A stretch of 48,186 nucleotides of DNA from a virus, in IMG/VR virus record IMGVR_UViG_3300030116_000623, positions 1 through 48,186 of that record; one strand, given 5' to 3'. This document shows positions 1 through 48,186 of the stretch, one piece after another. Position 1 is the stretch's first letter; each line of letters opens with the position of its first letter. Below the pieces are notes generated by a model. The model ran no database searches and was not told the DNA's origin. It was given only the letters and a program-made list of their open reading frames with translations. The translations under genes and the position numbers were made by a program.

Positions 1-802
1 CAAGTCCAATTGGCGTTGCAATTTGAGGCATAACACCATTAGCGGTAACACCAACAAATACAAACTTACCGTTTACATTCATCTCTTGTAAATCTGTTTG
101 TTCTGTATTAACCCATGATATCCATTTACGACCTAAACTATCTGTTTTTACAGGCGGTAGCCCCCTCACAGCTATTTCTTGCACACCGTTATCATTAGTA
201 GTAACTATGTATGTAGGTGTATCTGTTAATATTTTTAATACTTGTGTTCCGAATGAAGCCGACCAACCGTCAGGCGTTTTTAATAAGAGAGGGATTCTTC
301 TAACAAGTTGGTCAACTTCTGTAGGTGCGATAGCAACGCCTTGGGGTATATCATCATACTTATTATAGTTTTGTTTTATTCCTGATGATATTATACCACC
401 AACATCTGGTCCTCTAATAACAGTACCTGTGGTTTTAGGATATTCACCACTACTATTTTCAAAAGTAGCTAAAACACTAGGAGCATAGGTAAGAGCACTA
501 CTAAAACGTGCATCGCCCCCCATTCTATCTGCTTGTGGAAAAGATATCACCCAACCAACACCCATAGCACCTGCACCTAATAAATCTATTTGTATATCAG
601 CTAAACGTTCCCTTGGTAAAGGATAACCCCCCTCTCTTTCTACATCTTCTTCTGTTATATTTAGTATCACAAAATTACCACTAGGTTCTTGTTTTTTAAT
701 AAAAGTGTCAAAAGTTTTTAATTTTAATATCTCTGTTGGTGTGCTTTGAAATATCAGGGGTAAAGATAATAAAGGTAATAATATAAATATAAGTTTTTTC
801 AT
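1..802 (-). CDS. CHASE2-domain sensor-like protein, 3' end cut by window
   Basis: The frame opens with ATG at 802 and stays open to base 1, giving 267 codons, so the C-terminus is missing. The first 20 residues (MKKLIFILLPLLSLPLIFQS) form a signal peptide or membrane anchor. The rest matches the CHASE2 extracytoplasmic sensor domain: a fate-of-the-chain start like FDTFIKKQEPSGNFVILNI, then a double-glycine GAMGVGWVISFP block and a late KFVFVGVTANG segment. CHASE2 normally sits outside the inner membrane in front of a cyclase, kinase or phosphatase; no output domain is visible before the edge. The ATG overlaps the TGA of the FecR gene, so the two are translationally coupled. Sensing role is inferred from the family. 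Confidence 0.8.
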   Translation of the reverse strand, partial: MKKLIFILLPLLSLPLIFQSTPTEILKLKTFDTFIKKQEPSGNFVILNITEEDVEREGGYPLPRERLADIQIDLLGAGAMGVGWVISFPQADRMGGDARFSSALTYAPSVLATFENSSGEYPKTTGTVIRGPDVGGIISSGIKQNYNKYDDIPQGVAIAPTEVDQLVRRIPLLLKTPDGWSASFGTQVLKILTDTPTYIVTTNDNGVQEIAVRGLPPVKTDSLGRKWISWVNTEQTDLQEMNVNGKFVFVGVTANGVMPQIATPIGL

Positions 803-1914
803 CCGCTACTTTGTCTTATGGTAATAGTAGAATCACCACCACCATTAATTTTAATTATATTAGAAACACCGTCTTGTATCAAAATAACAGTATAAGCATT
901 ACCAGAACTTAAATCTACTTGAACAGACTCACTTACTTTTCTACGTAAGCTAATTGTTTGTCCTGTTACTATAGTTGTTATTTGTGTATCAGTATCTTGT
1001 CCTATAAGAGTTCCTGATATATTAACACCAGTAGCTAAAGCTAATTGGTCTTCATCTTCTTCTATTGCTAAAGCGTCTAACACTTTTAACAAATCTTCTA
1101 AAAAATTTACATCAAGATAATTAATATCAAGTTCTGTAAATTCTAAACTACTATCTTCTAAAAAATCTTCATTTAGGTAATCTATATCTAAATCATTAAA
1201 ATCTAATAGGTTTACTGTTTTTGTGCTCGATGTTTCTTCTTGAACTACATCTTCTTCTTTTGGAGGAGATACAATTAACATATTATCTATAATATCTAGA
1301 GATAAATCTAAAACTACAGGTTTACTAGGTGCATTTTCAAAAACATCTACAGTAGTAGCTTGGTAAGGTTTATTTAATAAGACACTTCCTGTTGCTGTAA
1401 CTACTTCTATCTCACCACTAGATAAACCAAAAGCGTCAGGAAGAAGTATTATTAATGAACGCCCTAATTCATCTACGGTTGCTGTAAAATCTGTGCCTCG
1501 TATGGCAATATTTGCAGTAGGTGTACTAAGTTTGATGTTTTGTTTATCTATACGATTAAGATTACCTGTTATAAATCTAGCTGTGCCTAAAGCAAAGTTT
1601 AAAGACATTTTTGATTTACTAGGGTCTGGGTCATAGATATATTCATCTATGAGCAGTTGTGAGTGTTCTGTAAGTCTTACAGTCGATTCATCTAAAAATG
1701 TAATAGCCATACGACCGTTAGTCGTTATAGCTTCATCATTACTACGTATCGGAAAATCTAGATTAGCTTCGTAAGGTTTATCTCTTACAATCTGTGCAGA
1801 ACCATTTAGTTCAGATATATCTCCAATATCAACAGCTTGTACTTGTTCCGCCGTCGTTTTGAATGACGCAAACAGTACCATTGTTACCGTTAGATAGAAT
1901 CTTGAGCCAATCAT
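799..1914 (-). CDS. FecR-domain secreted protein
   Basis: 371 residues. An N-terminal signal peptide (about residues 1-23, ending near TTAEQ) is followed by a FecR domain at about 28-190, seen as GSAQIVRDKPYEANLDFPIRS, then ITFLDESTVRL, then NIAIRGTDFTATVD. FecR domains occur in periplasmic proteins that relay signals and, in many bacteria, next to CHASE2 cyclases. The second half is acidic, with imperfect repeats of the type LDINYLxxxFLEDL (residues about 235-275), and the C-terminus is rich in beta-prone Ile/Thr/Val. The gene overlaps the 3' end of the curlin-like gene by 86 bases; no strong ribosome site precedes the ATG at 1914, which suggests translational coupling. Function is inferred from domain and neighbours. 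Confidence 0.85.
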   Translation of the reverse strand: MIGSRFYLTVTMVLFASFKTTAEQVQAVDIGDISELNGSAQIVRDKPYEANLDFPIRSNDEAITTNGRMAITFLDESTVRLTEHSQLLIDEYIYDPDPSKSKMSLNFALGTARFITGNLNRIDKQNIKLSTPTANIAIRGTDFTATVDELGRSLIILLPDAFGLSSGEIEVVTATGSVLLNKPYQATTVDVFENAPSKPVVLDLSLDIIDNMLIVSPPKEEDVVQEETSSTKTVNLLDFNDLDIDYLNEDFLEDSSLEFTELDINYLDVNFLEDLLKVLDALAIEEDEDQLALATGVNISGTLIGQDTDTQITTIVTGQTISLRRKVSESVQVDLSSGNAYTVILIQDGVSNIIKINGGGDSTITIRQSSG

Positions 1915-2545
1915 TATCTAATGTACTCGATTGTGTAATATTAAATGTTCTTGAATTACCTGTTTGGTCTAAGTAAAAATAACCACCTGCATAACCAGAG
2001 CCTGTAAAGTTAACTGTGTTGCTATCACCGTCTACATCTACATAACTTGTTCCACCATCGTAATTAATATCGAAATCGAAAGTATTACTGTCACCTTGAA
2101 TTATCCAGTCTAAATCTAATGTAGCAGCTAATGCACTCGTTCCATGGTCCAATGTAAAAGTGTTGGAACTACCAGTAACGTCTACGTTATAATTAGAACT
2201 GTCAATACCATAAGTGTTAGTAGGGTCACCTTGTATTGTAAAAGTATTACTATCACCGTCAAACTCGAAAAATCCTGTTATAGAATCACCTAAAATATCA
2301 CCTAGAAATTTATTACTATCGCCTATTTGATTAATATCTAAGGTCATAGTAATACCGTCTAAATCTAATGCAGTTAGTGTGCCTGCAACAGAATTCAATC
2401 CACCTATAATATTACCAGAGCCTAGCTGTTCTAAATCAATATTTGCTGTAGCACCTGATTGGTCAACATATATTTCATTGTCAGCCCCGTATATTAGCGA
2501 TGCACTCGTCATCACAATCAGGCTCATCAATTTTAATAGTTTCAT
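1829..2545 (-). CDS. Curlin-like repeat protein, candidate amyloid substrate
   Basis: 238 residues from the ATG at 2545, chosen because GGGAGG lies 7 bases upstream. A signal peptide ends near SASLIYGA. The mature part is built of irregular repeats around GDSNTF, GSSNTF and GNSRTF, with Q-x-G-x-x-N units such as QIGDSN and QTGNSRTFNITQ, like the Gln/Asn/Gly repeats of CsgA and CsgB. It is rich in Asp, Asn, Gly, Ser and Thr and nearly lacks Lys and Arg. It lies directly after CsgG and CsgF homologues, which fits a secreted beta-strand polymer. Repeats are more degenerate than in E. coli CsgA, and there are two Cys near the C-terminus (VCVIQ and the last residue). Fibre formation is inferred. 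Confidence 0.7.
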   Translation of the reverse strand: MKLLKLMSLIVMTSASLIYGADNEIYVDQSGATANIDLEQLGSGNIIGGLNSVAGTLTALDLDGITMTLDINQIGDSNKFLGDILGDSITGFFEFDGDSNTFTIQGDPTNTYGIDSSNYNVDVTGSSNTFTLDHGTSALAATLDLDWIIQGDSNTFDFDINYDGGTSYVDVDGDSNTVNFTGSGYAGGYFYLDQTGNSRTFNITQSSTLDNDWLKILSNGNNGTVCVIQNDGGTSTSC

Positions 2546-3350
2546 TTTTTTCCTCCCAAAAACCTCTATCATACCCTATTTTGACGATTTGCAAAACAGC
2601 CTCCTCTATCGCACGTTGTAAAGCTAAAGTAGTTGGTTCATTCTCTGCGTCACCCATTTCTATTTCTACTAATTCTGTGCCTGCTTCTATAAATCTAAAA
2701 ACATCTTGAGATTGACCATAACTGTATACTTGTTTACTAACTAAAACATCTATTAAAACTTCGCCAGTAGCAATAGATACCATACGTAATGCAACAGTTA
2801 TATTATCAACTCTGTATTGTTTACTTGTTCCTATACCTAAATATCTAGCACCGATACCCCCACTTTTTATATTCGTGTCATAACCAAGAACAGCTCCTTC
2901 CATCAAAACACCTGCGAAAAGCAAAGGCATAATAGGTTTAGGTCCATCAGTTTTTTCGTTTTGTTCTCTCGCTGAACGTATTAATTGTCTTTCTTTTGTA
3001 AGATTATCAAGACCAACTCTCTCTGCAACTCTAAAAAATTTACCATTAGACGTATGTTTTAAACTTCTAATAAGTAAATGACTTGGTGCTTGTGTTAGTG
3101 CTGTAGAAAATAATGCAAACTCACTATTGCTTTTACGTTGTCCTGTTTGGTCTGTAAAACTATTAGGATAAACAGCAACAACAATAGGTACTTTAGGTTG
3201 CGGTGCATTTAATAATTCTTTTGATTGTATTTGTAGTATGTTTGGTAAACTTTTTCCTTGTCTAAGATTTTCATCTATAGGATTAATACTACAACTAGAA
3301 AGAAAAATCGCCAATAGGCAACTGTATCTCAGTGATATTTCCATCTGCAT
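2481..3350 (-). CDS. csgG: CsgG-family outer-membrane curli secretion channel
   Basis: 289 residues, close to the usual CsgG length. The N-terminus is a lipoprotein signal with lipobox LSSC (Cys20), as in E. coli CsgG. Family landmarks follow: KVPIVVAVYPNSFTDQTGQRK near the mature start, the pore-loop region FALFSTALTQAPSHLLIRSL, FFRVAERVGLDNLTKERQLIR, the GGIGARYLGIGTSKQYRVD membrane-hairpin region and VSIATGEVLIDVLVSKQVYS. CsgG forms a nine-fold export pore for curli subunits. The gene overlaps CsgF by 56 bases and the curlin-like gene by 65 bases. Initiation could be at 3350 or at the second ATG at 3344. Host use of the pore is inferred. Confidence 0.93.
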   Translation of the reverse strand: MQMEISLRYSCLLAIFLSSCSINPIDENLRQGKSLPNILQIQSKELLNAPQPKVPIVVAVYPNSFTDQTGQRKSNSEFALFSTALTQAPSHLLIRSLKHTSNGKFFRVAERVGLDNLTKERQLIRSAREQNEKTDGPKPIMPLLFAGVLMEGAVLGYDTNIKSGGIGARYLGIGTSKQYRVDNITVALRMVSIATGEVLIDVLVSKQVYSYGQSQDVFRFIEAGTELVEIEMGDAENEPTTLALQRAIEEAVLQIVKIGYDRGFWEEKNETIKIDEPDCDDECIANIRG

Positions 3351-3795
3351 CAGTAATTTTAAGAGTTATGATTCCATTATCAATGCTATATTCTATAGTG
3401 TTTCCCTCTAAGGTCAAAGTACCTTCTGTGCTAGGGGTCTCTCCAAATAAGTTCTCTACGAGCTGTCTTGATAGCTGAGCATAGATACGTGATTCAAGAT
3501 TTCTAATAAATCTAGCTAATGTAGTATTTTCTTTATCTCTTTCAATTTGTTCTTGAATAGCTTTTATTTCTTCTTTAATACTCATTTTACGATTAAACTC
3601 TTGGTTCTCTATAGTTAGATAATGTGATGAGGTATTTATACCATTAAAAGATGGGTTTTTAAATTTATGTGTAATTGTGTCTGACCATAGGTTCTGACAA
3701 AATAAGCCTACAAACATCATTATACCTATAACAAAAAGAACTTTTATAATCACGTCTTTTTCTTTTTCTCTTTGTTTAATCTTTTCTTTGGTCAT
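3295..3795 (-). CDS. csgF: CsgF-family curli assembly factor
   Basis: 166 residues. A lysine-rich start and a hydrophobic stretch (about residues 17-34) act as signal or anchor. The mature region opens with DTITHKFKNPSFNG, matching the CsgF N-terminus that inserts into the CsgG pore (E. coli has TMTFQFRNPNFGG). The centre holds a helical RFIRNLESRIYAQLSRQLV segment, and the end EYSIDNGIITLKITDADG matches the beta-rich C-terminus. CsgF couples the CsgG channel to the nucleator at the cell surface. It sits directly upstream of csgG, as in the csgEFG operon order, but no CsgE is seen. The start overlaps the preceding gene by 20 bases. Confidence 0.88.
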   Translation of the reverse strand: MTKEKIKQREKEKDVIIKVLFVIGIMMFVGLFCQNLWSDTITHKFKNPSFNGINTSSHYLTIENQEFNRKMSIKEEIKAIQEQIERDKENTTLARFIRNLESRIYAQLSRQLVENLFGETPSTEGTLTLEGNTIEYSIDNGIITLKITDADGNITEIQLPIGDFSF

Positions 3796-4126
3796 CTCTA
3801 TCCGCTTTTGCTAATCTATCAGATTGCATTAATTGTGGTACACCTAGTATAGTCTTTAGTAATGTATCTTGTCTAATAATCTCATTATCTACAGACCTAA
3901 CTCTATCTATAAGTGCTACTAATATACCGTGTTGTGAATCTAATTTTTGTCCTAATCTTTCTTCAATAGCTGCTATTTGTCCTTCTACTTTTTCGTCAAC
4001 GGTATCTAATTTAGTTTCCATACCGTCAACAATACGCATTATTAATTTATAAATAAACCAACCAAGACCTAATGCTGCTGCAATAGGAAAACCAACTTGT
4101 TGTATTAAAGTAACTACTTGTTCCAT
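3776..4126 (-). CDS. Holin-like small membrane protein with coiled coil
   Basis: 116 residues. One membrane segment lies near the N-terminus (PIAAALGLGWFIYKLIM, about residues 14-30), followed by a long charged amphipathic helix with heptad spacing and a highly polar C-terminus (DRDDQRKD). This layout is seen in several phage holin or holin-accessory families and resembles conserved proteins of marine phages. Its ATG at 4126 overlaps the TGA of the nuclease gene upstream. It could be a lysis protein or a membrane partner for the curli cassette that follows; the sequence does not decide. Confidence 0.5.
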   Translation of the reverse strand: MEQVVTLIQQVGFPIAAALGLGWFIYKLIMRIVDGMETKLDTVDEKVEGQIAAIEERLGQKLDSQHGILVALIDRVRSVDNEIIRQDTLLKTILGVPQLMQSDRLAKADRDDQRKD

Positions 4127-4506
4127 CAGTAATCACCCCAAACTTTAGTTTTTTTACCTCCGTCATAAGCTACAGCATGACCTTCTTTTATAAGAACATC
4201 ACAAATATCTCTGCCGTCTTGTGTATAAGGTATACCAAGTATTCTGCCATACTTACCTTTACCTAATGATTTAACTTGTATTTTACCAACGCATAATTCT
4301 TTAAGTCTTTCTTTAGCAGCAAGACCTAGTTTCTTTTCAGCTAAATCTCTTGTTCTAGATTCTGGTGTATCAATGCCTGCAAGTCTCACACGTTGTTTAT
4401 GTAGCTTTACACTAAAACCTAAATCTAAAGTGCAATCAAATGTATCGCCGTCTACTATGCGTTCTAATGTTGCGTTATATACAAATGAATCTGGTGCTTT
4501 AGCCAT
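4126..4506 (-). CDS. Staphylococcal-nuclease-like (thermonuclease) protein
   Basis: 126 residues, a single SNase domain without signal peptide. Catalytic and calcium-binding positions are kept: VDGDT (Asp19, Asp21), RLAGIDTPE (Arg41, Asp46, Glu49) and KYGRILG (Arg88), with the expected spacing. Such enzymes cut DNA and RNA non-specifically with Ca2+. The protein begins after TAA of the basic-protein gene at 4507. Possible roles are host nucleic acid breakdown or entry/lysis functions; with no export signal the site of action would be the cytoplasm or the virion. Role inferred. Confidence 0.88.
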   Translation of the reverse strand: MAKAPDSFVYNATLERIVDGDTFDCTLDLGFSVKLHKQRVRLAGIDTPESRTRDLAEKKLGLAAKERLKELCVGKIQVKSLGKGKYGRILGIPYTQDGRDICDVLIKEGHAVAYDGGKKTKVWGDY

Positions 4507-4791
4507 TTAACACTTCCATCTTCTTCTAGCTTGTCTTAATCTTGAATTAGGATTCTTAGCTGCTTTTGGAAACTTTCTCATTTGTCCTGCAGAACGTGCA
4601 CAAAATGATTTACGTCTTTTTGCTGCTTTACTGCCTTTTTTAACTTTACCTGTTACAGCAGTTTTTAATTTAGAACCAGGATTTAATCTTCTATAGGCTT
4701 TTACACCTGCTTTAGTCATTCCAGCACCTTTTTTAGTAGGTCTAAAATTCTTTTTATTTCTGGCTGGCATTTTAGCTTTTTTTCTTGGCAC
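4507..4791 (-). CDS. Lys/Arg-rich small protein (DUF6321-like)
   Basis: 94 residues from the GTG at 4791, preferred because AGAGGAG lies 5 bases upstream; a TTG at 4815 would add 8 residues. It is extremely basic with small hydrophobic content: GMTKAGVKAYRRLNPGSKL, then KKGSKAAKRRKSFCARS, ending NSRLRQARRRWKC. This pattern recurs in many phages and matches what I know as DUF6321. Nucleic-acid binding or condensation is plausible but unproven. It is one of six tandem tiny basic genes and overlaps its upstream neighbour by 20 bases. Confidence 0.75.
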   Translation of the reverse strand: MPRKKAKMPARNKKNFRPTKKGAGMTKAGVKAYRRLNPGSKLKTAVTGKVKKGSKAAKRRKSFCARSAGQMRKFPKAAKNPNSRLRQARRRWKC

Positions 4792-5077
4792 GTGTGCTCC
4801 TCTTCTTTTTAGCAAAAGTTCTTACATTAGTTGGTTTACCTCCAGGATTACCTGCAGCTCTTTTTCTTCTAACAGCACTAGCTCTTTGTGATGCGGTCAT
4901 TCTTTTAGCTTGACTTCTTGGCACACATTTAGGATATTTACGTTTGCTTTTACCTTTAGCAGATTTTCTTCCGCATTTTTGAAACTTGCCTTTTTTCTTA
5001 GGTGCACCAATATCTACCCAGTCACCTTTAGGTCCTTTACCAAACCAAGCTGTTAAACCACCACTAGGCTTTGCCAC
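4772..5077 (-). CDS. Lys/Arg-rich small protein (DUF5872-like)
   Basis: 101 residues, GTG start at 5077 with GAGGAAG four bases before it. The N-terminus GGLTAWFGKGPKGDWVDIGAP is the hallmark of the phage DUF5872 family, followed by a Cys-containing basic stretch (FQKCGRKSAKGK, YPKCVPRSQAKRM) and an Arg/Lys tail. It probably binds nucleic acid; function is not known. The start lies inside the end of the preceding gene, where CGTGGCAAA is read as Arg-Gly-Lys there and as the initiator GTG plus Ala-Lys here. Confidence 0.75.
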   Translation of the reverse strand: MAKPSGGLTAWFGKGPKGDWVDIGAPKKKGKFQKCGRKSAKGKSKRKYPKCVPRSQAKRMTASQRASAVRRKRAAGNPGGKPTNVRTFAKKKRSTRAKKKS

Positions 5078-5372
5078 GTTTCTTCCTCGCTTTTCTTATA
5101 GCTTCTTTACCCTTCTTAAATATACTTACTACTTGCGTTTTACCCATCACTTTCGCTCTTTGTTCGCCGACTGTAAGTATTTGTATTTTTCTTGCAAAAG
5201 GTTTATTAACTCTTTTGACTTTTGCGACTGTTGCTCTAGCGTCTGCAGGAGTAGCGAATTTAATACGTACTGTGTCTTTCGGGTTTTCATCGGTATATAA
5301 TCTTCTTCCACTTCCTTTAGGTTTTTTACCAGTGCCTTTTTTAGGGTCTTTTTTACGTTTACTTTTTGCCAC
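5064..5372 (-). CDS. Lys/Arg-rich small protein
   Basis: 102 residues, GTG start at 5372. Basic N-terminus (SKRKKDPKKGTGKKPKGSGRR), a more ordinary centre with possible beta-alpha content (DTVRIKFATPADARATVAKVKRV, then KIQILTVGEQRAKVM) and a basic tail ending KKRGKA. It may be a small folded domain with charged arms. As with its neighbour, the start codon is embedded in a CGTGGCAAA that encodes the C-terminal Arg-Gly-Lys of the gene before it. I do not recognise the family. Confidence 0.7.
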   Translation of the reverse strand: MAKSKRKKDPKKGTGKKPKGSGRRLYTDENPKDTVRIKFATPADARATVAKVKRVNKPFARKIQILTVGEQRAKVMGKTQVVSIFKKGKEAIRKARKKRGKA

Positions 5373-5517
5373 GTTTTTTAGTTCCTTTTCTAGCTTTTTT
5401 CATTTGGGCTGCAGTAGGTGCACCTTTTGCACCTTTCTTACGCATTTTTTCCCCAGAACCAGCTTTGATTCTTTTACGTTTTGCGTGTATATTCGCCCAT
5501 AAACCTCTACGTGCCAT
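5359..5517 (-). CDS. 52-residue Lys/Arg-rich protein
   Basis: Short gene: ATG at 5517, TAA at 5361-5359. It begins MARRGLWANIHAKRKRIKAG and ends KKARKGTKKRGKK, with SGEKMRKKG in the middle. Its ATG overlaps the TAA of the gene upstream (TAATG) and its end overlaps the next GTG by 14 bases, so it fits perfectly in the tandem array. The pattern RRGLWxNIHxKRxRIxxGSGE is one I know from small phage proteins of unknown role. DNA binding is inferred from charge alone. Confidence 0.7.
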   Translation of the reverse strand: MARRGLWANIHAKRKRIKAGSGEKMRKKGAKGAPTAAQMKKARKGTKKRGKK

Positions 5518-5726
5518 TATGCTTTTTTAGTCCTATAACCGCCGCCACGTTTTTTATATTCACGTACCAACCACCCATTTGCATAAGCACTTGGATATAC
5601 TTTAAATTTACGTTTAGCTTCAGCTTTTACTCTAGCATATAAACTAGGATTTGTTGGCACTGCTTTAGATTTAGAAGACCTCTTTGCAGGTTTCTTCTTA
5701 GCAGGTTTCTTTTTTGCTCTAGCCAT
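5517..5726 (-). CDS. Lys/Arg-rich small protein with aromatic C-terminal motif
   Basis: 69 residues, ATG at 5726 preceded by GGAGTAATT. A poly-Lys/Pro/Ala arm (KKKPAKKKPAKRSSKSKA) recalls histone H1 tails. The second half NPSLYARVKAEAKRKFKVYPSAYANGWLVREYKKRGG is a motif found in many phage genomes, often with the other basic proteins here. Function unknown; the arm suggests DNA binding. It is the second gene of the basic cluster in transcription order after the 6404-6514 mini-gene and the 5729 gene. Confidence 0.75.
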   Translation of the reverse strand: MARAKKKPAKKKPAKRSSKSKAVPTNPSLYARVKAEAKRKFKVYPSAYANGWLVREYKKRGGGYRTKKA

Positions 5727-5728
5727 AA

Positions 5729-6403
5729 TTACTCCTCATATAAATTATTAAATGTAATTGTTGGGTCAAGATAACTTTCATGTCCTTCTGCAGAATGAGT
5801 GTGCTGTGAAGGTGTAAACTGTGGTGCACCCTCACCTGTTACCCATAATGCAGGACTTGTCGCTCTTACTCTATTATTAGGTAAAGCAACTAAATTACCT
5901 TTCCATTCACAATCCTCTGTTATATATAATACATGAGATTGTTTATGTTGTGCAGGACAATCGGCTATAGCGTTATTTGTGTAATCTACTGTAAACATAT
6001 ATTTACCAGTATAAAACTTTCCATCAATTTTGCAAAGCCATGGAGAAGAACTTACTCTATCCATAACTATGACCGAATGGTCTCGAGATTCACAATCCCA
6101 CGGTTGACATAAATGGTCTTCCATAGGTATAGCCCATTCATCTACTGGAATATCAGCTATTAGTCCTTGTATTGGCATACGTGCCCACATTGCACCGCCG
6201 TGTATATTACCTTCGTCCCAATCATCGTACTCCCTTTCGCAACCTGTAAAAACAACTTGGAAACTTAATGACCTGTCTGGAATGGTGTTTACAGCAAAAG
6301 CAATAGCATGTAGAAACTCTCCGTGGTATTGCTGATGATTAGCTGTAAATTCTCTACGCACCCAACATTTAAAGTGCGGGATATTACTTATGAGATGAGG
6401 CAC
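5729..6403 (-). CDS. Conserved phage protein of unknown function
   Basis: 224 residues from a GTG at 6403 that directly follows the TAA of the mini-gene at 6404. The opening PHLISNIPHFKCWVRREFTANH and the block IPDRSLSFQVVFTGCE are familiar from marine phages, where the protein is usually left unnamed. It contains many Trp, His and Cys residues and reads like a compact globular beta-rich protein (WARMPIQGLIADIP, MFTVDYTNNAIADCP). No catalytic motif is evident. It lies between lysozyme and the basic-protein array, so a late or virion role is likely. Confidence 0.75.
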   Translation of the reverse strand: MPHLISNIPHFKCWVRREFTANHQQYHGEFLHAIAFAVNTIPDRSLSFQVVFTGCEREYDDWDEGNIHGGAMWARMPIQGLIADIPVDEWAIPMEDHLCQPWDCESRDHSVIVMDRVSSSPWLCKIDGKFYTGKYMFTVDYTNNAIADCPAQHKQSHVLYITEDCEWKGNLVALPNNRVRATSPALWVTGEGAPQFTPSQHTHSAEGHESYLDPTITFNNLYEE

Positions 6404-6514
6404 TTACTTCTTCTTTTTTCTCATAGTTTTTCTTTTCATGCCGCCTTTCTTTTTATATTTAGAACTTTTGAGTTTTCCACCTCTTTTCATTCCTTTAGCT
6501 TTCTTCATGACCAT
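6404..6514 (-). CDS. 36-residue Lys-rich mini-protein
   Basis: ATG at 6514 has AAGGAG seven bases upstream; the stop TAA is at 6406-6404 and is followed at once by the GTG of the next gene. The product is almost entirely Lys, Gly, Met and Arg (KKAKGMKRGGKLKSSKYKKK and then GGMKRKTMRKKKK). It starts two bases after the lysozyme stop. Together with five genes at 4507-5726 it forms a set of six tiny basic proteins. A role in binding DNA or RNA is inferred only from charge. Confidence 0.65.
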   Translation of the reverse strand: MVMKKAKGMKRGGKLKSSKYKKKGGMKRKTMRKKKK

Positions 6515-6515
6515 A

Positions 6516-6959
6516 TTATTCTCCTTTTAATACTCTTTCTTTTAAACGAATCGCACGAGGACCAACTTGGGTCGCCCAACGACTATCCATCATTTCAACT
6601 GCAGCAGTTTCCCAATCATGTTCTTCTAATGCAGTTAAAAACTTTTTAAACTTTAATAATCTTGTTATACCTAAATTAAAACACATATTCGCAAGCACTC
6701 TTTGAATATCTTCGGGTAGATGAATCCACCACTCTAAGTTCCTATCTAATTCTGTTGTTACTATATTAATATCTTTTTCAAAACATTCTTTTATTCTATC
6801 TTCAGATACTGGTGTATCTACCTCTTGACCATGCTCAGGGTCTGACTCTAGTATTAGATGACCTATACCAAATGTAGGATATCCAAGGTGGTCTAAATAT
6901 ATTTTATCTACACAACCTTCGTCGAAAGTTAATTCTTCTCTTAGTTTATCTACATTCAT
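6516..6959 (-). CDS. T4-type lysozyme (glycoside hydrolase family 24) endolysin
   Basis: 147 residues from the ATG at 6959, which overlaps the TGA of the gene upstream; a longer frame reaching 7061 would read through that gene and is unlikely. The catalytic triad matches T4 lysozyme exactly in spacing: Glu14 (TFDEG), Asp23 (YLDHLG) and Thr29 (PTFGIGH). The C-terminal lobe has the VLANMCFNLG and RWATQVGPRAIRLKERV motifs. It cleaves the MurNAc-GlcNAc bond of peptidoglycan at lysis. No signal peptide, so it needs a holin; several holin-like genes are in the window. Confidence 0.93.
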   Translation of the reverse strand: MNVDKLREELTFDEGCVDKIYLDHLGYPTFGIGHLILESDPEHGQEVDTPVSEDRIKECFEKDINIVTTELDRNLEWWIHLPEDIQRVLANMCFNLGITRLLKFKKFLTALEEHDWETAAVEMMDSRWATQVGPRAIRLKERVLKGE

Positions 6960-7282
6960 TTTATCGGGACTATTGTTGCTCCGTTTGTTTGCACTGTTAC
7001 TTTGCCCAGAGTCGTTGTCCCCTGAACTCCATTTTCTTCCCCAACGTATAAGTCTATCCATTCAGTTCCACTCCATAACTGTAATTGATTTGTGCTTAGA
7101 TTAAAAATTATATCTCCTTTATTAAATTTATTCAAATTTCTCTGTGTTTCATTCACTGTGAGAGTAGAATCTATATCAACAGAGTTCAAAGATAATTCTA
7201 AAACTCTACTTAATCTATTAAAAGTTTCAGGATTAACTTGTCCCTGTGCTGTTGGTAACTTAGTTTCTAAAAGTTTACTCAT
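6956..7282 (-). CDS. Putative virion-associated small protein
   Basis: 108 residues, not assigned to a family with certainty. The N-terminal part (NPETFNRLSRVLELSLNSVD) looks helical; the second half reads KGDIIFNLSTNQLQLWSGTEWIDL, a beta-type segment often found in phage tail or fibre tip proteins. The ATG at 7282 overlaps the TAA of the large tail protein (TAATG), and its own stop overlaps the lysozyme start. Position suggests a tail or late protein. Confidence 0.6.
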   Translation of the reverse strand: MSKLLETKLPTAQGQVNPETFNRLSRVLELSLNSVDIDSTLTVNETQRNLNKFNKGDIIFNLSTNQLQLWSGTEWIDLYVGEENGVQGTTTLGKVTVQTNGATIVPIK

Positions 7283-9168
7283 TATCTCATGCCGTCAGGT
7301 TTTACATCTAATCTAGTAGCACCTAATCTAAAACTCATACCAGTAATATTTGTATCATCATCATTAGATTGTACTCTTAACACTACCTGTCTTCCACGTA
7401 ATCTAGTATCTAATTTAGTTGTGTTAGAAAAACAAGATGATGTACTTACTGTCGTTAAACTCTCTCCAGGAAAGTTTCTTTTCTTTAAAACAAAATCTAA
7501 TTTTTGTCCTGAGGAACCTGTAGAACCACTACCGATAAATTTGACATCTGGTATAACTCTATGAACGAATTGAAATACATCACCTTCGCCCAAATCAAAA
7601 TCACTAGATTCTATAAAGACATTCTGCATTGCAGAACCATCATCATCATTACCAACTTCATGATTAAATAAACAATTAGTGTTAGTGGATATTTCATGCG
7701 TTGCAATAGGTTTATCGAAGACACCTTCGTCTAACCAAGCGTTTCTAGATAATTGACCTATAGACCAGACATTCTCATCGTAGTTGTAAACTACGTATCT
7801 ATCTATATCAGTAGAACCTGATGAACAGTAAAACCAACCCACTTCATTAAATGCTTTATTTGAAAATGCAAATATTTGAAAACTTTGTGTTTCGTTTATA
7901 TCATCAAAAACATAACTTAAAACACTACAAGGTAAACTTTGCACTTGTCCAGTGTAAGTGTAGAAACCTTTTTTATCCATCCAAAAAACACCCTTAGGTG
8001 AATTCACTGCAGCATTAGGTCCTACCATACCAACACCTTCGTTTACTAAATTCAATCCGAAAGTAAAAGGCTGTCCGATAAATTGTAAACTGTATAAAGC
8101 AATATCTGTCCATATTAAAGTTTCTTGTCTAGCTCTTAGTCCACCTATAATTGCAGAACCTGCTGATACTCTTAAAGAACCTGCTGTATTTGTAGATAAA
8201 GGTTCCCATTGTGTAACATCTTCTTGGTCACTAAAAGCTATTAACATTGGGTCTTGTACACCACTTCGACTCTCTCCTACTATAGGGTCTGCTCCTAAAC
8301 AGATAACGTGCCTATCTATATCGCTTACTAAAACTTGTGCAGATACAGTAGGAGCTAAATTAGAATTAGTTAAATCCGATAAAGCCACTGCTCTAGTTGA
8401 AGTGCCACTGCTTGCGTCCCAATAATAAATACCACCATTTCTTACATTGAAAACTAAATCTTCTCCAAAATTATCGTGTGAATAAAGTCTTAATTGATTT
8501 GTTACAGATAAAGTAGAGGCTGAACCAAAAGTGCCTGCTCCCCATGTATCTATACCCCAACCAGAGGAAGGCACAAAAACATCTAAACCTACATTAATTT
8601 GATATGCTCCGTCTACGCCAGAGCCACCATTACCACTATCACTAGCATTAGCTGTAACAGAATTACCATCAGAATCTTTAGCTACAAAAGTATAGGTATT
8701 AGAGTCAGATATAGAAACTATTTGATATTCTTGATTTAAAACAGCAGCACTTATATTACCACCTAAACTTACAGCATCGCTGAATGTAACAAAATCATTT
8801 TTTACAGCACCGTGATTACTATCAGTAACTGTTATGGTAGAACTACCATCACTTGCTGCGAATGTGATACTATTTGTGGAAGTTTTTCTAATAGGTGTAA
8901 CATCGTAATAATTATCACCTTCTAAAACATAATACTTCTGGGTTGCACCTATACCGATATATTTGATACCGTTTAATGCAGTCCATCCAAGAAGAGCTCT
9001 ACCTTTTGATATAAAAGTATTAGAAGTTCTTTTTGCCCAACCACCTATTTTTTCAGGTAGTCCTTTCCTAAAACGTACTAAATTACTATCAAACCAACCA
9101 CCTTCATTAGAATAAGCTGTTAGTTCTTTATTAATTCCTGGTTTAAAAACAAACTTTTGTAAAGGCAC
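7282..9168 (-). CDS. Large tail hub/stabilisation-like structural protein
   Basis: 628 residues from a GTG at 9168 with AGGAG five bases before it. The start PLQKFVFKPGINKELTAYSNEGGWFDSNLVRFRKG is typical of a widespread protein of P22-like and marine podoviruses that is placed with packaged-DNA stabilisation proteins such as P22 gp10. Inside are beta-propeller-like stretches (GWTALNGIKYIGIGATQKYYVL, FWMDKKGFYTYTGQVQSLPCSV, VYNYDENVWSIGQLSRNAWLD). It probably closes the tail after packaging. The exact equivalence to gp10 is inferred from length, start motif and position. Confidence 0.75.
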   Translation of the reverse strand: MPLQKFVFKPGINKELTAYSNEGGWFDSNLVRFRKGLPEKIGGWAKRTSNTFISKGRALLGWTALNGIKYIGIGATQKYYVLEGDNYYDVTPIRKTSTNSITFAASDGSSTITVTDSNHGAVKNDFVTFSDAVSLGGNISAAVLNQEYQIVSISDSNTYTFVAKDSDGNSVTANASDSGNGGSGVDGAYQINVGLDVFVPSSGWGIDTWGAGTFGSASTLSVTNQLRLYSHDNFGEDLVFNVRNGGIYYWDASSGTSTRAVALSDLTNSNLAPTVSAQVLVSDIDRHVICLGADPIVGESRSGVQDPMLIAFSDQEDVTQWEPLSTNTAGSLRVSAGSAIIGGLRARQETLIWTDIALYSLQFIGQPFTFGLNLVNEGVGMVGPNAAVNSPKGVFWMDKKGFYTYTGQVQSLPCSVLSYVFDDINETQSFQIFAFSNKAFNEVGWFYCSSGSTDIDRYVVYNYDENVWSIGQLSRNAWLDEGVFDKPIATHEISTNTNCLFNHEVGNDDDGSAMQNVFIESSDFDLGEGDVFQFVHRVIPDVKFIGSGSTGSSGQKLDFVLKKRNFPGESLTTVSTSSCFSNTTKLDTRLRGRQVVLRVQSNDDDTNITGMSFRLGATRLDVKPDGMR

Positions 9169-9176
9169 TTTAACTC

Positions 9177-9359
9177 CTAAATAAAACTAGCAAATACTAT
9201 TGAGCCTAGTATAAACGGATAAACCCCCCATAACAACATTTCTAATCTTTTAAATTTAGCAGAACCTTCATCTAATCTTTTTTCTATATATTCATAACGT
9301 ATTGCACATTCTCTCTCATGTGCATTAAGTTCTGCTAAAGCGTCCTTTACAGTAGGCAC
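9177..9359 (-). CDS. Small membrane protein, holin/XhlA-like
   Basis: 60 residues, GTG start at 9359. A charged helical N-terminus with regular spacing (ELNAHERECAIRYEYIEKRLDEG) leads to one C-terminal membrane segment (LLWGVYPFILGSIVFASFI). This hairpin-and-anchor layout is that of XhlA-type lysis accessory proteins. It follows another tiny membrane protein with overlapping stop and start, so the pair may work together in lysis or attach a virion part to the membrane. Confidence 0.6.
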   Translation of the reverse strand: MPTVKDALAELNAHERECAIRYEYIEKRLDEGSAKFKRLEMLLWGVYPFILGSIVFASFI

Positions 9360-9520
9360 TATTTATCCTTTGCTTTACCTATATTAAGAGCGCACCAGTC
9401 GATAATCTTATATATATGACTAAACCAATGGTCGTCTTTTGGTGTTGGTGTTATAGCTGCTATAACAGATGCTATAGATATTATTGCTGTAATCCACATA
9501 ATTATATTTAACCACATCAT
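9359..9520 (-). CDS. 53-residue membrane protein, holin-like
   Basis: Short gene: ATG at 9520, TAG at 9361-9359. A strong AGGAGG lies about 10 bases upstream, inside the end of the preceding gene. The first 24 residues (MMWLNIIMWITAIISIASVI and on) are one membrane helix, followed by TPTPKDDHWFSHIYKIIDW and ALNIGKAKDK. The motif TPTPKDDxWxxxxYKxIDWxALNIGKAKD is one I know from many phages, where it sits by the lysis or tail genes. Probably a small lysis or membrane-anchoring protein. Confidence 0.7.
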   Translation of the reverse strand: MMWLNIIMWITAIISIASVIAAITPTPKDDHWFSHIYKIIDWCALNIGKAKDK

Positions 9521-9521
9521 T

Positions 9522-9770
9522 TTAGTTTTCCTCCTCTGGAATATTATCGTTTAAAACTTCATCTGCTTGTTCTTTTGTTGAATTTATAAAAGCATTATTA
9601 AACACACTCAAACTAGCATTAATTTGGTCTAATTGAAATTCTGTTTGTTGTTTCTTATTATTCAAATCAAGTATTTGTCTGTGTAAATATTGTTGTTGTG
9701 GTGTTAAATCGGACACTTTCATTTCTTTGTCATCTAACACTACCACTGGTTCTTGGTTTTGTTTAGTCAT
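9522..9770 (-). CDS. Small coiled-coil phage protein
   Basis: 82 residues, ATG at 9770. After a short beta-like start (PVVVLDDKEMKVSDLTPQQ) it is one long helix with heptads (YLHRQILDLNNKKQQTEFQLDQINASLSVF) and an acidic tail. The same layout appears in a family of small marine phage proteins near tail-fibre genes. It may be a fibre chaperone or assembly factor; no direct evidence. Confidence 0.6.
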   Translation of the reverse strand: MTKQNQEPVVVLDDKEMKVSDLTPQQQYLHRQILDLNNKKQQTEFQLDQINASLSVFNNAFINSTKEQADEVLNDNIPEEEN

Positions 9771-9810
9771 TTTTTTTCCTTATGAATTTGAAAGCTATGT
9801 TCGTTCATAA

Positions 9811-10143
9811 TTAACTAGGAACATTAAAGTCGTTGTCTGGTGTGCTTACTGTTGGCGGGTTAGTGATTACGCTATCTACTTGACTAGCAAATACTGTGTC
9901 CCAATGTGACACAGGACATATAGCAACTAAGTTAGCATTAGTCCAACTACTTTTAGCTTTAAGTGTAAAGTTTGCATTTTCATTTTTATCTAATTGTGGC
10001 ACTGTGATACTAAAAGTAGAAGTGTAGTAAGTGCTATCACCTTCACTTCCATTTTCATACTTCATATCTATATCCCACTTATCTACTTTATTAGATGAGT
10101 TTACATAAGGTGTGCATTTGGTTAATGTTTTTGTTACTGCCAT
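9811..10143 (-). CDS. Conserved phage protein next to tail fibre
   Basis: 110 residues; ATG at 10143 with AAAGGAG seven bases ahead. It reads as a small beta protein (DKWDIDMKYENGSEGDSTYYTSTFSITV) ending with SHWDTVFASQVDSV, a pattern shared with proteins that accompany fibre genes in uncultured marine phages. It lies 18 bases after the tail-fibre stop codon. Possible fibre-associated or assembly protein; I cannot assign a function. Confidence 0.6.
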   Translation of the reverse strand: MAVTKTLTKCTPYVNSSNKVDKWDIDMKYENGSEGDSTYYTSTFSITVPQLDKNENANFTLKAKSSWTNANLVAICPVSHWDTVFASQVDSVITNPPTVSTPDNDFNVPS

Positions 10144-10161
10144 TTTATTCTCCTTTTAAAT

Positions 10162-12960
10162 TTAACTTTCTAAAGTTGCCACTCTAGCTTCTAGTTCTTG
10201 TATTGCTTTTACTAATATAGGAATTAATTTTTCATATTTCATACTATATGCTTTTCCATCTTCTGATAACTCAATAGCTAAATTAGTCTTATTATCTTTA
10301 TCATAACCTGCTGCTTTTTCTAATATTTCAACATCTTGAGCTTTAAATCCTACATCTAACCAATCTTCTTTATGTGTTCCATCATGTGTAATAGAGTTTA
10401 AATCTGTATCTGGGTTTTTCTTCCAATCTACATACTTATGTCTTTTATCCCACTTATAAGTATATGGTTTCATTTGTTTTACAAAATCTAGTCCTATATC
10501 TAAATCAGTAAAATCTGTTTTATCTCTTTCATCTGATGCAACTGATAATGCAACCTGACAACTAAAAGTTATAATATCTCCATTACCTAAACCAATTCTA
10601 TTATTATGGCTTGTTCTTTGTCCACCCGGACTTCCTGCTTTACCTGCTTCTTTACCTAACATTAAATTATTAGAGCCTGATGTTAAGTTTGCTCCTGCGT
10701 TTGTTCCAATACAAGTATTATCGGCTGCTGTTGTAGCATCTTCTAATGCATCAACACCCATAGCTGTATTACTACCAGCAGTAGTAATATTTTGTCCTGT
10801 ACGAAGACCTACAAATGTATTTGAACTACCAGTAGTTAAATCTTGTCCTGCACTAGCACCCATGACTACATTTCCACCACCTGTTGTGCATAATGTTAAT
10901 GCATCTATACCAACTGCTACATTGTTTGAACCTGTTGTATTTGCTCTAAGGGCATCTTTTCCAAGAGCAGTATTAGATTCACCAGTGGTATTGTCTAATA
11001 AAGCAGAATAACCTAATGCAGTATTTTCACTCGCTGTAGTATTAGCTCCTAATGCACCAACACCGACAGCAGTGTTAAAAGTACCAGTTGTATTAGAATT
11101 AAGTGCAGCAAAAGCTACTCCAGATGTTCCACCACCTACTGCAGTGTTATCATTTGCAGTTGTATTAGAGCTAAGTGCTAATGCACCCACTGCTACATTT
11201 CTTGTTCCTGTAGTGTTTACCCCCAAAGCCAAATAGCCAAGTGCTGAATTATTATTGGCTGTAGTATTTTCTCCTAGTGAGCTACTACCTAAAGCTGCAT
11301 TTTGGTCGCCAGTTGTATTAGCATCTAAAGCACCAACTCCAACAGCTGCGTTACTTGCACCAGTAGTATTTAATGTCATGCTTAAAGAACCTAGAGCGGT
11401 GTTATTTATACCTGTGGTGTTTGCACCTAAAGAATCTACACCGACCGCCGTACAGTTTGTGGCTGTCGTGTTAGCGTCTAGAGCACCTTTACCAACTGCG
11501 GTGTTGTTTCCGCCAGTTGTATTTGCTGTGAGTGCTTGAAAGCCTACCGCAGTGTTGTGAACAGCCGTAGTATTAGCAGTAAGTGCTGCAAAACCAATAG
11601 CAACTCCTTTATCTCCACTTGTATTAGCAGCAAAAGCATCTGTTCCAACAGCAGTCATATTATTAACTGTAGTATTAGCTGTTAAAGTGTTATATCCAAC
11701 TGCGACATTTTGAGAACCAGTTGTGTTAGCAGCTAATGCTGTATGTCCTAAAGCTGTATTATTATTACCTGTTGTATTTGCAGTTAAAGATTCATAGCCT
11801 ATCGCTGTAAGTCTGATACCTGTTGTATTTGCATCAACAGAATTTGCACCGACTGCTGTGTTTTGGTCGCCTGTAGTGTTTGCTCCTAAAGATAAGTAAC
11901 CGACACCTGTATTATTACTCGCTGTAGTATTTTCTTGTAAAGACAAAGCACCAACAGATGTGTTTGTTGTACCTGTTGTATTAGAGGTTAGTGATGCATA
12001 GCCTATTGCTACATTATTGCTTGCTGTAGTATTTGCATCTAGTGCAGCAGAACCTAATACCGTGTTTTGTGTACCTGTGGTATTTGACAGTAAAGCTGTG
12101 AATCCAACTGCTGTGTTGTTTGAAGCTGTAGTATTAGCTTCTAATGCGGCAAAACCCACTCCTACATTACCACTGCCTGTAGTTAATGCTTTTAGGGAAT
12201 CAGCACCTATACCAACATTATTATCACCACTTGTTAATGCTGCAAATACAGTATCACCTAGACCTGTGTTATTAGTGGCAGCATCTAAAGTGCCTGTACT
12301 TGCATTTTGACTTATTAAAATACTGTCAGTAAAGTTTGTAGCATCGGCTAAAATATCTATTCCATTTAATGTGCTACTAAAAGTTATAGCTCCATCTACT
12401 TGTAAAGTAGAAGCCATATCTACAGCTCCGTCTATATCAACTACATCTAAGTTGGCTGTACCATCAACATCTAAATCGCTTGATACATTTAATGATGATG
12501 TTGTAGTAGTACCAGCTAAGTTTAAATCAGTAAATGCATCAACCATAGCTGCACCAGAACCAGCACCATCTGAATATATCGCTTTCACATGACTGTTAGG
12601 TATGGTTATATTGGCACCACTACCTTGCGAAATTATAATATTATAAGGTCCACTACTTCCTGAATCAGTTGTTGCATTTTCTATAAACCATAGTTTTGAT
12701 ACTGTGTTTGGTCCAATAGTAATAGTGCAATCACTATCTAGAGCACCTGTATATTTAAGATAAATACTTCTTCCTGGGTCTGTTGACCCATCTGCTATAG
12801 TTGTAGTATGAGCGTCTGCGTTAGTAGTTATTGCCTCTGTACCAAAGCTAAATGCCTCTGCAATAAGCTCTAAGTTGGTATTGGTGGATGTCCCCCAAGT
12901 GCCTGATTCATCTCCCGTTGCGATTTCTTTTAATCTTAAATCATTTACATATGTAGCCAT
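10162..12960 (-). CDS. Tail fibre with repeat shaft and S74 intramolecular chaperone
   Basis: 932 residues; ATG at 12960 after GGAGGATTAA. The N-terminus (YVNDLRLKEIATGDESGTWG) is a standard virion-attachment start. About residues 235-760 consist of roughly thirty 17-residue repeats of the form NTAVGxxALxxNTTGxxN, like the trimeric head repeats of YadA-type adhesins. The C-terminus carries a peptidase S74 (endosialidase-type) chaperone domain: SVASDERDKTDFTDLDIGLDF, KPYTYKWD and DVGFKAQDVE, with the Ser of SDERDK as expected self-cleavage site and a final coiled coil. The chaperone trimerises the fibre and is cut off. It should bind the host surface. Confidence 0.9.
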   Translation of the reverse strand: MATYVNDLRLKEIATGDESGTWGTSTNTNLELIAEAFSFGTEAITTNADAHTTTIADGSTDPGRSIYLKYTGALDSDCTITIGPNTVSKLWFIENATTDSGSSGPYNIIISQGSGANITIPNSHVKAIYSDGAGSGAAMVDAFTDLNLAGTTTTSSLNVSSDLDVDGTANLDVVDIDGAVDMASTLQVDGAITFSSTLNGIDILADATNFTDSILISQNASTGTLDAATNNTGLGDTVFAALTSGDNNVGIGADSLKALTTGSGNVGVGFAALEANTTASNNTAVGFTALLSNTTGTQNTVLGSAALDANTTASNNVAIGYASLTSNTTGTTNTSVGALSLQENTTASNNTGVGYLSLGANTTGDQNTAVGANSVDANTTGIRLTAIGYESLTANTTGNNNTALGHTALAANTTGSQNVAVGYNTLTANTTVNNMTAVGTDAFAANTSGDKGVAIGFAALTANTTAVHNTAVGFQALTANTTGGNNTAVGKGALDANTTATNCTAVGVDSLGANTTGINNTALGSLSMTLNTTGASNAAVGVGALDANTTGDQNAALGSSSLGENTTANNNSALGYLALGVNTTGTRNVAVGALALSSNTTANDNTAVGGGTSGVAFAALNSNTTGTFNTAVGVGALGANTTASENTALGYSALLDNTTGESNTALGKDALRANTTGSNNVAVGIDALTLCTTGGGNVVMGASAGQDLTTGSSNTFVGLRTGQNITTAGSNTAMGVDALEDATTAADNTCIGTNAGANLTSGSNNLMLGKEAGKAGSPGGQRTSHNNRIGLGNGDIITFSCQVALSVASDERDKTDFTDLDIGLDFVKQMKPYTYKWDKRHKYVDWKKNPDTDLNSITHDGTHKEDWLDVGFKAQDVEILEKAAGYDKDNKTNLAIELSEDGKAYSMKYEKLIPILVKAIQELEARVATLES

Positions 12961-13005
12961 TTAATCCTCCGACTTGTTTGATTGTACACTATATTTTTAT
13001 AAATA

Positions 13006-13839
13006 TTAAGCAACTTCTTTCCAATTTGGTGTTTGTGTATCTGTAACATCACTATAACTTGCAGTTTGAGTAGTCGAAACGTTACTATAATTAGCTGTCT
13101 GTGCATCGTCTACTAAGCCCCAAACATTAACTTTTTCCGTTTCACCATTTGCACTAACTCCTGTAACAACTATTAAAGCTGGAGCAATTATCACTACACT
13201 TCCTAAACCTGTAGTTCCTGATAGTCCAGATACAGCAAGCACATTATCGGTGCTTAAACTTACACTACCTAGTGCAGAAGTTCCTGATAAACCAGTAACA
13301 ACCACTGTTGCACCAGCAGTTACTGACTCATCACCCAAGGTGCCTGCTGAGGCGGTGCCAGATACTCCTGTTACTGCAGCACCTGCAGTTATTGCATTAC
13401 CTAACGCTGAAGTACCTGTATTACCTGTAGCTGATATATTTGCAGCCGCTATAACAGTTTCATCACCTAAAGCGGTAGTTCCTGCGTTACCTGTGGCTGA
13501 AATAGTAGCTGTGGCAGTTACAGTCTCATCACCGAGTGCAGATGTTGCACTAAAACCAGTTACACTTATTAAAGCCTGTGCAACAACTGTTTCAGAGCCT
13601 AATGCTGATGTTCCTGCTAGTCCTGTAACGGTCGTGTTAGAGGCAGCAACGATAACTATAGAACCTAAACTAGATGTACCAGCAAATCCTGTTTGTGATA
13701 TATTTGCATCACATATTACTGTTTCAGAGCCTAAACTAGAAGTGCCAGCGATTCCTGTAACACTGACAGTAACGCTTACTGAGGCAGGCTGACCCCAAGG
13801 ACCAGTCCCCCATGTAGAACGACCCCAACCGACCGACAT
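13006..13839 (-). CDS. Repeat-rich virion protein
   Basis: 277 residues. The start SVGWGRSTWGTGPWGQ is Trp/Gly rich. It is followed by about ten 22-residue repeats of the pattern G-x-x-GTSALGSETVxAxAxIxVT, nearly free of charged side chains, and a C-terminus with short copies of QTANYSNV, QTASYSDV and QTPNWKEV. The repeats look like beta-solenoid or fibrous strands. Similar proteins occur between tail genes in marine podoviruses. Likely a tail or capsid fibre. Start at 13839 has only a weak ribosome site and follows the upstream stop by 4 bases. Confidence 0.7.
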   Translation of the reverse strand: MSVGWGRSTWGTGPWGQPASVSVTVSVTGIAGTSSLGSETVICDANISQTGFAGTSSLGSIVIVAASNTTVTGLAGTSALGSETVVAQALISVTGFSATSALGDETVTATATISATGNAGTTALGDETVIAAANISATGNTGTSALGNAITAGAAVTGVSGTASAGTLGDESVTAGATVVVTGLSGTSALGSVSLSTDNVLAVSGLSGTTGLGSVVIIAPALIVVTGVSANGETEKVNVWGLVDDAQTANYSNVSTTQTASYSDVTDTQTPNWKEVA

Positions 13840-13843
13840 TTAT

Positions 13844-14275
13844 CTAAGCTATTCGTATAATAGCGTTCGAGGCGTCTGCTGTGGGGAATTGTATTGTAAA
13901 ATCACCATTTGTTGAAGTTTTGTCTCCACCAAATGCCAACACTGCTACAGCAGGGTCGCCCGAAGCACTATCATTAAATATTAATGCTCCATTTGCAGTT
14001 ATTGTTGCAGAACTAAAAGTTAAATCTGCAAAATCCGTCAAAGCAGTTGTGCCTGATGTTGTAGGTGTTACATTTGTTAGTGCTCCACCTTTTGCAGTAT
14101 AACCAGTGCCACTAACCTCATTACTTGTTGTGTATGCAGTTGTGCTTGCATCTAGTGACGCAGAACTTGTATATAAAGCAAGATTGAATGTATTACCACT
14201 CGAATTAGTAAAATTGTGTGTAGCTGTCATCAATTCTTTTTTAAATGAAGTACACATTGCTTGTGTTATTGCCAT
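13844..14275 (-). CDS. Putative virion protein (tail/fibre type)
   Basis: 143 residues; ATG at 14275 with GGAGG eight bases before it. The sequence is Thr/Ser/Ala rich with beta strands (NTFNLALYTSSASLD, ALTDFADLTFSSATITANGALIFND, FTIQFPTADASNAIIRIA). The motif FKKELMTATHNFTNSSGNTFNLALYTSS is shared with structural proteins of marine phages. Its start overlaps the TAA of the gene upstream. Probably part of the neck or tail. Confidence 0.65.
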   Translation of the reverse strand: MAITQAMCTSFKKELMTATHNFTNSSGNTFNLALYTSSASLDASTTAYTTSNEVSGTGYTAKGGALTNVTPTTSGTTALTDFADLTFSSATITANGALIFNDSASGDPAVAVLAFGGDKTSTNGDFTIQFPTADASNAIIRIA

Positions 14276-14565
14276 TACAGCCTCCTTATAATATTAGCCA
14301 TATCTTTATGACCTTGTTTATCTAATAAACCTGCTACCGTTGCTCTATCGCTCATAATAGCTTGTTTTAAATATAATAAAACGACTTGTGTCATATTATC
14401 TTTAAATGCTTGTGCCTGTGCTTTTACTTCAGGTGTTGCATTATCGCTAATACTAATAAGTCTTTCCATTATTCTTTCTGTCCAATATTCTGGACTTAAA
14501 CCTTTATTTTGGGTGGTTTGTACATTTATATCACCCACAGTTGTTTTCACATCTACACTAAACAT
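14275..14565 (-). CDS. Small virion-cluster protein of unknown function
   Basis: 96 residues, mostly helical: SPEYWTERIMERLISISDNATPEVKAQAQAFKDNMTQVVLLYLKQAI. The pattern recurs in phage structural clusters beside the tail adaptor. The ATG at 14565 lies inside the 3' end of the adaptor gene (GGAGCAATGAATG, where GGAGC also serves as ribosome site). Likely an assembly or connector protein; no catalytic features. Confidence 0.6.
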   Translation of the reverse strand: MFSVDVKTTVGDINVQTTQNKGLSPEYWTERIMERLISISDNATPEVKAQAQAFKDNMTQVVLLYLKQAIMSDRATVAGLLDKQGHKDMANIIRRL

Positions 14566-15223
14566 TCATTGCTCCTGGATTAATTTTTGGTTGGTCGTTT
14601 CTAGCTTCATCCCTAACATTTTTATACTCACCTAATAACTTCAATGTAGCAAGAGCTTCTTGAAATTTACTTTCATATAAAGCTATAGTTTGTGGGTCGG
14701 ATTTCATAAACAATGCACCTTCTACTAAACTACCAAATAACATAGCATTCGGTGCGTTTTCAGATAACCAACTTTGCCCACTATCTCCTAAAGTTGTTAA
14801 AGAATTAGGTCTATAGTAGTAATGTAGCTCTACATTATAATTACTATTCGGTGTAGGTGCGACAATAAAAGTATTATCATCAAATTGTGCATAGTAAAGG
14901 GGTTTGCCTGTAGTAGCTTGTTGTGGTGTGTAATCTCTAATGTATGAAACTTGTTTTAATAATAAATACGAATAATTATTACTGCCATCTATTAAAGCTA
15001 AACTAAAAGTAGATAAATAGTCTGTGGGTGTTGATAAATATGTATTATCTTGCGTTAGAGTTCCTGTCACATTCTTACGAAATACAGGTAATTGTACGTT
15101 TTTAAGTATTCTTTCTTCAGTCGTTTGGATAAAATTATTTAAATTGTTTGTAAAAGTAGTTTCACTATTATCTAAATAATCTTGTATTGCTGTTTTTAAT
15201 GTGCTGTACGTAAATCCTGCCAT
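14558..15223 (-). CDS. Head-tail adaptor / tail accessory protein
   Basis: 221 residues; helical N-terminus (TYSTLKTAIQDYLDNSETTFTNNLNNFIQTTEERIL) then a beta-rich middle with YLSTPTDYLSTFSLAL and KPLYYAQFDDNTFIVAPTP. This arrangement is shared by head-tail adaptor proteins of podoviruses, where the helical part docks on the portal and the beta part contacts the tail. It sits next to a second adaptor-like gene at 15564. Equivalence to P22 gp4 or T7 gp11 is inferred. Confidence 0.7.
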   Translation of the reverse strand: MAGFTYSTLKTAIQDYLDNSETTFTNNLNNFIQTTEERILKNVQLPVFRKNVTGTLTQDNTYLSTPTDYLSTFSLALIDGSNNYSYLLLKQVSYIRDYTPQQATTGKPLYYAQFDDNTFIVAPTPNSNYNVELHYYYRPNSLTTLGDSGQSWLSENAPNAMLFGSLVEGALFMKSDPQTIALYESKFQEALATLKLLGEYKNVRDEARNDQPKINPGAMNV

Positions 15224-15564
15224 TATGTAATACTCACTGTTACACTGCCTAAACCTGTGACAGCTCTTGTGCCCTCTAGTTTACTACCAATAGGGTCACT
15301 TTGAAAAGTCATTCCAGCAGCAGCTTGGTTGGTTGTTTTAACTAAACCTAATTGTGTTTGTGGTAAATCAACTTCTGGTCTAGGTTGGTGTAGGGCTTCA
15401 GCATCAGCAGTAAGCGGTGGTGGGTCTAACTGTGGATGTTTTGGCTCATAACACTCACGACAAACTTTAGAATTATCCCATGTCATTCTAGCATTAGTAT
15501 ATCTATACCTAAATCCACAAACATCACATATAAAGTATGCGTATTTACCAGAAGCGTAGGACAT
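15223..15564 (-). CDS. Zinc-ribbon protein in the tail operon
   Basis: 113 residues. The N-terminal 40 residues form a four-Cys zinc ribbon: FICDVCGFRY and SKVCRECYEPKHP. The rest is Pro-rich then a short beta segment (GTRAVTGLGSVTVSIT) resembling the repeats of the protein at 13006. Both ends overlap neighbours (TAATG at 15564 and 15223), so it is translated with the tail adaptors. It could be a structural zinc knuckle of the tail or a small regulator; the placement favours a virion part. Confidence 0.7.
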   Translation of the reverse strand: MSYASGKYAYFICDVCGFRYRYTNARMTWDNSKVCRECYEPKHPQLDPPPLTADAEALHQPRPEVDLPQTQLGLVKTTNQAAAGMTFQSDPIGSKLEGTRAVTGLGSVTVSIT

Positions 15565-16235
15565 TAGATATATTGCCTTTTAGGAACTATTTTAAGCGGT
15601 GACCTATCTTCATCATACTTAATAGCATTTAATAAGTCTTGTTCGTATTGTTGTTTAAGTATAGGTAACTTTTGTGTGTTCTTTTTTAAACATAAGTAAT
15701 AAGCTAATCCAGAAGTTAAACAAGGTAAAAATCTATTAGGAACATCTATATCTTGGTCTGAAGCGTCTATATCTTCGATAGTTCTCCATACATAGTAAAC
15801 CAGTTTGTCGGTTGAGTTCTCTGGTGTTGGATAAAGGTGTATTTTTGGTGTTGTTAGCCTTTCTAACCAGTATTGTGTGGGTCTAGCTTCAGTCAATTTA
15901 TTAGGTATACCCACATATTCATTTCTATCCATTCTACTTAAACTATGGTCTGTTATAACATTATTAACCGTTCTTTCGATATATGCGTCTAAGATATCTA
16001 TGTCAAAAGAATTAATATTATATTCATTAGTGCCTTTAGTTAATGTTAGTTCAACTTTAGCAACTTCCCACATCTGTATGCCTCTGTTATTCCAGTCAGC
16101 AAACATAATGTTTAGAGAACGTCTGGCAGTTACTGCATCATAAGACGTACGAGCTTCCAAACCTGCAAGTTCGTACGCCTCTTCGATTGCGTTAGCTACA
16201 TTAACTGAAAAAGTTCTTGTACCTGACGTAGCCAT
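15564..16235 (-). CDS. Tail accessory / adaptor protein (P22 gp4-like)
   Basis: 223 residues. The N-terminus NVANAIEEAYELAGLEARTSYDAVTARRSLNIMFADWNNRGI is the signature of a common podoviral adaptor family, and the middle EYNINSFDIDILDAYIERTVN then PTQYWLERLTTPKIHLYPTP is also typical. The C-terminal helix GLAYYLCLKKNTQKLPILKQQYEQDLLNAI closes it. P22 gp4, in the same position, binds the portal and extends the channel. It starts 2 bases after the stop of the next upstream gene. Good match by pattern, role inferred. Confidence 0.78.
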   Translation of the reverse strand: MATSGTRTFSVNVANAIEEAYELAGLEARTSYDAVTARRSLNIMFADWNNRGIQMWEVAKVELTLTKGTNEYNINSFDIDILDAYIERTVNNVITDHSLSRMDRNEYVGIPNKLTEARPTQYWLERLTTPKIHLYPTPENSTDKLVYYVWRTIEDIDASDQDIDVPNRFLPCLTSGLAYYLCLKKNTQKLPILKQQYEQDLLNAIKYDEDRSPLKIVPKRQYI

Positions 16236-16236
16236 A

Positions 16237-16563
16237 TTAGTTATAGTATGCTACAAAAAAGTCACAATTAGCCAATACAACATATGCACCAGTTCCAAAC
16301 TTCACACCGTCATTCGGTATGTAATGGTCGAAACTCTCATTAGCTGCTGAACCAAATTTAAAATGTATTAACAGTTTAGTGCCTGAAGCACCAGTGCCGT
16401 CATAGATTTTAATTTCACCATCAGCTGCACTAGATTGTGCTTGTATCGATTGGATTCTAATAGGTCCTAAATTAGTCGCAGTGCCTGCACCACTACCAAT
16501 AAAACCTTGAAGTTGTCCAGTTGCAGTCAAAGCCTTAGACGCTTTTACATCTGATGAACTCAT
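16237..16563 (-). CDS. Small beta-rich virion protein
   Basis: 108 residues; ATG at 16563 after GGAGGTCACG. Reads as a beta-sandwich (IRIQSIQAQSSAADGEIKIYDG, GTKLLIHFKFGS, AYVVLANCDFFVAYYN) with few charges. It lies between the capsid genes and the tail adaptors. Probably a capsid fibre or decoration protein. Family not recognised. Confidence 0.6.
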   Translation of the reverse strand: MSSSDVKASKALTATGQLQGFIGSGAGTATNLGPIRIQSIQAQSSAADGEIKIYDGTGASGTKLLIHFKFGSAANESFDHYIPNDGVKFGTGAYVVLANCDFFVAYYN

Positions 16564-16575
16564 CGTGACCTCCTA

Positions 16576-17082
16576 TTATGCGTCAGCAAATGGTGTAACT
16601 ATAGTGCCTGAGCCTAAAATTATGCCTTCTACTGCGTATTTTGCTGATGCTATAGCGGTTACTTTAACAATACTACCCGCAAGACCACCTTTAGTAGAAC
16701 CATTCATAGTGATGACATCATTAGATGCACCAGAAATAAATGTTTTACCTGTAGCGTCATCTTTACCAGTATAAAGTCCACCGACGAACTTATCAGTACC
16801 GTCTGTTAAAATATCCATATCTGTAGCTGCAGTTTCTACTACAAAGAAGAAAGAAGCACCTAAATTATTTAATTGATTCGGGTCGCTATTATCTCCAGGG
16901 TCAGTAGCAACGATACTTGGTAAAGTAAATTTACCATCAGCGTCATTACATGTTAATATTTTACCTGCGTGTGACTCAACCGATAAAGTAGTATCTGCTG
17001 TTAAACTAACAACTACTGCATTACCTGCTGAAATAAATCCCGCTAAAGATTTTACGGGACCTGAGAATGTGCTCTTTGCCAT
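16576..17082 (-). CDS. Putative capsid decoration / structural protein
   Basis: 168 residues; ATG at 17082 following GGAGACTTAAT. Contains FSGPVKSLAGFISAGNAVVVSLTADTTLSVESHAGKIL, a pattern seen in phage proteins next to the major capsid gene, and a C-terminal GSIVKVTAIASAKYAVEGIILGSGT. It is the first gene after the capsid terminator, so it may have its own promoter in 17083-17180, or be reached by read-through. Decoration role is inferred from position. Confidence 0.6.
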   Translation of the reverse strand: MAKSTFSGPVKSLAGFISAGNAVVVSLTADTTLSVESHAGKILTCNDADGKFTLPSIVATDPGDNSDPNQLNNLGASFFFVVETAATDMDILTDGTDKFVGGLYTGKDDATGKTFISGASNDVITMNGSTKGGLAGSIVKVTAIASAKYAVEGIILGSGTIVTPFADA

Positions 17083-17181
17083 ATTAAGTCTCCTTAATAA
17101 ATCTACCGTCTTGGCTTGTCTGCTAGGTCAGTCGATAGATTGTTAATATTACCTAGAATGTCTTCATTCTATATTATCTAA

Positions 17182-17212
17182 AACAAAAAAGAAAGGGGAC
17201 CGAAGTCCCCTT
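17182..17212 (-). terminator. Rho-independent terminator after capsid gene
   Basis: On the minus strand a GGGGAC stem, TTCG loop and GTCCCC stem, with A/T extension, are followed by TTTCTTTTTTG. It lies 19 bases below the capsid stop codon and above the 17082 gene. Such partial terminators after the capsid gene commonly raise the relative amount of capsid mRNA. Confidence 0.9.
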
Positions 17213-17231
17213 AAAAAACAAGTTAGCTTGT

Positions 17232-18140
17232 TTACGCTCCAGGAGAGCCAAAAATACCTCTCCAATCACTAAAACCAAAACTATAACGTTCTCTAGCTTT
17301 ATATCTAACATTACCTGTTTCGAAATCACCTTCCATGCTTGTTTGCACTGGTGTTCTAATGAAATGTTTTAAGCCATTAGGTACGTCTGTTTTGATAAAG
17401 AATGCGTCTGTATCAGTCAGATAGTTGTTAACAACATAACCTTGTGGGACCATACCCATGTTTCTGATTGCGTTGATATCATTATCTGATGTTTGCACAC
17501 GTCCAGGAGACTCCATAAGTCTATCAGCTACGAATTGTAATGCTGGTGGAATTATGAGCTTAGTTGCTTGTGCGTTGATTTTTAAACCTCTTTCATCTTT
17601 GAAGTCAGCGATATCAATCAATGACTGCTCTAATGAAGTTTCGTTTAAGTCCGATGCTGTTGACAATTCATTTCTTAAATCAATGTTGCCTACAGTAGGA
17701 TGGTCTGTCGCACACAACTCTTTTCCATCTCCTCCAGGAAATGATGAATTAAAAGCATTGTTTAAAACATTAGCTGCTTTAACTTGCTTTGTTGTATTCA
17801 TCGACCTTGCTAAAGCTCTTGTATATCTTGAAGAAAGTGTATCGTAGAGATTATCTTCGATAGCTTCTTCAGTCAATGCGAAAGCCAAGGCTATGGTTTC
17901 GTGTGTATATCTTGATGTAAACGATTCCTGTGCAGTATCATAAACAACAGCTGCTCCTTCACCTTTAATAGGTGCTTCGCCAAAACCAGAAAGCATAACT
18001 TCTTCTTCAAAAGCTCTTTCAGAACTTTCTGTGTCGAAGATTTCTTCATGTTGGTTTTCGTAGCTGTCGTATTCTAATCCAAAGAGAGCATGTAAGCCAG
18101 GAACAAGTTCTTTTACAAGTTGTGCTCTGTTAATTGCCAT
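17232..18140 (-). CDS. Major capsid protein
   Basis: 302 residues; ATG at 18140 with GGAG ten bases upstream. The start INRAQLVKELVPGLHALFGLEY and the blocks FTSRYTHETIALAFALTEEAIEDNLYD, ATKLIIPPALQFVADRLMESPGR and RYKARERYSFGFSDWRGIFGSPGA match a large family of phage major capsid proteins related to Mu gpT (HK97 fold). Position after the scaffold and before a strong terminator supports the call. Hundreds of copies would build the shell. No protease domain is fused. Confidence 0.88.
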   Translation of the reverse strand: MAINRAQLVKELVPGLHALFGLEYDSYENQHEEIFDTESSERAFEEEVMLSGFGEAPIKGEGAAVVYDTAQESFTSRYTHETIALAFALTEEAIEDNLYDTLSSRYTRALARSMNTTKQVKAANVLNNAFNSSFPGGDGKELCATDHPTVGNIDLRNELSTASDLNETSLEQSLIDIADFKDERGLKINAQATKLIIPPALQFVADRLMESPGRVQTSDNDINAIRNMGMVPQGYVVNNYLTDTDAFFIKTDVPNGLKHFIRTPVQTSMEGDFETGNVRYKARERYSFGFSDWRGIFGSPGA

Positions 18141-18154
18141 TATCTACTCCTATA

Positions 18155-18694
18155 CTATACTGCGAAAGTGTTTGTTGGGAACGTGAAGTACGCTCTAGCA
18201 TTAGCACCTATTTCATTACTAGGATTTAATGCAAAGCCTACACACAAAGCTACACCACTAGATGTTGTAGCTGTAACTCCTTCTTTTGACCTGCCAGTAA
18301 CTGTGCTACCTGCAGTTGTTGAAAGAGTGTACTTATCACCAATGAAGCTCACTGCAGGTGTACCCGCTGTAAATTGTGCTTCGTATACAATTCCAGGGTC
18401 ATTGTATACTAATGCAATCGCATCATTAGTTCCTTGTGTTGCAGTTCCGCCTGTCCACACTTTAGAAAACGTAGGTGTACCATCAGTTGCTGTAAAAAAT
18501 ACCCCGTAAAATACGCCAACTGGTGTGCCTGTCGCCGTGCCTTGAATTACATAACCACTAGATAGGTTAACAACGTCTCCACTAAATATTGAAGCTGAAG
18601 TTCCACTAGCAATTCTCATTCTTGCAGGACGAATAACACCACCATACATATGATACGCAGGGGTAAATCCATCAGGGGCGTTTGTATTAGCCAT
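18155..18694 (-). CDS. Head decoration-like protein
   Basis: 179 residues; ATG at 18694. Small beta-rich protein with GFTPAYHMYGGVIRPARMRIASG, IFSGDVVNLSSGYVIQGT and VGVFYGVFFTATDGTPTF, a pattern shared with marine phage proteins found just upstream of the capsid gene and thought to decorate the head. Low charge and many Gly/Thr fit a surface beta barrel. The start follows a TAGGAGTAAAAA ribosome site. Confidence 0.68.
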   Translation of the reverse strand: MANTNAPDGFTPAYHMYGGVIRPARMRIASGTSASIFSGDVVNLSSGYVIQGTATGTPVGVFYGVFFTATDGTPTFSKVWTGGTATQGTNDAIALVYNDPGIVYEAQFTAGTPAVSFIGDKYTLSTTAGSTVTGRSKEGVTATTSSGVALCVGFALNPSNEIGANARAYFTFPTNTFAV

Positions 18695-18723
18695 TTTTTA
18701 CTCCTATGTTTTTATAGTTAATA

Positions 18724-19221
18724 TTAATCGTCGGAATTATTCCTACTACCAAATTCAACCTTAGAAGTCCTTTTAATATCACTTTTATTTAAAGGCATTC
18801 TAGGGTCACTTTCTCGCATAAGATTCTGGTCAACACCGTCGATTGCAGACTTTGCCTGCGCTGTAAAATAATCATTTCTTGATTTTGCGGTTTCCTCAGG
18901 TACTTTTGCGAGTATTAGTCCTCCAACACCAATAACTCCTTTATTACGTCCGTGGTCAATACTTGGAGCTTCGAAGTCAGGATAATCTTCTGCTCTCACA
19001 GGTTCATATCCTTCTCTAATACGTTTAGACATATTAGATTTATCATCGTTGCCTCTAGTTGATTCACGAATCCACCTGAACTTATATCCAGGAGGTGGGG
19101 TGGGTGCATCCAACATGGATGGGGGTGTCCAAGGTTTACTGCGAGTTTGAGAGTCTCGTGTCTCTGCAGACCTAGAGTTTCTGTCTGTTACGACTTCTGT
19201 ATGTTTTATATCATCTGTCAT
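18724..19221 (-). CDS. Conserved virion-cluster protein of unknown function
   Basis: 165 residues from the ATG at 19221, chosen because GAAGGAG lies seven bases upstream; an in-frame start at 19248 lacks such a site. Polar throughout. The block LDAPTPPPGYKFRWIRES, then RIREGYEPVRAEDYPDFE and GVIGVGGLILAKVPEETAKSR recurs in marine phages between scaffold and capsid genes. It could be an internal head or assembly protein. No enzymatic motif. Confidence 0.7.
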   Translation of the reverse strand: MTDDIKHTEVVTDRNSRSAETRDSQTRSKPWTPPSMLDAPTPPPGYKFRWIRESTRGNDDKSNMSKRIREGYEPVRAEDYPDFEAPSIDHGRNKGVIGVGGLILAKVPEETAKSRNDYFTAQAKSAIDGVDQNLMRESDPRMPLNKSDIKRTSKVEFGSRNNSDD

Positions 19222-19222
19222 T

Positions 19223-20092
19223 TTATACTCCTTCGATATGCTTAGCATATTCTTTTAGTGGGACGCCTAATCTCTTAGCAATAGCTACTTGACTTGGCGT
19301 CAATTTTACTTTGCGTGCTCCTTTCTTACCAGCAACTCCAGGAGTTGAGGCAGCAACTTGTTGCACGGGGGTTTGTTGCTCTTGCGAAAACTTTGTAGGA
19401 AAATTTGCTTTCATCCTATTGTCTACTTCCTTATAGTAGTCTTCAGAAGTCGGGTCATACCCTTCCTCCTCTACTAATTGTCTATGAATGCCAAAAGCTG
19501 CAAAAGTCATGACTGTATCAGTGCCAAACCAACTGTTTTCTTTTGCCCACTCCTCTGCTCTTGGGTCAGGGGCTTTAGGTGTATCAGTCTGTAGTTGGAC
19601 TGGTTCTTGCTCTACAATCTGCTCTTCTTTTTTATCTCTTATTGCTTGCTGTGCTTGTAACCTTTTTAAGTTCTCTGCTTCAGCACTAGCACGAGATAAT
19701 TTTTCTGTAGCATTTGCTATAGCCTCTGCATCTCCTGCATCCTGAGCCTCTTTTAAATGTATTTTGGCTCTTTCAATATCAGATTGTACTCTACTATCGT
19801 ACTCTTTGAAAAGGGAAGTGTCTGAATTTTTTAATTTTTCTTTTAATTCAGTATTACTAGAGTTTATAGATTTTGCATAATTTAATGCTTCATCTCTTTG
19901 GCGTTCAGCTTCTCTCATTTTGTAAGTTAGTTTATCTATACGTTTTTTAACGCTTTCACTAACTTCATCTAGTTCGTTTTTATGTTCTAATTCAGTTGTT
20001 TGAACTTCTTCTACAACAGCTTCTTCTGTTGTTTCTTGTTCTTCATCTGGTAAAACTAATTCTATATTTTCAGCTTGATTATTATCTTGCAT
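19223..20092 (-). CDS. Scaffolding-like protein
   Basis: 289 residues, very rich in Glu, Lys and Gln. Residues about 45-180 form a long coiled coil (SVKKRIDKLTYKMREAERQRDEALNYAKS, IERAKIHLKEAQDAGDAEAIANATEKLSRASAEAENLKRL). The C-terminus is basic with helix-turn character (KVKLTPSQVAIAKRLGVPLKEYAKHIEG), as expected for the capsid-binding end of a scaffold. Located between portal and capsid genes, the usual place. It should guide shell assembly and leave before packaging. Confidence 0.8.
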   Translation of the reverse strand: MQDNNQAENIELVLPDEEQETTEEAVVEEVQTTELEHKNELDEVSESVKKRIDKLTYKMREAERQRDEALNYAKSINSSNTELKEKLKNSDTSLFKEYDSRVQSDIERAKIHLKEAQDAGDAEAIANATEKLSRASAEAENLKRLQAQQAIRDKKEEQIVEQEPVQLQTDTPKAPDPRAEEWAKENSWFGTDTVMTFAAFGIHRQLVEEEGYDPTSEDYYKEVDNRMKANFPTKFSQEQQTPVQQVAASTPGVAGKKGARKVKLTPSQVAIAKRLGVPLKEYAKHIEGV

Positions 20093-20107
20093 AATTTCTC
20101 CTGTTAA

Positions 20108-20542
20108 TTATGATATTATTGCTTCTGGGTCGTCAACAACTGCAAGTATTTCATCATCATTTAGAAGTCGCATATCGCCACCTTCTATCTGAAAACGTGC
20201 ACCTGCATATCTGCCGAAGATTACCCAATCACCTTTTTTACACCATGCTCCTTCGGGAAACTTAATAGTGTCCGCATAGGCATCAGGTCCAAGTGCAACG
20301 ACATGACCTACTACAGTAGACAAACGTTCTTTATCGATTGTTTGTTTTGCTATATGTATGCCACCTTTAGTTACGCTTTTTTGTGCAAAAGGTAAAATTA
20401 AGATACGATACCCCGTAGGACGTGGTAACTTATCTGCATGAGATTCGTAGTTTTCTGGTGTGATTTCGTTTTCAGATATTTCTTCTTTTAACTTATCACT
20501 ACCAAAATTATCTACCCGACTTGGAATAACCTTGTTATTCAT
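20108..20542 (-). CDS. GroES-like co-chaperonin
   Basis: 144 residues. After a polar 35-residue extension the Cpn10 fold is clear: RPTGYRILILPF, a mobile-loop region QKSVTKGGIHI, then VVGHVVALGPDAYADTIKFPEGAWCKKGDWVIFGRYAGARFQIEGGDMRLLNDDEILAVVDD, covering the GDxVxF and LxDExxLAV landmarks. A phage co-chaperonin such as T4 gp31 replaces or adapts host GroES so that GroEL can fold the capsid protein. Its place upstream of the scaffold and capsid genes fits. The start overlaps the preceding gene by 4 bases (ATGA). Confidence 0.9.
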   Translation of the reverse strand: MNNKVIPSRVDNFGSDKLKEEISENEITPENYESHADKLPRPTGYRILILPFAQKSVTKGGIHIAKQTIDKERLSTVVGHVVALGPDAYADTIKFPEGAWCKKGDWVIFGRYAGARFQIEGGDMRLLNDDEILAVVDDPEAIIS

Positions 20543-20733
20543 TGTGCATCCTCCATATTAGAATGAATTGTTTGAATTTCTTGTTCTGCAAAACTCAAAC
20601 CGTTTATCTCACCTACTATCCGTTGGTATTGTTCAAAATTTTCAATACTTCCAGAAGCAAGCGTTTGCGTGAGAGAATCTATTCTTTCACGATATTTTTG
20701 GAGCAAATGCTCCATAAGTCTTATATGGTCCAC
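20539..20733 (-). CDS. Small helical protein in head operon
   Basis: 64 residues, predicted as two helices (DHIRLMEHLLQKYRERIDSLTQTLASG, and FEQYQRIVGEINGLSFAEQEIQTIH). Overlaps both neighbours by 1 to 4 bases, so it is translated with the portal and chaperonin. Such two-helix proteins occur in many phage head operons without known role. Confidence 0.65.
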   Translation of the reverse strand: MDHIRLMEHLLQKYRERIDSLTQTLASGSIENFEQYQRIVGEINGLSFAEQEIQTIHSNMEDAQ

Positions 20734-20951
20734 TATTTAATATAGTTATACCAAAGTAAGCCTTTTGTCTGACCATAAGCAGCTTTTACTTTTGATTCTT
20801 TACCGACAACTTTGCCATCAGAATCCATATTAAGTTCACCTGCTTTCACAACTTCAGACTTAGTTGTGTCCTCCATCGAAGGCACAGACATTTTCTGTTT
20901 TGCACCTTGCGATTTAGGAGATGGATAATCAGCTTTATTAAAATTACTCAT
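20733..20951 (-). CDS. Small polar protein after portal
   Basis: 72 residues from the ATG at 20951, which overlaps the end of the portal gene (ATGAGTAA); an in-frame start at 20981 would lie deeper inside the portal. It is Lys/Ser/Gly rich with the block KADYPSPKSQGAKQKMSVP and an aromatic end GLLWYNYIK. Unknown function; probably head assembly. Confidence 0.6.
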   Translation of the reverse strand: MSNFNKADYPSPKSQGAKQKMSVPSMEDTTKSEVVKAGELNMDSDGKVVGKESKVKAAYGQTKGLLWYNYIK

Positions 20952-23355
20952 TTTCTTCTCCTTGATTAGTTCGTGTTTCACGAACGGTTTTTAAAACTTC
21001 ATTTAAATTTTTGATTTCATCATTATTAGTTTTTGCTTGTAACTCTTCTAAGTCTATTGCAGCTCTAGTTTGTGTTGCTTCTCTTTGTGCGTCTATACGC
21101 ATCATTTCTATATCTTTGTCACGTAAATCTTCTTGTTCTTTTTGTGCTAGTTGGTCTCTTTCTAATTGTAACTGTTGTTGGAACATCTCTACTTGTGGGT
21201 TTTGTTGTGCCATAGCTTGTGCTTGTGCCATAGCTTGTGCCTGACCAGTTACTTGTTGTGTTGCAGTTGCTGCAGCGACTGCTATTTCATTCATAACTTC
21301 TGGTGGCATCTGACCGTCTTCCATAGAGGGTAATGGTTGTCCAAGAGCTTGTTCTATTTGTACTCTATAAAGTATGGCTTGTCTTTCTTGAATATTAGCA
21401 CCTATACTTTGTAAAGCGATAGGGTTTTGTTGCATCATAGGGTTTTGTAAAAATGCGCTATGTGCTGCAATATATGCTTCTTGATTTTGGAAATCATAAA
21501 CTTTAATTGGTTCGCCTTTCATAGCGGCTTGTTGTTCTGATATTGGGTCTCTAGGTGGTATATCTTCGTCAGGTGGTAATAAAGCATCAATATCTTTAAC
21601 ATTCAAAGCTAAATACATTTTACGGTACGCTTCTTTTAAATCATGAATATCAGGTGCTGATTGTGCCATTTGTAGCTGTGTTTGTGCTAATGTTATTCTT
21701 TGCGTCATACTAAAAATATTAGGGTCGCTAACAGGTATTACATCAACACTATTATCGAAATCATTTCTAAAAACACTTTTGTTATCACCTTGTACTTGGT
21801 AAGGATATTCTTGCGGTAAAAACTCACCGAATACTCTTTTTAAAATTTTAAATTCGTTACGTTGTGCGTAATGTAAACGTTTATGTATAGCTGACATAAT
21901 ACGTTGACCTTTTTCTAATAATGCTACAGTTGTTCCAACAGGTGCTTCACTATTACCATCACCAGTAGGATTTTCTACGGTAGCAGCAAATCTTTTACCT
22001 GCATCAACTAAACCTCCTAATAAAGCATTTAATGTTCCGCTTGGTTCTTTATAAGGTAAAGGTAAAAATGCATCTTGTAATCTACCACCAGGAGCATCGA
22101 CATCTCTCCACTCTCCAGGTTGTAAAGGGTCATCATGTCTTTGGATATTTAATCCTCTAGATTTAAAACCTGCAGGTAAATTACTTAACGTACCTGCATC
22201 GATAAGTTGTCTAAGTATCGCAGTAACTGATTTAGTTAAGCCCCCCATCATATGTATTAAACCAAAACCATAAAAACCTAATCCTGGAAGAAACTTGTAA
22301 TGAGTAAAGTATTCTATCTTTTTACGCATTGGGTCTTTTTCATCGTAATTAGGTCTAATAGCTAAAATTTTACTATTATCTTTACATATAGTTACTATGT
22401 AAGGTAAAGCTAATCCCGTTGGTTCTCCGTTTTCATCTTTATCTTCAAAACCATCTAAATCTAAATTTACATGCATTTCTAATAAAGTATATTCTTCATC
22501 GTTAGCTGTTCTACTTAATCCTTGTAATTCATCTATTTTTGAATCAACATCTGTATTATCGTAACCCCCCTCTGGGTCCATCATTTCCATATCTTTATAT
22601 AAACCTGATATTTGTAATTTTTTCAGGTCATTGGGTGACATATGTATAACGTGTGTTATTCTTGGTGAAGTTAATAAGTCAACTGCGTAATAAGGAACAA
22701 CTAAATCTTCAGATTTTACAAATCTAGCTACTGCCCGTCCTACTGCAGGGTCATAATAAACTTTTTTGAATGCTGAACCTGATAGCGGAAGATAAAATAA
22801 TAATTGGTCCATCTCTGGGTCATATTCTTCCATCTTGTAGGTGATTTGATAATTCATAAAGTTTTTAACTCTATTAGCTTTTTCCATTTTTAAATTATCA
22901 GTAACACCTAATACTTCTGTATCTACAGGTCCACCTGCTGGTAATAATTCTTTGTATGCTTGTGCTTGAAACTGGGTAACAGCTTCTGCAAGTATTGGGT
23001 GGTGTACACCAGAAGCACCGATGAATGGTTCTGTTCTATTATCGCTATTTATACCTAATAAATCTAAACCTTCGCTATAAGTTCTAAACCAATCGTTACG
23101 AGAATCTAAATCTTCTTCAAAACTTTGTATTAATTCTTGTGCTATTGAATTTAGTTCGTTATCGTCGATAACTTCGGCTAAATTTTCACCAAACTTGCCT
23201 GTTACTTGTTGATTTTCTTCTTCACCTATTACAACACTGCCGTCAGCATTAATAGTTACTTCTAAATCATCAATATTTTGTTCTGGTACTAATTCTAGCT
23301 CGACTTCTTGGTCAGGCTGAATAGGTTGTGGTATTGCTTGTTTTTCTATAGCCAT
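20944..23355 (-). CDS. Portal protein, P22 type
   Basis: 803 residues, close to P22 gp1 rather than the shorter portals of other phages. Landmarks include SRNDWFRTYSEGLDLLGI and TEPFIGASGVHHPILAEAVTQFQAQAYKELLPAGGPVDTEVLG near the N-terminus, GLIHMMGGLTKSVTAILRQLIDAGTLSNLPAGFKSRGL in the middle and a long Gln/Ala/Glu helical C-terminus (QQLQLERDQLAQKEQEDL) like the P22 portal barrel. It forms the dodecameric ring for DNA entry and the neck. No good ribosome site precedes the ATG at 23355. Confidence 0.9.
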   Translation of the reverse strand: MAIEKQAIPQPIQPDQEVELELVPEQNIDDLEVTINADGSVVIGEEENQQVTGKFGENLAEVIDDNELNSIAQELIQSFEEDLDSRNDWFRTYSEGLDLLGINSDNRTEPFIGASGVHHPILAEAVTQFQAQAYKELLPAGGPVDTEVLGVTDNLKMEKANRVKNFMNYQITYKMEEYDPEMDQLLFYLPLSGSAFKKVYYDPAVGRAVARFVKSEDLVVPYYAVDLLTSPRITHVIHMSPNDLKKLQISGLYKDMEMMDPEGGYDNTDVDSKIDELQGLSRTANDEEYTLLEMHVNLDLDGFEDKDENGEPTGLALPYIVTICKDNSKILAIRPNYDEKDPMRKKIEYFTHYKFLPGLGFYGFGLIHMMGGLTKSVTAILRQLIDAGTLSNLPAGFKSRGLNIQRHDDPLQPGEWRDVDAPGGRLQDAFLPLPYKEPSGTLNALLGGLVDAGKRFAATVENPTGDGNSEAPVGTTVALLEKGQRIMSAIHKRLHYAQRNEFKILKRVFGEFLPQEYPYQVQGDNKSVFRNDFDNSVDVIPVSDPNIFSMTQRITLAQTQLQMAQSAPDIHDLKEAYRKMYLALNVKDIDALLPPDEDIPPRDPISEQQAAMKGEPIKVYDFQNQEAYIAAHSAFLQNPMMQQNPIALQSIGANIQERQAILYRVQIEQALGQPLPSMEDGQMPPEVMNEIAVAAATATQQVTGQAQAMAQAQAMAQQNPQVEMFQQQLQLERDQLAQKEQEDLRDKDIEMMRIDAQREATQTRAAIDLEELQAKTNNDEIKNLNEVLKTVRETRTNQGEENE

Positions 23356-23381
23356 ATTTTCGTATCATAGTCCTATTTTTA

Positions 23382-24899
23382 CTAATAATAAACCCTTTGC
23401 GTTGGAAAGTAGCTTGGCTCATCGTCCATATCAGTCGAAAGTTGTAAAAATCCACCTGCTCTAAAGCGTGCTAACGCTAAAGTTGTTGCGTCAACGAGGT
23501 CATCGTTTTCACCACCAGGAAAATCACTAACTTCTTCCATAAGTTCTTCACCAAAACGGTTATCAGGCACCCAAACTCGTCCATCTTGGAAAATTGGCGA
23601 CACAGAATTTAATCTTGCTATCTTATCTTGTCCTTTTCCTGGACTAAAAGTGTTTACAGGTATACCTATACGCCTTAATTCTTGTATAAGTGGTAATCCT
23701 GACCCTTTTGCCTCGATAATTACGTTATCTGGTGCCCAATATTCGTATAATCGCATAGCTTCTTGTTTTAATTCAGGAAAATCGAATCTTTCTTTAACAC
23801 AATCTATTAAAATTAAGTGTGCTTCGTCGCCATCATACATTTCATCGCCGATTTTACCTTCAGGATAGAAAACACCCCATGTAGTTATAGCAGTAAAGTC
23901 AGCTCTTTCGCTTTTTAAAAACGCTGTATCATAACTTTGTATCAAATAATCGCATGTTGGTGGTTTTTCTTGGTCCCATACCATAAACCAGTCTTTAGGA
24001 ATGATAGAAATACCTTCACCTGTGGGTCTTTGCATGTATTGTGCAGCCCATTTTGATGGACTAACAGAGGCTTTTATACTTTCTAACTCATCTTTCGACC
24101 AAAAATTAGACCAAAGTGGGGTACCACTAGGTAAAATAGCAGGAAATTCTATAACTTCCCATTGGTCAGCACCTTTTTCTTGTGCCATTTTCTTAATTAA
24201 TCTACCTGTTAAATCTTTTTTAGACCAACGGGTCATGACAATAACGATTGCACCTCCAGGTTGTAACCTTTGACGTGGTCCAGTCATGAACCATTCGTAT
24301 GCTTCGTCTAATGCTTTATCAGACATAGCGTCTTGTTCGGAATGTGGGTCGTCAATAATAAACAAATCAGCACCTCTACCCGCTAAAGCACCACCAGTAC
24401 CAGCAGCATAGTATTCACCGCCTTTATTTGTTAACCATTTACCTGCACTTCTACTATCTGCTTTTAGTTCTGTTTCAGGAAAAAGCTGATTATATTCTTC
24501 GCTATCGATTAAATCTCTAACTTTTCTACCAAAATTAATTGCAAGGTCGGCAGTGTGGGTAGCTTCTATAATTTTTAGTTTTGGATTTTTACCTAATAAG
24601 TAGGCAGGAAATAAATGTGAAGCAAATTCAGATTTTGTATGTCTTGGTGGCATATTAATTATCAAACGTTTTAATTTACCACTAGCAATATCGTCAAAGG
24701 CTTTTGCCATTTTTGCATGATGTTCCCCAGATATAAATTCTGACCAAATAGCTGTAACGAAATCTAAAAAACTACTTGTTGATTTTATTTGGTGTTCACG
24801 TTTTTCTAATTCTTCTAAAAGAATAGTAAACTCTTTAGCTTCAGCAGTTGTTAAATGACTGAGGTCTATATTTTTTAAAGATTTTAATTTATCAGACAA
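23382..24899 (-). CDS. terL: Terminase large subunit
   Basis: 505 residues with the two expected domains. ATPase: Walker A NMPPRHTKS at about 82-90, Walker B DLFIIDD at about 178-184, then a coupling motif VMTRWSKKDLTGR. Nuclease: QSYDTAFLKSERADFTAITTWG and DNVIIEAKGSGLPLIQELR, with the final Asp pair in NDDLVDATTLALARFRAG. It cuts concatemers and pumps DNA into the head. Start is TTG at 24899, with no later ATG before the ATPase core. A 3.0 kb stretch with three other genes and two repeat regions separates it from TerS. Confidence 0.95.
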   Translation of the reverse strand: MSDKLKSLKNIDLSHLTTAEAKEFTILLEELEKREHQIKSTSSFLDFVTAIWSEFISGEHHAKMAKAFDDIASGKLKRLIINMPPRHTKSEFASHLFPAYLLGKNPKLKIIEATHTADLAINFGRKVRDLIDSEEYNQLFPETELKADSRSAGKWLTNKGGEYYAAGTGGALAGRGADLFIIDDPHSEQDAMSDKALDEAYEWFMTGPRQRLQPGGAIVIVMTRWSKKDLTGRLIKKMAQEKGADQWEVIEFPAILPSGTPLWSNFWSKDELESIKASVSPSKWAAQYMQRPTGEGISIIPKDWFMVWDQEKPPTCDYLIQSYDTAFLKSERADFTAITTWGVFYPEGKIGDEMYDGDEAHLILIDCVKERFDFPELKQEAMRLYEYWAPDNVIIEAKGSGLPLIQELRRIGIPVNTFSPGKGQDKIARLNSVSPIFQDGRVWVPDNRFGEELMEEVSDFPGGENDDLVDATTLALARFRAGGFLQLSTDMDDEPSYFPTQRVYY

Positions 24900-24901
24900 G
24901 A

Positions 24902-26071
24902 TTACTTTTTATTCTTAGGGTTAAAACCTTCTAATTGTCTATTTTTACTAAAATAACTTAAGAAATCATCGATATCATCGATTTCACCTCTTTTACGTCT
25001 TTGTTTTTCTTGTCTATCTACTGCTTCGATTATATCATCTATAGTTATATTAGCTGAAAAGTTTCTAAAATCACGTTCTCCTTTAGGTATATTAGGACCA
25101 AAAATTTCATCACGTTTTGGTAACTGACTTGTAATACCTTCAAAATTAAAAGTTCCTTGTTCTCTACCTATCGGGAAATTAGGTGTAAATCCTGGAGGTT
25201 CAAGACCTCTTACATCTGGGTCTAATTTAAATCCTTTTACGGATGAAATATTATTACCTTTATTTATATATTCTGCTGCTAGTTCTGGGTGACGTTTTAC
25301 TGCTTTTCTTGCCTGATTACCCCCCTCAGCAAATATTTTAAATATTATATCTTTTTGGGTTTTATTGATGGATTTGTTAATAAAATTAGCTTCATTATCT
25401 ATTGCACTTAGTTTAAATAAAAGACGAGAACGTTCACGTATAGCATCAGTCAGTTTTTTTCTATCAACTTTTGGTTTTTCTTTACTGTATTGTAAGCTAC
25501 CTATTTTTTCATCTGCTTTTTCTATTTCTTTTAGTAAGGCTGCACGGTCATTACTGAACTTTGTCACAAGAGGAGATGAAGGAGATGATTTACCACCACC
25601 TAATATTTCATCAGTCATTTCTCCATAACGTTTTGCAGTTTCTTTATCGGCAGCGATTTGTTTTTTAACTTTAGATAATTCTTCAACTAAACTTATCCTT
25701 GTAAATGGATTTTTAGATAATATAGGGTCAACACCATCGTCTATGTCTTTAATTGCTTTTTCTAATTGTTTTTTCCTTTCTAATAAAAAGATAGAGCCTA
25801 ATTTGACCCCAGTGCCACCACCACCTAAAACATCTAAATAACTTAACGCTTGACCTAATTCGTCTCCTCTACGTTTAGCTAGTTCTGTAGATAATCCAGG
25901 AATAAAATCTCCAAGCCCCATACGTTTATCAGTGCCTACAACACCTGCTAAAAGATTTTTAAGAGGGTCTTCAGTTCTTAATGGTTCATTTAGATAATCG
26001 AAAAATCTTTCAAGTACAGGATTTGTTGATGGAGGTATTGGTGCTATTATAGATTCTGGTCTTTCAGCCAT
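24902..26071 (-). CDS. Unknown protein upstream of terminase, helical
   Basis: 389 residues, not recognised. The first part (PVLERFFDYLNEPLRTEDPLKNLLAGVVG, MGLGDFIPGLSTELAKRRGDELGQAL) looks globular; residues about 95-270 are strongly helical and charged (RKKQLEKAIKDIDDG, LLKEIEKADEKIGSLQYSKEK); the tail has NITIDDIIEAVDRQEKQRRKRGEIDDIDDFLSYF. Its stop is 2 bases before the TerL start. It may be an internal virion or packaging-associated protein; position is the only support. Confidence 0.55.
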   Translation of the reverse strand: MAERPESIIAPIPPSTNPVLERFFDYLNEPLRTEDPLKNLLAGVVGTDKRMGLGDFIPGLSTELAKRRGDELGQALSYLDVLGGGGTGVKLGSIFLLERKKQLEKAIKDIDDGVDPILSKNPFTRISLVEELSKVKKQIAADKETAKRYGEMTDEILGGGKSSPSSPLVTKFSNDRAALLKEIEKADEKIGSLQYSKEKPKVDRKKLTDAIRERSRLLFKLSAIDNEANFINKSINKTQKDIIFKIFAEGGNQARKAVKRHPELAAEYINKGNNISSVKGFKLDPDVRGLEPPGFTPNFPIGREQGTFNFEGITSQLPKRDEIFGPNIPKGERDFRNFSANITIDDIIEAVDRQEKQRRKRGEIDDIDDFLSYFSKNRQLEGFNPKNKK

Positions 26072-26118
26072 AATAAGTAAAGTAGTTTAAACAATGAATG
26101 AGTTTCTTTGTCGGCGGA

Positions 26119-26586
26119 CTATTTTTCTGTATTAGACGCACCGAAGTAGAAACTTATTACTGCACTAGCTAATCCTCCTAAATATCCAAGCACTAAATTA
26201 ATTAATGCTTCGCTGTTTTGTTCTGGTGGTTGTAATGTTACTAGAAAAATGTAACCAAGAAAACCCATGACCATGGCTATACCAATAATACGTGCTGTCC
26301 AATCTTTGCTAAACTTGGTTCGTGCGTCTTGTTTATCTTGTGTTTCAAGTTCGAAAACTTTGACACCTAACTCTTTCATTTTAACTTCAAAATCTTTTTC
26401 TGCTTTTTTAATCTCTAACAACTGTTCAGGAGTTGCGTTAGAAAGAGCTTGTTCTATTGCTTGTTGGTTATTATCAACACCTAAAACTTTAGAAATGACG
26501 TTTGACGCCATACCGCCTAGTGGACCGCCTAATGCCGAACCAAGTGTTGGTGCGACTGCACCGACGATGTTCAGTATCTTTTTCAT
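26119..26586 (-). CDS. Holin of the 3-TM gene-transfer-release type
   Basis: 155 residues. The Gly-rich start IVGAVAPTLGSALGGPLGGMASNVISKVLG, a charged helix with LLEIKKAEKDFEVKMKELGV and DKQDARTKFSKDWTARIIGI, and two final membrane segments (about 98-117 and 128-150) match the DUF3154 holin family that is often next to terminase genes. It would permit the lysozyme to reach the wall. The start codon is only 6 bases after a good -10 box and has no ribosome site, which suggests leaderless translation. Confidence 0.8.
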   Translation of the reverse strand: MKKILNIVGAVAPTLGSALGGPLGGMASNVISKVLGVDNNQQAIEQALSNATPEQLLEIKKAEKDFEVKMKELGVKVFELETQDKQDARTKFSKDWTARIIGIAMVMGFLGYIFLVTLQPPEQNSEALINLVLGYLGGLASAVISFYFGASNTEK

Positions 26587-26592
26587 AACAAA

Positions 26593-26620
26593 AGTATAAC
26601 CGTAAAAATTTTTTTCGCAA
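26593..26620 (-). promoter_or_regulatory. Candidate promoter of the virion operon
   Basis: Minus strand: TTGCGA at 26620-26615, a 16-base spacer and TATACT at 26598-26593. The predicted start of RNA falls at or beside the ATG at 26586, so the mRNA would begin with the holin codon. It lies at the head of a gene string that runs without a gap to the capsid terminator. Confidence 0.6.
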
Positions 26621-26767
26621 AATTTTTTTACTAGGGACTTATTTGTAAAGTAGATAGGATTTTGAGGCTGGAACTAAGGGTGGCGTGAGGGTGGGTGCGC
26701 AGCAGTAGGTCTAGGGGGTATAGGGGTAGCCTGTAAGGGGTAGTTTTTAAGTTAGTAGAGTAGACAT
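26621..26767. other. Gene-free G-rich stretch with quadruplex potential
   Basis: No gene is seen. The plus strand carries six runs of three or more G between 26678 and 26740 (at 26678, 26689, 26693, 26714, 26723 and 26737), unusual in this AT-rich genome. The region lies between a terminator and the virion promoter, near the terminase genes. It may be a packaging, replication or regulatory site; nothing proves this. Confidence 0.5.
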
Positions 26768-26768
26768 A

Positions 26769-26792
26769 AAAAAGGGGCTAGAAAGCCCCTTA
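26769..26792 (-). terminator. Rho-independent terminator
   Basis: Minus strand: AAGGGGCT, TTCT loop, AGCCCCTT, then a T run. It follows the stop codon of the 26810 gene by 18 bases and should end that single-gene transcript. Confidence 0.88.
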
Positions 26793-26809
26793 GGTTATTA
26801 GGTTAAGTT

Positions 26810-27187
26810 TTAACCTATGTTAAATATATTAAGTTCTTCGCTAGTAAAACCTTTATAAGTTTTATTACCTAGGTTAGCAAACTTAGATAAGTAGTGAGCT
26901 AAAACAGTACTTGCGTCTTGTTCATAGTCATACTCATCAGACCATTTATTATTTAACATAAGTAATGTACACTTATCGTTATCTATAACGAGTTGGTCAA
27001 TATTCATAATTAGTAGTTGTACTTGCGTAGGCATAGTATCAAATACCACCTTAGCCTTTTCAGTATTAATACTGATAAGCTGTTTATCATTAAGCCTAGC
27101 TCTTGATTGTCTAGCCTTAAATTGTGATACATTTTGTTTCTTGGTTGTATCAACCGCACCTTTATTAGGGTTATTTTTTGTATTCAT
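26810..27187 (-). CDS. Unknown protein in a single-gene transcription unit
   Basis: 125 residues. A basic disordered N-terminus (NTKNNPNKGAVDTTKKQN, then KARQSRARLNDKQ) is followed by a small domain (AKVVFDTMPTQVQLLIMNIDQLVIDNDKCTLLMLNNKW, STVLAHYLSKFANLGNKTYKGFT). It has its own promoter (27195-27222) and terminator (26769-26792), so it is expressed apart from its neighbours. The ATG has no ribosome site and lies 7 bases from the -10 box. Family not recognised; a DNA-binding or regulatory role is possible given the basic arm. Confidence 0.65.
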   Translation of the reverse strand: MNTKNNPNKGAVDTTKKQNVSQFKARQSRARLNDKQLISINTEKAKVVFDTMPTQVQLLIMNIDQLVIDNDKCTLLMLNNKWSDEYDYEQDASTVLAHYLSKFANLGNKTYKGFTSEELNIFNIG

Positions 27188-27194
27188 ATTGTTA

Positions 27195-27222
27195 ATATTA
27201 TATTAATTATAATATATGTCAA
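27195..27222 (-). promoter_or_regulatory. Consensus-like sigma70 promoter, leaderless type
   Basis: Minus strand: perfect -35 TTGACA at 27222-27217, a 16-base spacer and -10 TAATAT at 27200-27195. The ATG at 27187 lies 7 bases downstream, so RNA should start at or next to the start codon. Differs clearly from the TTTACT promoter family of the accessory block. Confidence 0.7.
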
Positions 27223-27303
27223 TACTTTTAATTAAATTAGTTTAATTAATTTATATATGTTAGTTAAGTTAGTTAGGTTATATTTTACCACCGAAGGAGC
27301 GAA

Positions 27304-27331
27304 GGATTAGGATTCATGGATTAGGATTCAT
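27304..27331. repeat. Tandem 14-base direct repeat
   Basis: GGATTAGGATTCAT occurs twice back to back (27304-27317 and 27318-27331). It is in a purine-rich gap between a promoter and a terminator, near TerS. Could be a protein-binding or packaging site. Confidence 0.75.
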
Positions 27332-27361
27332 GGGAAAGGGATTGGATAGATAGAGGGGAAG

Positions 27362-27397
27362 GATAGAGTAGAGCGATAGAGTAGACTAGAGTAGAGC
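27362..27397. repeat. Short purine-rich tandem repeats
   Basis: GATAGAGTAG recurs at 27362 and 27375, followed by a related TAGAGTAGAGC at 27387. The whole plus strand from 27290 to 27400 is mainly A and G. No gene is present in 27223-27401; this and the 14-base repeat are its only visible structures. Confidence 0.65.
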
Positions 27398-27401
27398 ACA
27401 A

Positions 27402-27426
27402 AAAAGGCGACCGAAGTCGCCCTTTT
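27402..27426 (-). terminator. Rho-independent terminator
   Basis: Minus strand: GGCGAC, TTCG loop, GTCGCC, then TTTTTT. It lies 16 bases after the stop of the 27442 gene. Confidence 0.9.
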
Positions 27427-27441
27427 GGAACCAGTCGAAGG

Positions 27442-27735
27442 TTAGCTGATTGTAATCAATCCTTCTTCGACTAATCTAGCTCTGTAATGAGTCCAGATAT
27501 CCATTGGTGTTTGGACTGTTACCAATCCAACCTTTTCGAGAATAGATTCTTTCGAACCGTCCTCTCCAACCAACTCACCAACTGTAAGACTGTAGTCTTT
27601 CGCAGTTAGTAAAGCCTCGATAATTTTCCCAGCTTGGGCGGGAAATTTACCCTCAGGAGTTGCTACTAATGTAACAACTGCGTTTAAATTAGCAGTCCCC
27701 TTTTGGTTAGCTGCTTTAAAGTTCTTATCTATCAT
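27442..27735 (-). CDS. Small winged-helix-like protein
   Basis: 97 residues; ATG at 27735 after AAGGAGAATATT. The C-terminal block TPMDIWTHYRARLVEEGLITIS matches DPLRIFRFYKDRLVGEGFLSEV of the protein at 35118 and, more weakly, DPAVIFWFWKKYLEDNELI of the one at 35872. Together with the preceding helical part (KIIEALLTAKDYSLTVGELVG) this suggests a small winged-helix fold. Unit has its own TTTACT-type promoter (27785-27813), a GGGCT/AGCCC leader hairpin and a terminator. Likely a DNA-binding protein, inferred. Confidence 0.65.
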   Translation of the reverse strand: MIDKNFKAANQKGTANLNAVVTLVATPEGKFPAQAGKIIEALLTAKDYSLTVGELVGEDGSKESILEKVGLVTVQTPMDIWTHYRARLVEEGLITIS

Positions 27736-27784
27736 AATATTCTCCTTTCTAGATAATGGGCTTAGCCCTAGTTAATATACCTAT

Positions 27785-27813
27785 ATCATATCACGGATTG
27801 GTACCAAAGTAAA
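27785..27813 (-). promoter_or_regulatory. TTTACT-family promoter 1
   Basis: Minus strand: TTTACT, 17 bases, TATGAT, with the extended TTTACTTTGG at the -35 side. Drives the 27442 gene. Confidence 0.7.
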
Positions 27814-27856
27814 GGAGTAAAAAGAACAGTACAAAGTCCGTCCATCGCTCCGTCGG

Positions 27857-28384
27857 TCAGTGGTTCTTGGTGAAGTCGCCTTCGATTATGTTATCAGTCT
27901 TTTTTGCAATTAATTCTTTGAGGCGAGTGAGTATGTCATCCTTGGACATCATATCGATTTTAGCGGTGAGTATCTCACGTCTATCGATGTAGAGTCCTCC
28001 CGCCTTGCCTCGATGAACCTCTGCAGTGATAGCAGCGGATATTTGACCTTGGTCCTTGGCTTCTTCTCGCAGGTCGTGTAGAGTGGACAGGTGGTTCTCT
28101 AGAGAAACTGCTTCCTTCTCTGAGGCTTGGATTTCCAAGTCAATGAGATAGTTTCGTACAACTGGGTTATGATTGAGTAGTACACTGCCTTGTGTCTTAG
28201 CACCCTTCCTATCTTTGGTATACCCTGCTTTTATAGCCGATTCAGTAGCTGTTTGTCCTTTGATATACTCTTTACAAAATCTTTTTTGTTTTGAGTTGAG
28301 TGGTTGCCACGTCTTACCCTGTTGGTCAACAAATGCTTTTCCATCTTCTGTTGGAACTAAATGAGTATAAGTTAGCTTTTTCAT
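27857..28384 (-). CDS. terS: Terminase small subunit
   Basis: 175 residues from the ATG at 28384, which has GAGGT seven bases ahead; an in-frame start at 28405 does not. The DNA-binding domain is clear: LNSKQKRFCKEYIKGQTATESAIKAGYTKDRKGAKTQGSVLLNHNPVVRNYLID, as in the Terminase_2 family. A helical oligomerisation part (LSTLHDLREEAKDQGQISAAITAEVHRGKAGGLY) follows. It picks the packaging start on phage DNA. The gene stands alone behind a repeat-filled upstream region and is higher in GC than its neighbours. Confidence 0.9.
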   Translation of the reverse strand: MKKLTYTHLVPTEDGKAFVDQQGKTWQPLNSKQKRFCKEYIKGQTATESAIKAGYTKDRKGAKTQGSVLLNHNPVVRNYLIDLEIQASEKEAVSLENHLSTLHDLREEAKDQGQISAAITAEVHRGKAGGLYIDRREILTAKIDMMSKDDILTRLKELIAKKTDNIIEGDFTKNH

Positions 28385-28405
28385 TGTAATACCTCGCTGT
28401 AGCAA

Positions 28406-28664
28406 ATGATATTACAAATATATTGAAAAAGATAATTTCTAAATTACTTTTCTCGTGCCCTCTAGTAATCTTACCATAGTTTCTAATAACTAATAGAAAA
28501 TCTATTAGATTTGAAAAGTCAAAGAATAGAGTAACAAAGAGAGTTACAGACTGATTCTATTAGAATATTAGAAATATTAGTAGTTTTGAAGATTTTTTAC
28601 AAAAAACTTTTTTATTTTTAAAAACACTAATACGATATATTCAATATCAGATTACTACGAACAT
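28406..28664. promoter_or_regulatory. Gene-free upstream region of terS with operator-like repeats
   Basis: No gene is found. Between 28481 and 28580 the core TCTAATA or its complement TATTAGA appears six times: at 28481, in the inverted repeat CTAATAGA-AAA-TCTATTAG at 28490-28508, in the palindrome ATTCTA-T-TAGAAT at 28554-28566, at 28566-28572 and at 28575-28580. Two exact TCTATTAGA copies start at 28501 and 28556, 55 bases apart. This is the usual look of a repressor or activator binding region for terS. A clear promoter could not be fixed. Confidence 0.55.
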
Positions 28665-28690
28665 AAAAAACCCCCGCACTAGGCGAGGGT
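28665..28690 (-). terminator. Rho-independent terminator
   Basis: Minus strand: CCCTCGC, loop CTAGT, GCGGGGG, then TTTTTT. It follows the stop of the 28701 gene and closes the 29.4-28.7 kb unit before terS. Confidence 0.9.
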
Positions 28691-28700
28691 CTTTCGAATG

Positions 28701-29069
28701 TTATCCGCAAGTGTAACTGTTCTCCCATTCTTCTCTGGTCACTTCATGTTTTACTTTATTAAATCGAGTAATTGAAGCCATGAATCCATGTCCGTCGCCT
28801 ATTTTAAATATATGGTAGATATAATCTTTCGATTGTATCACAGAGGTGCCAATAACATCTGCTTCAGTGAAACCTTTGCGTTCTTCGTTGACTATTAAAA
28901 CATAATCAGCTGGGTCAGGGTAATTATGTATTTCATCTTTTGGTATAGCACAATCAACCATATCGTCAGCCAATACTCCTCCATCTTCTGATAGTGGTAT
29001 CATACAGTGCCATTCGTCAACTCTATTGTTATCGAGTTGTTTATTTATGTAATCAAATGCGTAATTCAT
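28701..29069 (-). CDS. Unknown small acidic protein
   Basis: 122 residues from the ATG at 29069 with AAAGGAG eight bases upstream; the longer frame to 29093 lacks such a site. Contains DYINKQLDNNRVDEWHCMIPLSEDGG, NYPDPADYVLIVNEERKGFTEADVIGTSV and HIFKIGDGHGFMASITRFNK, suggesting an alpha-beta domain. Family not recognised. Last gene of a short accessory unit ended by the terminator at 28665. Confidence 0.6.
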   Translation of the reverse strand: MNYAFDYINKQLDNNRVDEWHCMIPLSEDGGVLADDMVDCAIPKDEIHNYPDPADYVLIVNEERKGFTEADVIGTSVIQSKDYIYHIFKIGDGHGFMASITRFNKVKHEVTREEWENSYTCG

Positions 29070-29080
29070 ATCTTTCTCCT

Positions 29081-29365
29081 TTATTGTTGCCAATCTTCGA
29101 ATGTAGCTAACCTCATAACTATGGCTGTGTCACCACCTTCTCCTGGCATTCTTATCGTAAGGTAATTGTAGCCGTTGGTTTTATTCACGTGGAAAACAAA
29201 ATGCTCGTTGTTTTCTTCGTATCTACCTACTTCCTTACCTAACTCTATGTTAGGGAAATCGCTAGCATCAGCTCCTACAAAGTATTCGCCTCCATGTTCT
29301 AGTTCTTTCCACTCACCACTATCGTTGAGTTGTTTACCGTCCATATCGTATATTTCTATATTCAT
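29081..29365 (-). CDS. Unknown small protein
   Basis: 94 residues from the ATG at 29365, which is preceded by AAAGGAGAAAGAT; upstream in-frame codons overlap the promoter at 29408-29436 and are not used. The sequence is acidic and beta-like (IEIYDMDGKQLNDSGEW, EHFVFHVNKTNGYNYLTIRMPGEGG). Family not recognised. Confidence 0.6.
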   Translation of the reverse strand: MNIEIYDMDGKQLNDSGEWKELEHGGEYFVGADASDFPNIELGKEVGRYEENNEHFVFHVNKTNGYNYLTIRMPGEGGDTAIVMRLATFEDWQQ

Positions 29366-29407
29366 ATCTTTCTCCTTTCTATCGTAATAATAATTTATTA
29401 CTTTATA

Positions 29408-29436
29408 AGTATAACTACCAAAATGCCCATAATAAA
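29408..29436 (-). promoter_or_regulatory. TTTACT-family promoter 2
   Basis: Minus strand: TTTATT, 17 bases, TATACT. It precedes the 29081 gene by about 45 bases. Confidence 0.65.
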
Positions 29437-29452
29437 GCAAAGAGCAAAGAGG

Positions 29453-29770
29453 TTATGAGCCTCCATTACCCGCAATTTCTTGAACAAATTCAGTATCAGC
29501 TTTTACGATTGCATCGAAGTGAGACTTACATTGAGTCGAGTTTAAGACTCCAGCACATTCTTCGAAATGATAGACAGCATGATAGCCATCATTAACATTT
29601 ATACGCATAATAGTATAATTACCATTCCTAAAGAAATCAGTAACTACAGGAATCGAGCCGTTCAACTTTTCGGCTAATTCTTTAGGGTAGGCTTTACTAA
29701 AAATCAAATCCTTTTTATCTAAAGGCTCTTTAGGACTATTTATGGTGTTAAATTCAAATGTTTCGTTCAT
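29453..29770 (-). CDS. Unknown small protein
   Basis: 105 residues; ATG at 29770 after AAGGAGAATATT. It reads as a single small domain (FSKAYPKELAEKLNGSIPVVTDFFRNGNYTIMRINVNDGYHAVYHFEECAGVL). Two Cys residues lie in the second half. Family not recognised. Has its own promoter at 29801-29829. Confidence 0.6.
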   Translation of the reverse strand: MNETFEFNTINSPKEPLDKKDLIFSKAYPKELAEKLNGSIPVVTDFFRNGNYTIMRINVNDGYHAVYHFEECAGVLNSTQCKSHFDAIVKADTEFVQEIAGNGGS

Positions 29771-29800
29771 AATATTCTCCTTTCTTTTTTTAACCTATAT

Positions 29801-29829
29801 AGTATAGCTAAGATTTAAGCCAAAATAAA
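29801..29829 (-). promoter_or_regulatory. TTTACT-family promoter 3
   Basis: Minus strand: TTTATT, then TTGGC and 12 further bases (17 in all), TATACT. Drives the 29453 gene. Confidence 0.7.
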
Positions 29830-29837
29830 ACAGCAGT

Positions 29838-29915
29838 TTAGTAGTAGATATAAATCCATAAACCGATTAAAAACCAACATAATATAGCTGTAAGTATTTC
29901 TTCTTTATCAGGCAT
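29838..29915 (-). CDS. 25-residue single-span membrane peptide
   Basis: ATG at 29915, TAA at 29840-29838. It starts inside the final codons of the gene at 29908. The product MPDKEEILTAILCWFLIGLW plus IYIYY is a charged N-terminus followed by one membrane helix. Similar tiny helices are common in marine phage genomes. Ribosome site is weak (AAGAAG), so coupling to the gene before it is likely. Confidence 0.45.
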   Translation of the reverse strand: MPDKEEILTAILCWFLIGLWIYIYY

Positions 29916-30102
29916 TGGGCTTCTTCACTTTATAATATTTATGGGTTTCTGGGTATTTATCGGTAAATAATTCTACTTCTCTTCTACCGCAAATCTCACA
30001 TTCGAGTACGCTCTGTAATACTCCGTCTGCAGTTATTTTGTGACTGTTCCTTATATCACATGGTCCAATACTAATTCTTCTACCTTTACAATCTTCACTC
30101 AT
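29908..30102 (-). CDS. Small protein with CxxC motif
   Basis: 64 residues; ATG at 30102. Basic N-terminal part with Cys5 and Cys15, then VLECEICGRREVELFTDKYPETHKYYKVKK. The four Cys could bind zinc (C, C, CEIC). Start overlaps the stop of the gene upstream (ATGA type). Probably a small nucleic-acid or protein-binding knuckle; unknown. Confidence 0.6.
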   Translation of the reverse strand: MSEDCKGRRISIGPCDIRNSHKITADGVLQSVLECEICGRREVELFTDKYPETHKYYKVKKPNA

Positions 30103-30281
30103 AATTTACTCCTATCTATAAATCTATACCTACTTTCTATGTTTGGAAACTTCAAGAAAGTCTTAATAAGGTCGTCTTGAGTAGAGTCGCTAAACTTTGT
30201 AAAATCATCTAAAAAATCTTTATCAGGCTCAATATTATTAGCCCTCAAATTTACTAAAGTTTCTTCTCTTGACCTACTCAT
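30099..30281 (-). CDS. Small helical protein
   Basis: 60 residues from the ATG at 30281, which overlaps the end of the gene before it (ATGAG); the longer frame to 30350 would read through that gene. Helical with SREETLVNLRANNIEPDKDFLDDFTKFSDSTQDDLIKTFLKFP. Unknown function. Confidence 0.55.
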   Translation of the reverse strand: MSRSREETLVNLRANNIEPDKDFLDDFTKFSDSTQDDLIKTFLKFPNIESRYRFIDRSKL

Positions 30282-30585
30282 ATTCCATATGCCAATCATA
30301 CATGTCACCTTCAATACTATCATCACGTAACATTTTGTTAAATTCTTCATAAGTTATTTTTTTATCGTATATGACACCTACTTCCTTTTTATCTTTTGGA
30401 ACTATCCCACCATAATAAGTATTAGACAAATATAATCCTGAAGGATAAAAACTAATTAAAGTGCTATAACCAAACTTATCATCTTCACATGCTTGTTCAT
30501 GTTCAGCATGAGTTTTATAATGCCATTTATACTTACAATAACAACAAATCAATATTTTTTCGTTTTCTTGTATTAAGCTACTCAT
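30274..30585 (-). CDS. Zinc-finger-like small protein
   Basis: 103 residues; ATG at 30585 overlaps the preceding stop. N-terminal ILICCYCKYKWHYKTHAEHEQAC has Cys and His spaced as in a small C2-H-C finger. The remainder (GYSTLISFYPSGLYLSNTYYGGIVP) is beta-like, ending with an acidic helix. Possible DNA or RNA binding; unknown family. Confidence 0.6.
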   Translation of the reverse strand: MSSLIQENEKILICCYCKYKWHYKTHAEHEQACEDDKFGYSTLISFYPSGLYLSNTYYGGIVPKDKKEVGVIYDKKITYEEFNKMLRDDSIEGDMYDWHMEYE

Positions 30586-30754
30586 CGCTTACTACCTTTT
30601 GTTTCATCCAAGATACAGCGATATCAGTAGCTTCATGCTTACTTAAATCATCATCTAATTCACGTAACATTTGTGCTGCACCATACATATTCATCTGTCC
30701 TGTTTCTTGCATAGTATCTAACAAATCATAATATTCTTTATATTTATTATTCAT
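30578..30754 (-). CDS. Small helical protein
   Basis: 58 residues from the ATG at 30754, with GGAGGT five bases upstream inside the previous gene; an in-frame ATG at 30766 lacks it. Contains YYDLLDTMQETGQMNMYGAAQMLRELDDDLSKHEATDIAVSWMKQ, the look of a small helical adaptor; a related pattern is frequent in marine phages. Unknown function. Confidence 0.6.
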   Translation of the reverse strand: MNNKYKEYYDLLDTMQETGQMNMYGAAQMLRELDDDLSKHEATDIAVSWMKQKVVSDE

Positions 30755-30989
30755 CTTTACCTCCAAAGCTATGTCTTAATAAAGTTTTTTCATCGTTACC
30801 AAAAAAGAAATTTATATCGTCTACCATGTCTTGGTCGAGCTGACAAAATCCGTAGTGGTAACCCTCTTTGTTTCTTACAACAACTTTGGTCCCCCCACCA
30901 TAATTAGTCAACGCCCAGTTTCCTTTACCAAGTCTGGTGTCATAAACGTCTTTACAGATTCTTATATTCGATTTTAAATTTTCACTCAT
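30747..30989 (-). CDS. Unknown small protein
   Basis: 80 residues; ATG at 30989 after GGGAGGTAGTT. Sequence ICKDVYDTRLGKGNWALTNYGGGTKVVVRNKEGYHYGFCQLDQDMVDDINFFFG suggests a compact beta-rich domain. Family not recognised. Confidence 0.6.
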   Translation of the reverse strand: MSENLKSNIRICKDVYDTRLGKGNWALTNYGGGTKVVVRNKEGYHYGFCQLDQDMVDDINFFFGNDEKTLLRHSFGGKDE

Positions 30990-30991
30990 AA

Positions 30992-31183
30992 CTACCTCCC
31001 AATAGTTTTAGTATCGTCTAATGTAATATACTGATACGCACCTTTATTATAAGCAGGTGCAATCTGTTTTTTACGCTGTTCAGCTAGTCGCTGTGCAGCT
31101 TCTTCGCCACACGATGTACAAGTCGAATAACCTAGTTTCGCTCGTGCGGTCGGTATTTTGTCTCGGCATAATGAACATATCAT
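30992..31183 (-). CDS. C4 zinc-finger protein (DksA/TraR-like)
   Basis: 63 residues; ATG at 31183 after AAAGGAG. Two Cys pairs, CSLC at 3-6 and CTSC at 22-25, with the context RDKIPTARAKLGYSTCTSCGEEAAQRL, match the zinc finger of DksA/TraR-type proteins (IPxARL…C..C). Full DksA proteins bind RNA polymerase; this one has only the finger and a short basic tail. A transcription role is possible but not shown. Confidence 0.7.
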   Translation of the reverse strand: MICSLCRDKIPTARAKLGYSTCTSCGEEAAQRLAEQRKKQIAPAYNKGAYQYITLDDTKTIGR

Positions 31184-31216
31184 AATCTTTCTCCTTTCTT
31201 AATTAAGCCTATATAT

Positions 31217-31245
31217 AGTATATTTACGAAAAAAGCCAAAGTAAA
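31217..31245 (-). promoter_or_regulatory. TTTACT-family promoter 4
   Basis: Minus strand: TTTACT, 17 bases starting TTGGC, TATACT, then ATATATAG. Best match to the family; drives the 30992 gene and those overlapping after it. Confidence 0.78.
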
Positions 31246-31248
31246 GCA

Positions 31249-31692
31249 CTACCACCATACGTGCATTATAGCCTTACGTTCACTAGCAACACGCAATAAT
31301 GTTAATAAATCCCAGAGTTCTTTATAGCTATACTCATTGTAGCCATCCCCTGAACTATAGACAATATCATCATCGCCGATAACTATGCCATCTTCGTCAG
31401 CAAAATCAACTTTAGCTTGTATATATTCAGCTAACGCATCAGCCTGTTCTTTTAGTTCATCGCTTGTAACATATGGCGGGTCATCGTCATCTGATTTATG
31501 CCATATACCACCCTCATGTTCCATAAGGTCATCAACTAAAGGCTCGTATACTTTACCTCTAAATGAGCCATCACTACCAGAACCGCTCAACATACCTCCG
31601 CAAAGGTTAATGTCTTTTAGACGTTCATCATCTTCGTGCGTAAATGGTTTATCATGGTCGTTACCATGAACAATATAACAATCTAAACCCAT
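31249..31692 (-). CDS. Conserved acidic phage protein of unknown function
   Basis: 147 residues, strongly acidic. The start GLDCYIVHG and the block NLCGGMLSGSGSDGSFRGKVYEPLV are familiar from many marine phages and cyanophages, where no function is assigned. Later parts are DDDDPPYVTSDELKEQADALAEYI and YSYKELWDLLTLLRVASER. Start ATG overlaps the stop of a 27-residue membrane peptide (TAATG). Confidence 0.72.
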   Translation of the reverse strand: MGLDCYIVHGNDHDKPFTHEDDERLKDINLCGGMLSGSGSDGSFRGKVYEPLVDDLMEHEGGIWHKSDDDDPPYVTSDELKEQADALAEYIQAKVDFADEDGIVIGDDDIVYSSGDGYNEYSYKELWDLLTLLRVASERKAIMHVWW

Positions 31693-31775
31693 TATAATCT
31701 CCTCTCATTAATTATTATCATACTTATCAATACTATCGATAATATCGTATAACTTATAATTTCTATAATTGACAT
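31692..31775 (-). CDS. 27-residue single-span membrane peptide
   Basis: ATG at 31775, TAA at 31694-31692. An AAGGAGGAG ribosome site directly precedes it, and both ends overlap neighbours as TAATG. The product MSIIEIISYTILSIVLISMI plus IINERRL is one membrane helix with a basic end. The clean coupling on both sides argues for a real gene. Function unknown. Confidence 0.6.
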   Translation of the reverse strand: MSIIEIISYTILSIVLISMIIINERRL

Positions 31776-32020
31776 TACTCCTCCTTAGCTTTTTGTTGTA
31801 ATTCCCAAGTTCTATTAAAACTTGCTTCAACTAACTCATCAAACAAAGCTACACATTGGTCAACTTTATCGCTAGTTTTGATTGTATGTAAGGATAAGAT
31901 ATTATTTCTTACAGTTTTCCATCGTCTGTAAAACTCTGTATAATCAATATCTTCGTATCTTGGTTCACCAATAAAACTTACATCGACATTAATAGTTTTC
32001 AATTTTGTTTCATTTTCCAT
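31775..32020 (-). CDS. Unknown small helical protein
   Basis: 81 residues from the ATG at 32020, with AGGAG eight bases upstream; the longer frame to 32068 runs over promoter 5. Mostly helical after a short beta start: TEFYRRWKTVRNNILSLHTIKTSDKVDQCVALFDELVEASFNRTWEL. Family not recognised. Confidence 0.58.
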   Translation of the reverse strand: MENETKLKTINVDVSFIGEPRYEDIDYTEFYRRWKTVRNNILSLHTIKTSDKVDQCVALFDELVEASFNRTWELQQKAKEE

Positions 32021-32051
32021 AATTTCTCCTTTCTTATTTTTAACTATATAT

Positions 32052-32080
32052 AGTTTAGTTATCAGCAAAACGAATGTAAA
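32052..32080 (-). promoter_or_regulatory. TTTACT-family promoter 5
   Basis: Minus strand: TTTACA, 17 bases, TAAACT, then ATATATAG. It begins 8 bases below the last helix of the structured RNA region. Confidence 0.7.
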
Positions 32081-32087
32081 GCAAGGC

Positions 32088-32648
32088 GGAGAGCGAGTTA
32101 TGAACAGGGCAAAATAATAAACCCCTCTGGAGACTCGCTCTCCTATCAGGTGGTGAGGTTAGCCATGCTTAGCATTAATACCACCCGAATAAAGTCGGTG
32201 ACGAAACGTGCAGTTGGCTTTTCAGGGACTGCTTGTCGTATACTACCATTCCTGTTCGTCACCTATCTTATATGCCATCAAGTTCTTGCCACGCATCGTA
32301 TTTTAAACTTGTATCTTAGCCTACCCTTATTTGAGGAGCTTATCCCCCTGCTTTGTAGGTAGCATATAATGTTCAGAAGGTAAAGTCAGAACAAGGCAGT
32401 GCCATAACACCTTAAATCCCTCCATCGCCAATGTAGAGGTTCTAGCTCTACGACAATAAGTTAATATTGAACCGCTCTATAGCCCGAGTGTCGTGTGCTG
32501 TAAATTACGACCTTTTACTCCTCACAATCGCAGTATCAATAAAGTCTTCAAACCCAACAATACACTCCTTACAGTGACGGGAAGCCTAACTGTCCCATTA
32601 TGTATTGTCTTTCCTGTTCTTCAGGGCTTCAGGCTGTCCAATGGGTTT
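32088..32648 (-). ncRNA. Candidate large structured non-coding RNA (about 560 nt)
   Basis: This 600-base gap (32081-32669) has no credible gene but many perfect complementary arms. Pairs seen: 32088-32098 with 32133-32143 (11 bp); 32149-32154 with 32180-32185; 32197-32205 with 32255-32263 (9 bp), holding 32210-32214 with 32228-32232; 32268-32275 with 32362-32369 (8 bp), holding 32279-32284 with 32306-32311; 32433-32438 with 32446-32451; 32557-32564 with 32601-32608 (8 bp), holding 32571-32575 with 32589-32593; and 32550-32556 with 32642-32648 as outer helix. 32581-32586 with 32625-32630 would make a pseudoknot. Base composition is richer in GC than flanking genes. Strand is assumed from the neighbours. 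It recalls the large ornate phage RNAs GOLLD and ROOL in size and setting, but I cannot assign it. Confidence 0.7.
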
Positions 32649-32669
32649 CCTAAAGCGACTTTACCAAAA

Positions 32670-32999
32670 TCAATCTTTCTTAAATAATCCGTCCTCCAAT
32701 TTTCCTGTGCGGTCTTTTATTTCATCCCACACGTGTTCTAAACACTCTTCTAACGTCATATTATGTTGTGCTGCTAATACAATCAACACCACTACACAAT
32801 CACCAATACCGTCCATAACTCCTTGTGAATCTTTATAGGCTATAGCTTTGACAGTTTCACCTACTTCTTCCATAAGTTTCATCGTTTGTGCTTGTATATC
32901 GTGATACTTATAAGCATAACCTTTATACTCTGGTGAGTCTATAAGCAGACCACGTTCTTCAGCCCACTGTTCTATTTGTATTATTCTACTTTCTCTCAT
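32670..32999 (-). CDS. MazG-like nucleotide pyrophosphohydrolase
   Basis: 109 residues; ATG at 32999 overlaps the stop of the mini-gene at 32996. The MazG signature is present: KLMEEVGETVKAIAYKD with the EExxE-type metal site, then GVMDGIGDCVVVLIVLAAQ with the paired Asp. MazG enzymes split NTPs or ppGpp to the monophosphate and pyrophosphate; phage versions are thought to alter the host nucleotide or stress state. It is the last gene before the structured RNA. Confidence 0.85.
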   Translation of the reverse strand: MRESRIIQIEQWAEERGLLIDSPEYKGYAYKYHDIQAQTMKLMEEVGETVKAIAYKDSQGVMDGIGDCVVVLIVLAAQHNMTLEECLEHVWDEIKDRTGKLEDGLFKKD

Positions 33000-33127
33000 A
33001 ACTTTCCTCTAAATATATACCTAAGTGCATCAATCGCTTTTTTACTCAGATGTTTAAGATGTTTTGGTATCGGTTCGGGGGTACATTTCTTTTCCCCACT
33101 TTTCGATTTGTTCGGTTGCTGCTTCAT
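32996..33127 (-). CDS. 43-residue basic protein, overlapping gene
   Basis: ATG at 33127 with GAAGGAG six bases upstream, TGA at 32998-32996 overlapping the MazG ATG. The product (KQQPNKSKSGEKKCTPEPIP, then KHLKHLSKKAIDALRYIFRGKL) has a basic arm and a likely amphipathic helix. Its first 74 bases lie in another frame inside the end of the 33054 gene. The strong ribosome site and the ATGA junction support expression. Unknown function. Confidence 0.6.
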   Translation of the reverse strand: MKQQPNKSKSGEKKCTPEPIPKHLKHLSKKAIDALRYIFRGKL

Positions 33128-33287
33128 AAAACACTCCTTCGTCATGTTCTCTTGCAAGTCTTGCTAATACTACTTGTGCTTGCCAATCGGCTAAATCAGG
33201 TAAAATCTTTTTAATATCGTCTATAGTAATTCTAACACCTAATTCAAGATGTGATAGCCTTCTATATGTATTAATCACTACTTTCAT
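33054..33287 (-). CDS. Small helical protein
   Basis: 77 residues; ATG at 33287 inside the end of the gene before it. Contains VRITIDDIKKILPDLADWQAQVVLARLAREHDEGVFYEAATEQIEKW, possibly a small helix-turn-helix or DNA-associated domain. Family not recognised. Confidence 0.58.
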   Translation of the reverse strand: MKVVINTYRRLSHLELGVRITIDDIKKILPDLADWQAQVVLARLAREHDEGVFYEAATEQIEKWGKEMYPRTDTKTS

Positions 33288-33483
33288 CTTTTTGCCTATC
33301 TAATCTAGTATCGATGTTCGCTAACATCATTATAGTATTTTGAGTATGAGCGTGATGTAAGGCTTGAATAATATTTGTCCAAGCATGTTGGACTTTATCT
33401 TTAGCATTTTCATCATCACTTATATCACAATAAAAATTAATTATCTTTTTAATTGTATTTACATCTTTACTTTGAACTAACAT
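33271..33483 (-). CDS. Small helical protein
   Basis: 70 residues; ATG at 33483. Helical with VNTIKKIINFYCDISDDENAKDKVQHAWTNIIQALHHAHTQNTIMMLANI. Starts one base after the preceding stop, in the unit driven by promoter 6. Unknown function. Confidence 0.55.
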   Translation of the reverse strand: MLVQSKDVNTIKKIINFYCDISDDENAKDKVQHAWTNIIQALHHAHTQNTIMMLANIDTRLDRQKDESSD

Positions 33484-33484
33484 A

Positions 33485-33775
33485 TTAATACCCCTTACTC
33501 ATGTGTTCGTAGCAGTTTTTACCATTTAACGATAAAGGTAAACCACATAAACATTTTTCTTCATTACCATAATAAACATCAAACCATATATCAAAAAAGT
33601 GGCTAACATCAGCAACTTTGATTTTAGTATAAGGCTCGTATATCCTGTGGTAATCCCATATAGCTGAAGATACGAACTTATATGCTCGTAATCTATCTTC
33701 ATCTGACATATCTAAATAGTATGTTAACCTACTGATATGCCGTAATGTTTCGTCTAATATCTTTTGTAAATCCAT
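33485..33775 (-). CDS. Small protein with C-terminal Cys cluster
   Basis: 96 residues; ATG at 33775 after AAAGGAGAATAT. Helical first part (LRHISRLTYYLDMSDEDRLRAYKFVSSAIWDYHRIYEPYTK) and an end with CLCGLPLSLNGKNCYEHM that could bind a metal (C, C, C, H). Family not recognised. Its mRNA begins with a long structured leader (33776-33900). Confidence 0.58.
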   Translation of the reverse strand: MDLQKILDETLRHISRLTYYLDMSDEDRLRAYKFVSSAIWDYHRIYEPYTKIKVADVSHFFDIWFDVYYGNEEKCLCGLPLSLNGKNCYEHMSKGY

Positions 33776-33908
33776 ATATTCTCCTTTCTAAAATTGAGGG
33801 TGTGGCTAAGTGGGTTTTCTTAGGCTTTTGTGCACTGTTGTTTACCATTCACACCCTCGTGTAGCTGCAGTCAAAAATAATAAAATCCCACAGCTAAAAC
33901 TTACTAAT
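33776..33908 (-). promoter_or_regulatory. Structured mRNA leader, riboswitch-like
   Basis: About 130 bases lie between promoter 6 and the 33485 gene. A 9-bp helix pairs 33796-33804 with 33850-33858 and encloses a 5-bp hairpin (33806-33810 with 33819-33823). Upstream in the RNA a 6-bp hairpin pairs 33862-33867 with 33891-33896. Its loop bases 33887-33890 can pair with loop bases 33811-33814, linking the two. The ribosome site AAAGGAG follows directly. No known riboswitch class is recognised. Confidence 0.55.
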
Positions 33909-33937
33909 AGTTTACTTACCATAAACGCCAAAGTAAA
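33909..33937 (-). promoter_or_regulatory. TTTACT-family promoter 6
   Basis: Minus strand: TTTACT, 17 bases starting TTGGCG, TAAACT. Places the start of RNA near 33902, at the beginning of the structured leader. Confidence 0.72.
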
Positions 33938-33940
33938 GCA

Positions 33941-34450
33941 CTAATAATACCCCCCGATTTCCATAGCAGGTTCATCAAACCAAGCGGTTATATGAACACC
34001 CATATCTTCAGTATAGATTTTACGCAACCTATCTATCACAGGTTCAGGTGGCGACCATGCGGTATCGAAACTATAATATAAAACAGTATCGTCATCCATA
34101 TAAGATAATTCATCACTATATGTATTCCACTTCGTCCCCCAATTATTGATTTGCCAAGAATACCACCTATCATCTTGTTTACCAGTGCTAGCAAACTTCC
34201 AAAATGTACCGAGTGCTTCTGGGAATTCTTCATCTTTTACAGGTAGTTCACCAACTTCACCAAGTTCTAATTTTTCTCCTAGAAAACCAGTTTCTTTACC
34301 AGTCAATGGTGTTTTCTCAAAATTTGGTTTTGGAATTATGTTGTTTAAGTCAAAACAAGTTTCTTTAGAATGTAAAAAATCTTTAATTTCTTTAGCTTGT
34401 TCTACTGTTTTACAATGTATTTCTACACGATTATTACAATGATTTGGCAT
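33941..34450 (-). CDS. API92-like ferredoxin-fold protein
   Basis: 169 residues; ATG at 34450 with AGGAGTTAATT ahead. Start PNHCNNRVEIHCKTVEQAKEIKDFL, the block FDLNNIIPKP and the later WSWQINNWGTKWNTYSDE (here YSWQINNWGTKWN) followed by FDTAWSPPEPVIDRL are the marks of the DUF1281/API92-like family found in phages and plasmids. Its fold is ferredoxin-like; the role is not known. The stop codon lies 3 bases from the -35 box of promoter 6. Confidence 0.85.
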   Translation of the reverse strand: MPNHCNNRVEIHCKTVEQAKEIKDFLHSKETCFDLNNIIPKPNFEKTPLTGKETGFLGEKLELGEVGELPVKDEEFPEALGTFWKFASTGKQDDRWYSWQINNWGTKWNTYSDELSYMDDDTVLYYSFDTAWSPPEPVIDRLRKIYTEDMGVHITAWFDEPAMEIGGYY

Positions 34451-34459
34451 AATTAACTC

Positions 34460-34690
34460 CTAGTCTAGTAAAACCATATATGCTTTAGGCTCATGTTGTC
34501 TAAACCAATCTAAACCTTCACGCATACCTTCGTAATCTTCAAATACCTCACAACCTTTAATCATGTCGTAAACTGCAATTGCATCGGCAGGTATTGTTAT
34601 ACTTTCACCACTATAAGGGTTTTTCACTTCTTGTGGGTCACCCTTATATTTTTCAATTCCTTTCGGATAATTTTTTTCTCTATCTTCCAT
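34460..34690 (-). CDS. Conserved small phage protein of unknown function
   Basis: 76 residues; ATG at 34690 after AAAGGAGAAAGTT. The block NPYSGESITIPADAIAVYDMIKG and the ending GLDWFRQHEPKAYMVLLD recur in marine phage genomes. No function is assigned. Possibly a small partner protein for replication or regulation. Confidence 0.68.
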   Translation of the reverse strand: MEDREKNYPKGIEKYKGDPQEVKNPYSGESITIPADAIAVYDMIKGCEVFEDYEGMREGLDWFRQHEPKAYMVLLD

Positions 34691-34722
34691 AACTTTCTCC
34701 TTTCTTTATTAGTTATATAACT

Positions 34723-34751
34723 ACTTTACTTACCATTAACAGCAAAGTAAA
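34723..34751 (-). promoter_or_regulatory. TTTACT-family promoter 7
   Basis: Minus strand: TTTACT, 17 bases, TAAAGT. Drives the 34460 and 33941 genes. Confidence 0.68.
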
Positions 34752-34757
34752 GCAAGG

Positions 34758-34961
34758 TTATTTGAAATCTTTTTCTGTAAACATAGTGTCGATTGTATCA
34801 ATCATACAATTAATAAAATCAGCTTGGTCCCATCGAATATCTGGTTTTCCTAGAACTCCGTCAGCCATTTTATCAACAACTATATTGTTAAGTTTACGAG
34901 CGAGTGCTATAGCATTAGTTTCTACTACACTGCCGTCATGTTTCTTTATTGTAATTACCAT
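34758..34961 (-). CDS. Unknown small protein
   Basis: 67 residues from the ATG at 34961, with GGGAG six bases upstream; the longer frame to 35024 would run across the leader helices. Starts VITIKKHDGSVVETNAIALARKLNN and ends DFINCMIDTIDTMFTEKDFK. Family not recognised. Its ribosome site lies just after an 11-bp hairpin. Confidence 0.58.
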   Translation of the reverse strand: MVITIKKHDGSVVETNAIALARKLNNIVVDKMADGVLGKPDIRWDQADFINCMIDTIDTMFTEKDFK

Positions 34962-34983
34962 AATTAACTCCCATAAATAAAAT

Positions 34984-35092
34984 GTAGTGATAGACCGAGA
35001 TATAGAGAAAAACCAATCTATCACTACTGATTACCTAGTTTTTTATTCGGTGGTAATCGACCTACAACTATCTCTTTTATAGTAGGGTAGTT
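34984..35092 (-). promoter_or_regulatory. Structured leader with H-type pseudoknot potential
   Basis: The gap 34962-35117 holds three consecutive structures. In RNA order: a compact pseudoknot in which 35088-35092 pairs with 35066-35070 and 35082-35086 pairs with 35061-35065; a 7-bp hairpin 35052-35058 with 35029-35035; and a perfect 11-bp hairpin 35017-35027 with 34984-34994. The last ends about 17 bases before the ribosome site of the 34758 gene. No T run follows, so a terminator is unlikely. Class not recognised. Confidence 0.5.
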
Positions 35093-35117
35093 GACTCAAA
35101 CACCTACTTTTTCCAAA

Positions 35118-35489
35118 TTATACTTCAGATAGGAAGCCTTCGCCTACTAATCTATCTTTGTAGAATCTGAAAATTCTTAAAGGGTCTTGACAAGTAGACA
35201 AGAATCCTTTCTTTACAGCTAATGCTACTAAATCTTGAGCAGTAAAACCAGTTTTATCTAGCTCAGTCTTTTTAGCCTCATTAATAGTCTGTAATAGAGC
35301 ATACATCTGCGGTGTAAAACCAGTTTGCTCAGGCATAGTGCCACTGAACTTGTAGTTTTTTCTCGCTGCACCTCTAGTTTTTGCGACAGGCTTTGGCACT
35401 TTTGTTACTTGTGCTTTGCTTATAGGCTTGTCTGCAACAACCTTTGGCGGCATACTCTTAGATTTAGAAGTTGTAGTTGCTGTTCGCAT
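35118..35489 (-). CDS. Basic-tailed winged-helix-like protein
   Basis: 123 residues; ATG at 35489 after AAAGGAGAAAGAT. A Lys/Pro/Ala-rich arm (residues 1-45, SKSKSMPPKVVADKPISKAQVTKVPKPVAK) is followed by a helical domain (FTPQMYALLQTINEAKKTELDKTGFTAQDLVALAVKKGFL) and the block DPLRIFRFYKDRLVGEGFLSEV shared with the 27442 protein. DNA binding is likely. Its leader contains a CTGCT-ATAA-AGCAG hairpin. Confidence 0.65.
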   Translation of the reverse strand: MRTATTTSKSKSMPPKVVADKPISKAQVTKVPKPVAKTRGAARKNYKFSGTMPEQTGFTPQMYALLQTINEAKKTELDKTGFTAQDLVALAVKKGFLSTCQDPLRIFRFYKDRLVGEGFLSEV

Positions 35490-35543
35490 ATCTTTCTCCT
35501 TTCTAATGTTAATATTTCCTGCTTTATAGCAGAGCCAACCTTA

Positions 35544-35572
35544 ATAATAGTTATGAACTTCACGAATGTAAA
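35544..35572 (-). promoter_or_regulatory. TTTACT-family promoter 8
   Basis: Minus strand: TTTACA, 17 bases, TATTAT. Drives the 35118 gene. Confidence 0.7.
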
Positions 35573-35584
35573 GCAACAACATCA

Positions 35585-35872
35585 TTAAGCGATACGCCAG
35601 ACTCTTATACCAGATTGTTCACCTAAAGTTCCAGCGACACCTGTATTTTCAAGTCTATAACGCAATACAAACTTCCATTCGGGTTCATGTTTTTTACAAA
35701 AAGTCCGAGTAGATTGTTGTAATCTGTTTTTTGCACGTTGTGCGTTATCATCTTCTTTCAACGGTATAAATACCGAATCACCAACTTCCATTTTATGCCA
35801 TGGTCGTTGATTAGATTTGCCCCTAATATCTGTAGGAGGTGGTATATTCTTTTCAATATAAAATTTTTCCAT
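35585..35872 (-). CDS. Small phage protein (DUF7303-like)
   Basis: 95 residues; ATG at 35872 just after the stop of the gene before it. EKNIPPPTDIRGKSNQRPWHKMEVGDSVFIPL, then RLQQSTRTFCKKHEPEWKFVLRY and IRVWRIA follow a pattern common in phages: a KMEVGDSV block, a helix, and a closing RVWR strand. It is probably a small nucleic-acid-binding domain, but the function is not established. Confidence 0.7.
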   Translation of the reverse strand: MEKFYIEKNIPPPTDIRGKSNQRPWHKMEVGDSVFIPLKEDDNAQRAKNRLQQSTRTFCKKHEPEWKFVLRYRLENTGVAGTLGEQSGIRVWRIA

Positions 35873-36090
35873 TAGTGTATATCCTCTAATTTAATAAGTT
35901 CATTATCTTCTAGGTATTTTTTCCAAAACCAAAAAATAACTGCAGGGTCTGTCACCCCCTCCAGTTGTTGGCAGCCTTGTGCAATCATGAGGTCAGCGAG
36001 TTCTTGTGCTAACTCATTTTCGTGTGCCTTAGTAAACACAGCTTCCCATATTCTGCCTAGCAGAAGTGCGGGTACTTTGTATTCGTCCAT
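35872..36090 (-). CDS. Small winged-helix-like protein, distant paralogue
   Basis: 72 residues; ATG at 36090 overlapping the TAA of the DUF932 gene. Helices (VPALLLGRIWEAVFTKAHENELAQELADLMIAQG) are followed by DPAVIFWFWKKYLEDNELIKLEDIH, which resembles the end blocks of the 27442 and 35118 proteins. Role unknown; perhaps DNA binding. Confidence 0.58.
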   Translation of the reverse strand: MDEYKVPALLLGRIWEAVFTKAHENELAQELADLMIAQGCQQLEGVTDPAVIFWFWKKYLEDNELIKLEDIH

Positions 36091-37115
36091 TATGCAGCCC
36101 TCGATAGAGCCATATCTAATGCTTTAGCTTTTCTATTAGCTCCTGCACCAAACCAAGCACTATGTAAAGCATTACCTTTTACTTGCGAAGTCCTAAGGTG
36201 GTCTTCTACATAAGTTACTGCATTAAATGCACCCCACCAAGTATCTTTAGCTGATTTAAGGCTTGCACCTGGAGAGTTGTAATACCCCTCCATAGCTAAT
36301 GAAGGAAACTTATTAAGTTTCTCTGCTAGTGGTTCTTGTACACCGATTGCTTTACCTTCTTTACGCATTTTTTCTTCGAGTTTATATTGCATAAGCATAT
36401 CTGGTTGATATATTTCTGCAACATAATCTATTACGTCAGAATGTTTAGCTTTCGCCTTGGATAGAGTTGTAGCATATTGCTTAAACTCTTGCATTTTACT
36501 TTCAGATAAACCTAGAGCCTCTTCTGCAGTCTGAACAACTTTGTCATTGAAATCTCTAACATGAGGTACTCTAAACTGATTACCCCCTTGTTCTAGAGCC
36601 AATGTAAGTGTGTTATTACAAACTACTCTTATAGGTGTTAGTTTTATCGTCATAGATTTACCTGCAACATGTGGTTGATTAATTAAGAGATAACCCTTAA
36701 TTTCATCACCACCTACAAGTTCAAAGTCATCTGAGATTTTAGCTAAACCCCAAATTTCTTTGCCGTTTCTTAAACTACCTGCAGTTTCCATGGTCATCTG
36801 ACCAGCTTCTGTAAAGCGTTTAAAAAACTCAAATACTCTCTCGTTTTGAAAAGGAACATAGTTCTTCCCACAATGTGAAAGTATTGTATTGTCACTGTCA
36901 CGAACGATGTGGTAAGTATCTTCAGCTTGAATCAACTCTACATCTTCGGTCCAGTCTGGTGTAGCGATAGTATAACTTGGACGTTTACTAACTGTCCAAT
37001 TTAAATCTGCCGCTTCCAGCATTTGCAATGGTGTAAGGTTAGACTCTACTTCAACACCTAAACCGTGCCAAGGTATGTCGTTAGCCCACGCCATTGTTTC
37101 TACGTTATGTGCCAT
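36090..37115 (-). CDS. DUF932 / phage-plasmid-like TIGR03299 family protein
   Basis: 341 residues; ATG at 37115 after AAAGGAGAATTAT. Landmarks AWANDIPWHGLG at the start, HIVRDSDNTILSHCGKNYVPFQNERVFEFF, GKSMTIKLTPIRVVCNNTLTLAL and AWFGAGANRKAKALDMAL at the end define this family. It is widespread on phages and plasmids; function is not settled, though some members work with DNA metabolism. First gene behind promoter 9, with a GTAAGC/GCTTAC hairpin in the leader. Confidence 0.88.
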   Translation of the reverse strand: MAHNVETMAWANDIPWHGLGVEVESNLTPLQMLEAADLNWTVSKRPSYTIATPDWTEDVELIQAEDTYHIVRDSDNTILSHCGKNYVPFQNERVFEFFKRFTEAGQMTMETAGSLRNGKEIWGLAKISDDFELVGGDEIKGYLLINQPHVAGKSMTIKLTPIRVVCNNTLTLALEQGGNQFRVPHVRDFNDKVVQTAEEALGLSESKMQEFKQYATTLSKAKAKHSDVIDYVAEIYQPDMLMQYKLEEKMRKEGKAIGVQEPLAEKLNKFPSLAMEGYYNSPGASLKSAKDTWWGAFNAVTYVEDHLRTSQVKGNALHSAWFGAGANRKAKALDMALSRAA

Positions 37116-37170
37116 ATAATTCTCCTTTCTGATAGTTCATATGGTCGTAAGCCCCACGCTTACCCTATAA

Positions 37171-37199
37171 ATAGTATATACCAGTATTACGAAAGTAAA
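37171..37199 (-). promoter_or_regulatory. TTTACT-family promoter 9
   Basis: Minus strand: TTTACT, 17 bases, TACTAT (or TATACT at 15 bases). The -35 side lies in the last codons of the 37187 gene. A GTAAGC-GTGGG-GCTTAC hairpin follows in the leader of the DUF932 gene. Confidence 0.65.
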
Positions 37200-37579
37200 G
37201 CACGACCTAGAGCACTCCATTCGTATGGAATTTCTAATAATAAATCAGGAGGACAAGTTAATCCATTATCTACAAGTTCTATGATATCGTCTTTAACTTG
37301 TATTTTATAAAGATAGAGTTTGTTGAGCTTTCTAGCTAAAACAAAAACTTTGCCACCGTGTGCAACTCTACGAGCTATCCAAGATACTTGCATAACTCTT
37401 AAACCTATTTTATTAGAATTTGTAGATACATCTTTAAGTTCAAGCCAAAACTCTGCACCTGCATAACAGCCATTGACGTCGGGCACACCAGAGCCCGTCA
37501 TACCTGTTTCGATACGTTGTAAATGAAAATCTTTTAGGTTATCTCTAACTAAGAGCCAGAGATTCTTTTCTTTAGCCAT
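37187..37579 (-). CDS. VRR-NUC-like nuclease
   Basis: 130 residues. PD-(D/E)xK pattern: TGSGVPDVNGCYAGAEFWLELKDV gives the Asp, Glu and Lys, followed by RVMQVSWIARRVAHGGKVFVLARK with the conserved Gln. This is the small phage VRR-NUC type, proposed to cut branched DNA such as Holliday junctions. The start lies 31 bases inside the end of the gene before it. It fits beside the replication genes. Confidence 0.82.
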   Translation of the reverse strand: MAKEKNLWLLVRDNLKDFHLQRIETGMTGSGVPDVNGCYAGAEFWLELKDVSTNSNKIGLRVMQVSWIARRVAHGGKVFVLARKLNKLYLYKIQVKDDIIELVDNGLTCPPDLLLEIPYEWSALGRALLS

Positions 37580-38229
37580 TTCTCGTATTTAAATAAATCT
37601 GGTTGTTTAGTGTAATAATTATACTTTTTTCTAATTTTGTTATATTTTTCTGGGTTTGCTTTATATCTAGCTCTTTGATTAGCTAATATCTTTTTCTTGT
37701 TTTTAACGAAATAATCTCTATTTCTTTTTCTTCTACCAATCAGTCCATCTTCTGTTAAGTTTGCATTATACTTTTTTGATTGTTCAGTAGCATAACTTTC
37801 TTTATGGTGTTTATTATATTCGTCTACGAATGCCTCTAAACCTGCTATGACCACTCTAGCCTCGTGTTCATTTCTATCTTGCACATATTTTTCATGGTTA
37901 GCTTCAGCAATAGCAAATATTTCTGGGTCGACACGATAATCGTCAATTACAAATCGACCATCACCTGTGACATGTGTTTCATTATGTTTTATAGAACTTG
38001 GAACTGTAGTAAGACCCCTTGGTCCACCTGCCCATCCATCAAAATCTTTATAGACACCTCTATACGTGTCCATACTTTTTAATGTCATAGCTCTTTTACG
38101 ACATGCATCACAACAATATTTTTCTTGATTTTCTTTGACTTGATTTTGGCAATCAGATACACTACATATAACAGGATGAAGCTGTCCATCTTCTCCGATA
38201 TATGTTTTTGTTCCTTTACCTTTACCCAT
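37549..38229 (-). CDS. Zinc-binding, DNA-endonuclease-like protein
   Basis: 226 residues. N-terminal Cys cluster CSVSDCQNQVKENQEKYCCDACRKR looks like a zinc ribbon. A middle domain is undefined. The basic C-terminus NRDYFVKNKKKILANQRARYKANPEKYNKIRKKYNYYTK has the repeats seen in arms of HNH-type homing nucleases, but no clear HNH core is visible. ATG at 38229 has no ribosome site and lies 6 bases from a weak -10 box. DNA binding is likely; nuclease activity unproven. Confidence 0.6.
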   Translation of the reverse strand: MGKGKGTKTYIGEDGQLHPVICSVSDCQNQVKENQEKYCCDACRKRAMTLKSMDTYRGVYKDFDGWAGGPRGLTTVPSSIKHNETHVTGDGRFVIDDYRVDPEIFAIAEANHEKYVQDRNEHEARVVIAGLEAFVDEYNKHHKESYATEQSKKYNANLTEDGLIGRRKRNRDYFVKNKKKILANQRARYKANPEKYNKIRKKYNYYTKQPDLFKYEKWLKKRISGS

Positions 38230-38235
38230 AACTAT

Positions 38236-38264
38236 AGGGTAAGGTAGATTTACGTCAAAGTAAA
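38236..38264 (-). promoter_or_regulatory. TTTACT-family promoter 10, weak -10
   Basis: Minus strand: TTTACT at 38264-38259, 17 bases, TACCCT. Good -35 and spacing, poor -10. RNA start would fall at or near the ATG at 38229. Confidence 0.5.
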
Positions 38265-38294
38265 GCAGTATATGACTGTTTAGTAGCTATAACT

Positions 38295-38411
38295 AATTTT
38301 AAGACGATATAAGCCTTGACACGACCTTCTAACCCGATAGCCTTAACTACTTCGTCAAAACGCCTTAGGTGGCGTCTGGTGAGACCGATTTTTACGATAT
38401 AGCTTAAAATT
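38295..38411 (-). ncRNA. Candidate structured RNA or 3' element (about 117 nt)
   Basis: The 180-base gap 38230-38410 has no gene. A 9-bp helix joins 38295-38303 to 38403-38411 and closes a region with 38316-38320 paired to 38354-38358, hairpin 38360-38364 with 38371-38375, and hairpin 38374-38377 with 38382-38385 (alternative to the previous one). It lies, like the large RNA at 32 kb, between a stop codon and a TTTACT-type promoter. Strand assumed minus. Confidence 0.45.
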
Positions 38412-38755
38412 TAGTATTTCCAGTCCCAACCACTATGTGGTACTACTGATTGATTATTTATGCTAGTTTTTACACCTATAGTCTTTAACCATGCCTCATA
38501 TTCAGCAGTAATTTCTTCCATATCGTTATAGATAGAATTAAGTTCATTCCATTTATTACGTGCGACTTGTGTTCCAAGATAGTAATCACCGTCACCTAAC
38601 TTACATCTTGTTACGATTTGCCATACCCTTTGTTTTGTTAAATCAAAATATTCACCTATTTCTTGTAGAGTAGATTCATCTTCTTGCCACATAGAGTATA
38701 TACGTTCGTATTTTTCTTGACTTTCTACTTTCTTCTTTGGTGTTATACCTCTCAT
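38411..38755 (-). CDS. Sigma-region-4-like helix-turn-helix protein
   Basis: 114 residues; start at 38755 overlaps the polymerase stop by 4 bases. RIYSMWQEDESTLQEIGEYFDLTKQRVWQIVTRCK matches the helix-turn-helix of sigma70 region 4 (LTLEEIGEQFGVTRERIRQIE type). The rest is a helical tail (NKWNELNSIYNDMEEITAEYEAWLK). It may bind the -35 region or act as a regulator of phage promoters. Activity is inferred from the motif only. Confidence 0.7.
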   Translation of the reverse strand: MRGITPKKKVESQEKYERIYSMWQEDESTLQEIGEYFDLTKQRVWQIVTRCKLGDGDYYLGTQVARNKWNELNSIYNDMEEITAEYEAWLKTIGVKTSINNQSVVPHSGWDWKY

Positions 38756-40614
38756 AGAGTTATCTCCTTAACTTCGCCCCAAGATTGACCAAGCTCTGCG
38801 TCAACTAATAAAGGAACTGCTATATCTACACAGCCTTCCATTATATCTACAACTTTCTTAGCCTGAGCATGATTTTCGATAGAAATATCTACCTCGTCAT
38901 GTATTTGCAAGTGTGGGACAATTCCTTCCTTCCATAGTTCTATCATAGCTAGTTTTGTCATATCTGCCGCAGAGCCCTGTATCAAACGATTGAGTGCTTT
39001 ATATGTAAATGAACGTTTAAGTTCATCGCCGTATTTATTGATTGCGTCTTCTTTATTAAGTGGTGTAGTTCTTTCAAATTTACTTTCCCATAAATCGAAA
39101 CGACACCTACGTCCTCCTATAGTTTTTATAAATCCTTTCATATTTGCTATCCGAGTGCATTGGTCTTGTAGAGCTTTTATAAAAGGAACTTTCTCATGAT
39201 ATTGTTGAAACAGTTTTTCTGCCTCTATATCATCTAATCCTAATTCTCTAATTAATTTTTCTTTACCCATACCATAACTCAAACCAAGATTTATGACTTT
39301 TGCTTGTTTACGTGGTATGTTTGCCATATCTGCCACCATTTGGTGAAAGTCTACGTTTTTCTCTGTATAACCTTGAACTGCTTCTTTAGAGCCTACAAGA
39401 TTCATTTCGTTAGCATAATGTACAGTAAGTCTAGGTTCTTGTTGAGAGTAATCAAAAGCCCCCCACTCGCAACCGTCTTCAGGTATAAATAGAGAACGTA
39501 TCAGATTACCTATTTCTGGGTCACGTGCAGGCACTTGTTGTAGATTTGGATTACTATAGCTAAACCTACCACTTACTGTGCCACCTCTATCATTACGCAT
39601 TGGGTGTGCCTCTGCGTGTATACGACCGTTGAACACATGGTCTCCTATCATTTTATCAATAAACGTTGTTCTAGCTTTATTAAGTTTTCTTGCTCGTACA
39701 ATTAATTTTGGTAATTCATGTTCATGGTTCTCTAACCAATCTCTTTGGAAACTTGGTGTGCCTTTTTCTGTTCTTGGGTACCATAGATTATTTTTATCAA
39801 ATATGTTTTGTAATGAAGCGTTAGCCCATAGATTTACTTCATTACCATACTTTCTTTTTATTTCTACTTGAATTATTTGTTCTTCTTTAGATAGTTTATC
39901 ACTTATTTCATCTGCTTTATTAGTATCTACTCTTACACCTCTCCAACGCATTTCTATTAATAAGGGTATAAGTTTTAGTTCCATCTCTAAAACTTTTTGC
40001 AAATCTTGTTCTTTTATTTCTTGTTGTAATTTATCCCACAGCTTGTAAGTTAGTAGTGCGTCTTGTTCTCCATAAGGTCCTACATATTTTGCAGGTAGTT
40101 TATACATCTCACTCTTAGGGTTTACACCAAAAGTCAATGCTGCATCTTGTAATAAAGTTTCATCTTTAGTTTCATTACAATAAAAACTACCTAAAGAATC
40201 TAGTGAGTATGAAAACCTATTTTCATCTAATAAAGGAGCGGCAATGATAGTATCAAGAACTTGTCCTTGTATATCAATGCCCTCCCTTTTTAACCACCCA
40301 ACATCATAAAGTGCGTTGTGAAAAATAACAGAACGTTGAGTAGATAAAACATTTTTAAGCCATCGCATCACAATAGCTTCATCAAGATTACCCCCACCGA
40401 CATGTCTGATAGGTAGATATCCTGACCAACTTTTAGAAGCAACTCCAACACCGACTATATGACCGTTACCTGTTGCCCATCCTGGACCATTTATTAACAA
40501 GTTTGGGTCATATGTTTCTAAGTCGATAGCAATAGTTTCGTCTGGTGCAAAATGTGGTAATACCTCAGGCACTGTCCATGAACTATCTGGTTGGAAGAAA
40601 ACGTCTTGTCTCAT
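38752..40614 (-). CDS. polA: DNA polymerase, family A (T7/Pol I type)
   Basis: 620 residues. The 3'-5' exonuclease is intact: Exo I IDLET (Asp31, Glu33), Exo II HNALYDVGW (Asp104), Exo III YGEQDALLTY (Asp185). Polymerase motif A WGAFDYSQQEPRL (Asp388), motif B RKQAKVINLGLSYG (Arg435, Lys439, Leu443) and motif C IHDEVD (His572, Asp573, Glu574) are all present. The residue that matches E. coli Phe762 is Leu443. It replicates phage DNA. Followed by a short sigma-like gene and preceded by small replication-linked genes. Confidence 0.96.
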   Translation of the reverse strand: MRQDVFFQPDSSWTVPEVLPHFAPDETIAIDLETYDPNLLINGPGWATGNGHIVGVGVASKSWSGYLPIRHVGGGNLDEAIVMRWLKNVLSTQRSVIFHNALYDVGWLKREGIDIQGQVLDTIIAAPLLDENRFSYSLDSLGSFYCNETKDETLLQDAALTFGVNPKSEMYKLPAKYVGPYGEQDALLTYKLWDKLQQEIKEQDLQKVLEMELKLIPLLIEMRWRGVRVDTNKADEISDKLSKEEQIIQVEIKRKYGNEVNLWANASLQNIFDKNNLWYPRTEKGTPSFQRDWLENHEHELPKLIVRARKLNKARTTFIDKMIGDHVFNGRIHAEAHPMRNDRGGTVSGRFSYSNPNLQQVPARDPEIGNLIRSLFIPEDGCEWGAFDYSQQEPRLTVHYANEMNLVGSKEAVQGYTEKNVDFHQMVADMANIPRKQAKVINLGLSYGMGKEKLIRELGLDDIEAEKLFQQYHEKVPFIKALQDQCTRIANMKGFIKTIGGRRCRFDLWESKFERTTPLNKEDAINKYGDELKRSFTYKALNRLIQGSAADMTKLAMIELWKEGIVPHLQIHDEVDISIENHAQAKKVVDIMEGCVDIAVPLLVDAELGQSWGEVKEITL

Positions 40615-40910
40615 TTTTTAGTTTTCTTTTTTGGTGCTTTTCCGCCTACCCAAGCTTCATTAACATTCGGTGTAGACTTATCGTCAGCAACATATCTGCC
40701 TTTCTTAGTTCTAGCTCTTTTGGGTTTAGTTGGTTTAGTTGGTTTAGTTTCTTCGAACTTATCTAGTACGATTTCTGCATCTTCTACAGCTATATCTATA
40801 ACTTCATCAACCACACCTTTTGTTAATTCTTGTTTATTAATGGTGCTTGTTGGTGTTTGATTAGTTGTAGGTAATCCTAGAAAACTTTTTACTTTATTCC
40901 AAAAACTCAT
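40611..40910 (-). CDS. Unknown Lys/Pro-rich protein
   Basis: 99 residues. Hydrophobic start (SFWNKVKSFLGLP), acidic middle helix (GVVDEVIDIAVEDAEIVLDKFEETK), then tandem KPTKPTKPK and a basic tail (RARTKKGRYVADD, APKKKTKK). Overlaps the polymerase by 4 bases and the gene before it by 4. Possible DNA- or polymerase-associated factor; unknown. Confidence 0.55.
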   Translation of the reverse strand: MSFWNKVKSFLGLPTTNQTPTSTINKQELTKGVVDEVIDIAVEDAEIVLDKFEETKPTKPTKPKRARTKKGRYVADDKSTPNVNEAWVGGKAPKKKTKK

Positions 40911-41254
40911 ATATCCTCCTCAGTTTCTTGTTCATAAGGTTCTTCAGTTTCTTGTTCTTCGTATACCTTAGTCTGTGTTAATATTTCTTGTTCGACAAGT
41001 AATAAGTATCTACGTAAATCACGTACGTCGTCTAATAGACCTGCCTCACCGCTGTAGACTTCGCCCGATTTAAAAATATCCCACCCGTGTTTTTCCGACT
41101 GATGTTCTATTCTATCGAACTTACGTGCGAGCATCATAAAAGCACCGACACCTCCACGTCTTTTCCATGAATCACCGTAAGATTGCTCAGCTCGTTGTAG
41201 AGCTTGTAAATCGTTTTGAGCGATTTCTTTCATAAGATTAAAGTCTGCACTCAT
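40907..41254 (-). CDS. Conserved phage protein of the replication block
   Basis: 115 residues; ATG at 41254 after AAGGAGAATGAG. The block SYGDSWKRRGGVGAFMMLARKFDRIE is widely found beside thymidylate-synthase or polymerase genes in phages. The rest is helical with an acidic tail (EEQETEEPYEQETEEDI). Function unknown; the neighbourhood suggests nucleotide or DNA metabolism. Confidence 0.7.
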   Translation of the reverse strand: MSADFNLMKEIAQNDLQALQRAEQSYGDSWKRRGGVGAFMMLARKFDRIEHQSEKHGWDIFKSGEVYSGEAGLLDDVRDLRRYLLLVEQEILTQTKVYEEQETEEPYEQETEEDI

Positions 41255-41255
41255 C

Positions 41256-42284
41256 TCATTCTCCTTTTCCCGCTAGTTCATAATGACGCTGTTCTCGTGT
41301 GCGGAGCCAACTAAGACAAGCGTTTTTCCAATCTACTGGAACAATATTTTCGCATTGTTGTAATGCTTCATTGAAATTTCCACTTTTGTAAAATGAATAA
41401 GCTGTTGCCATAGGCACAGCTATATCTCTCATACAAGGGCACTCCCAATTATTTGATGTTTCTAAATCTGCAGGATGATAGTTAAAGAATCTATTTAACT
41501 CCCAATCTAATACACCATCATCTAAGAATAATGGAACGGGTTCATAATCCTCTAATGTATCATAAATATTTGTGGTCTCGAAATAAACATCTAATGTTAA
41601 GTCTTTTACTCTATCCCACACATTATTTAAATAAACATGAAAACTATCGCTAACCTGTCTGTATATACCTACGTCAAGCTCTAGTTTATGTGCTACAAGT
41701 TCTTGCAAAACAGACATATGCACTACGTTTGCACCATATGCTCCCCAAAGCATATCGTTAGACCTATTACATACAGTCATATTTAATTTATTATCTCTTA
41801 CTTTAAAATAAATATTAGTATTACAAGGAACATCTTTACCGTTCTTTGCTAAGTCCATAATAGGGTCCCACATCTGTAAAACAGCTCGTCTATCATCTGG
41901 GTTGTATCTGAGCATTTTTACTATCACGTCTATCTGGTCTTTTAAAAAATAATCTCTCCACCTTTTACCATAAGCACCCCATAAAGTTTCGCCATCATCT
42001 GAAAAATCTTTCATACTAGATACATAGTATGTAAGTGTTTTTAAATCGTTTCTTCCTGCAATCATCCACATACTTTCTATAAAATGAAAAAAAGGATTTG
42101 CGTCTCTTTCTTCTATTAGACAAACTCTTTCTTTCGGTTTTAGATACACTGTAGTTACAGGTTCAATACACTCTAATGTTTTACCATTTCTACTATCTTG
42201 TTCTATGTAGTTTTCAGTATCTTTAAATAAATCTATTCCTCTTAATAACGCACTATTAACGTTTCTTGTTTTTATAACTCTCAT
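41256..42284 (-). CDS. Thymidylate-synthase / dUMP-hydroxymethylase homologue
   Basis: 342 residues. TS residues are visible: Glu70 (FIESMWMIAG), the RR of DDRRAVLQMWD, catalytic Cys154 (VPCNTNIYF), RSND at 174-177, WGAYGANVVH with Asn186 in the dUMP-selecting position, and DSFHVYLNN. Enzymes of this type methylate or hydroxymethylate dUMP using a folate. The gene overlaps an hmdU-kinase-type gene (ATGA), so 5-hydroxymethyl-dUMP rather than dTMP may be the product; the sequence alone does not decide. Asn186 speaks against a dCMP substrate. Confidence 0.85.
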   Translation of the reverse strand: MRVIKTRNVNSALLRGIDLFKDTENYIEQDSRNGKTLECIEPVTTVYLKPKERVCLIEERDANPFFHFIESMWMIAGRNDLKTLTYYVSSMKDFSDDGETLWGAYGKRWRDYFLKDQIDVIVKMLRYNPDDRRAVLQMWDPIMDLAKNGKDVPCNTNIYFKVRDNKLNMTVCNRSNDMLWGAYGANVVHMSVLQELVAHKLELDVGIYRQVSDSFHVYLNNVWDRVKDLTLDVYFETTNIYDTLEDYEPVPLFLDDGVLDWELNRFFNYHPADLETSNNWECPCMRDIAVPMATAYSFYKSGNFNEALQQCENIVPVDWKNACLSWLRTREQRHYELAGKGE

Positions 42285-43180
42285 ACTCCCTCCACTAATG
42301 GTAATTCTTCGTCATATTTATAGATAGACCTAGTTCTACCCTCGCCTTTATAAATACGTGAGTATTTATCAAACTCGCATAAACCACCCTCTATCTCTCT
42401 TAATTCATAAGGTAAATCATTTCTAAAAGTTATATGCACTGGTAATCTTTCTAAAGCTATATCATAAAGAGCTACCATTTCACTACACCAATCATGACTA
42501 CGCTGACAATAATCTAATGGTCTACCAGTTAATCTATTTAATCCTCTCATAGCTCCTGGACCTGCATTAGCCCATGTCAACTTATCATTAGCCGCAGACA
42601 ACAAATAAGTAAATCTTAAATCTGTTACAACTTCATAAGCCATAAACGGTCCCATGTAGGGATAATCTCTTAATAACTTCCAACAATACTCTAAAGAACA
42701 CTTATCTTCTTCAATTGCTTCTTCTAATTTTTCTATTAAATAATCTTTACGTTCCCACATGTGACTAATACACTCTGCTACCCCTGTAACTTTATCCATA
42801 CCGTTTGGTGACTTAACAATATATGCTCCTGTAACCCATTTATCTTGTTTAGTTATTTCTTGTATAGCTTTTTTCCTATCCCAACGTTTTAGTAACCCAT
42901 TGTTTATTAAAGTTCTTCCAGTAGGAATCCAATTAAACCACCTAAAGATTACTACAGCCATAAGTACATCAGAGCTATTACGCATTGGCTCTCTGATATG
43001 TTTTTTGAGCCACCTAGTTGTTCTATCTTCTTCACGAAAAACTTGACAGAACTTATATTGTTGTAAAATAGAGTCATCAGTCCAAGGGGGTGGGAGCTTA
43101 GATACTTCTTTTTGTATCCTGATGTTTTCTCTTTCAACTTGCCAATATAAATATCTATCAAGTTCCTCACGAATAAACAT
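42281..43180 (-). CDS. 5-hmdU-kinase helical domain / pyrophosphorylase-type protein
   Basis: 299 residues. Start REELDRYLYWQVERENIRIQKE, then PPPWTDDSILQQYKFCQVFREEDRTTRW and the later GPFMAYEVVTDLRF, TWANAGPGAMRGLNRL and HITFRNDLPYELREIEGGLCEFDKY follow the family linked to thymine hypermodification in phages (alpha-glutamyl/putrescinyl-thymine pyrophosphorylase and HMUDK helical domain). No P-loop kinase is fused or adjacent. It likely acts on modified thymines in phage DNA together with the thymidylate-synthase homologue after it. Family match is from memory of its motifs. Confidence 0.72.
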   Translation of the reverse strand: MFIREELDRYLYWQVERENIRIQKEVSKLPPPWTDDSILQQYKFCQVFREEDRTTRWLKKHIREPMRNSSDVLMAVVIFRWFNWIPTGRTLINNGLLKRWDRKKAIQEITKQDKWVTGAYIVKSPNGMDKVTGVAECISHMWERKDYLIEKLEEAIEEDKCSLEYCWKLLRDYPYMGPFMAYEVVTDLRFTYLLSAANDKLTWANAGPGAMRGLNRLTGRPLDYCQRSHDWCSEMVALYDIALERLPVHITFRNDLPYELREIEGGLCEFDKYSRIYKGEGRTRSIYKYDEELPLVEGV

Positions 43181-44019
43181 TACTTCTTCCTAATTATCCA
43201 AGAACAATTATTCGCTAACTCTGGATAAAATGTAGCTGCAACAACTCTTAAAAACTGTCTACCGTATCTGTTTTCTAACATTTCGAATTGTTCAGGTGTC
43301 CATCCTAGATTAGGCTCTTTCATAGCTTTCTTTAAATTAGGTAGCTGTATAAAAGTTCCTGTTACTGCTTCTATAGTAAAGTTCCTTTCAAGTTCCTCTT
43401 TTAGTTCTTGATAACCCCACTCATAGACATGGTCTTCAGGTAGTTTATCATTAGAGCCATCATGATTCGGTGTTGATACAAACCCTAAAGCATTAGGTCT
43501 CATAACCCTAGCTACATCATCAAGCCATGGAGCTATAAACTGTCTGCCCATATGTTCAATTACCTCAGTAGACCAGAACATATCTATGCTCTCGTCTTCT
43601 AACTCAAATCTAGGATTAACGGTTAAATCTTGTATTCTTATTTCACCATTAAAGTTCTGAAACCACGTAGAGTTTTCTAATGGATTACCAGCATTAGACC
43701 AAAAAGGATTTTCCATAGTACATGCAGGGTCAATATCATAACCATAATAAGACCTAATAATATCGGATTTTTTAACAACGTATGCTTTATATAAAGCACG
43801 TAGTGTCCAACACTCTCCACAACCTACTTCAAACGTATCTAGTGGTCTTCCCAAACGTTTAGCTTCTTCTATACACATAGAAGCAATCTTATCAAAACGA
43901 CTCATATGAGCTAATTCATCTGGTCGCCAATTAGCTAATACTCCCGCACTAGCTATGTCCATTCTTGTATTTTTACTATCGTTTTCATTAACGAGTAATT
44001 TTTTTCTTATCGAAGACAT
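43180..44019 (-). CDS. Class I SAM-dependent methyltransferase-like protein
   Basis: 279 residues; ATG at 44019 after AAAGGAGGGACTT. Motif I FEVGCGECWTLRALYK, then YYGYDIDP, an acidic loop DESIDMFWSTEVIEHM and FVSTPNHDGS match small-molecule-type methyltransferases. C-terminal GRQFLRVVAATFYPELANN is less usual. With the two genes after it the protein forms a cluster that may build a modified base, although a role in capping or small-molecule metabolism is not excluded. Confidence 0.78.
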   Translation of the reverse strand: MSSIRKKLLVNENDSKNTRMDIASAGVLANWRPDELAHMSRFDKIASMCIEEAKRLGRPLDTFEVGCGECWTLRALYKAYVVKKSDIIRSYYGYDIDPACTMENPFWSNAGNPLENSTWFQNFNGEIRIQDLTVNPRFELEDESIDMFWSTEVIEHMGRQFIAPWLDDVARVMRPNALGFVSTPNHDGSNDKLPEDHVYEWGYQELKEELERNFTIEAVTGTFIQLPNLKKAMKEPNLGWTPEQFEMLENRYGRQFLRVVAATFYPELANNCSWIIRKK

Positions 44020-44038
44020 AAGTCCCTCCTTTAAAATT

Positions 44039-44068
44039 AATATACTTTACTTTTAAATGCAAAGTAAA
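44039..44068 (-). promoter_or_regulatory. TTTACT-family promoter 11
   Basis: Minus strand: TTTACT, 17 bases, GTATAT (TATATT at 18). It should drive the string 44019-38411. Confidence 0.65.
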
Positions 44069-44073
44069 GAACT

Positions 44074-45570
44074 TTATATTTGAAAACATCTTGTTGTTTT
44101 CGGTTCTATCAAGAACAAATTTTCTTTCGCTCTTGTCATACCAACATAGAACACCCTATTCTCATCATCAGGGTTCTTTTGATAATTCTTATAAACTCTA
44201 TTAGTAATATCTGTTAATAAAACCACATTAGTTGCTTCTCCGCCTTTTGCTGCATGTATTGTAGATAATCTAATACGTGGTTGTTTTGTAATCTTTTCTC
44301 CTCTACGTAACATAGCTCTTATATAGCTTATTTCTGCAGGTCTTAATAATGTAAATACATCGTACCATTCACCTGTAGGTAAGTCTGGAAATTGTTCTTG
44401 TAATAGCTCTAAATTTGGTTTTGTACTAGCTTCTAACAAATCTATTTTCTTATAATCTTTTACTTTTATATATTTAAAAATATTCGTACACTCTGTTAAA
44501 GATATGTTTTCGCCTTTTCTTAATCTCTCCCAATTTATAACAGCTCTTACTTTGCTTTCTGGTAAACTTGTTTTACCTTTTACTTCAAAAAACCAACCCT
44601 CGTTTCTACAATACTCATCGACTTCTTCTAATAAATAATTTGTTCTAGCTAAAACTAACCAATCTCCTTGTTCCATATTTAATAGATTTATATTTGGTTC
44701 CCACCTAACTTGTCCTTTATCTTTTCGTGGGTGCCATGTTTTATGTATTCGTGAGCCTACTTGTGATATACATTTTTTTGCATATTCGTGAACACTTGCA
44801 GGTATTCTGTAAGATTGTTTTAATACTAAAGCATTCTTACTATTACTGATTAAATACTCTACATCTGCTCCCGCCCACTTATAGATAGCTTGGTCGTCAT
44901 CACCTGCAACATATATACGTTTTGCGTTATCTGCTAGTTTACGCACCACAGCCCATTGTATCGGTGATAGGTCTTGTGCCTCATCTACAAACATCACATC
45001 TAATTTTGGTATGGTTCCCTCGTGTATAAATTTATGTAACATATCAGTATAATCAACTAACAATTTATCTTCTTTAAATAACTTCAGACCTCTTGCATAC
45101 CTTTCTAATTCAAACCAACCTACTGCATCGTCAACACTATGCCATTGTTCTTCTAATGAAACATATCTCATTCTAGCCAAGTTTTCAATAAAAGCCAATC
45201 TATCATCATGAGTCATAGCAAACAAGTGTCCATCTTCTGTTTGTGTTCTGCCAGTTAGTTTTAAATTAAGTTTCTGATTAAGTTCTATAATATCTTCTCT
45301 ACCCATCACGTTCTCTCTTGTAAGTCCTAATTGTCTGAACGCTAATGAATGAAGTGTTCTAAAATAAGGTAGTTCATTATTACTTACACCAAACTTAGTC
45401 ATAGCTCTTTCTTTACCCTCGTTAACTGCTTTACGTGTAAATGTGAAGAAACCTATATCTGTAGGCTGTGTGCCTTGTTCTAGTTCTTTTTCTATTAACT
45501 CTAATAGTGTGGTAGTTTTACCTGTTCCAGGTGGTCCAAGTATCACTTGTGTATGACTAGGTAATGTCAT
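44074..45570 (-). CDS. UvrD/Rep-type superfamily 1 DNA helicase
   Basis: 498 residues. Motif I GPPGTGKTT at 12-20, motif Ia FFTFTRKA, motif II FVDEAQDLSP, motif III AGDDDQAIYKWAGA, motif IV KQSYRIP, motif V LSTIHAAKGGEATNVVLL and motif VI VFYVGMTRAKENLFL are complete. It unwinds DNA 3' to 5' and probably serves phage replication, since no DnaB-type helicase is seen. Start ATG overlaps the stop of the AlkB-like gene by 4 bases. Confidence 0.94.
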   Translation of the reverse strand: MTLPSHTQVILGPPGTGKTTTLLELIEKELEQGTQPTDIGFFTFTRKAVNEGKERAMTKFGVSNNELPYFRTLHSLAFRQLGLTRENVMGREDIIELNQKLNLKLTGRTQTEDGHLFAMTHDDRLAFIENLARMRYVSLEEQWHSVDDAVGWFELERYARGLKLFKEDKLLVDYTDMLHKFIHEGTIPKLDVMFVDEAQDLSPIQWAVVRKLADNAKRIYVAGDDDQAIYKWAGADVEYLISNSKNALVLKQSYRIPASVHEYAKKCISQVGSRIHKTWHPRKDKGQVRWEPNINLLNMEQGDWLVLARTNYLLEEVDEYCRNEGWFFEVKGKTSLPESKVRAVINWERLRKGENISLTECTNIFKYIKVKDYKKIDLLEASTKPNLELLQEQFPDLPTGEWYDVFTLLRPAEISYIRAMLRRGEKITKQPRIRLSTIHAAKGGEATNVVLLTDITNRVYKNYQKNPDDENRVFYVGMTRAKENLFLIEPKTTRCFQI

Positions 45571-46148
45571 AAACCACTCCTAAAGGTTAGATTAATCCTT
45601 TCACCTGCATTTTGTAAATCTGGGACGCAATGTGTAGAATACATTTGATTTTTTCCATCAAAAATTAAAACATCACCGTCTTGTAATAAATAATAAGTTT
45701 CATCTATAACAAAGTTTTCTTTCAAAAATATCTCGCTTGTATTCGTATGTTTCTTTATAGGATTCTGATAAGTTTTTTGTATAAATATTCTTGGTGCACC
45801 TAACGATATAGATACAACTAAATCATCTTCTGTCGGTACTGTGTCTGAATGATGTGGTATGCCTCGTCCGTCTGTTCCATAAAAGCCACACAAACAAAAC
45901 GTAAACTGTTTATCTATGTTTAGTTTTTCCCAAACTAACTTCTCTACATCTTGTTTTATTATAAACATAGTGTCTGTCCATGGACTTGGTTCATATAGTT
46001 TTCCTGCATAATTAAACGATGTGCTACCGAATCCTCTTGTTGGTCTACCTTTAACAACTTTACCATTAAATATCCTTTCTGACGGTTTATCCCATTTCTG
46101 TATATTACTTTTACAATGCTCAAAATATTTAGGTATGTATTTAATCAT
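45567..46148 (-). CDS. AlkB-like 2-oxoglutarate/Fe(II) oxygenase
   Basis: 193 residues. Iron ligands His100 and Asp102 (PHHSDT) and His173 (STHCVP), with Arg184 and Arg190 in GERINLTFR, keep the AlkB spacing. SISLGAPRIF and LQDGDVLIFDG are typical strands. AlkB proteins remove alkyl groups from DNA or RNA; related enzymes hydroxylate thymine. In this block it could repair phage DNA or help make modified bases. Both junctions are 4-base overlaps. Confidence 0.88.
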   Translation of the reverse strand: MIKYIPKYFEHCKSNIQKWDKPSERIFNGKVVKGRPTRGFGSTSFNYAGKLYEPSPWTDTMFIIKQDVEKLVWEKLNIDKQFTFCLCGFYGTDGRGIPHHSDTVPTEDDLVVSISLGAPRIFIQKTYQNPIKKHTNTSEIFLKENFVIDETYYLLQDGDVLIFDGKNQMYSTHCVPDLQNAGERINLTFRSGL

Positions 46149-47668
46149 ATTTTTGTATCGTTGAACTCTGGTAAGTCATGTGGTTCTTCTTGTGTTTTAA
46201 ATTCTTCTATAAACCACACATTAACACCTTTACCTTTTATGTTAAAAAAGTGTGGCTCTCCCTGTAAAGATTTTAATTTAGAAGTTAATTTATTTCTTTG
46301 GTAATCTTTAAAATTATTTCTGTGTAAATAATCCATCAAGTCCCCCAACCTAAAATAAGTTTTACCTTTATCTGTCCATGGTTTATGTAGTAATAATTCA
46401 TCTTTCTCTCTAGCAGGTCTCTCTGTACAAAAAGACTCTAACAGCTCCATAAAATGTCCTTCGGTAGAACTCTCTGCTGGAACTTCTACTATAGTTATAA
46501 CATCTAATAGTTGTTGGATTATCTGTCTCCATACATTATCTTTTACTTTAGGTGGTATTTTATTTAGAGCTTCCATACACTTACGTTGAAATCTATTTTG
46601 ATTTAATAAGTCATCTGTTTCTAGTTCTAATCTACCGCCTTCTACATCTAAAAACCATATAGGTGGGTCACTATCTTGTTTTGTTAAATTACTAAATAAA
46701 GGTGTGCCACCATTAGCACCTATACCATACTTTCTTGTTCTACATAGTGGACTGTTACAATGACTTGCTATTGGTTGGTCATTACATTTATAAAAATAAT
46801 CTTTTCTTTTAAGTTGTTTAGCCACTGTTAAAACTTCTTGTGCACCTAAAGGTGGTTGCATATATTGCATATTTATTTCTTCTAATCTTTTCTCCCAATC
46901 ATCTGCAAACTTTTTTCTTAAAAATACACCTACATTAAATAAGCCTGAGTTTCTTGTACCTTTTGGAAAACCTTGCACAACTAAATGTTGTATACATGGT
47001 GGTGCTTGGTCTAACCATTCTTGTTTTTCTGTAAGGGGACTAGCTTCAAGTGACTCTAATGTTTTAGCGTTGAGTTGTATCTCCTCTGTATATTTAATAA
47101 ATTCCTCTGGTGTTAGAGCTTGTCCTTCTTTACCATATGCGTATCTTGTAGAGTTCTCTCCACCGAAATACGGCATATTCAAAGTGCTACCTCTATCACC
47201 TCTATCTAATAATAATTTAGTTTGTTTCGGAAATATCTCTGCTTGACCATAACCTATGGCTGCAGCAAGTTGCCTAAGTTTTCTTTGTAACATAGAGGCA
47301 GGGACAGCCTCCATTAAGAAGATATATATGTGTGCACCACCGCTTTTACTTCTGCACAACACTAATGGGAGTCTTTGTTGTGCTAGTTTGACTGCTAGAT
47401 GTTTTAAATCTAGTTGATATTCATCAACGTCAATAGCCCCCCATACACACTCATTATCTTCGTTAATAGGGACTATCCCTAAACTTTGTTCCCCCTTGAG
47501 ATGTTTTTGCCATAAAGACATAACTTCACTATCATCTAATTCTTTAGATATAGTAATATTTTTTCCACTGGCTTTTCCATCCTCTCTCGTTTCATTTGTA
47601 GAAGTAAACGTTCCGTATGCAGAGCGAAGCCCCGCATAACGTTTTGCGAACGTTTCTGCTAACGACAT
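46145..47668 (-). CDS. Archaeo-eukaryotic-type primase (AEP)
   Basis: 507 residues. Catalytic block CVWGAIDVDEY (Asp80, Asp82) followed by CRSKSGGAHIYIFL (Ser-Gly-Gly-x-His at 109-113) and EIFPKQ are the AEP signature as in TOTE and phage prim-pol proteins. A second part has RNSGLFNVGVFLRKKFADD and a Cys cluster (YKCNDQPIASHCNSPLC) of the primase C-terminal zinc type. The end looks like a winged-helix region (FRLGDLMDYLHRNNFKDYQRNKL). No fused helicase is present; the UvrD-like gene may supply that activity. Confidence 0.85.
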   Translation of the reverse strand: MSLAETFAKRYAGLRSAYGTFTSTNETREDGKASGKNITISKELDDSEVMSLWQKHLKGEQSLGIVPINEDNECVWGAIDVDEYQLDLKHLAVKLAQQRLPLVLCRSKSGGAHIYIFLMEAVPASMLQRKLRQLAAAIGYGQAEIFPKQTKLLLDRGDRGSTLNMPYFGGENSTRYAYGKEGQALTPEEFIKYTEEIQLNAKTLESLEASPLTEKQEWLDQAPPCIQHLVVQGFPKGTRNSGLFNVGVFLRKKFADDWEKRLEEINMQYMQPPLGAQEVLTVAKQLKRKDYFYKCNDQPIASHCNSPLCRTRKYGIGANGGTPLFSNLTKQDSDPPIWFLDVEGGRLELETDDLLNQNRFQRKCMEALNKIPPKVKDNVWRQIIQQLLDVITIVEVPAESSTEGHFMELLESFCTERPAREKDELLLHKPWTDKGKTYFRLGDLMDYLHRNNFKDYQRNKLTSKLKSLQGEPHFFNIKGKGVNVWFIEEFKTQEEPHDLPEFNDTKI

Positions 47669-47670
47669 AG

Positions 47671-48186
47671 TTATAAAGTAACAGAGTCGTCTAGCTGTTC
47701 TTCTTTAACTTCTACTTCACCTGCTCTTGCTGCAGACATGAATGTCTTCGCAATAGTTGCATCTTCGATAGAGGTTTGACCTCCTTGACTAACACTAAAA
47801 CTATTCCAAGTGCCTTTGTCATTAGACATCGTAGTAGTAGTTAAGTTATAAGTATAAGCAAACATCGGGGCTTCTACATACTTACCTTGTGAAGTTTGTA
47901 CTCTAGCCATTCTCATCATCGTTAACCACTTACGTGCTACACTAAGTTGTGTAGATGTAAATGCAATAACTGCTTGTTGAGGTTCAGGGTCTAAAACTAA
48001 TACATAAAACTGTGCAGTCTCGACTATCTCGTTACCTTCTTTTGTAAAAAATCTTCTAGTCTCAGGGTCTTTTTTACATTCGCTAAGTATTGAAACATCA
48101 TGGCTAGCATTTACTAAACCACCACCTTTTTCTCTAGGCACCCATTCAATATACTTTTTAGTATAGGCACACGGAACCACTACAAT
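47671..48186 (-). CDS. Conserved phage protein, 5' end outside window
   Basis: The frame is open to the window edge, so the start is missing; a GTG at 48180 is possible but unsupported. It contains YTKKYIEWVPREKGGGLVN, then AQFYVLVLDPEPQQAVIAFTSTQLSVARKWLTMM and a strongly acidic C-terminus (VKEEQLDDSVTL). The family is common upstream of replication genes in marine phages; the acidic tail recalls single-stranded DNA-binding proteins such as T7 gp2.5. Function is inferred weakly. Confidence 0.65.
   Translation of the reverse strand: MVVVPCAYTKKYIEWVPREKGGGLVNASHDVSILSECKKDPETRRFFTKEGNEIVETAQFYVLVLDPEPQQAVIAFTSTQLSVARKWLTMMRMARVQTSQGKYVEAPMFAYTYNLTTTTMSNDKGTWNSFSVSQGGQTSIEDATIAKTFMSAARAGEVEVKEEQLDDSVTL

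Follow-up and report, generated by a model that had tools for sequence, protein, structure and literature searches.

Results

The stretch of DNA analyzed here, referred to as the window, runs from base 1 to base 48,186 of an IMG/VR virus record that is 60,108 bases long. Most of its genes are carried on the minus strand, and two of these are separated by a gap of 649 nt (32021–32669). Upstream of the gap lies a gene for a mazG-like nucleotide pyrophosphohydrolase (32670..32999, minus strand), which has PHROG and Pfam MazG matches and ends at 32670, and the next minus-strand gene begins with its ATG at 32020. The initial annotation had described a gene-free gap with perfect helices, an outer helix and a composition unlike its flanks, and all of this was borne out. 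GC is 0.44 in 32088–32648, as opposed to 0.33–0.34 in the flanking genes and 0.356 in the whole window, and fewer than 1% of 561-nt segments are equally GC-rich. Perfect or near-perfect helices include the outer helix of module AB (9 bp), the closing stem of module D (9 bp) and the stem of module F (10 bp), in addition to those of module E and others.

On the minus strand the region folds with an MFE of -168.2, compared with -150.7 +/- 6.3 for shuffled sequences (z -2.79; 0/100 shuffles as low), and none of 53 minus-strand segments tiled over the whole window folds equally low. Folding of the plus strand is not significant (z -1.10; 16/100 shuffles as low), and as the excess is confined to the minus strand, we name this as the RNA strand. 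Sub-parts fold even more strongly relative to shuffles, with z -4.09 for C to F and -3.02 for AB, each being significant alone. We conclude that the minus strand of the gap 32021–32669, the strand on which the neighboring genes also lie, encodes a structured RNA, and that the structured element extends over approximately 32088–32665. This strand and extent, the modular make-up described below and a related element at 33796–33896 go beyond what the initial annotation had noticed. No tRNA or tmRNA was found in the 48-kb window by ARAGORN.

For comparison, about 140 loci, many of them overlapping, were fetched from viral contigs, genomes and phage records by means of the mazG protein, two neighboring proteins and DNA patterns (individual loci are denoted by L and a number). 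Searching 50,697 phage records by blastn gave no homologue. A pattern derived from module C gave five matches in 84,980 prokaryote genomes, which look coincidental and are without the C fold. The terminase of the window is 58–59% identical to those of 023Pt_psg01 and DSL-LC04, and 50–52% identical to those of the pelagiphages HTVC023P and HTVC027P. A SAR11-type host appears likely, but no more than likely, as DSL-LC04 is listed under Gammaproteobacteria.

The element is a chain of separate modules, AB, C, D, E and F, and not one fixed giant RNA. Module AB (287 nt, 32379..32665, minus strand; six distinct homologues) is multi-branched, with an outer helix (GGUAAAGUC/GACUUUACC and GAACAGG/CCUUGUUC), two branches and a peripheral hairpin, and A and B co-occur in every case found. 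A small pseudoknot combining GGGA/UCCC with CAGU/ACUG is possible within AB, in letters that are invariant. Across the six sequences, 99.2% of cells are paired, compared with 37–46% in slid controls, and double-sided changes occur in 11 cells against a shuffle mean of 5.2, with no variation in the nine outermost pairs. We regard the covariation in AB as real, but it comes from few sequences (n = 6).

Module C (102 nt, 32268..32369, minus strand; 18 distinct sequences) is a three-way junction built from P1 (UUAUAUGC/GCAUAUAA), P2 (CCUAC/GUAGG) with the P3 hairpin, and P4, with loops that are nearly invariant. Standard pairs make up 99.8% of its cells (slid controls 31–45%), and 32 cells show double-sided changes, a number reached in 0/500 shuffles (mean 13.0). 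The C model R1 scores 124–134 bits and finds a single copy per genome. On the minus strand G-U pairs are present and A-C cells are absent, and in some sequences P4 gains one base on both strands simultaneously, which argues for a helix and not for a reading frame. C is furthermore found behind other genes and near a promoter-like site, namely after the small-terminase gene in L040, L043 and L044, and after an oxygenase-like gene, assigned by reading its translation, in L049. In a second phage group (L089–L100) C and D form a compact, promoter-proximal leader of about 190 nt, with TTTACC-N17-TATATT shortly upstream of C, and similar sites precede C in L040, L044 and L049. The near-invariance of the C loops suggests that they have a specific binding partner.

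Module D (type D1, 67 nt, 32197..32263, minus strand) is a closed pseudoknot, in which the closing stem GGUGACGAA/UUCGUCACC surrounds an H-type pseudoknot (UGGU/GCCA and GCAGU/ACUGC) with the palindromic loop GUAUAC; the evidence consists of covariation in the sister type D', strand pairing, shuffles and a descriptor search. In 11 D' sequences, a closing stem surrounds two crossing helices, both with double-sided changes; one of them shows UA/AU, and the other shows AU/GC as well as UA/AU. Pairing is kept in 97.5% of cells, as opposed to 30–53% in slid controls, and this covariation supports the pseudoknot that had been put forward as a possibility from the window's letters. The plan of D is, in order, closing stem, a, palindrome, b, and a'b' adjoining. 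Among 16 hand-curated D variants, own strands pair at 98–100% and foreign strands at 49–70%, a comparison that serves as illustration and not as proof because the strands were hand-picked for pairing. For each of nine D elements, 0.1–7% of shuffled interiors yield a pseudoknot of the same length or longer, and no more than 0.5% combine an equally good pseudoknot with a palindrome; a tenth element, in the leader of L046, is without a descriptor score. In the whole 48-kb window the descriptor gave only two palindrome-bearing matches, at 32197–32263 and 33796–33858, and it gave none in ten random controls. In the fetched parts of HTVC023P, HTVC027P, 023Pt_psg01 and DSL-LC04 it found no convincing D, the matches being chance-like and many of them lying in the GC-rich DSL-LC04.

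The D loop between a and b is palindromic over 6 bases or more in 11/11 variants, and at least seven different sequences are used (GUAUAC, GACAUGUC, GACUAGUC, UUAUAA, GUGCAC, GCAUGC, CGCACGUGCG, GUGUCGACAC and UUGUGUCGACACAA). The shuffle probability of such a palindrome is 0.05–0.28 per single loop; the test counts related sequences as independent, although independence among the variants is incomplete. As the 8-base palindromes would leave a two-base hairpin loop, which is too tight, they are most simply read as pairing from one molecule to another, and the palindromes suggest that D forms RNA homodimers. Within one genome, the palindromes differ between sites.

Module E (32146..32189, minus strand) is a 44-nt hairpin, whose variants were read from the sequence: the stem is GGGUGGU/ACCACC in some relatives and AGGUGU/ACACCU in others. 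Module F (32088..32143, minus strand) is a long hairpin of 56 nt with a 10-bp outer stem, and its 11 homologues were aligned by hand, as MAFFT gave no alignment. The letters of the outer stem change while pairing is kept (GC/CG/UA at pair 4, AU/UA at pair 5 and GC/AU at pair 8), and two loop motifs are retained, CUCC on the 5' side and UUCAUA on the 3' side. Phage genes contain the complements of both motifs, GGAG as Shine-Dalgarno and UAUGAA in the start region. We considered whether F is antisense to the downstream ribosome site, and rejected this because the order of the two motifs is wrong for one continuous duplex.

Hairpins come easily in AT-rich DNA, and plus-strand ORFs of 64–70 aa overlap the gap, so it has to be weighed whether the structure is due to chance, to the remains of a protein-coding gene or to a signal at the DNA level. 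Compensatory changes in excess of both shuffles and slid controls, the strong z-score and G-U pairs on one strand only all speak against this explanation, and paired single-base insertions are incompatible with a reading frame. Single-base indels in relatives speak against the plus-strand ORFs as an account of the gap, and no conserved reading frame was found in it among the relatives. Covariation and strand-specific folding thus largely refute this explanation, to which we give almost no credence. With covariation in C, D' and AB, and no conserved reading frame, the proposal of a structured RNA holds.

The module load of the same gap varies across relatives from zero to about 600 nt. In L013, L015 and L016 the gap contains the promoter only and no module; F stands alone in L008, G-F is found in L014, C-D-F in L009 and L011, C-D-F-D-E-F in L002, AB-C-D-F in L004 and L007, AB with another hairpin and F in L010, and AB-C-D-E-F in the window. 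The extra module G, of about 77 nt, occurs in L014 from 6325 (GGACUUAGU...ACUAAGUCC) and also in L012 and L047, and its GGAUAAGC and GUGGC motifs are reminiscent of module C. A stretch in L010 resembles a hammerhead, but the CUGAUGA core is missing. The AB of the window is 98.7% identical in L010, which is without C-D-E. L006 and L007 are 99.8–99.9% identical across 5.9 kb and are set apart by one 67-nt D' module. It is cleanly present in L006 (3611–3677) and absent from L007, and in the alignment about 10 bases are common to its two ends; this suggests gain or loss of D' by recombination between closing stems. Such comparisons show that modules are kept, gained, lost or exchanged between near relatives.

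Such quick turnover between near-identical phages could also be expected of decoys in an arms race, in which pseudoknot modules mimic host RNAs, for example a type III antitoxin, and titrate a host defense protein. Type III antitoxin RNAs are H-type pseudoknots arranged as tandem repeats beside a toxN-like gene. The presence of several distinct pseudoknot types side by side in an early region of small genes would suit decoys, but the long closing stem of D is missing from the tandem antitoxin repeats and a toxin partner is not known, why we find this explanation very unlikely.

Promoter-like sites of the form TTTACW-N17-TAAACT, with variants ending in TATATT or TATACT, are found at 44068, 33937, 32080 and 31245. 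The site TTTACA-N17-TAAACT (32052..32080, minus strand) belongs to the next operon, the one with the ATG at 32020, and recurs at 33937, with a variant form at 31245, and TTTACT-N17-TAAACT (33909..33937, minus strand) heads the operon that ends in mazG. Behind the latter lie an F-like leader hairpin, UAGCUG...CAGCUA (33862..33896, minus strand), with UUCAUA at the same place in L006, L014 and L037, and another pseudoknot of the D type, likewise within the 5' leader (33796..33858, minus strand) and composed of GAGGGUGUG/CACACCCUC, UGG/CCA and CUAAG/CUUAG with the palindrome GUGCAC. The descriptor search finds the D plan in this leader in relatives as well as in the window. The first gene behind the F-D leader encodes 96 aa (33485..33775, minus strand), and some relatives have no leader; in L134 and L135 this gene is present without it. 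Based on the positions of the promoter-like sites, the operon ending in mazG seems to open with an F-like hairpin and D (33896–33796) and to close with AB-C-D-E-F (32665–32088), just before the next promoter.

A scan of 31900–33100 found no intrinsic terminator with a GC-rich hairpin and U-tract. In the window F is followed by GCCUUGCUUUAC and no U-tract, and a better U-tract is found at this place in L049. Canonical intrinsic terminators with a GC hairpin and a T-run were seen by eye on the minus strand at 26770–26800, 27400–27440 and 28670–28700. Scanning the fetched parts of HTVC023P, HTVC027P, 023Pt_psg01 and DSL-LC04 for promoter leaders revealed no comparable leader. In another phage group (L077–L082), structured-looking leaders of 185–274 nt lie behind a similar promoter (TTTACTTTGCTAA...TTTATAAT), begin with ATAAGTATGTTTACTAGAACAAG... 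and carry UUCAUA- and CUCC-like motifs, and in L009 a 162-nt leader (from 10147) contains a tandem-duplicated pseudoknot-like unit (CGGTTTAAACGGGAGTCGACCGTAACA...GACTCCC) and is rich in palindromes.

Discussion

The structures described here are well supported, and this set of modular structured RNAs is real and apparently undescribed; what these RNAs do is something we infer. We favor, tentatively and with somewhat less than even confidence, that early phage mRNAs carry them at their ends and junctions as position-independent structures, which would control processing or stability, with D dimerizing. A general function at mRNA ends is favored because elements are found both between operons and at 5' ends, and because the gene downstream of them is not constant. 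The mRNA of the operon 33937–32088 would be transcribed as one RNA with F-D at its start and AB-C-D-E-F at its finish, such that rigid pseudoknots at both ends could govern its processing and keep exonucleases out. Cleavage would take place in the AU-rich linkers (GACUUUAUU), and homodimers formed through the self-complementary D loop could give added stability or ribonucleoprotein assembly. Recombination at the shared closing-stem ends GGUGGU/ACCACC may account for the shuffling of modules. Several findings count against such a role: F lacks a U-tract, unlike the other terminators of the same phage; the conservation of the C loops is extreme, and a pure end-cap needs no specific partner; the D descriptor gives no score to leader L046; and L134 and L135 manage without the leader.

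HK022 put RNA, which is promoter-proximal, modifies RNA polymerase and suppresses termination in cis, offers another model, in which the modules would control transcription in cis as an antiterminator or operator, either by modifying RNA polymerase or by binding a phage regulator. The position of the two-element leaders F-D and C-D close to promoter-like sites would fit a put-type element, and the downstream gene is not constant. On the other hand, the mazG operon of the window has the larger array at its end and not at its start, a canonical terminator is not immediately downstream, and the D stems end before the Shine-Dalgarno without overlapping it, which together make control of this kind unlikely in our judgment.

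The same leader position in some phages raises the question of a ligand-sensing riboswitch with C or D as aptamer. Since no fixed gene lies downstream, and the same gene is leaderless in L134 and L135, a gene-specific riboswitch is disfavored. Also, the array of the window lies behind its operon, no expression platform overlaps the ribosome site and no Rfam match reaches threshold. We regard a riboswitch as highly improbable, even though the loops of the C three-way junction are near-invariant and the D leader scores weakly with the preQ1-II model (16.9 bits, the gathering threshold being 47).

Alternatively, the modules could constitute a trans-acting multimeric noncoding RNA similar to GOLLD and ROOL, joined in one particle by kissing palindromic loops. 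It would be difficult to reconcile such a particle with module content and length that vary widely among near relatives, or with C-D as a 5' leader of only about 190 nt; there is also no Rfam match and no tRNA neighbor, and palindromes that are site-specific in one genome would produce separate homodimers and not one ring. The size in the window, the phage setting and the extensive structure do fit, as do the self-complementary D loops, the near-invariant C loops and the presence of C shortly downstream of a promoter-like site in three kinds of location, and we hold this reading to be possible but doubtful.

The C junction, the D pseudoknot, the AB domain and the F hairpin are covariation-supported motifs absent from Rfam 15, and they are unmentioned in PMC9599517 and PMC12753301; the main texts of this HTVC023P-type genome survey (PMC9599517) and HTVC027P transcriptome paper (PMC12753301) mention neither noncoding RNAs nor promoters. 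The preserved self-complementarity of the D loop leads to the sharp prediction of homodimers, which would bear on whether RNA-only oligomers are widespread in phages. The shuffling of modules among near-identical phages furthermore represents a natural experiment on the assembly of complex RNAs.

Searches of Rfam 15 at gathering and permissive thresholds gave chance-level matches only, and neither Rfam nor ARAGORN gave a match to group I/II introns, tmRNA, RNase P, OLE or HEARO, in keeping with the earlier remark that no defining motif is recognizable; the modules probably represent a new class. GOLLD and ROOL, two large RNAs of phages with no known function, assemble into nanocages (PMC12286853). 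GOLLD is often longer than 800 nt and combines a variable with a conserved part, its 3' region being universally conserved, and ROOL is phage-encoded and contains multiple pseudoknots, with kissing loops in the nanocage (PMC12286853). The initial annotation had compared the region to these two RNAs, and the structure and phage setting of a large ornate RNA hold up; one GOLLD- or ROOL-like molecule does not, as size is not conserved and the modules are separable. Membership in either family is unsupported, the Rfam covariance models giving no match at the gathering threshold or up to E = 10. The array is like GOLLD in being large, ornate and set in a phage, but it has no tRNA neighbor, an association that is frequent but not obligatory for GOLLD, and every part of the array is optional. 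With ROOL it shares a similar size, a pseudoknot and its encoding by a phage, but its modules stand apart and at different genome sites, and its length and domains vary, whereas ROOL is one conserved RNA, about 600 nt in length, that contains several pseudoknots. By analogy, the element may oligomerize as GOLLD and ROOL do.

Among smaller RNAs, the preQ1-II riboswitch is likewise a 5'-leader pseudoknot, but the score of the D leader is below threshold, its context differs and no queuosine gene is seen near it. The phi29-type packaging RNA is a phage RNA that assembles by loop-loop pairing, which for the present element is suggested by the D palindromes; its fold is different, the D loops are self-complementary and not two different loops, and the terminase does not adjoin the array in the window. 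The T4 gene 32 mRNA leader pseudoknot and the T7 intergenic processing hairpins are structured RNAs at phage mRNA ends and junctions near promoters, and the array resembles them in lying at mRNA ends or intergenic junctions near promoters. It differs from them in being a reusable set of modules, equipped with a palindromic loop and tied to no single gene.
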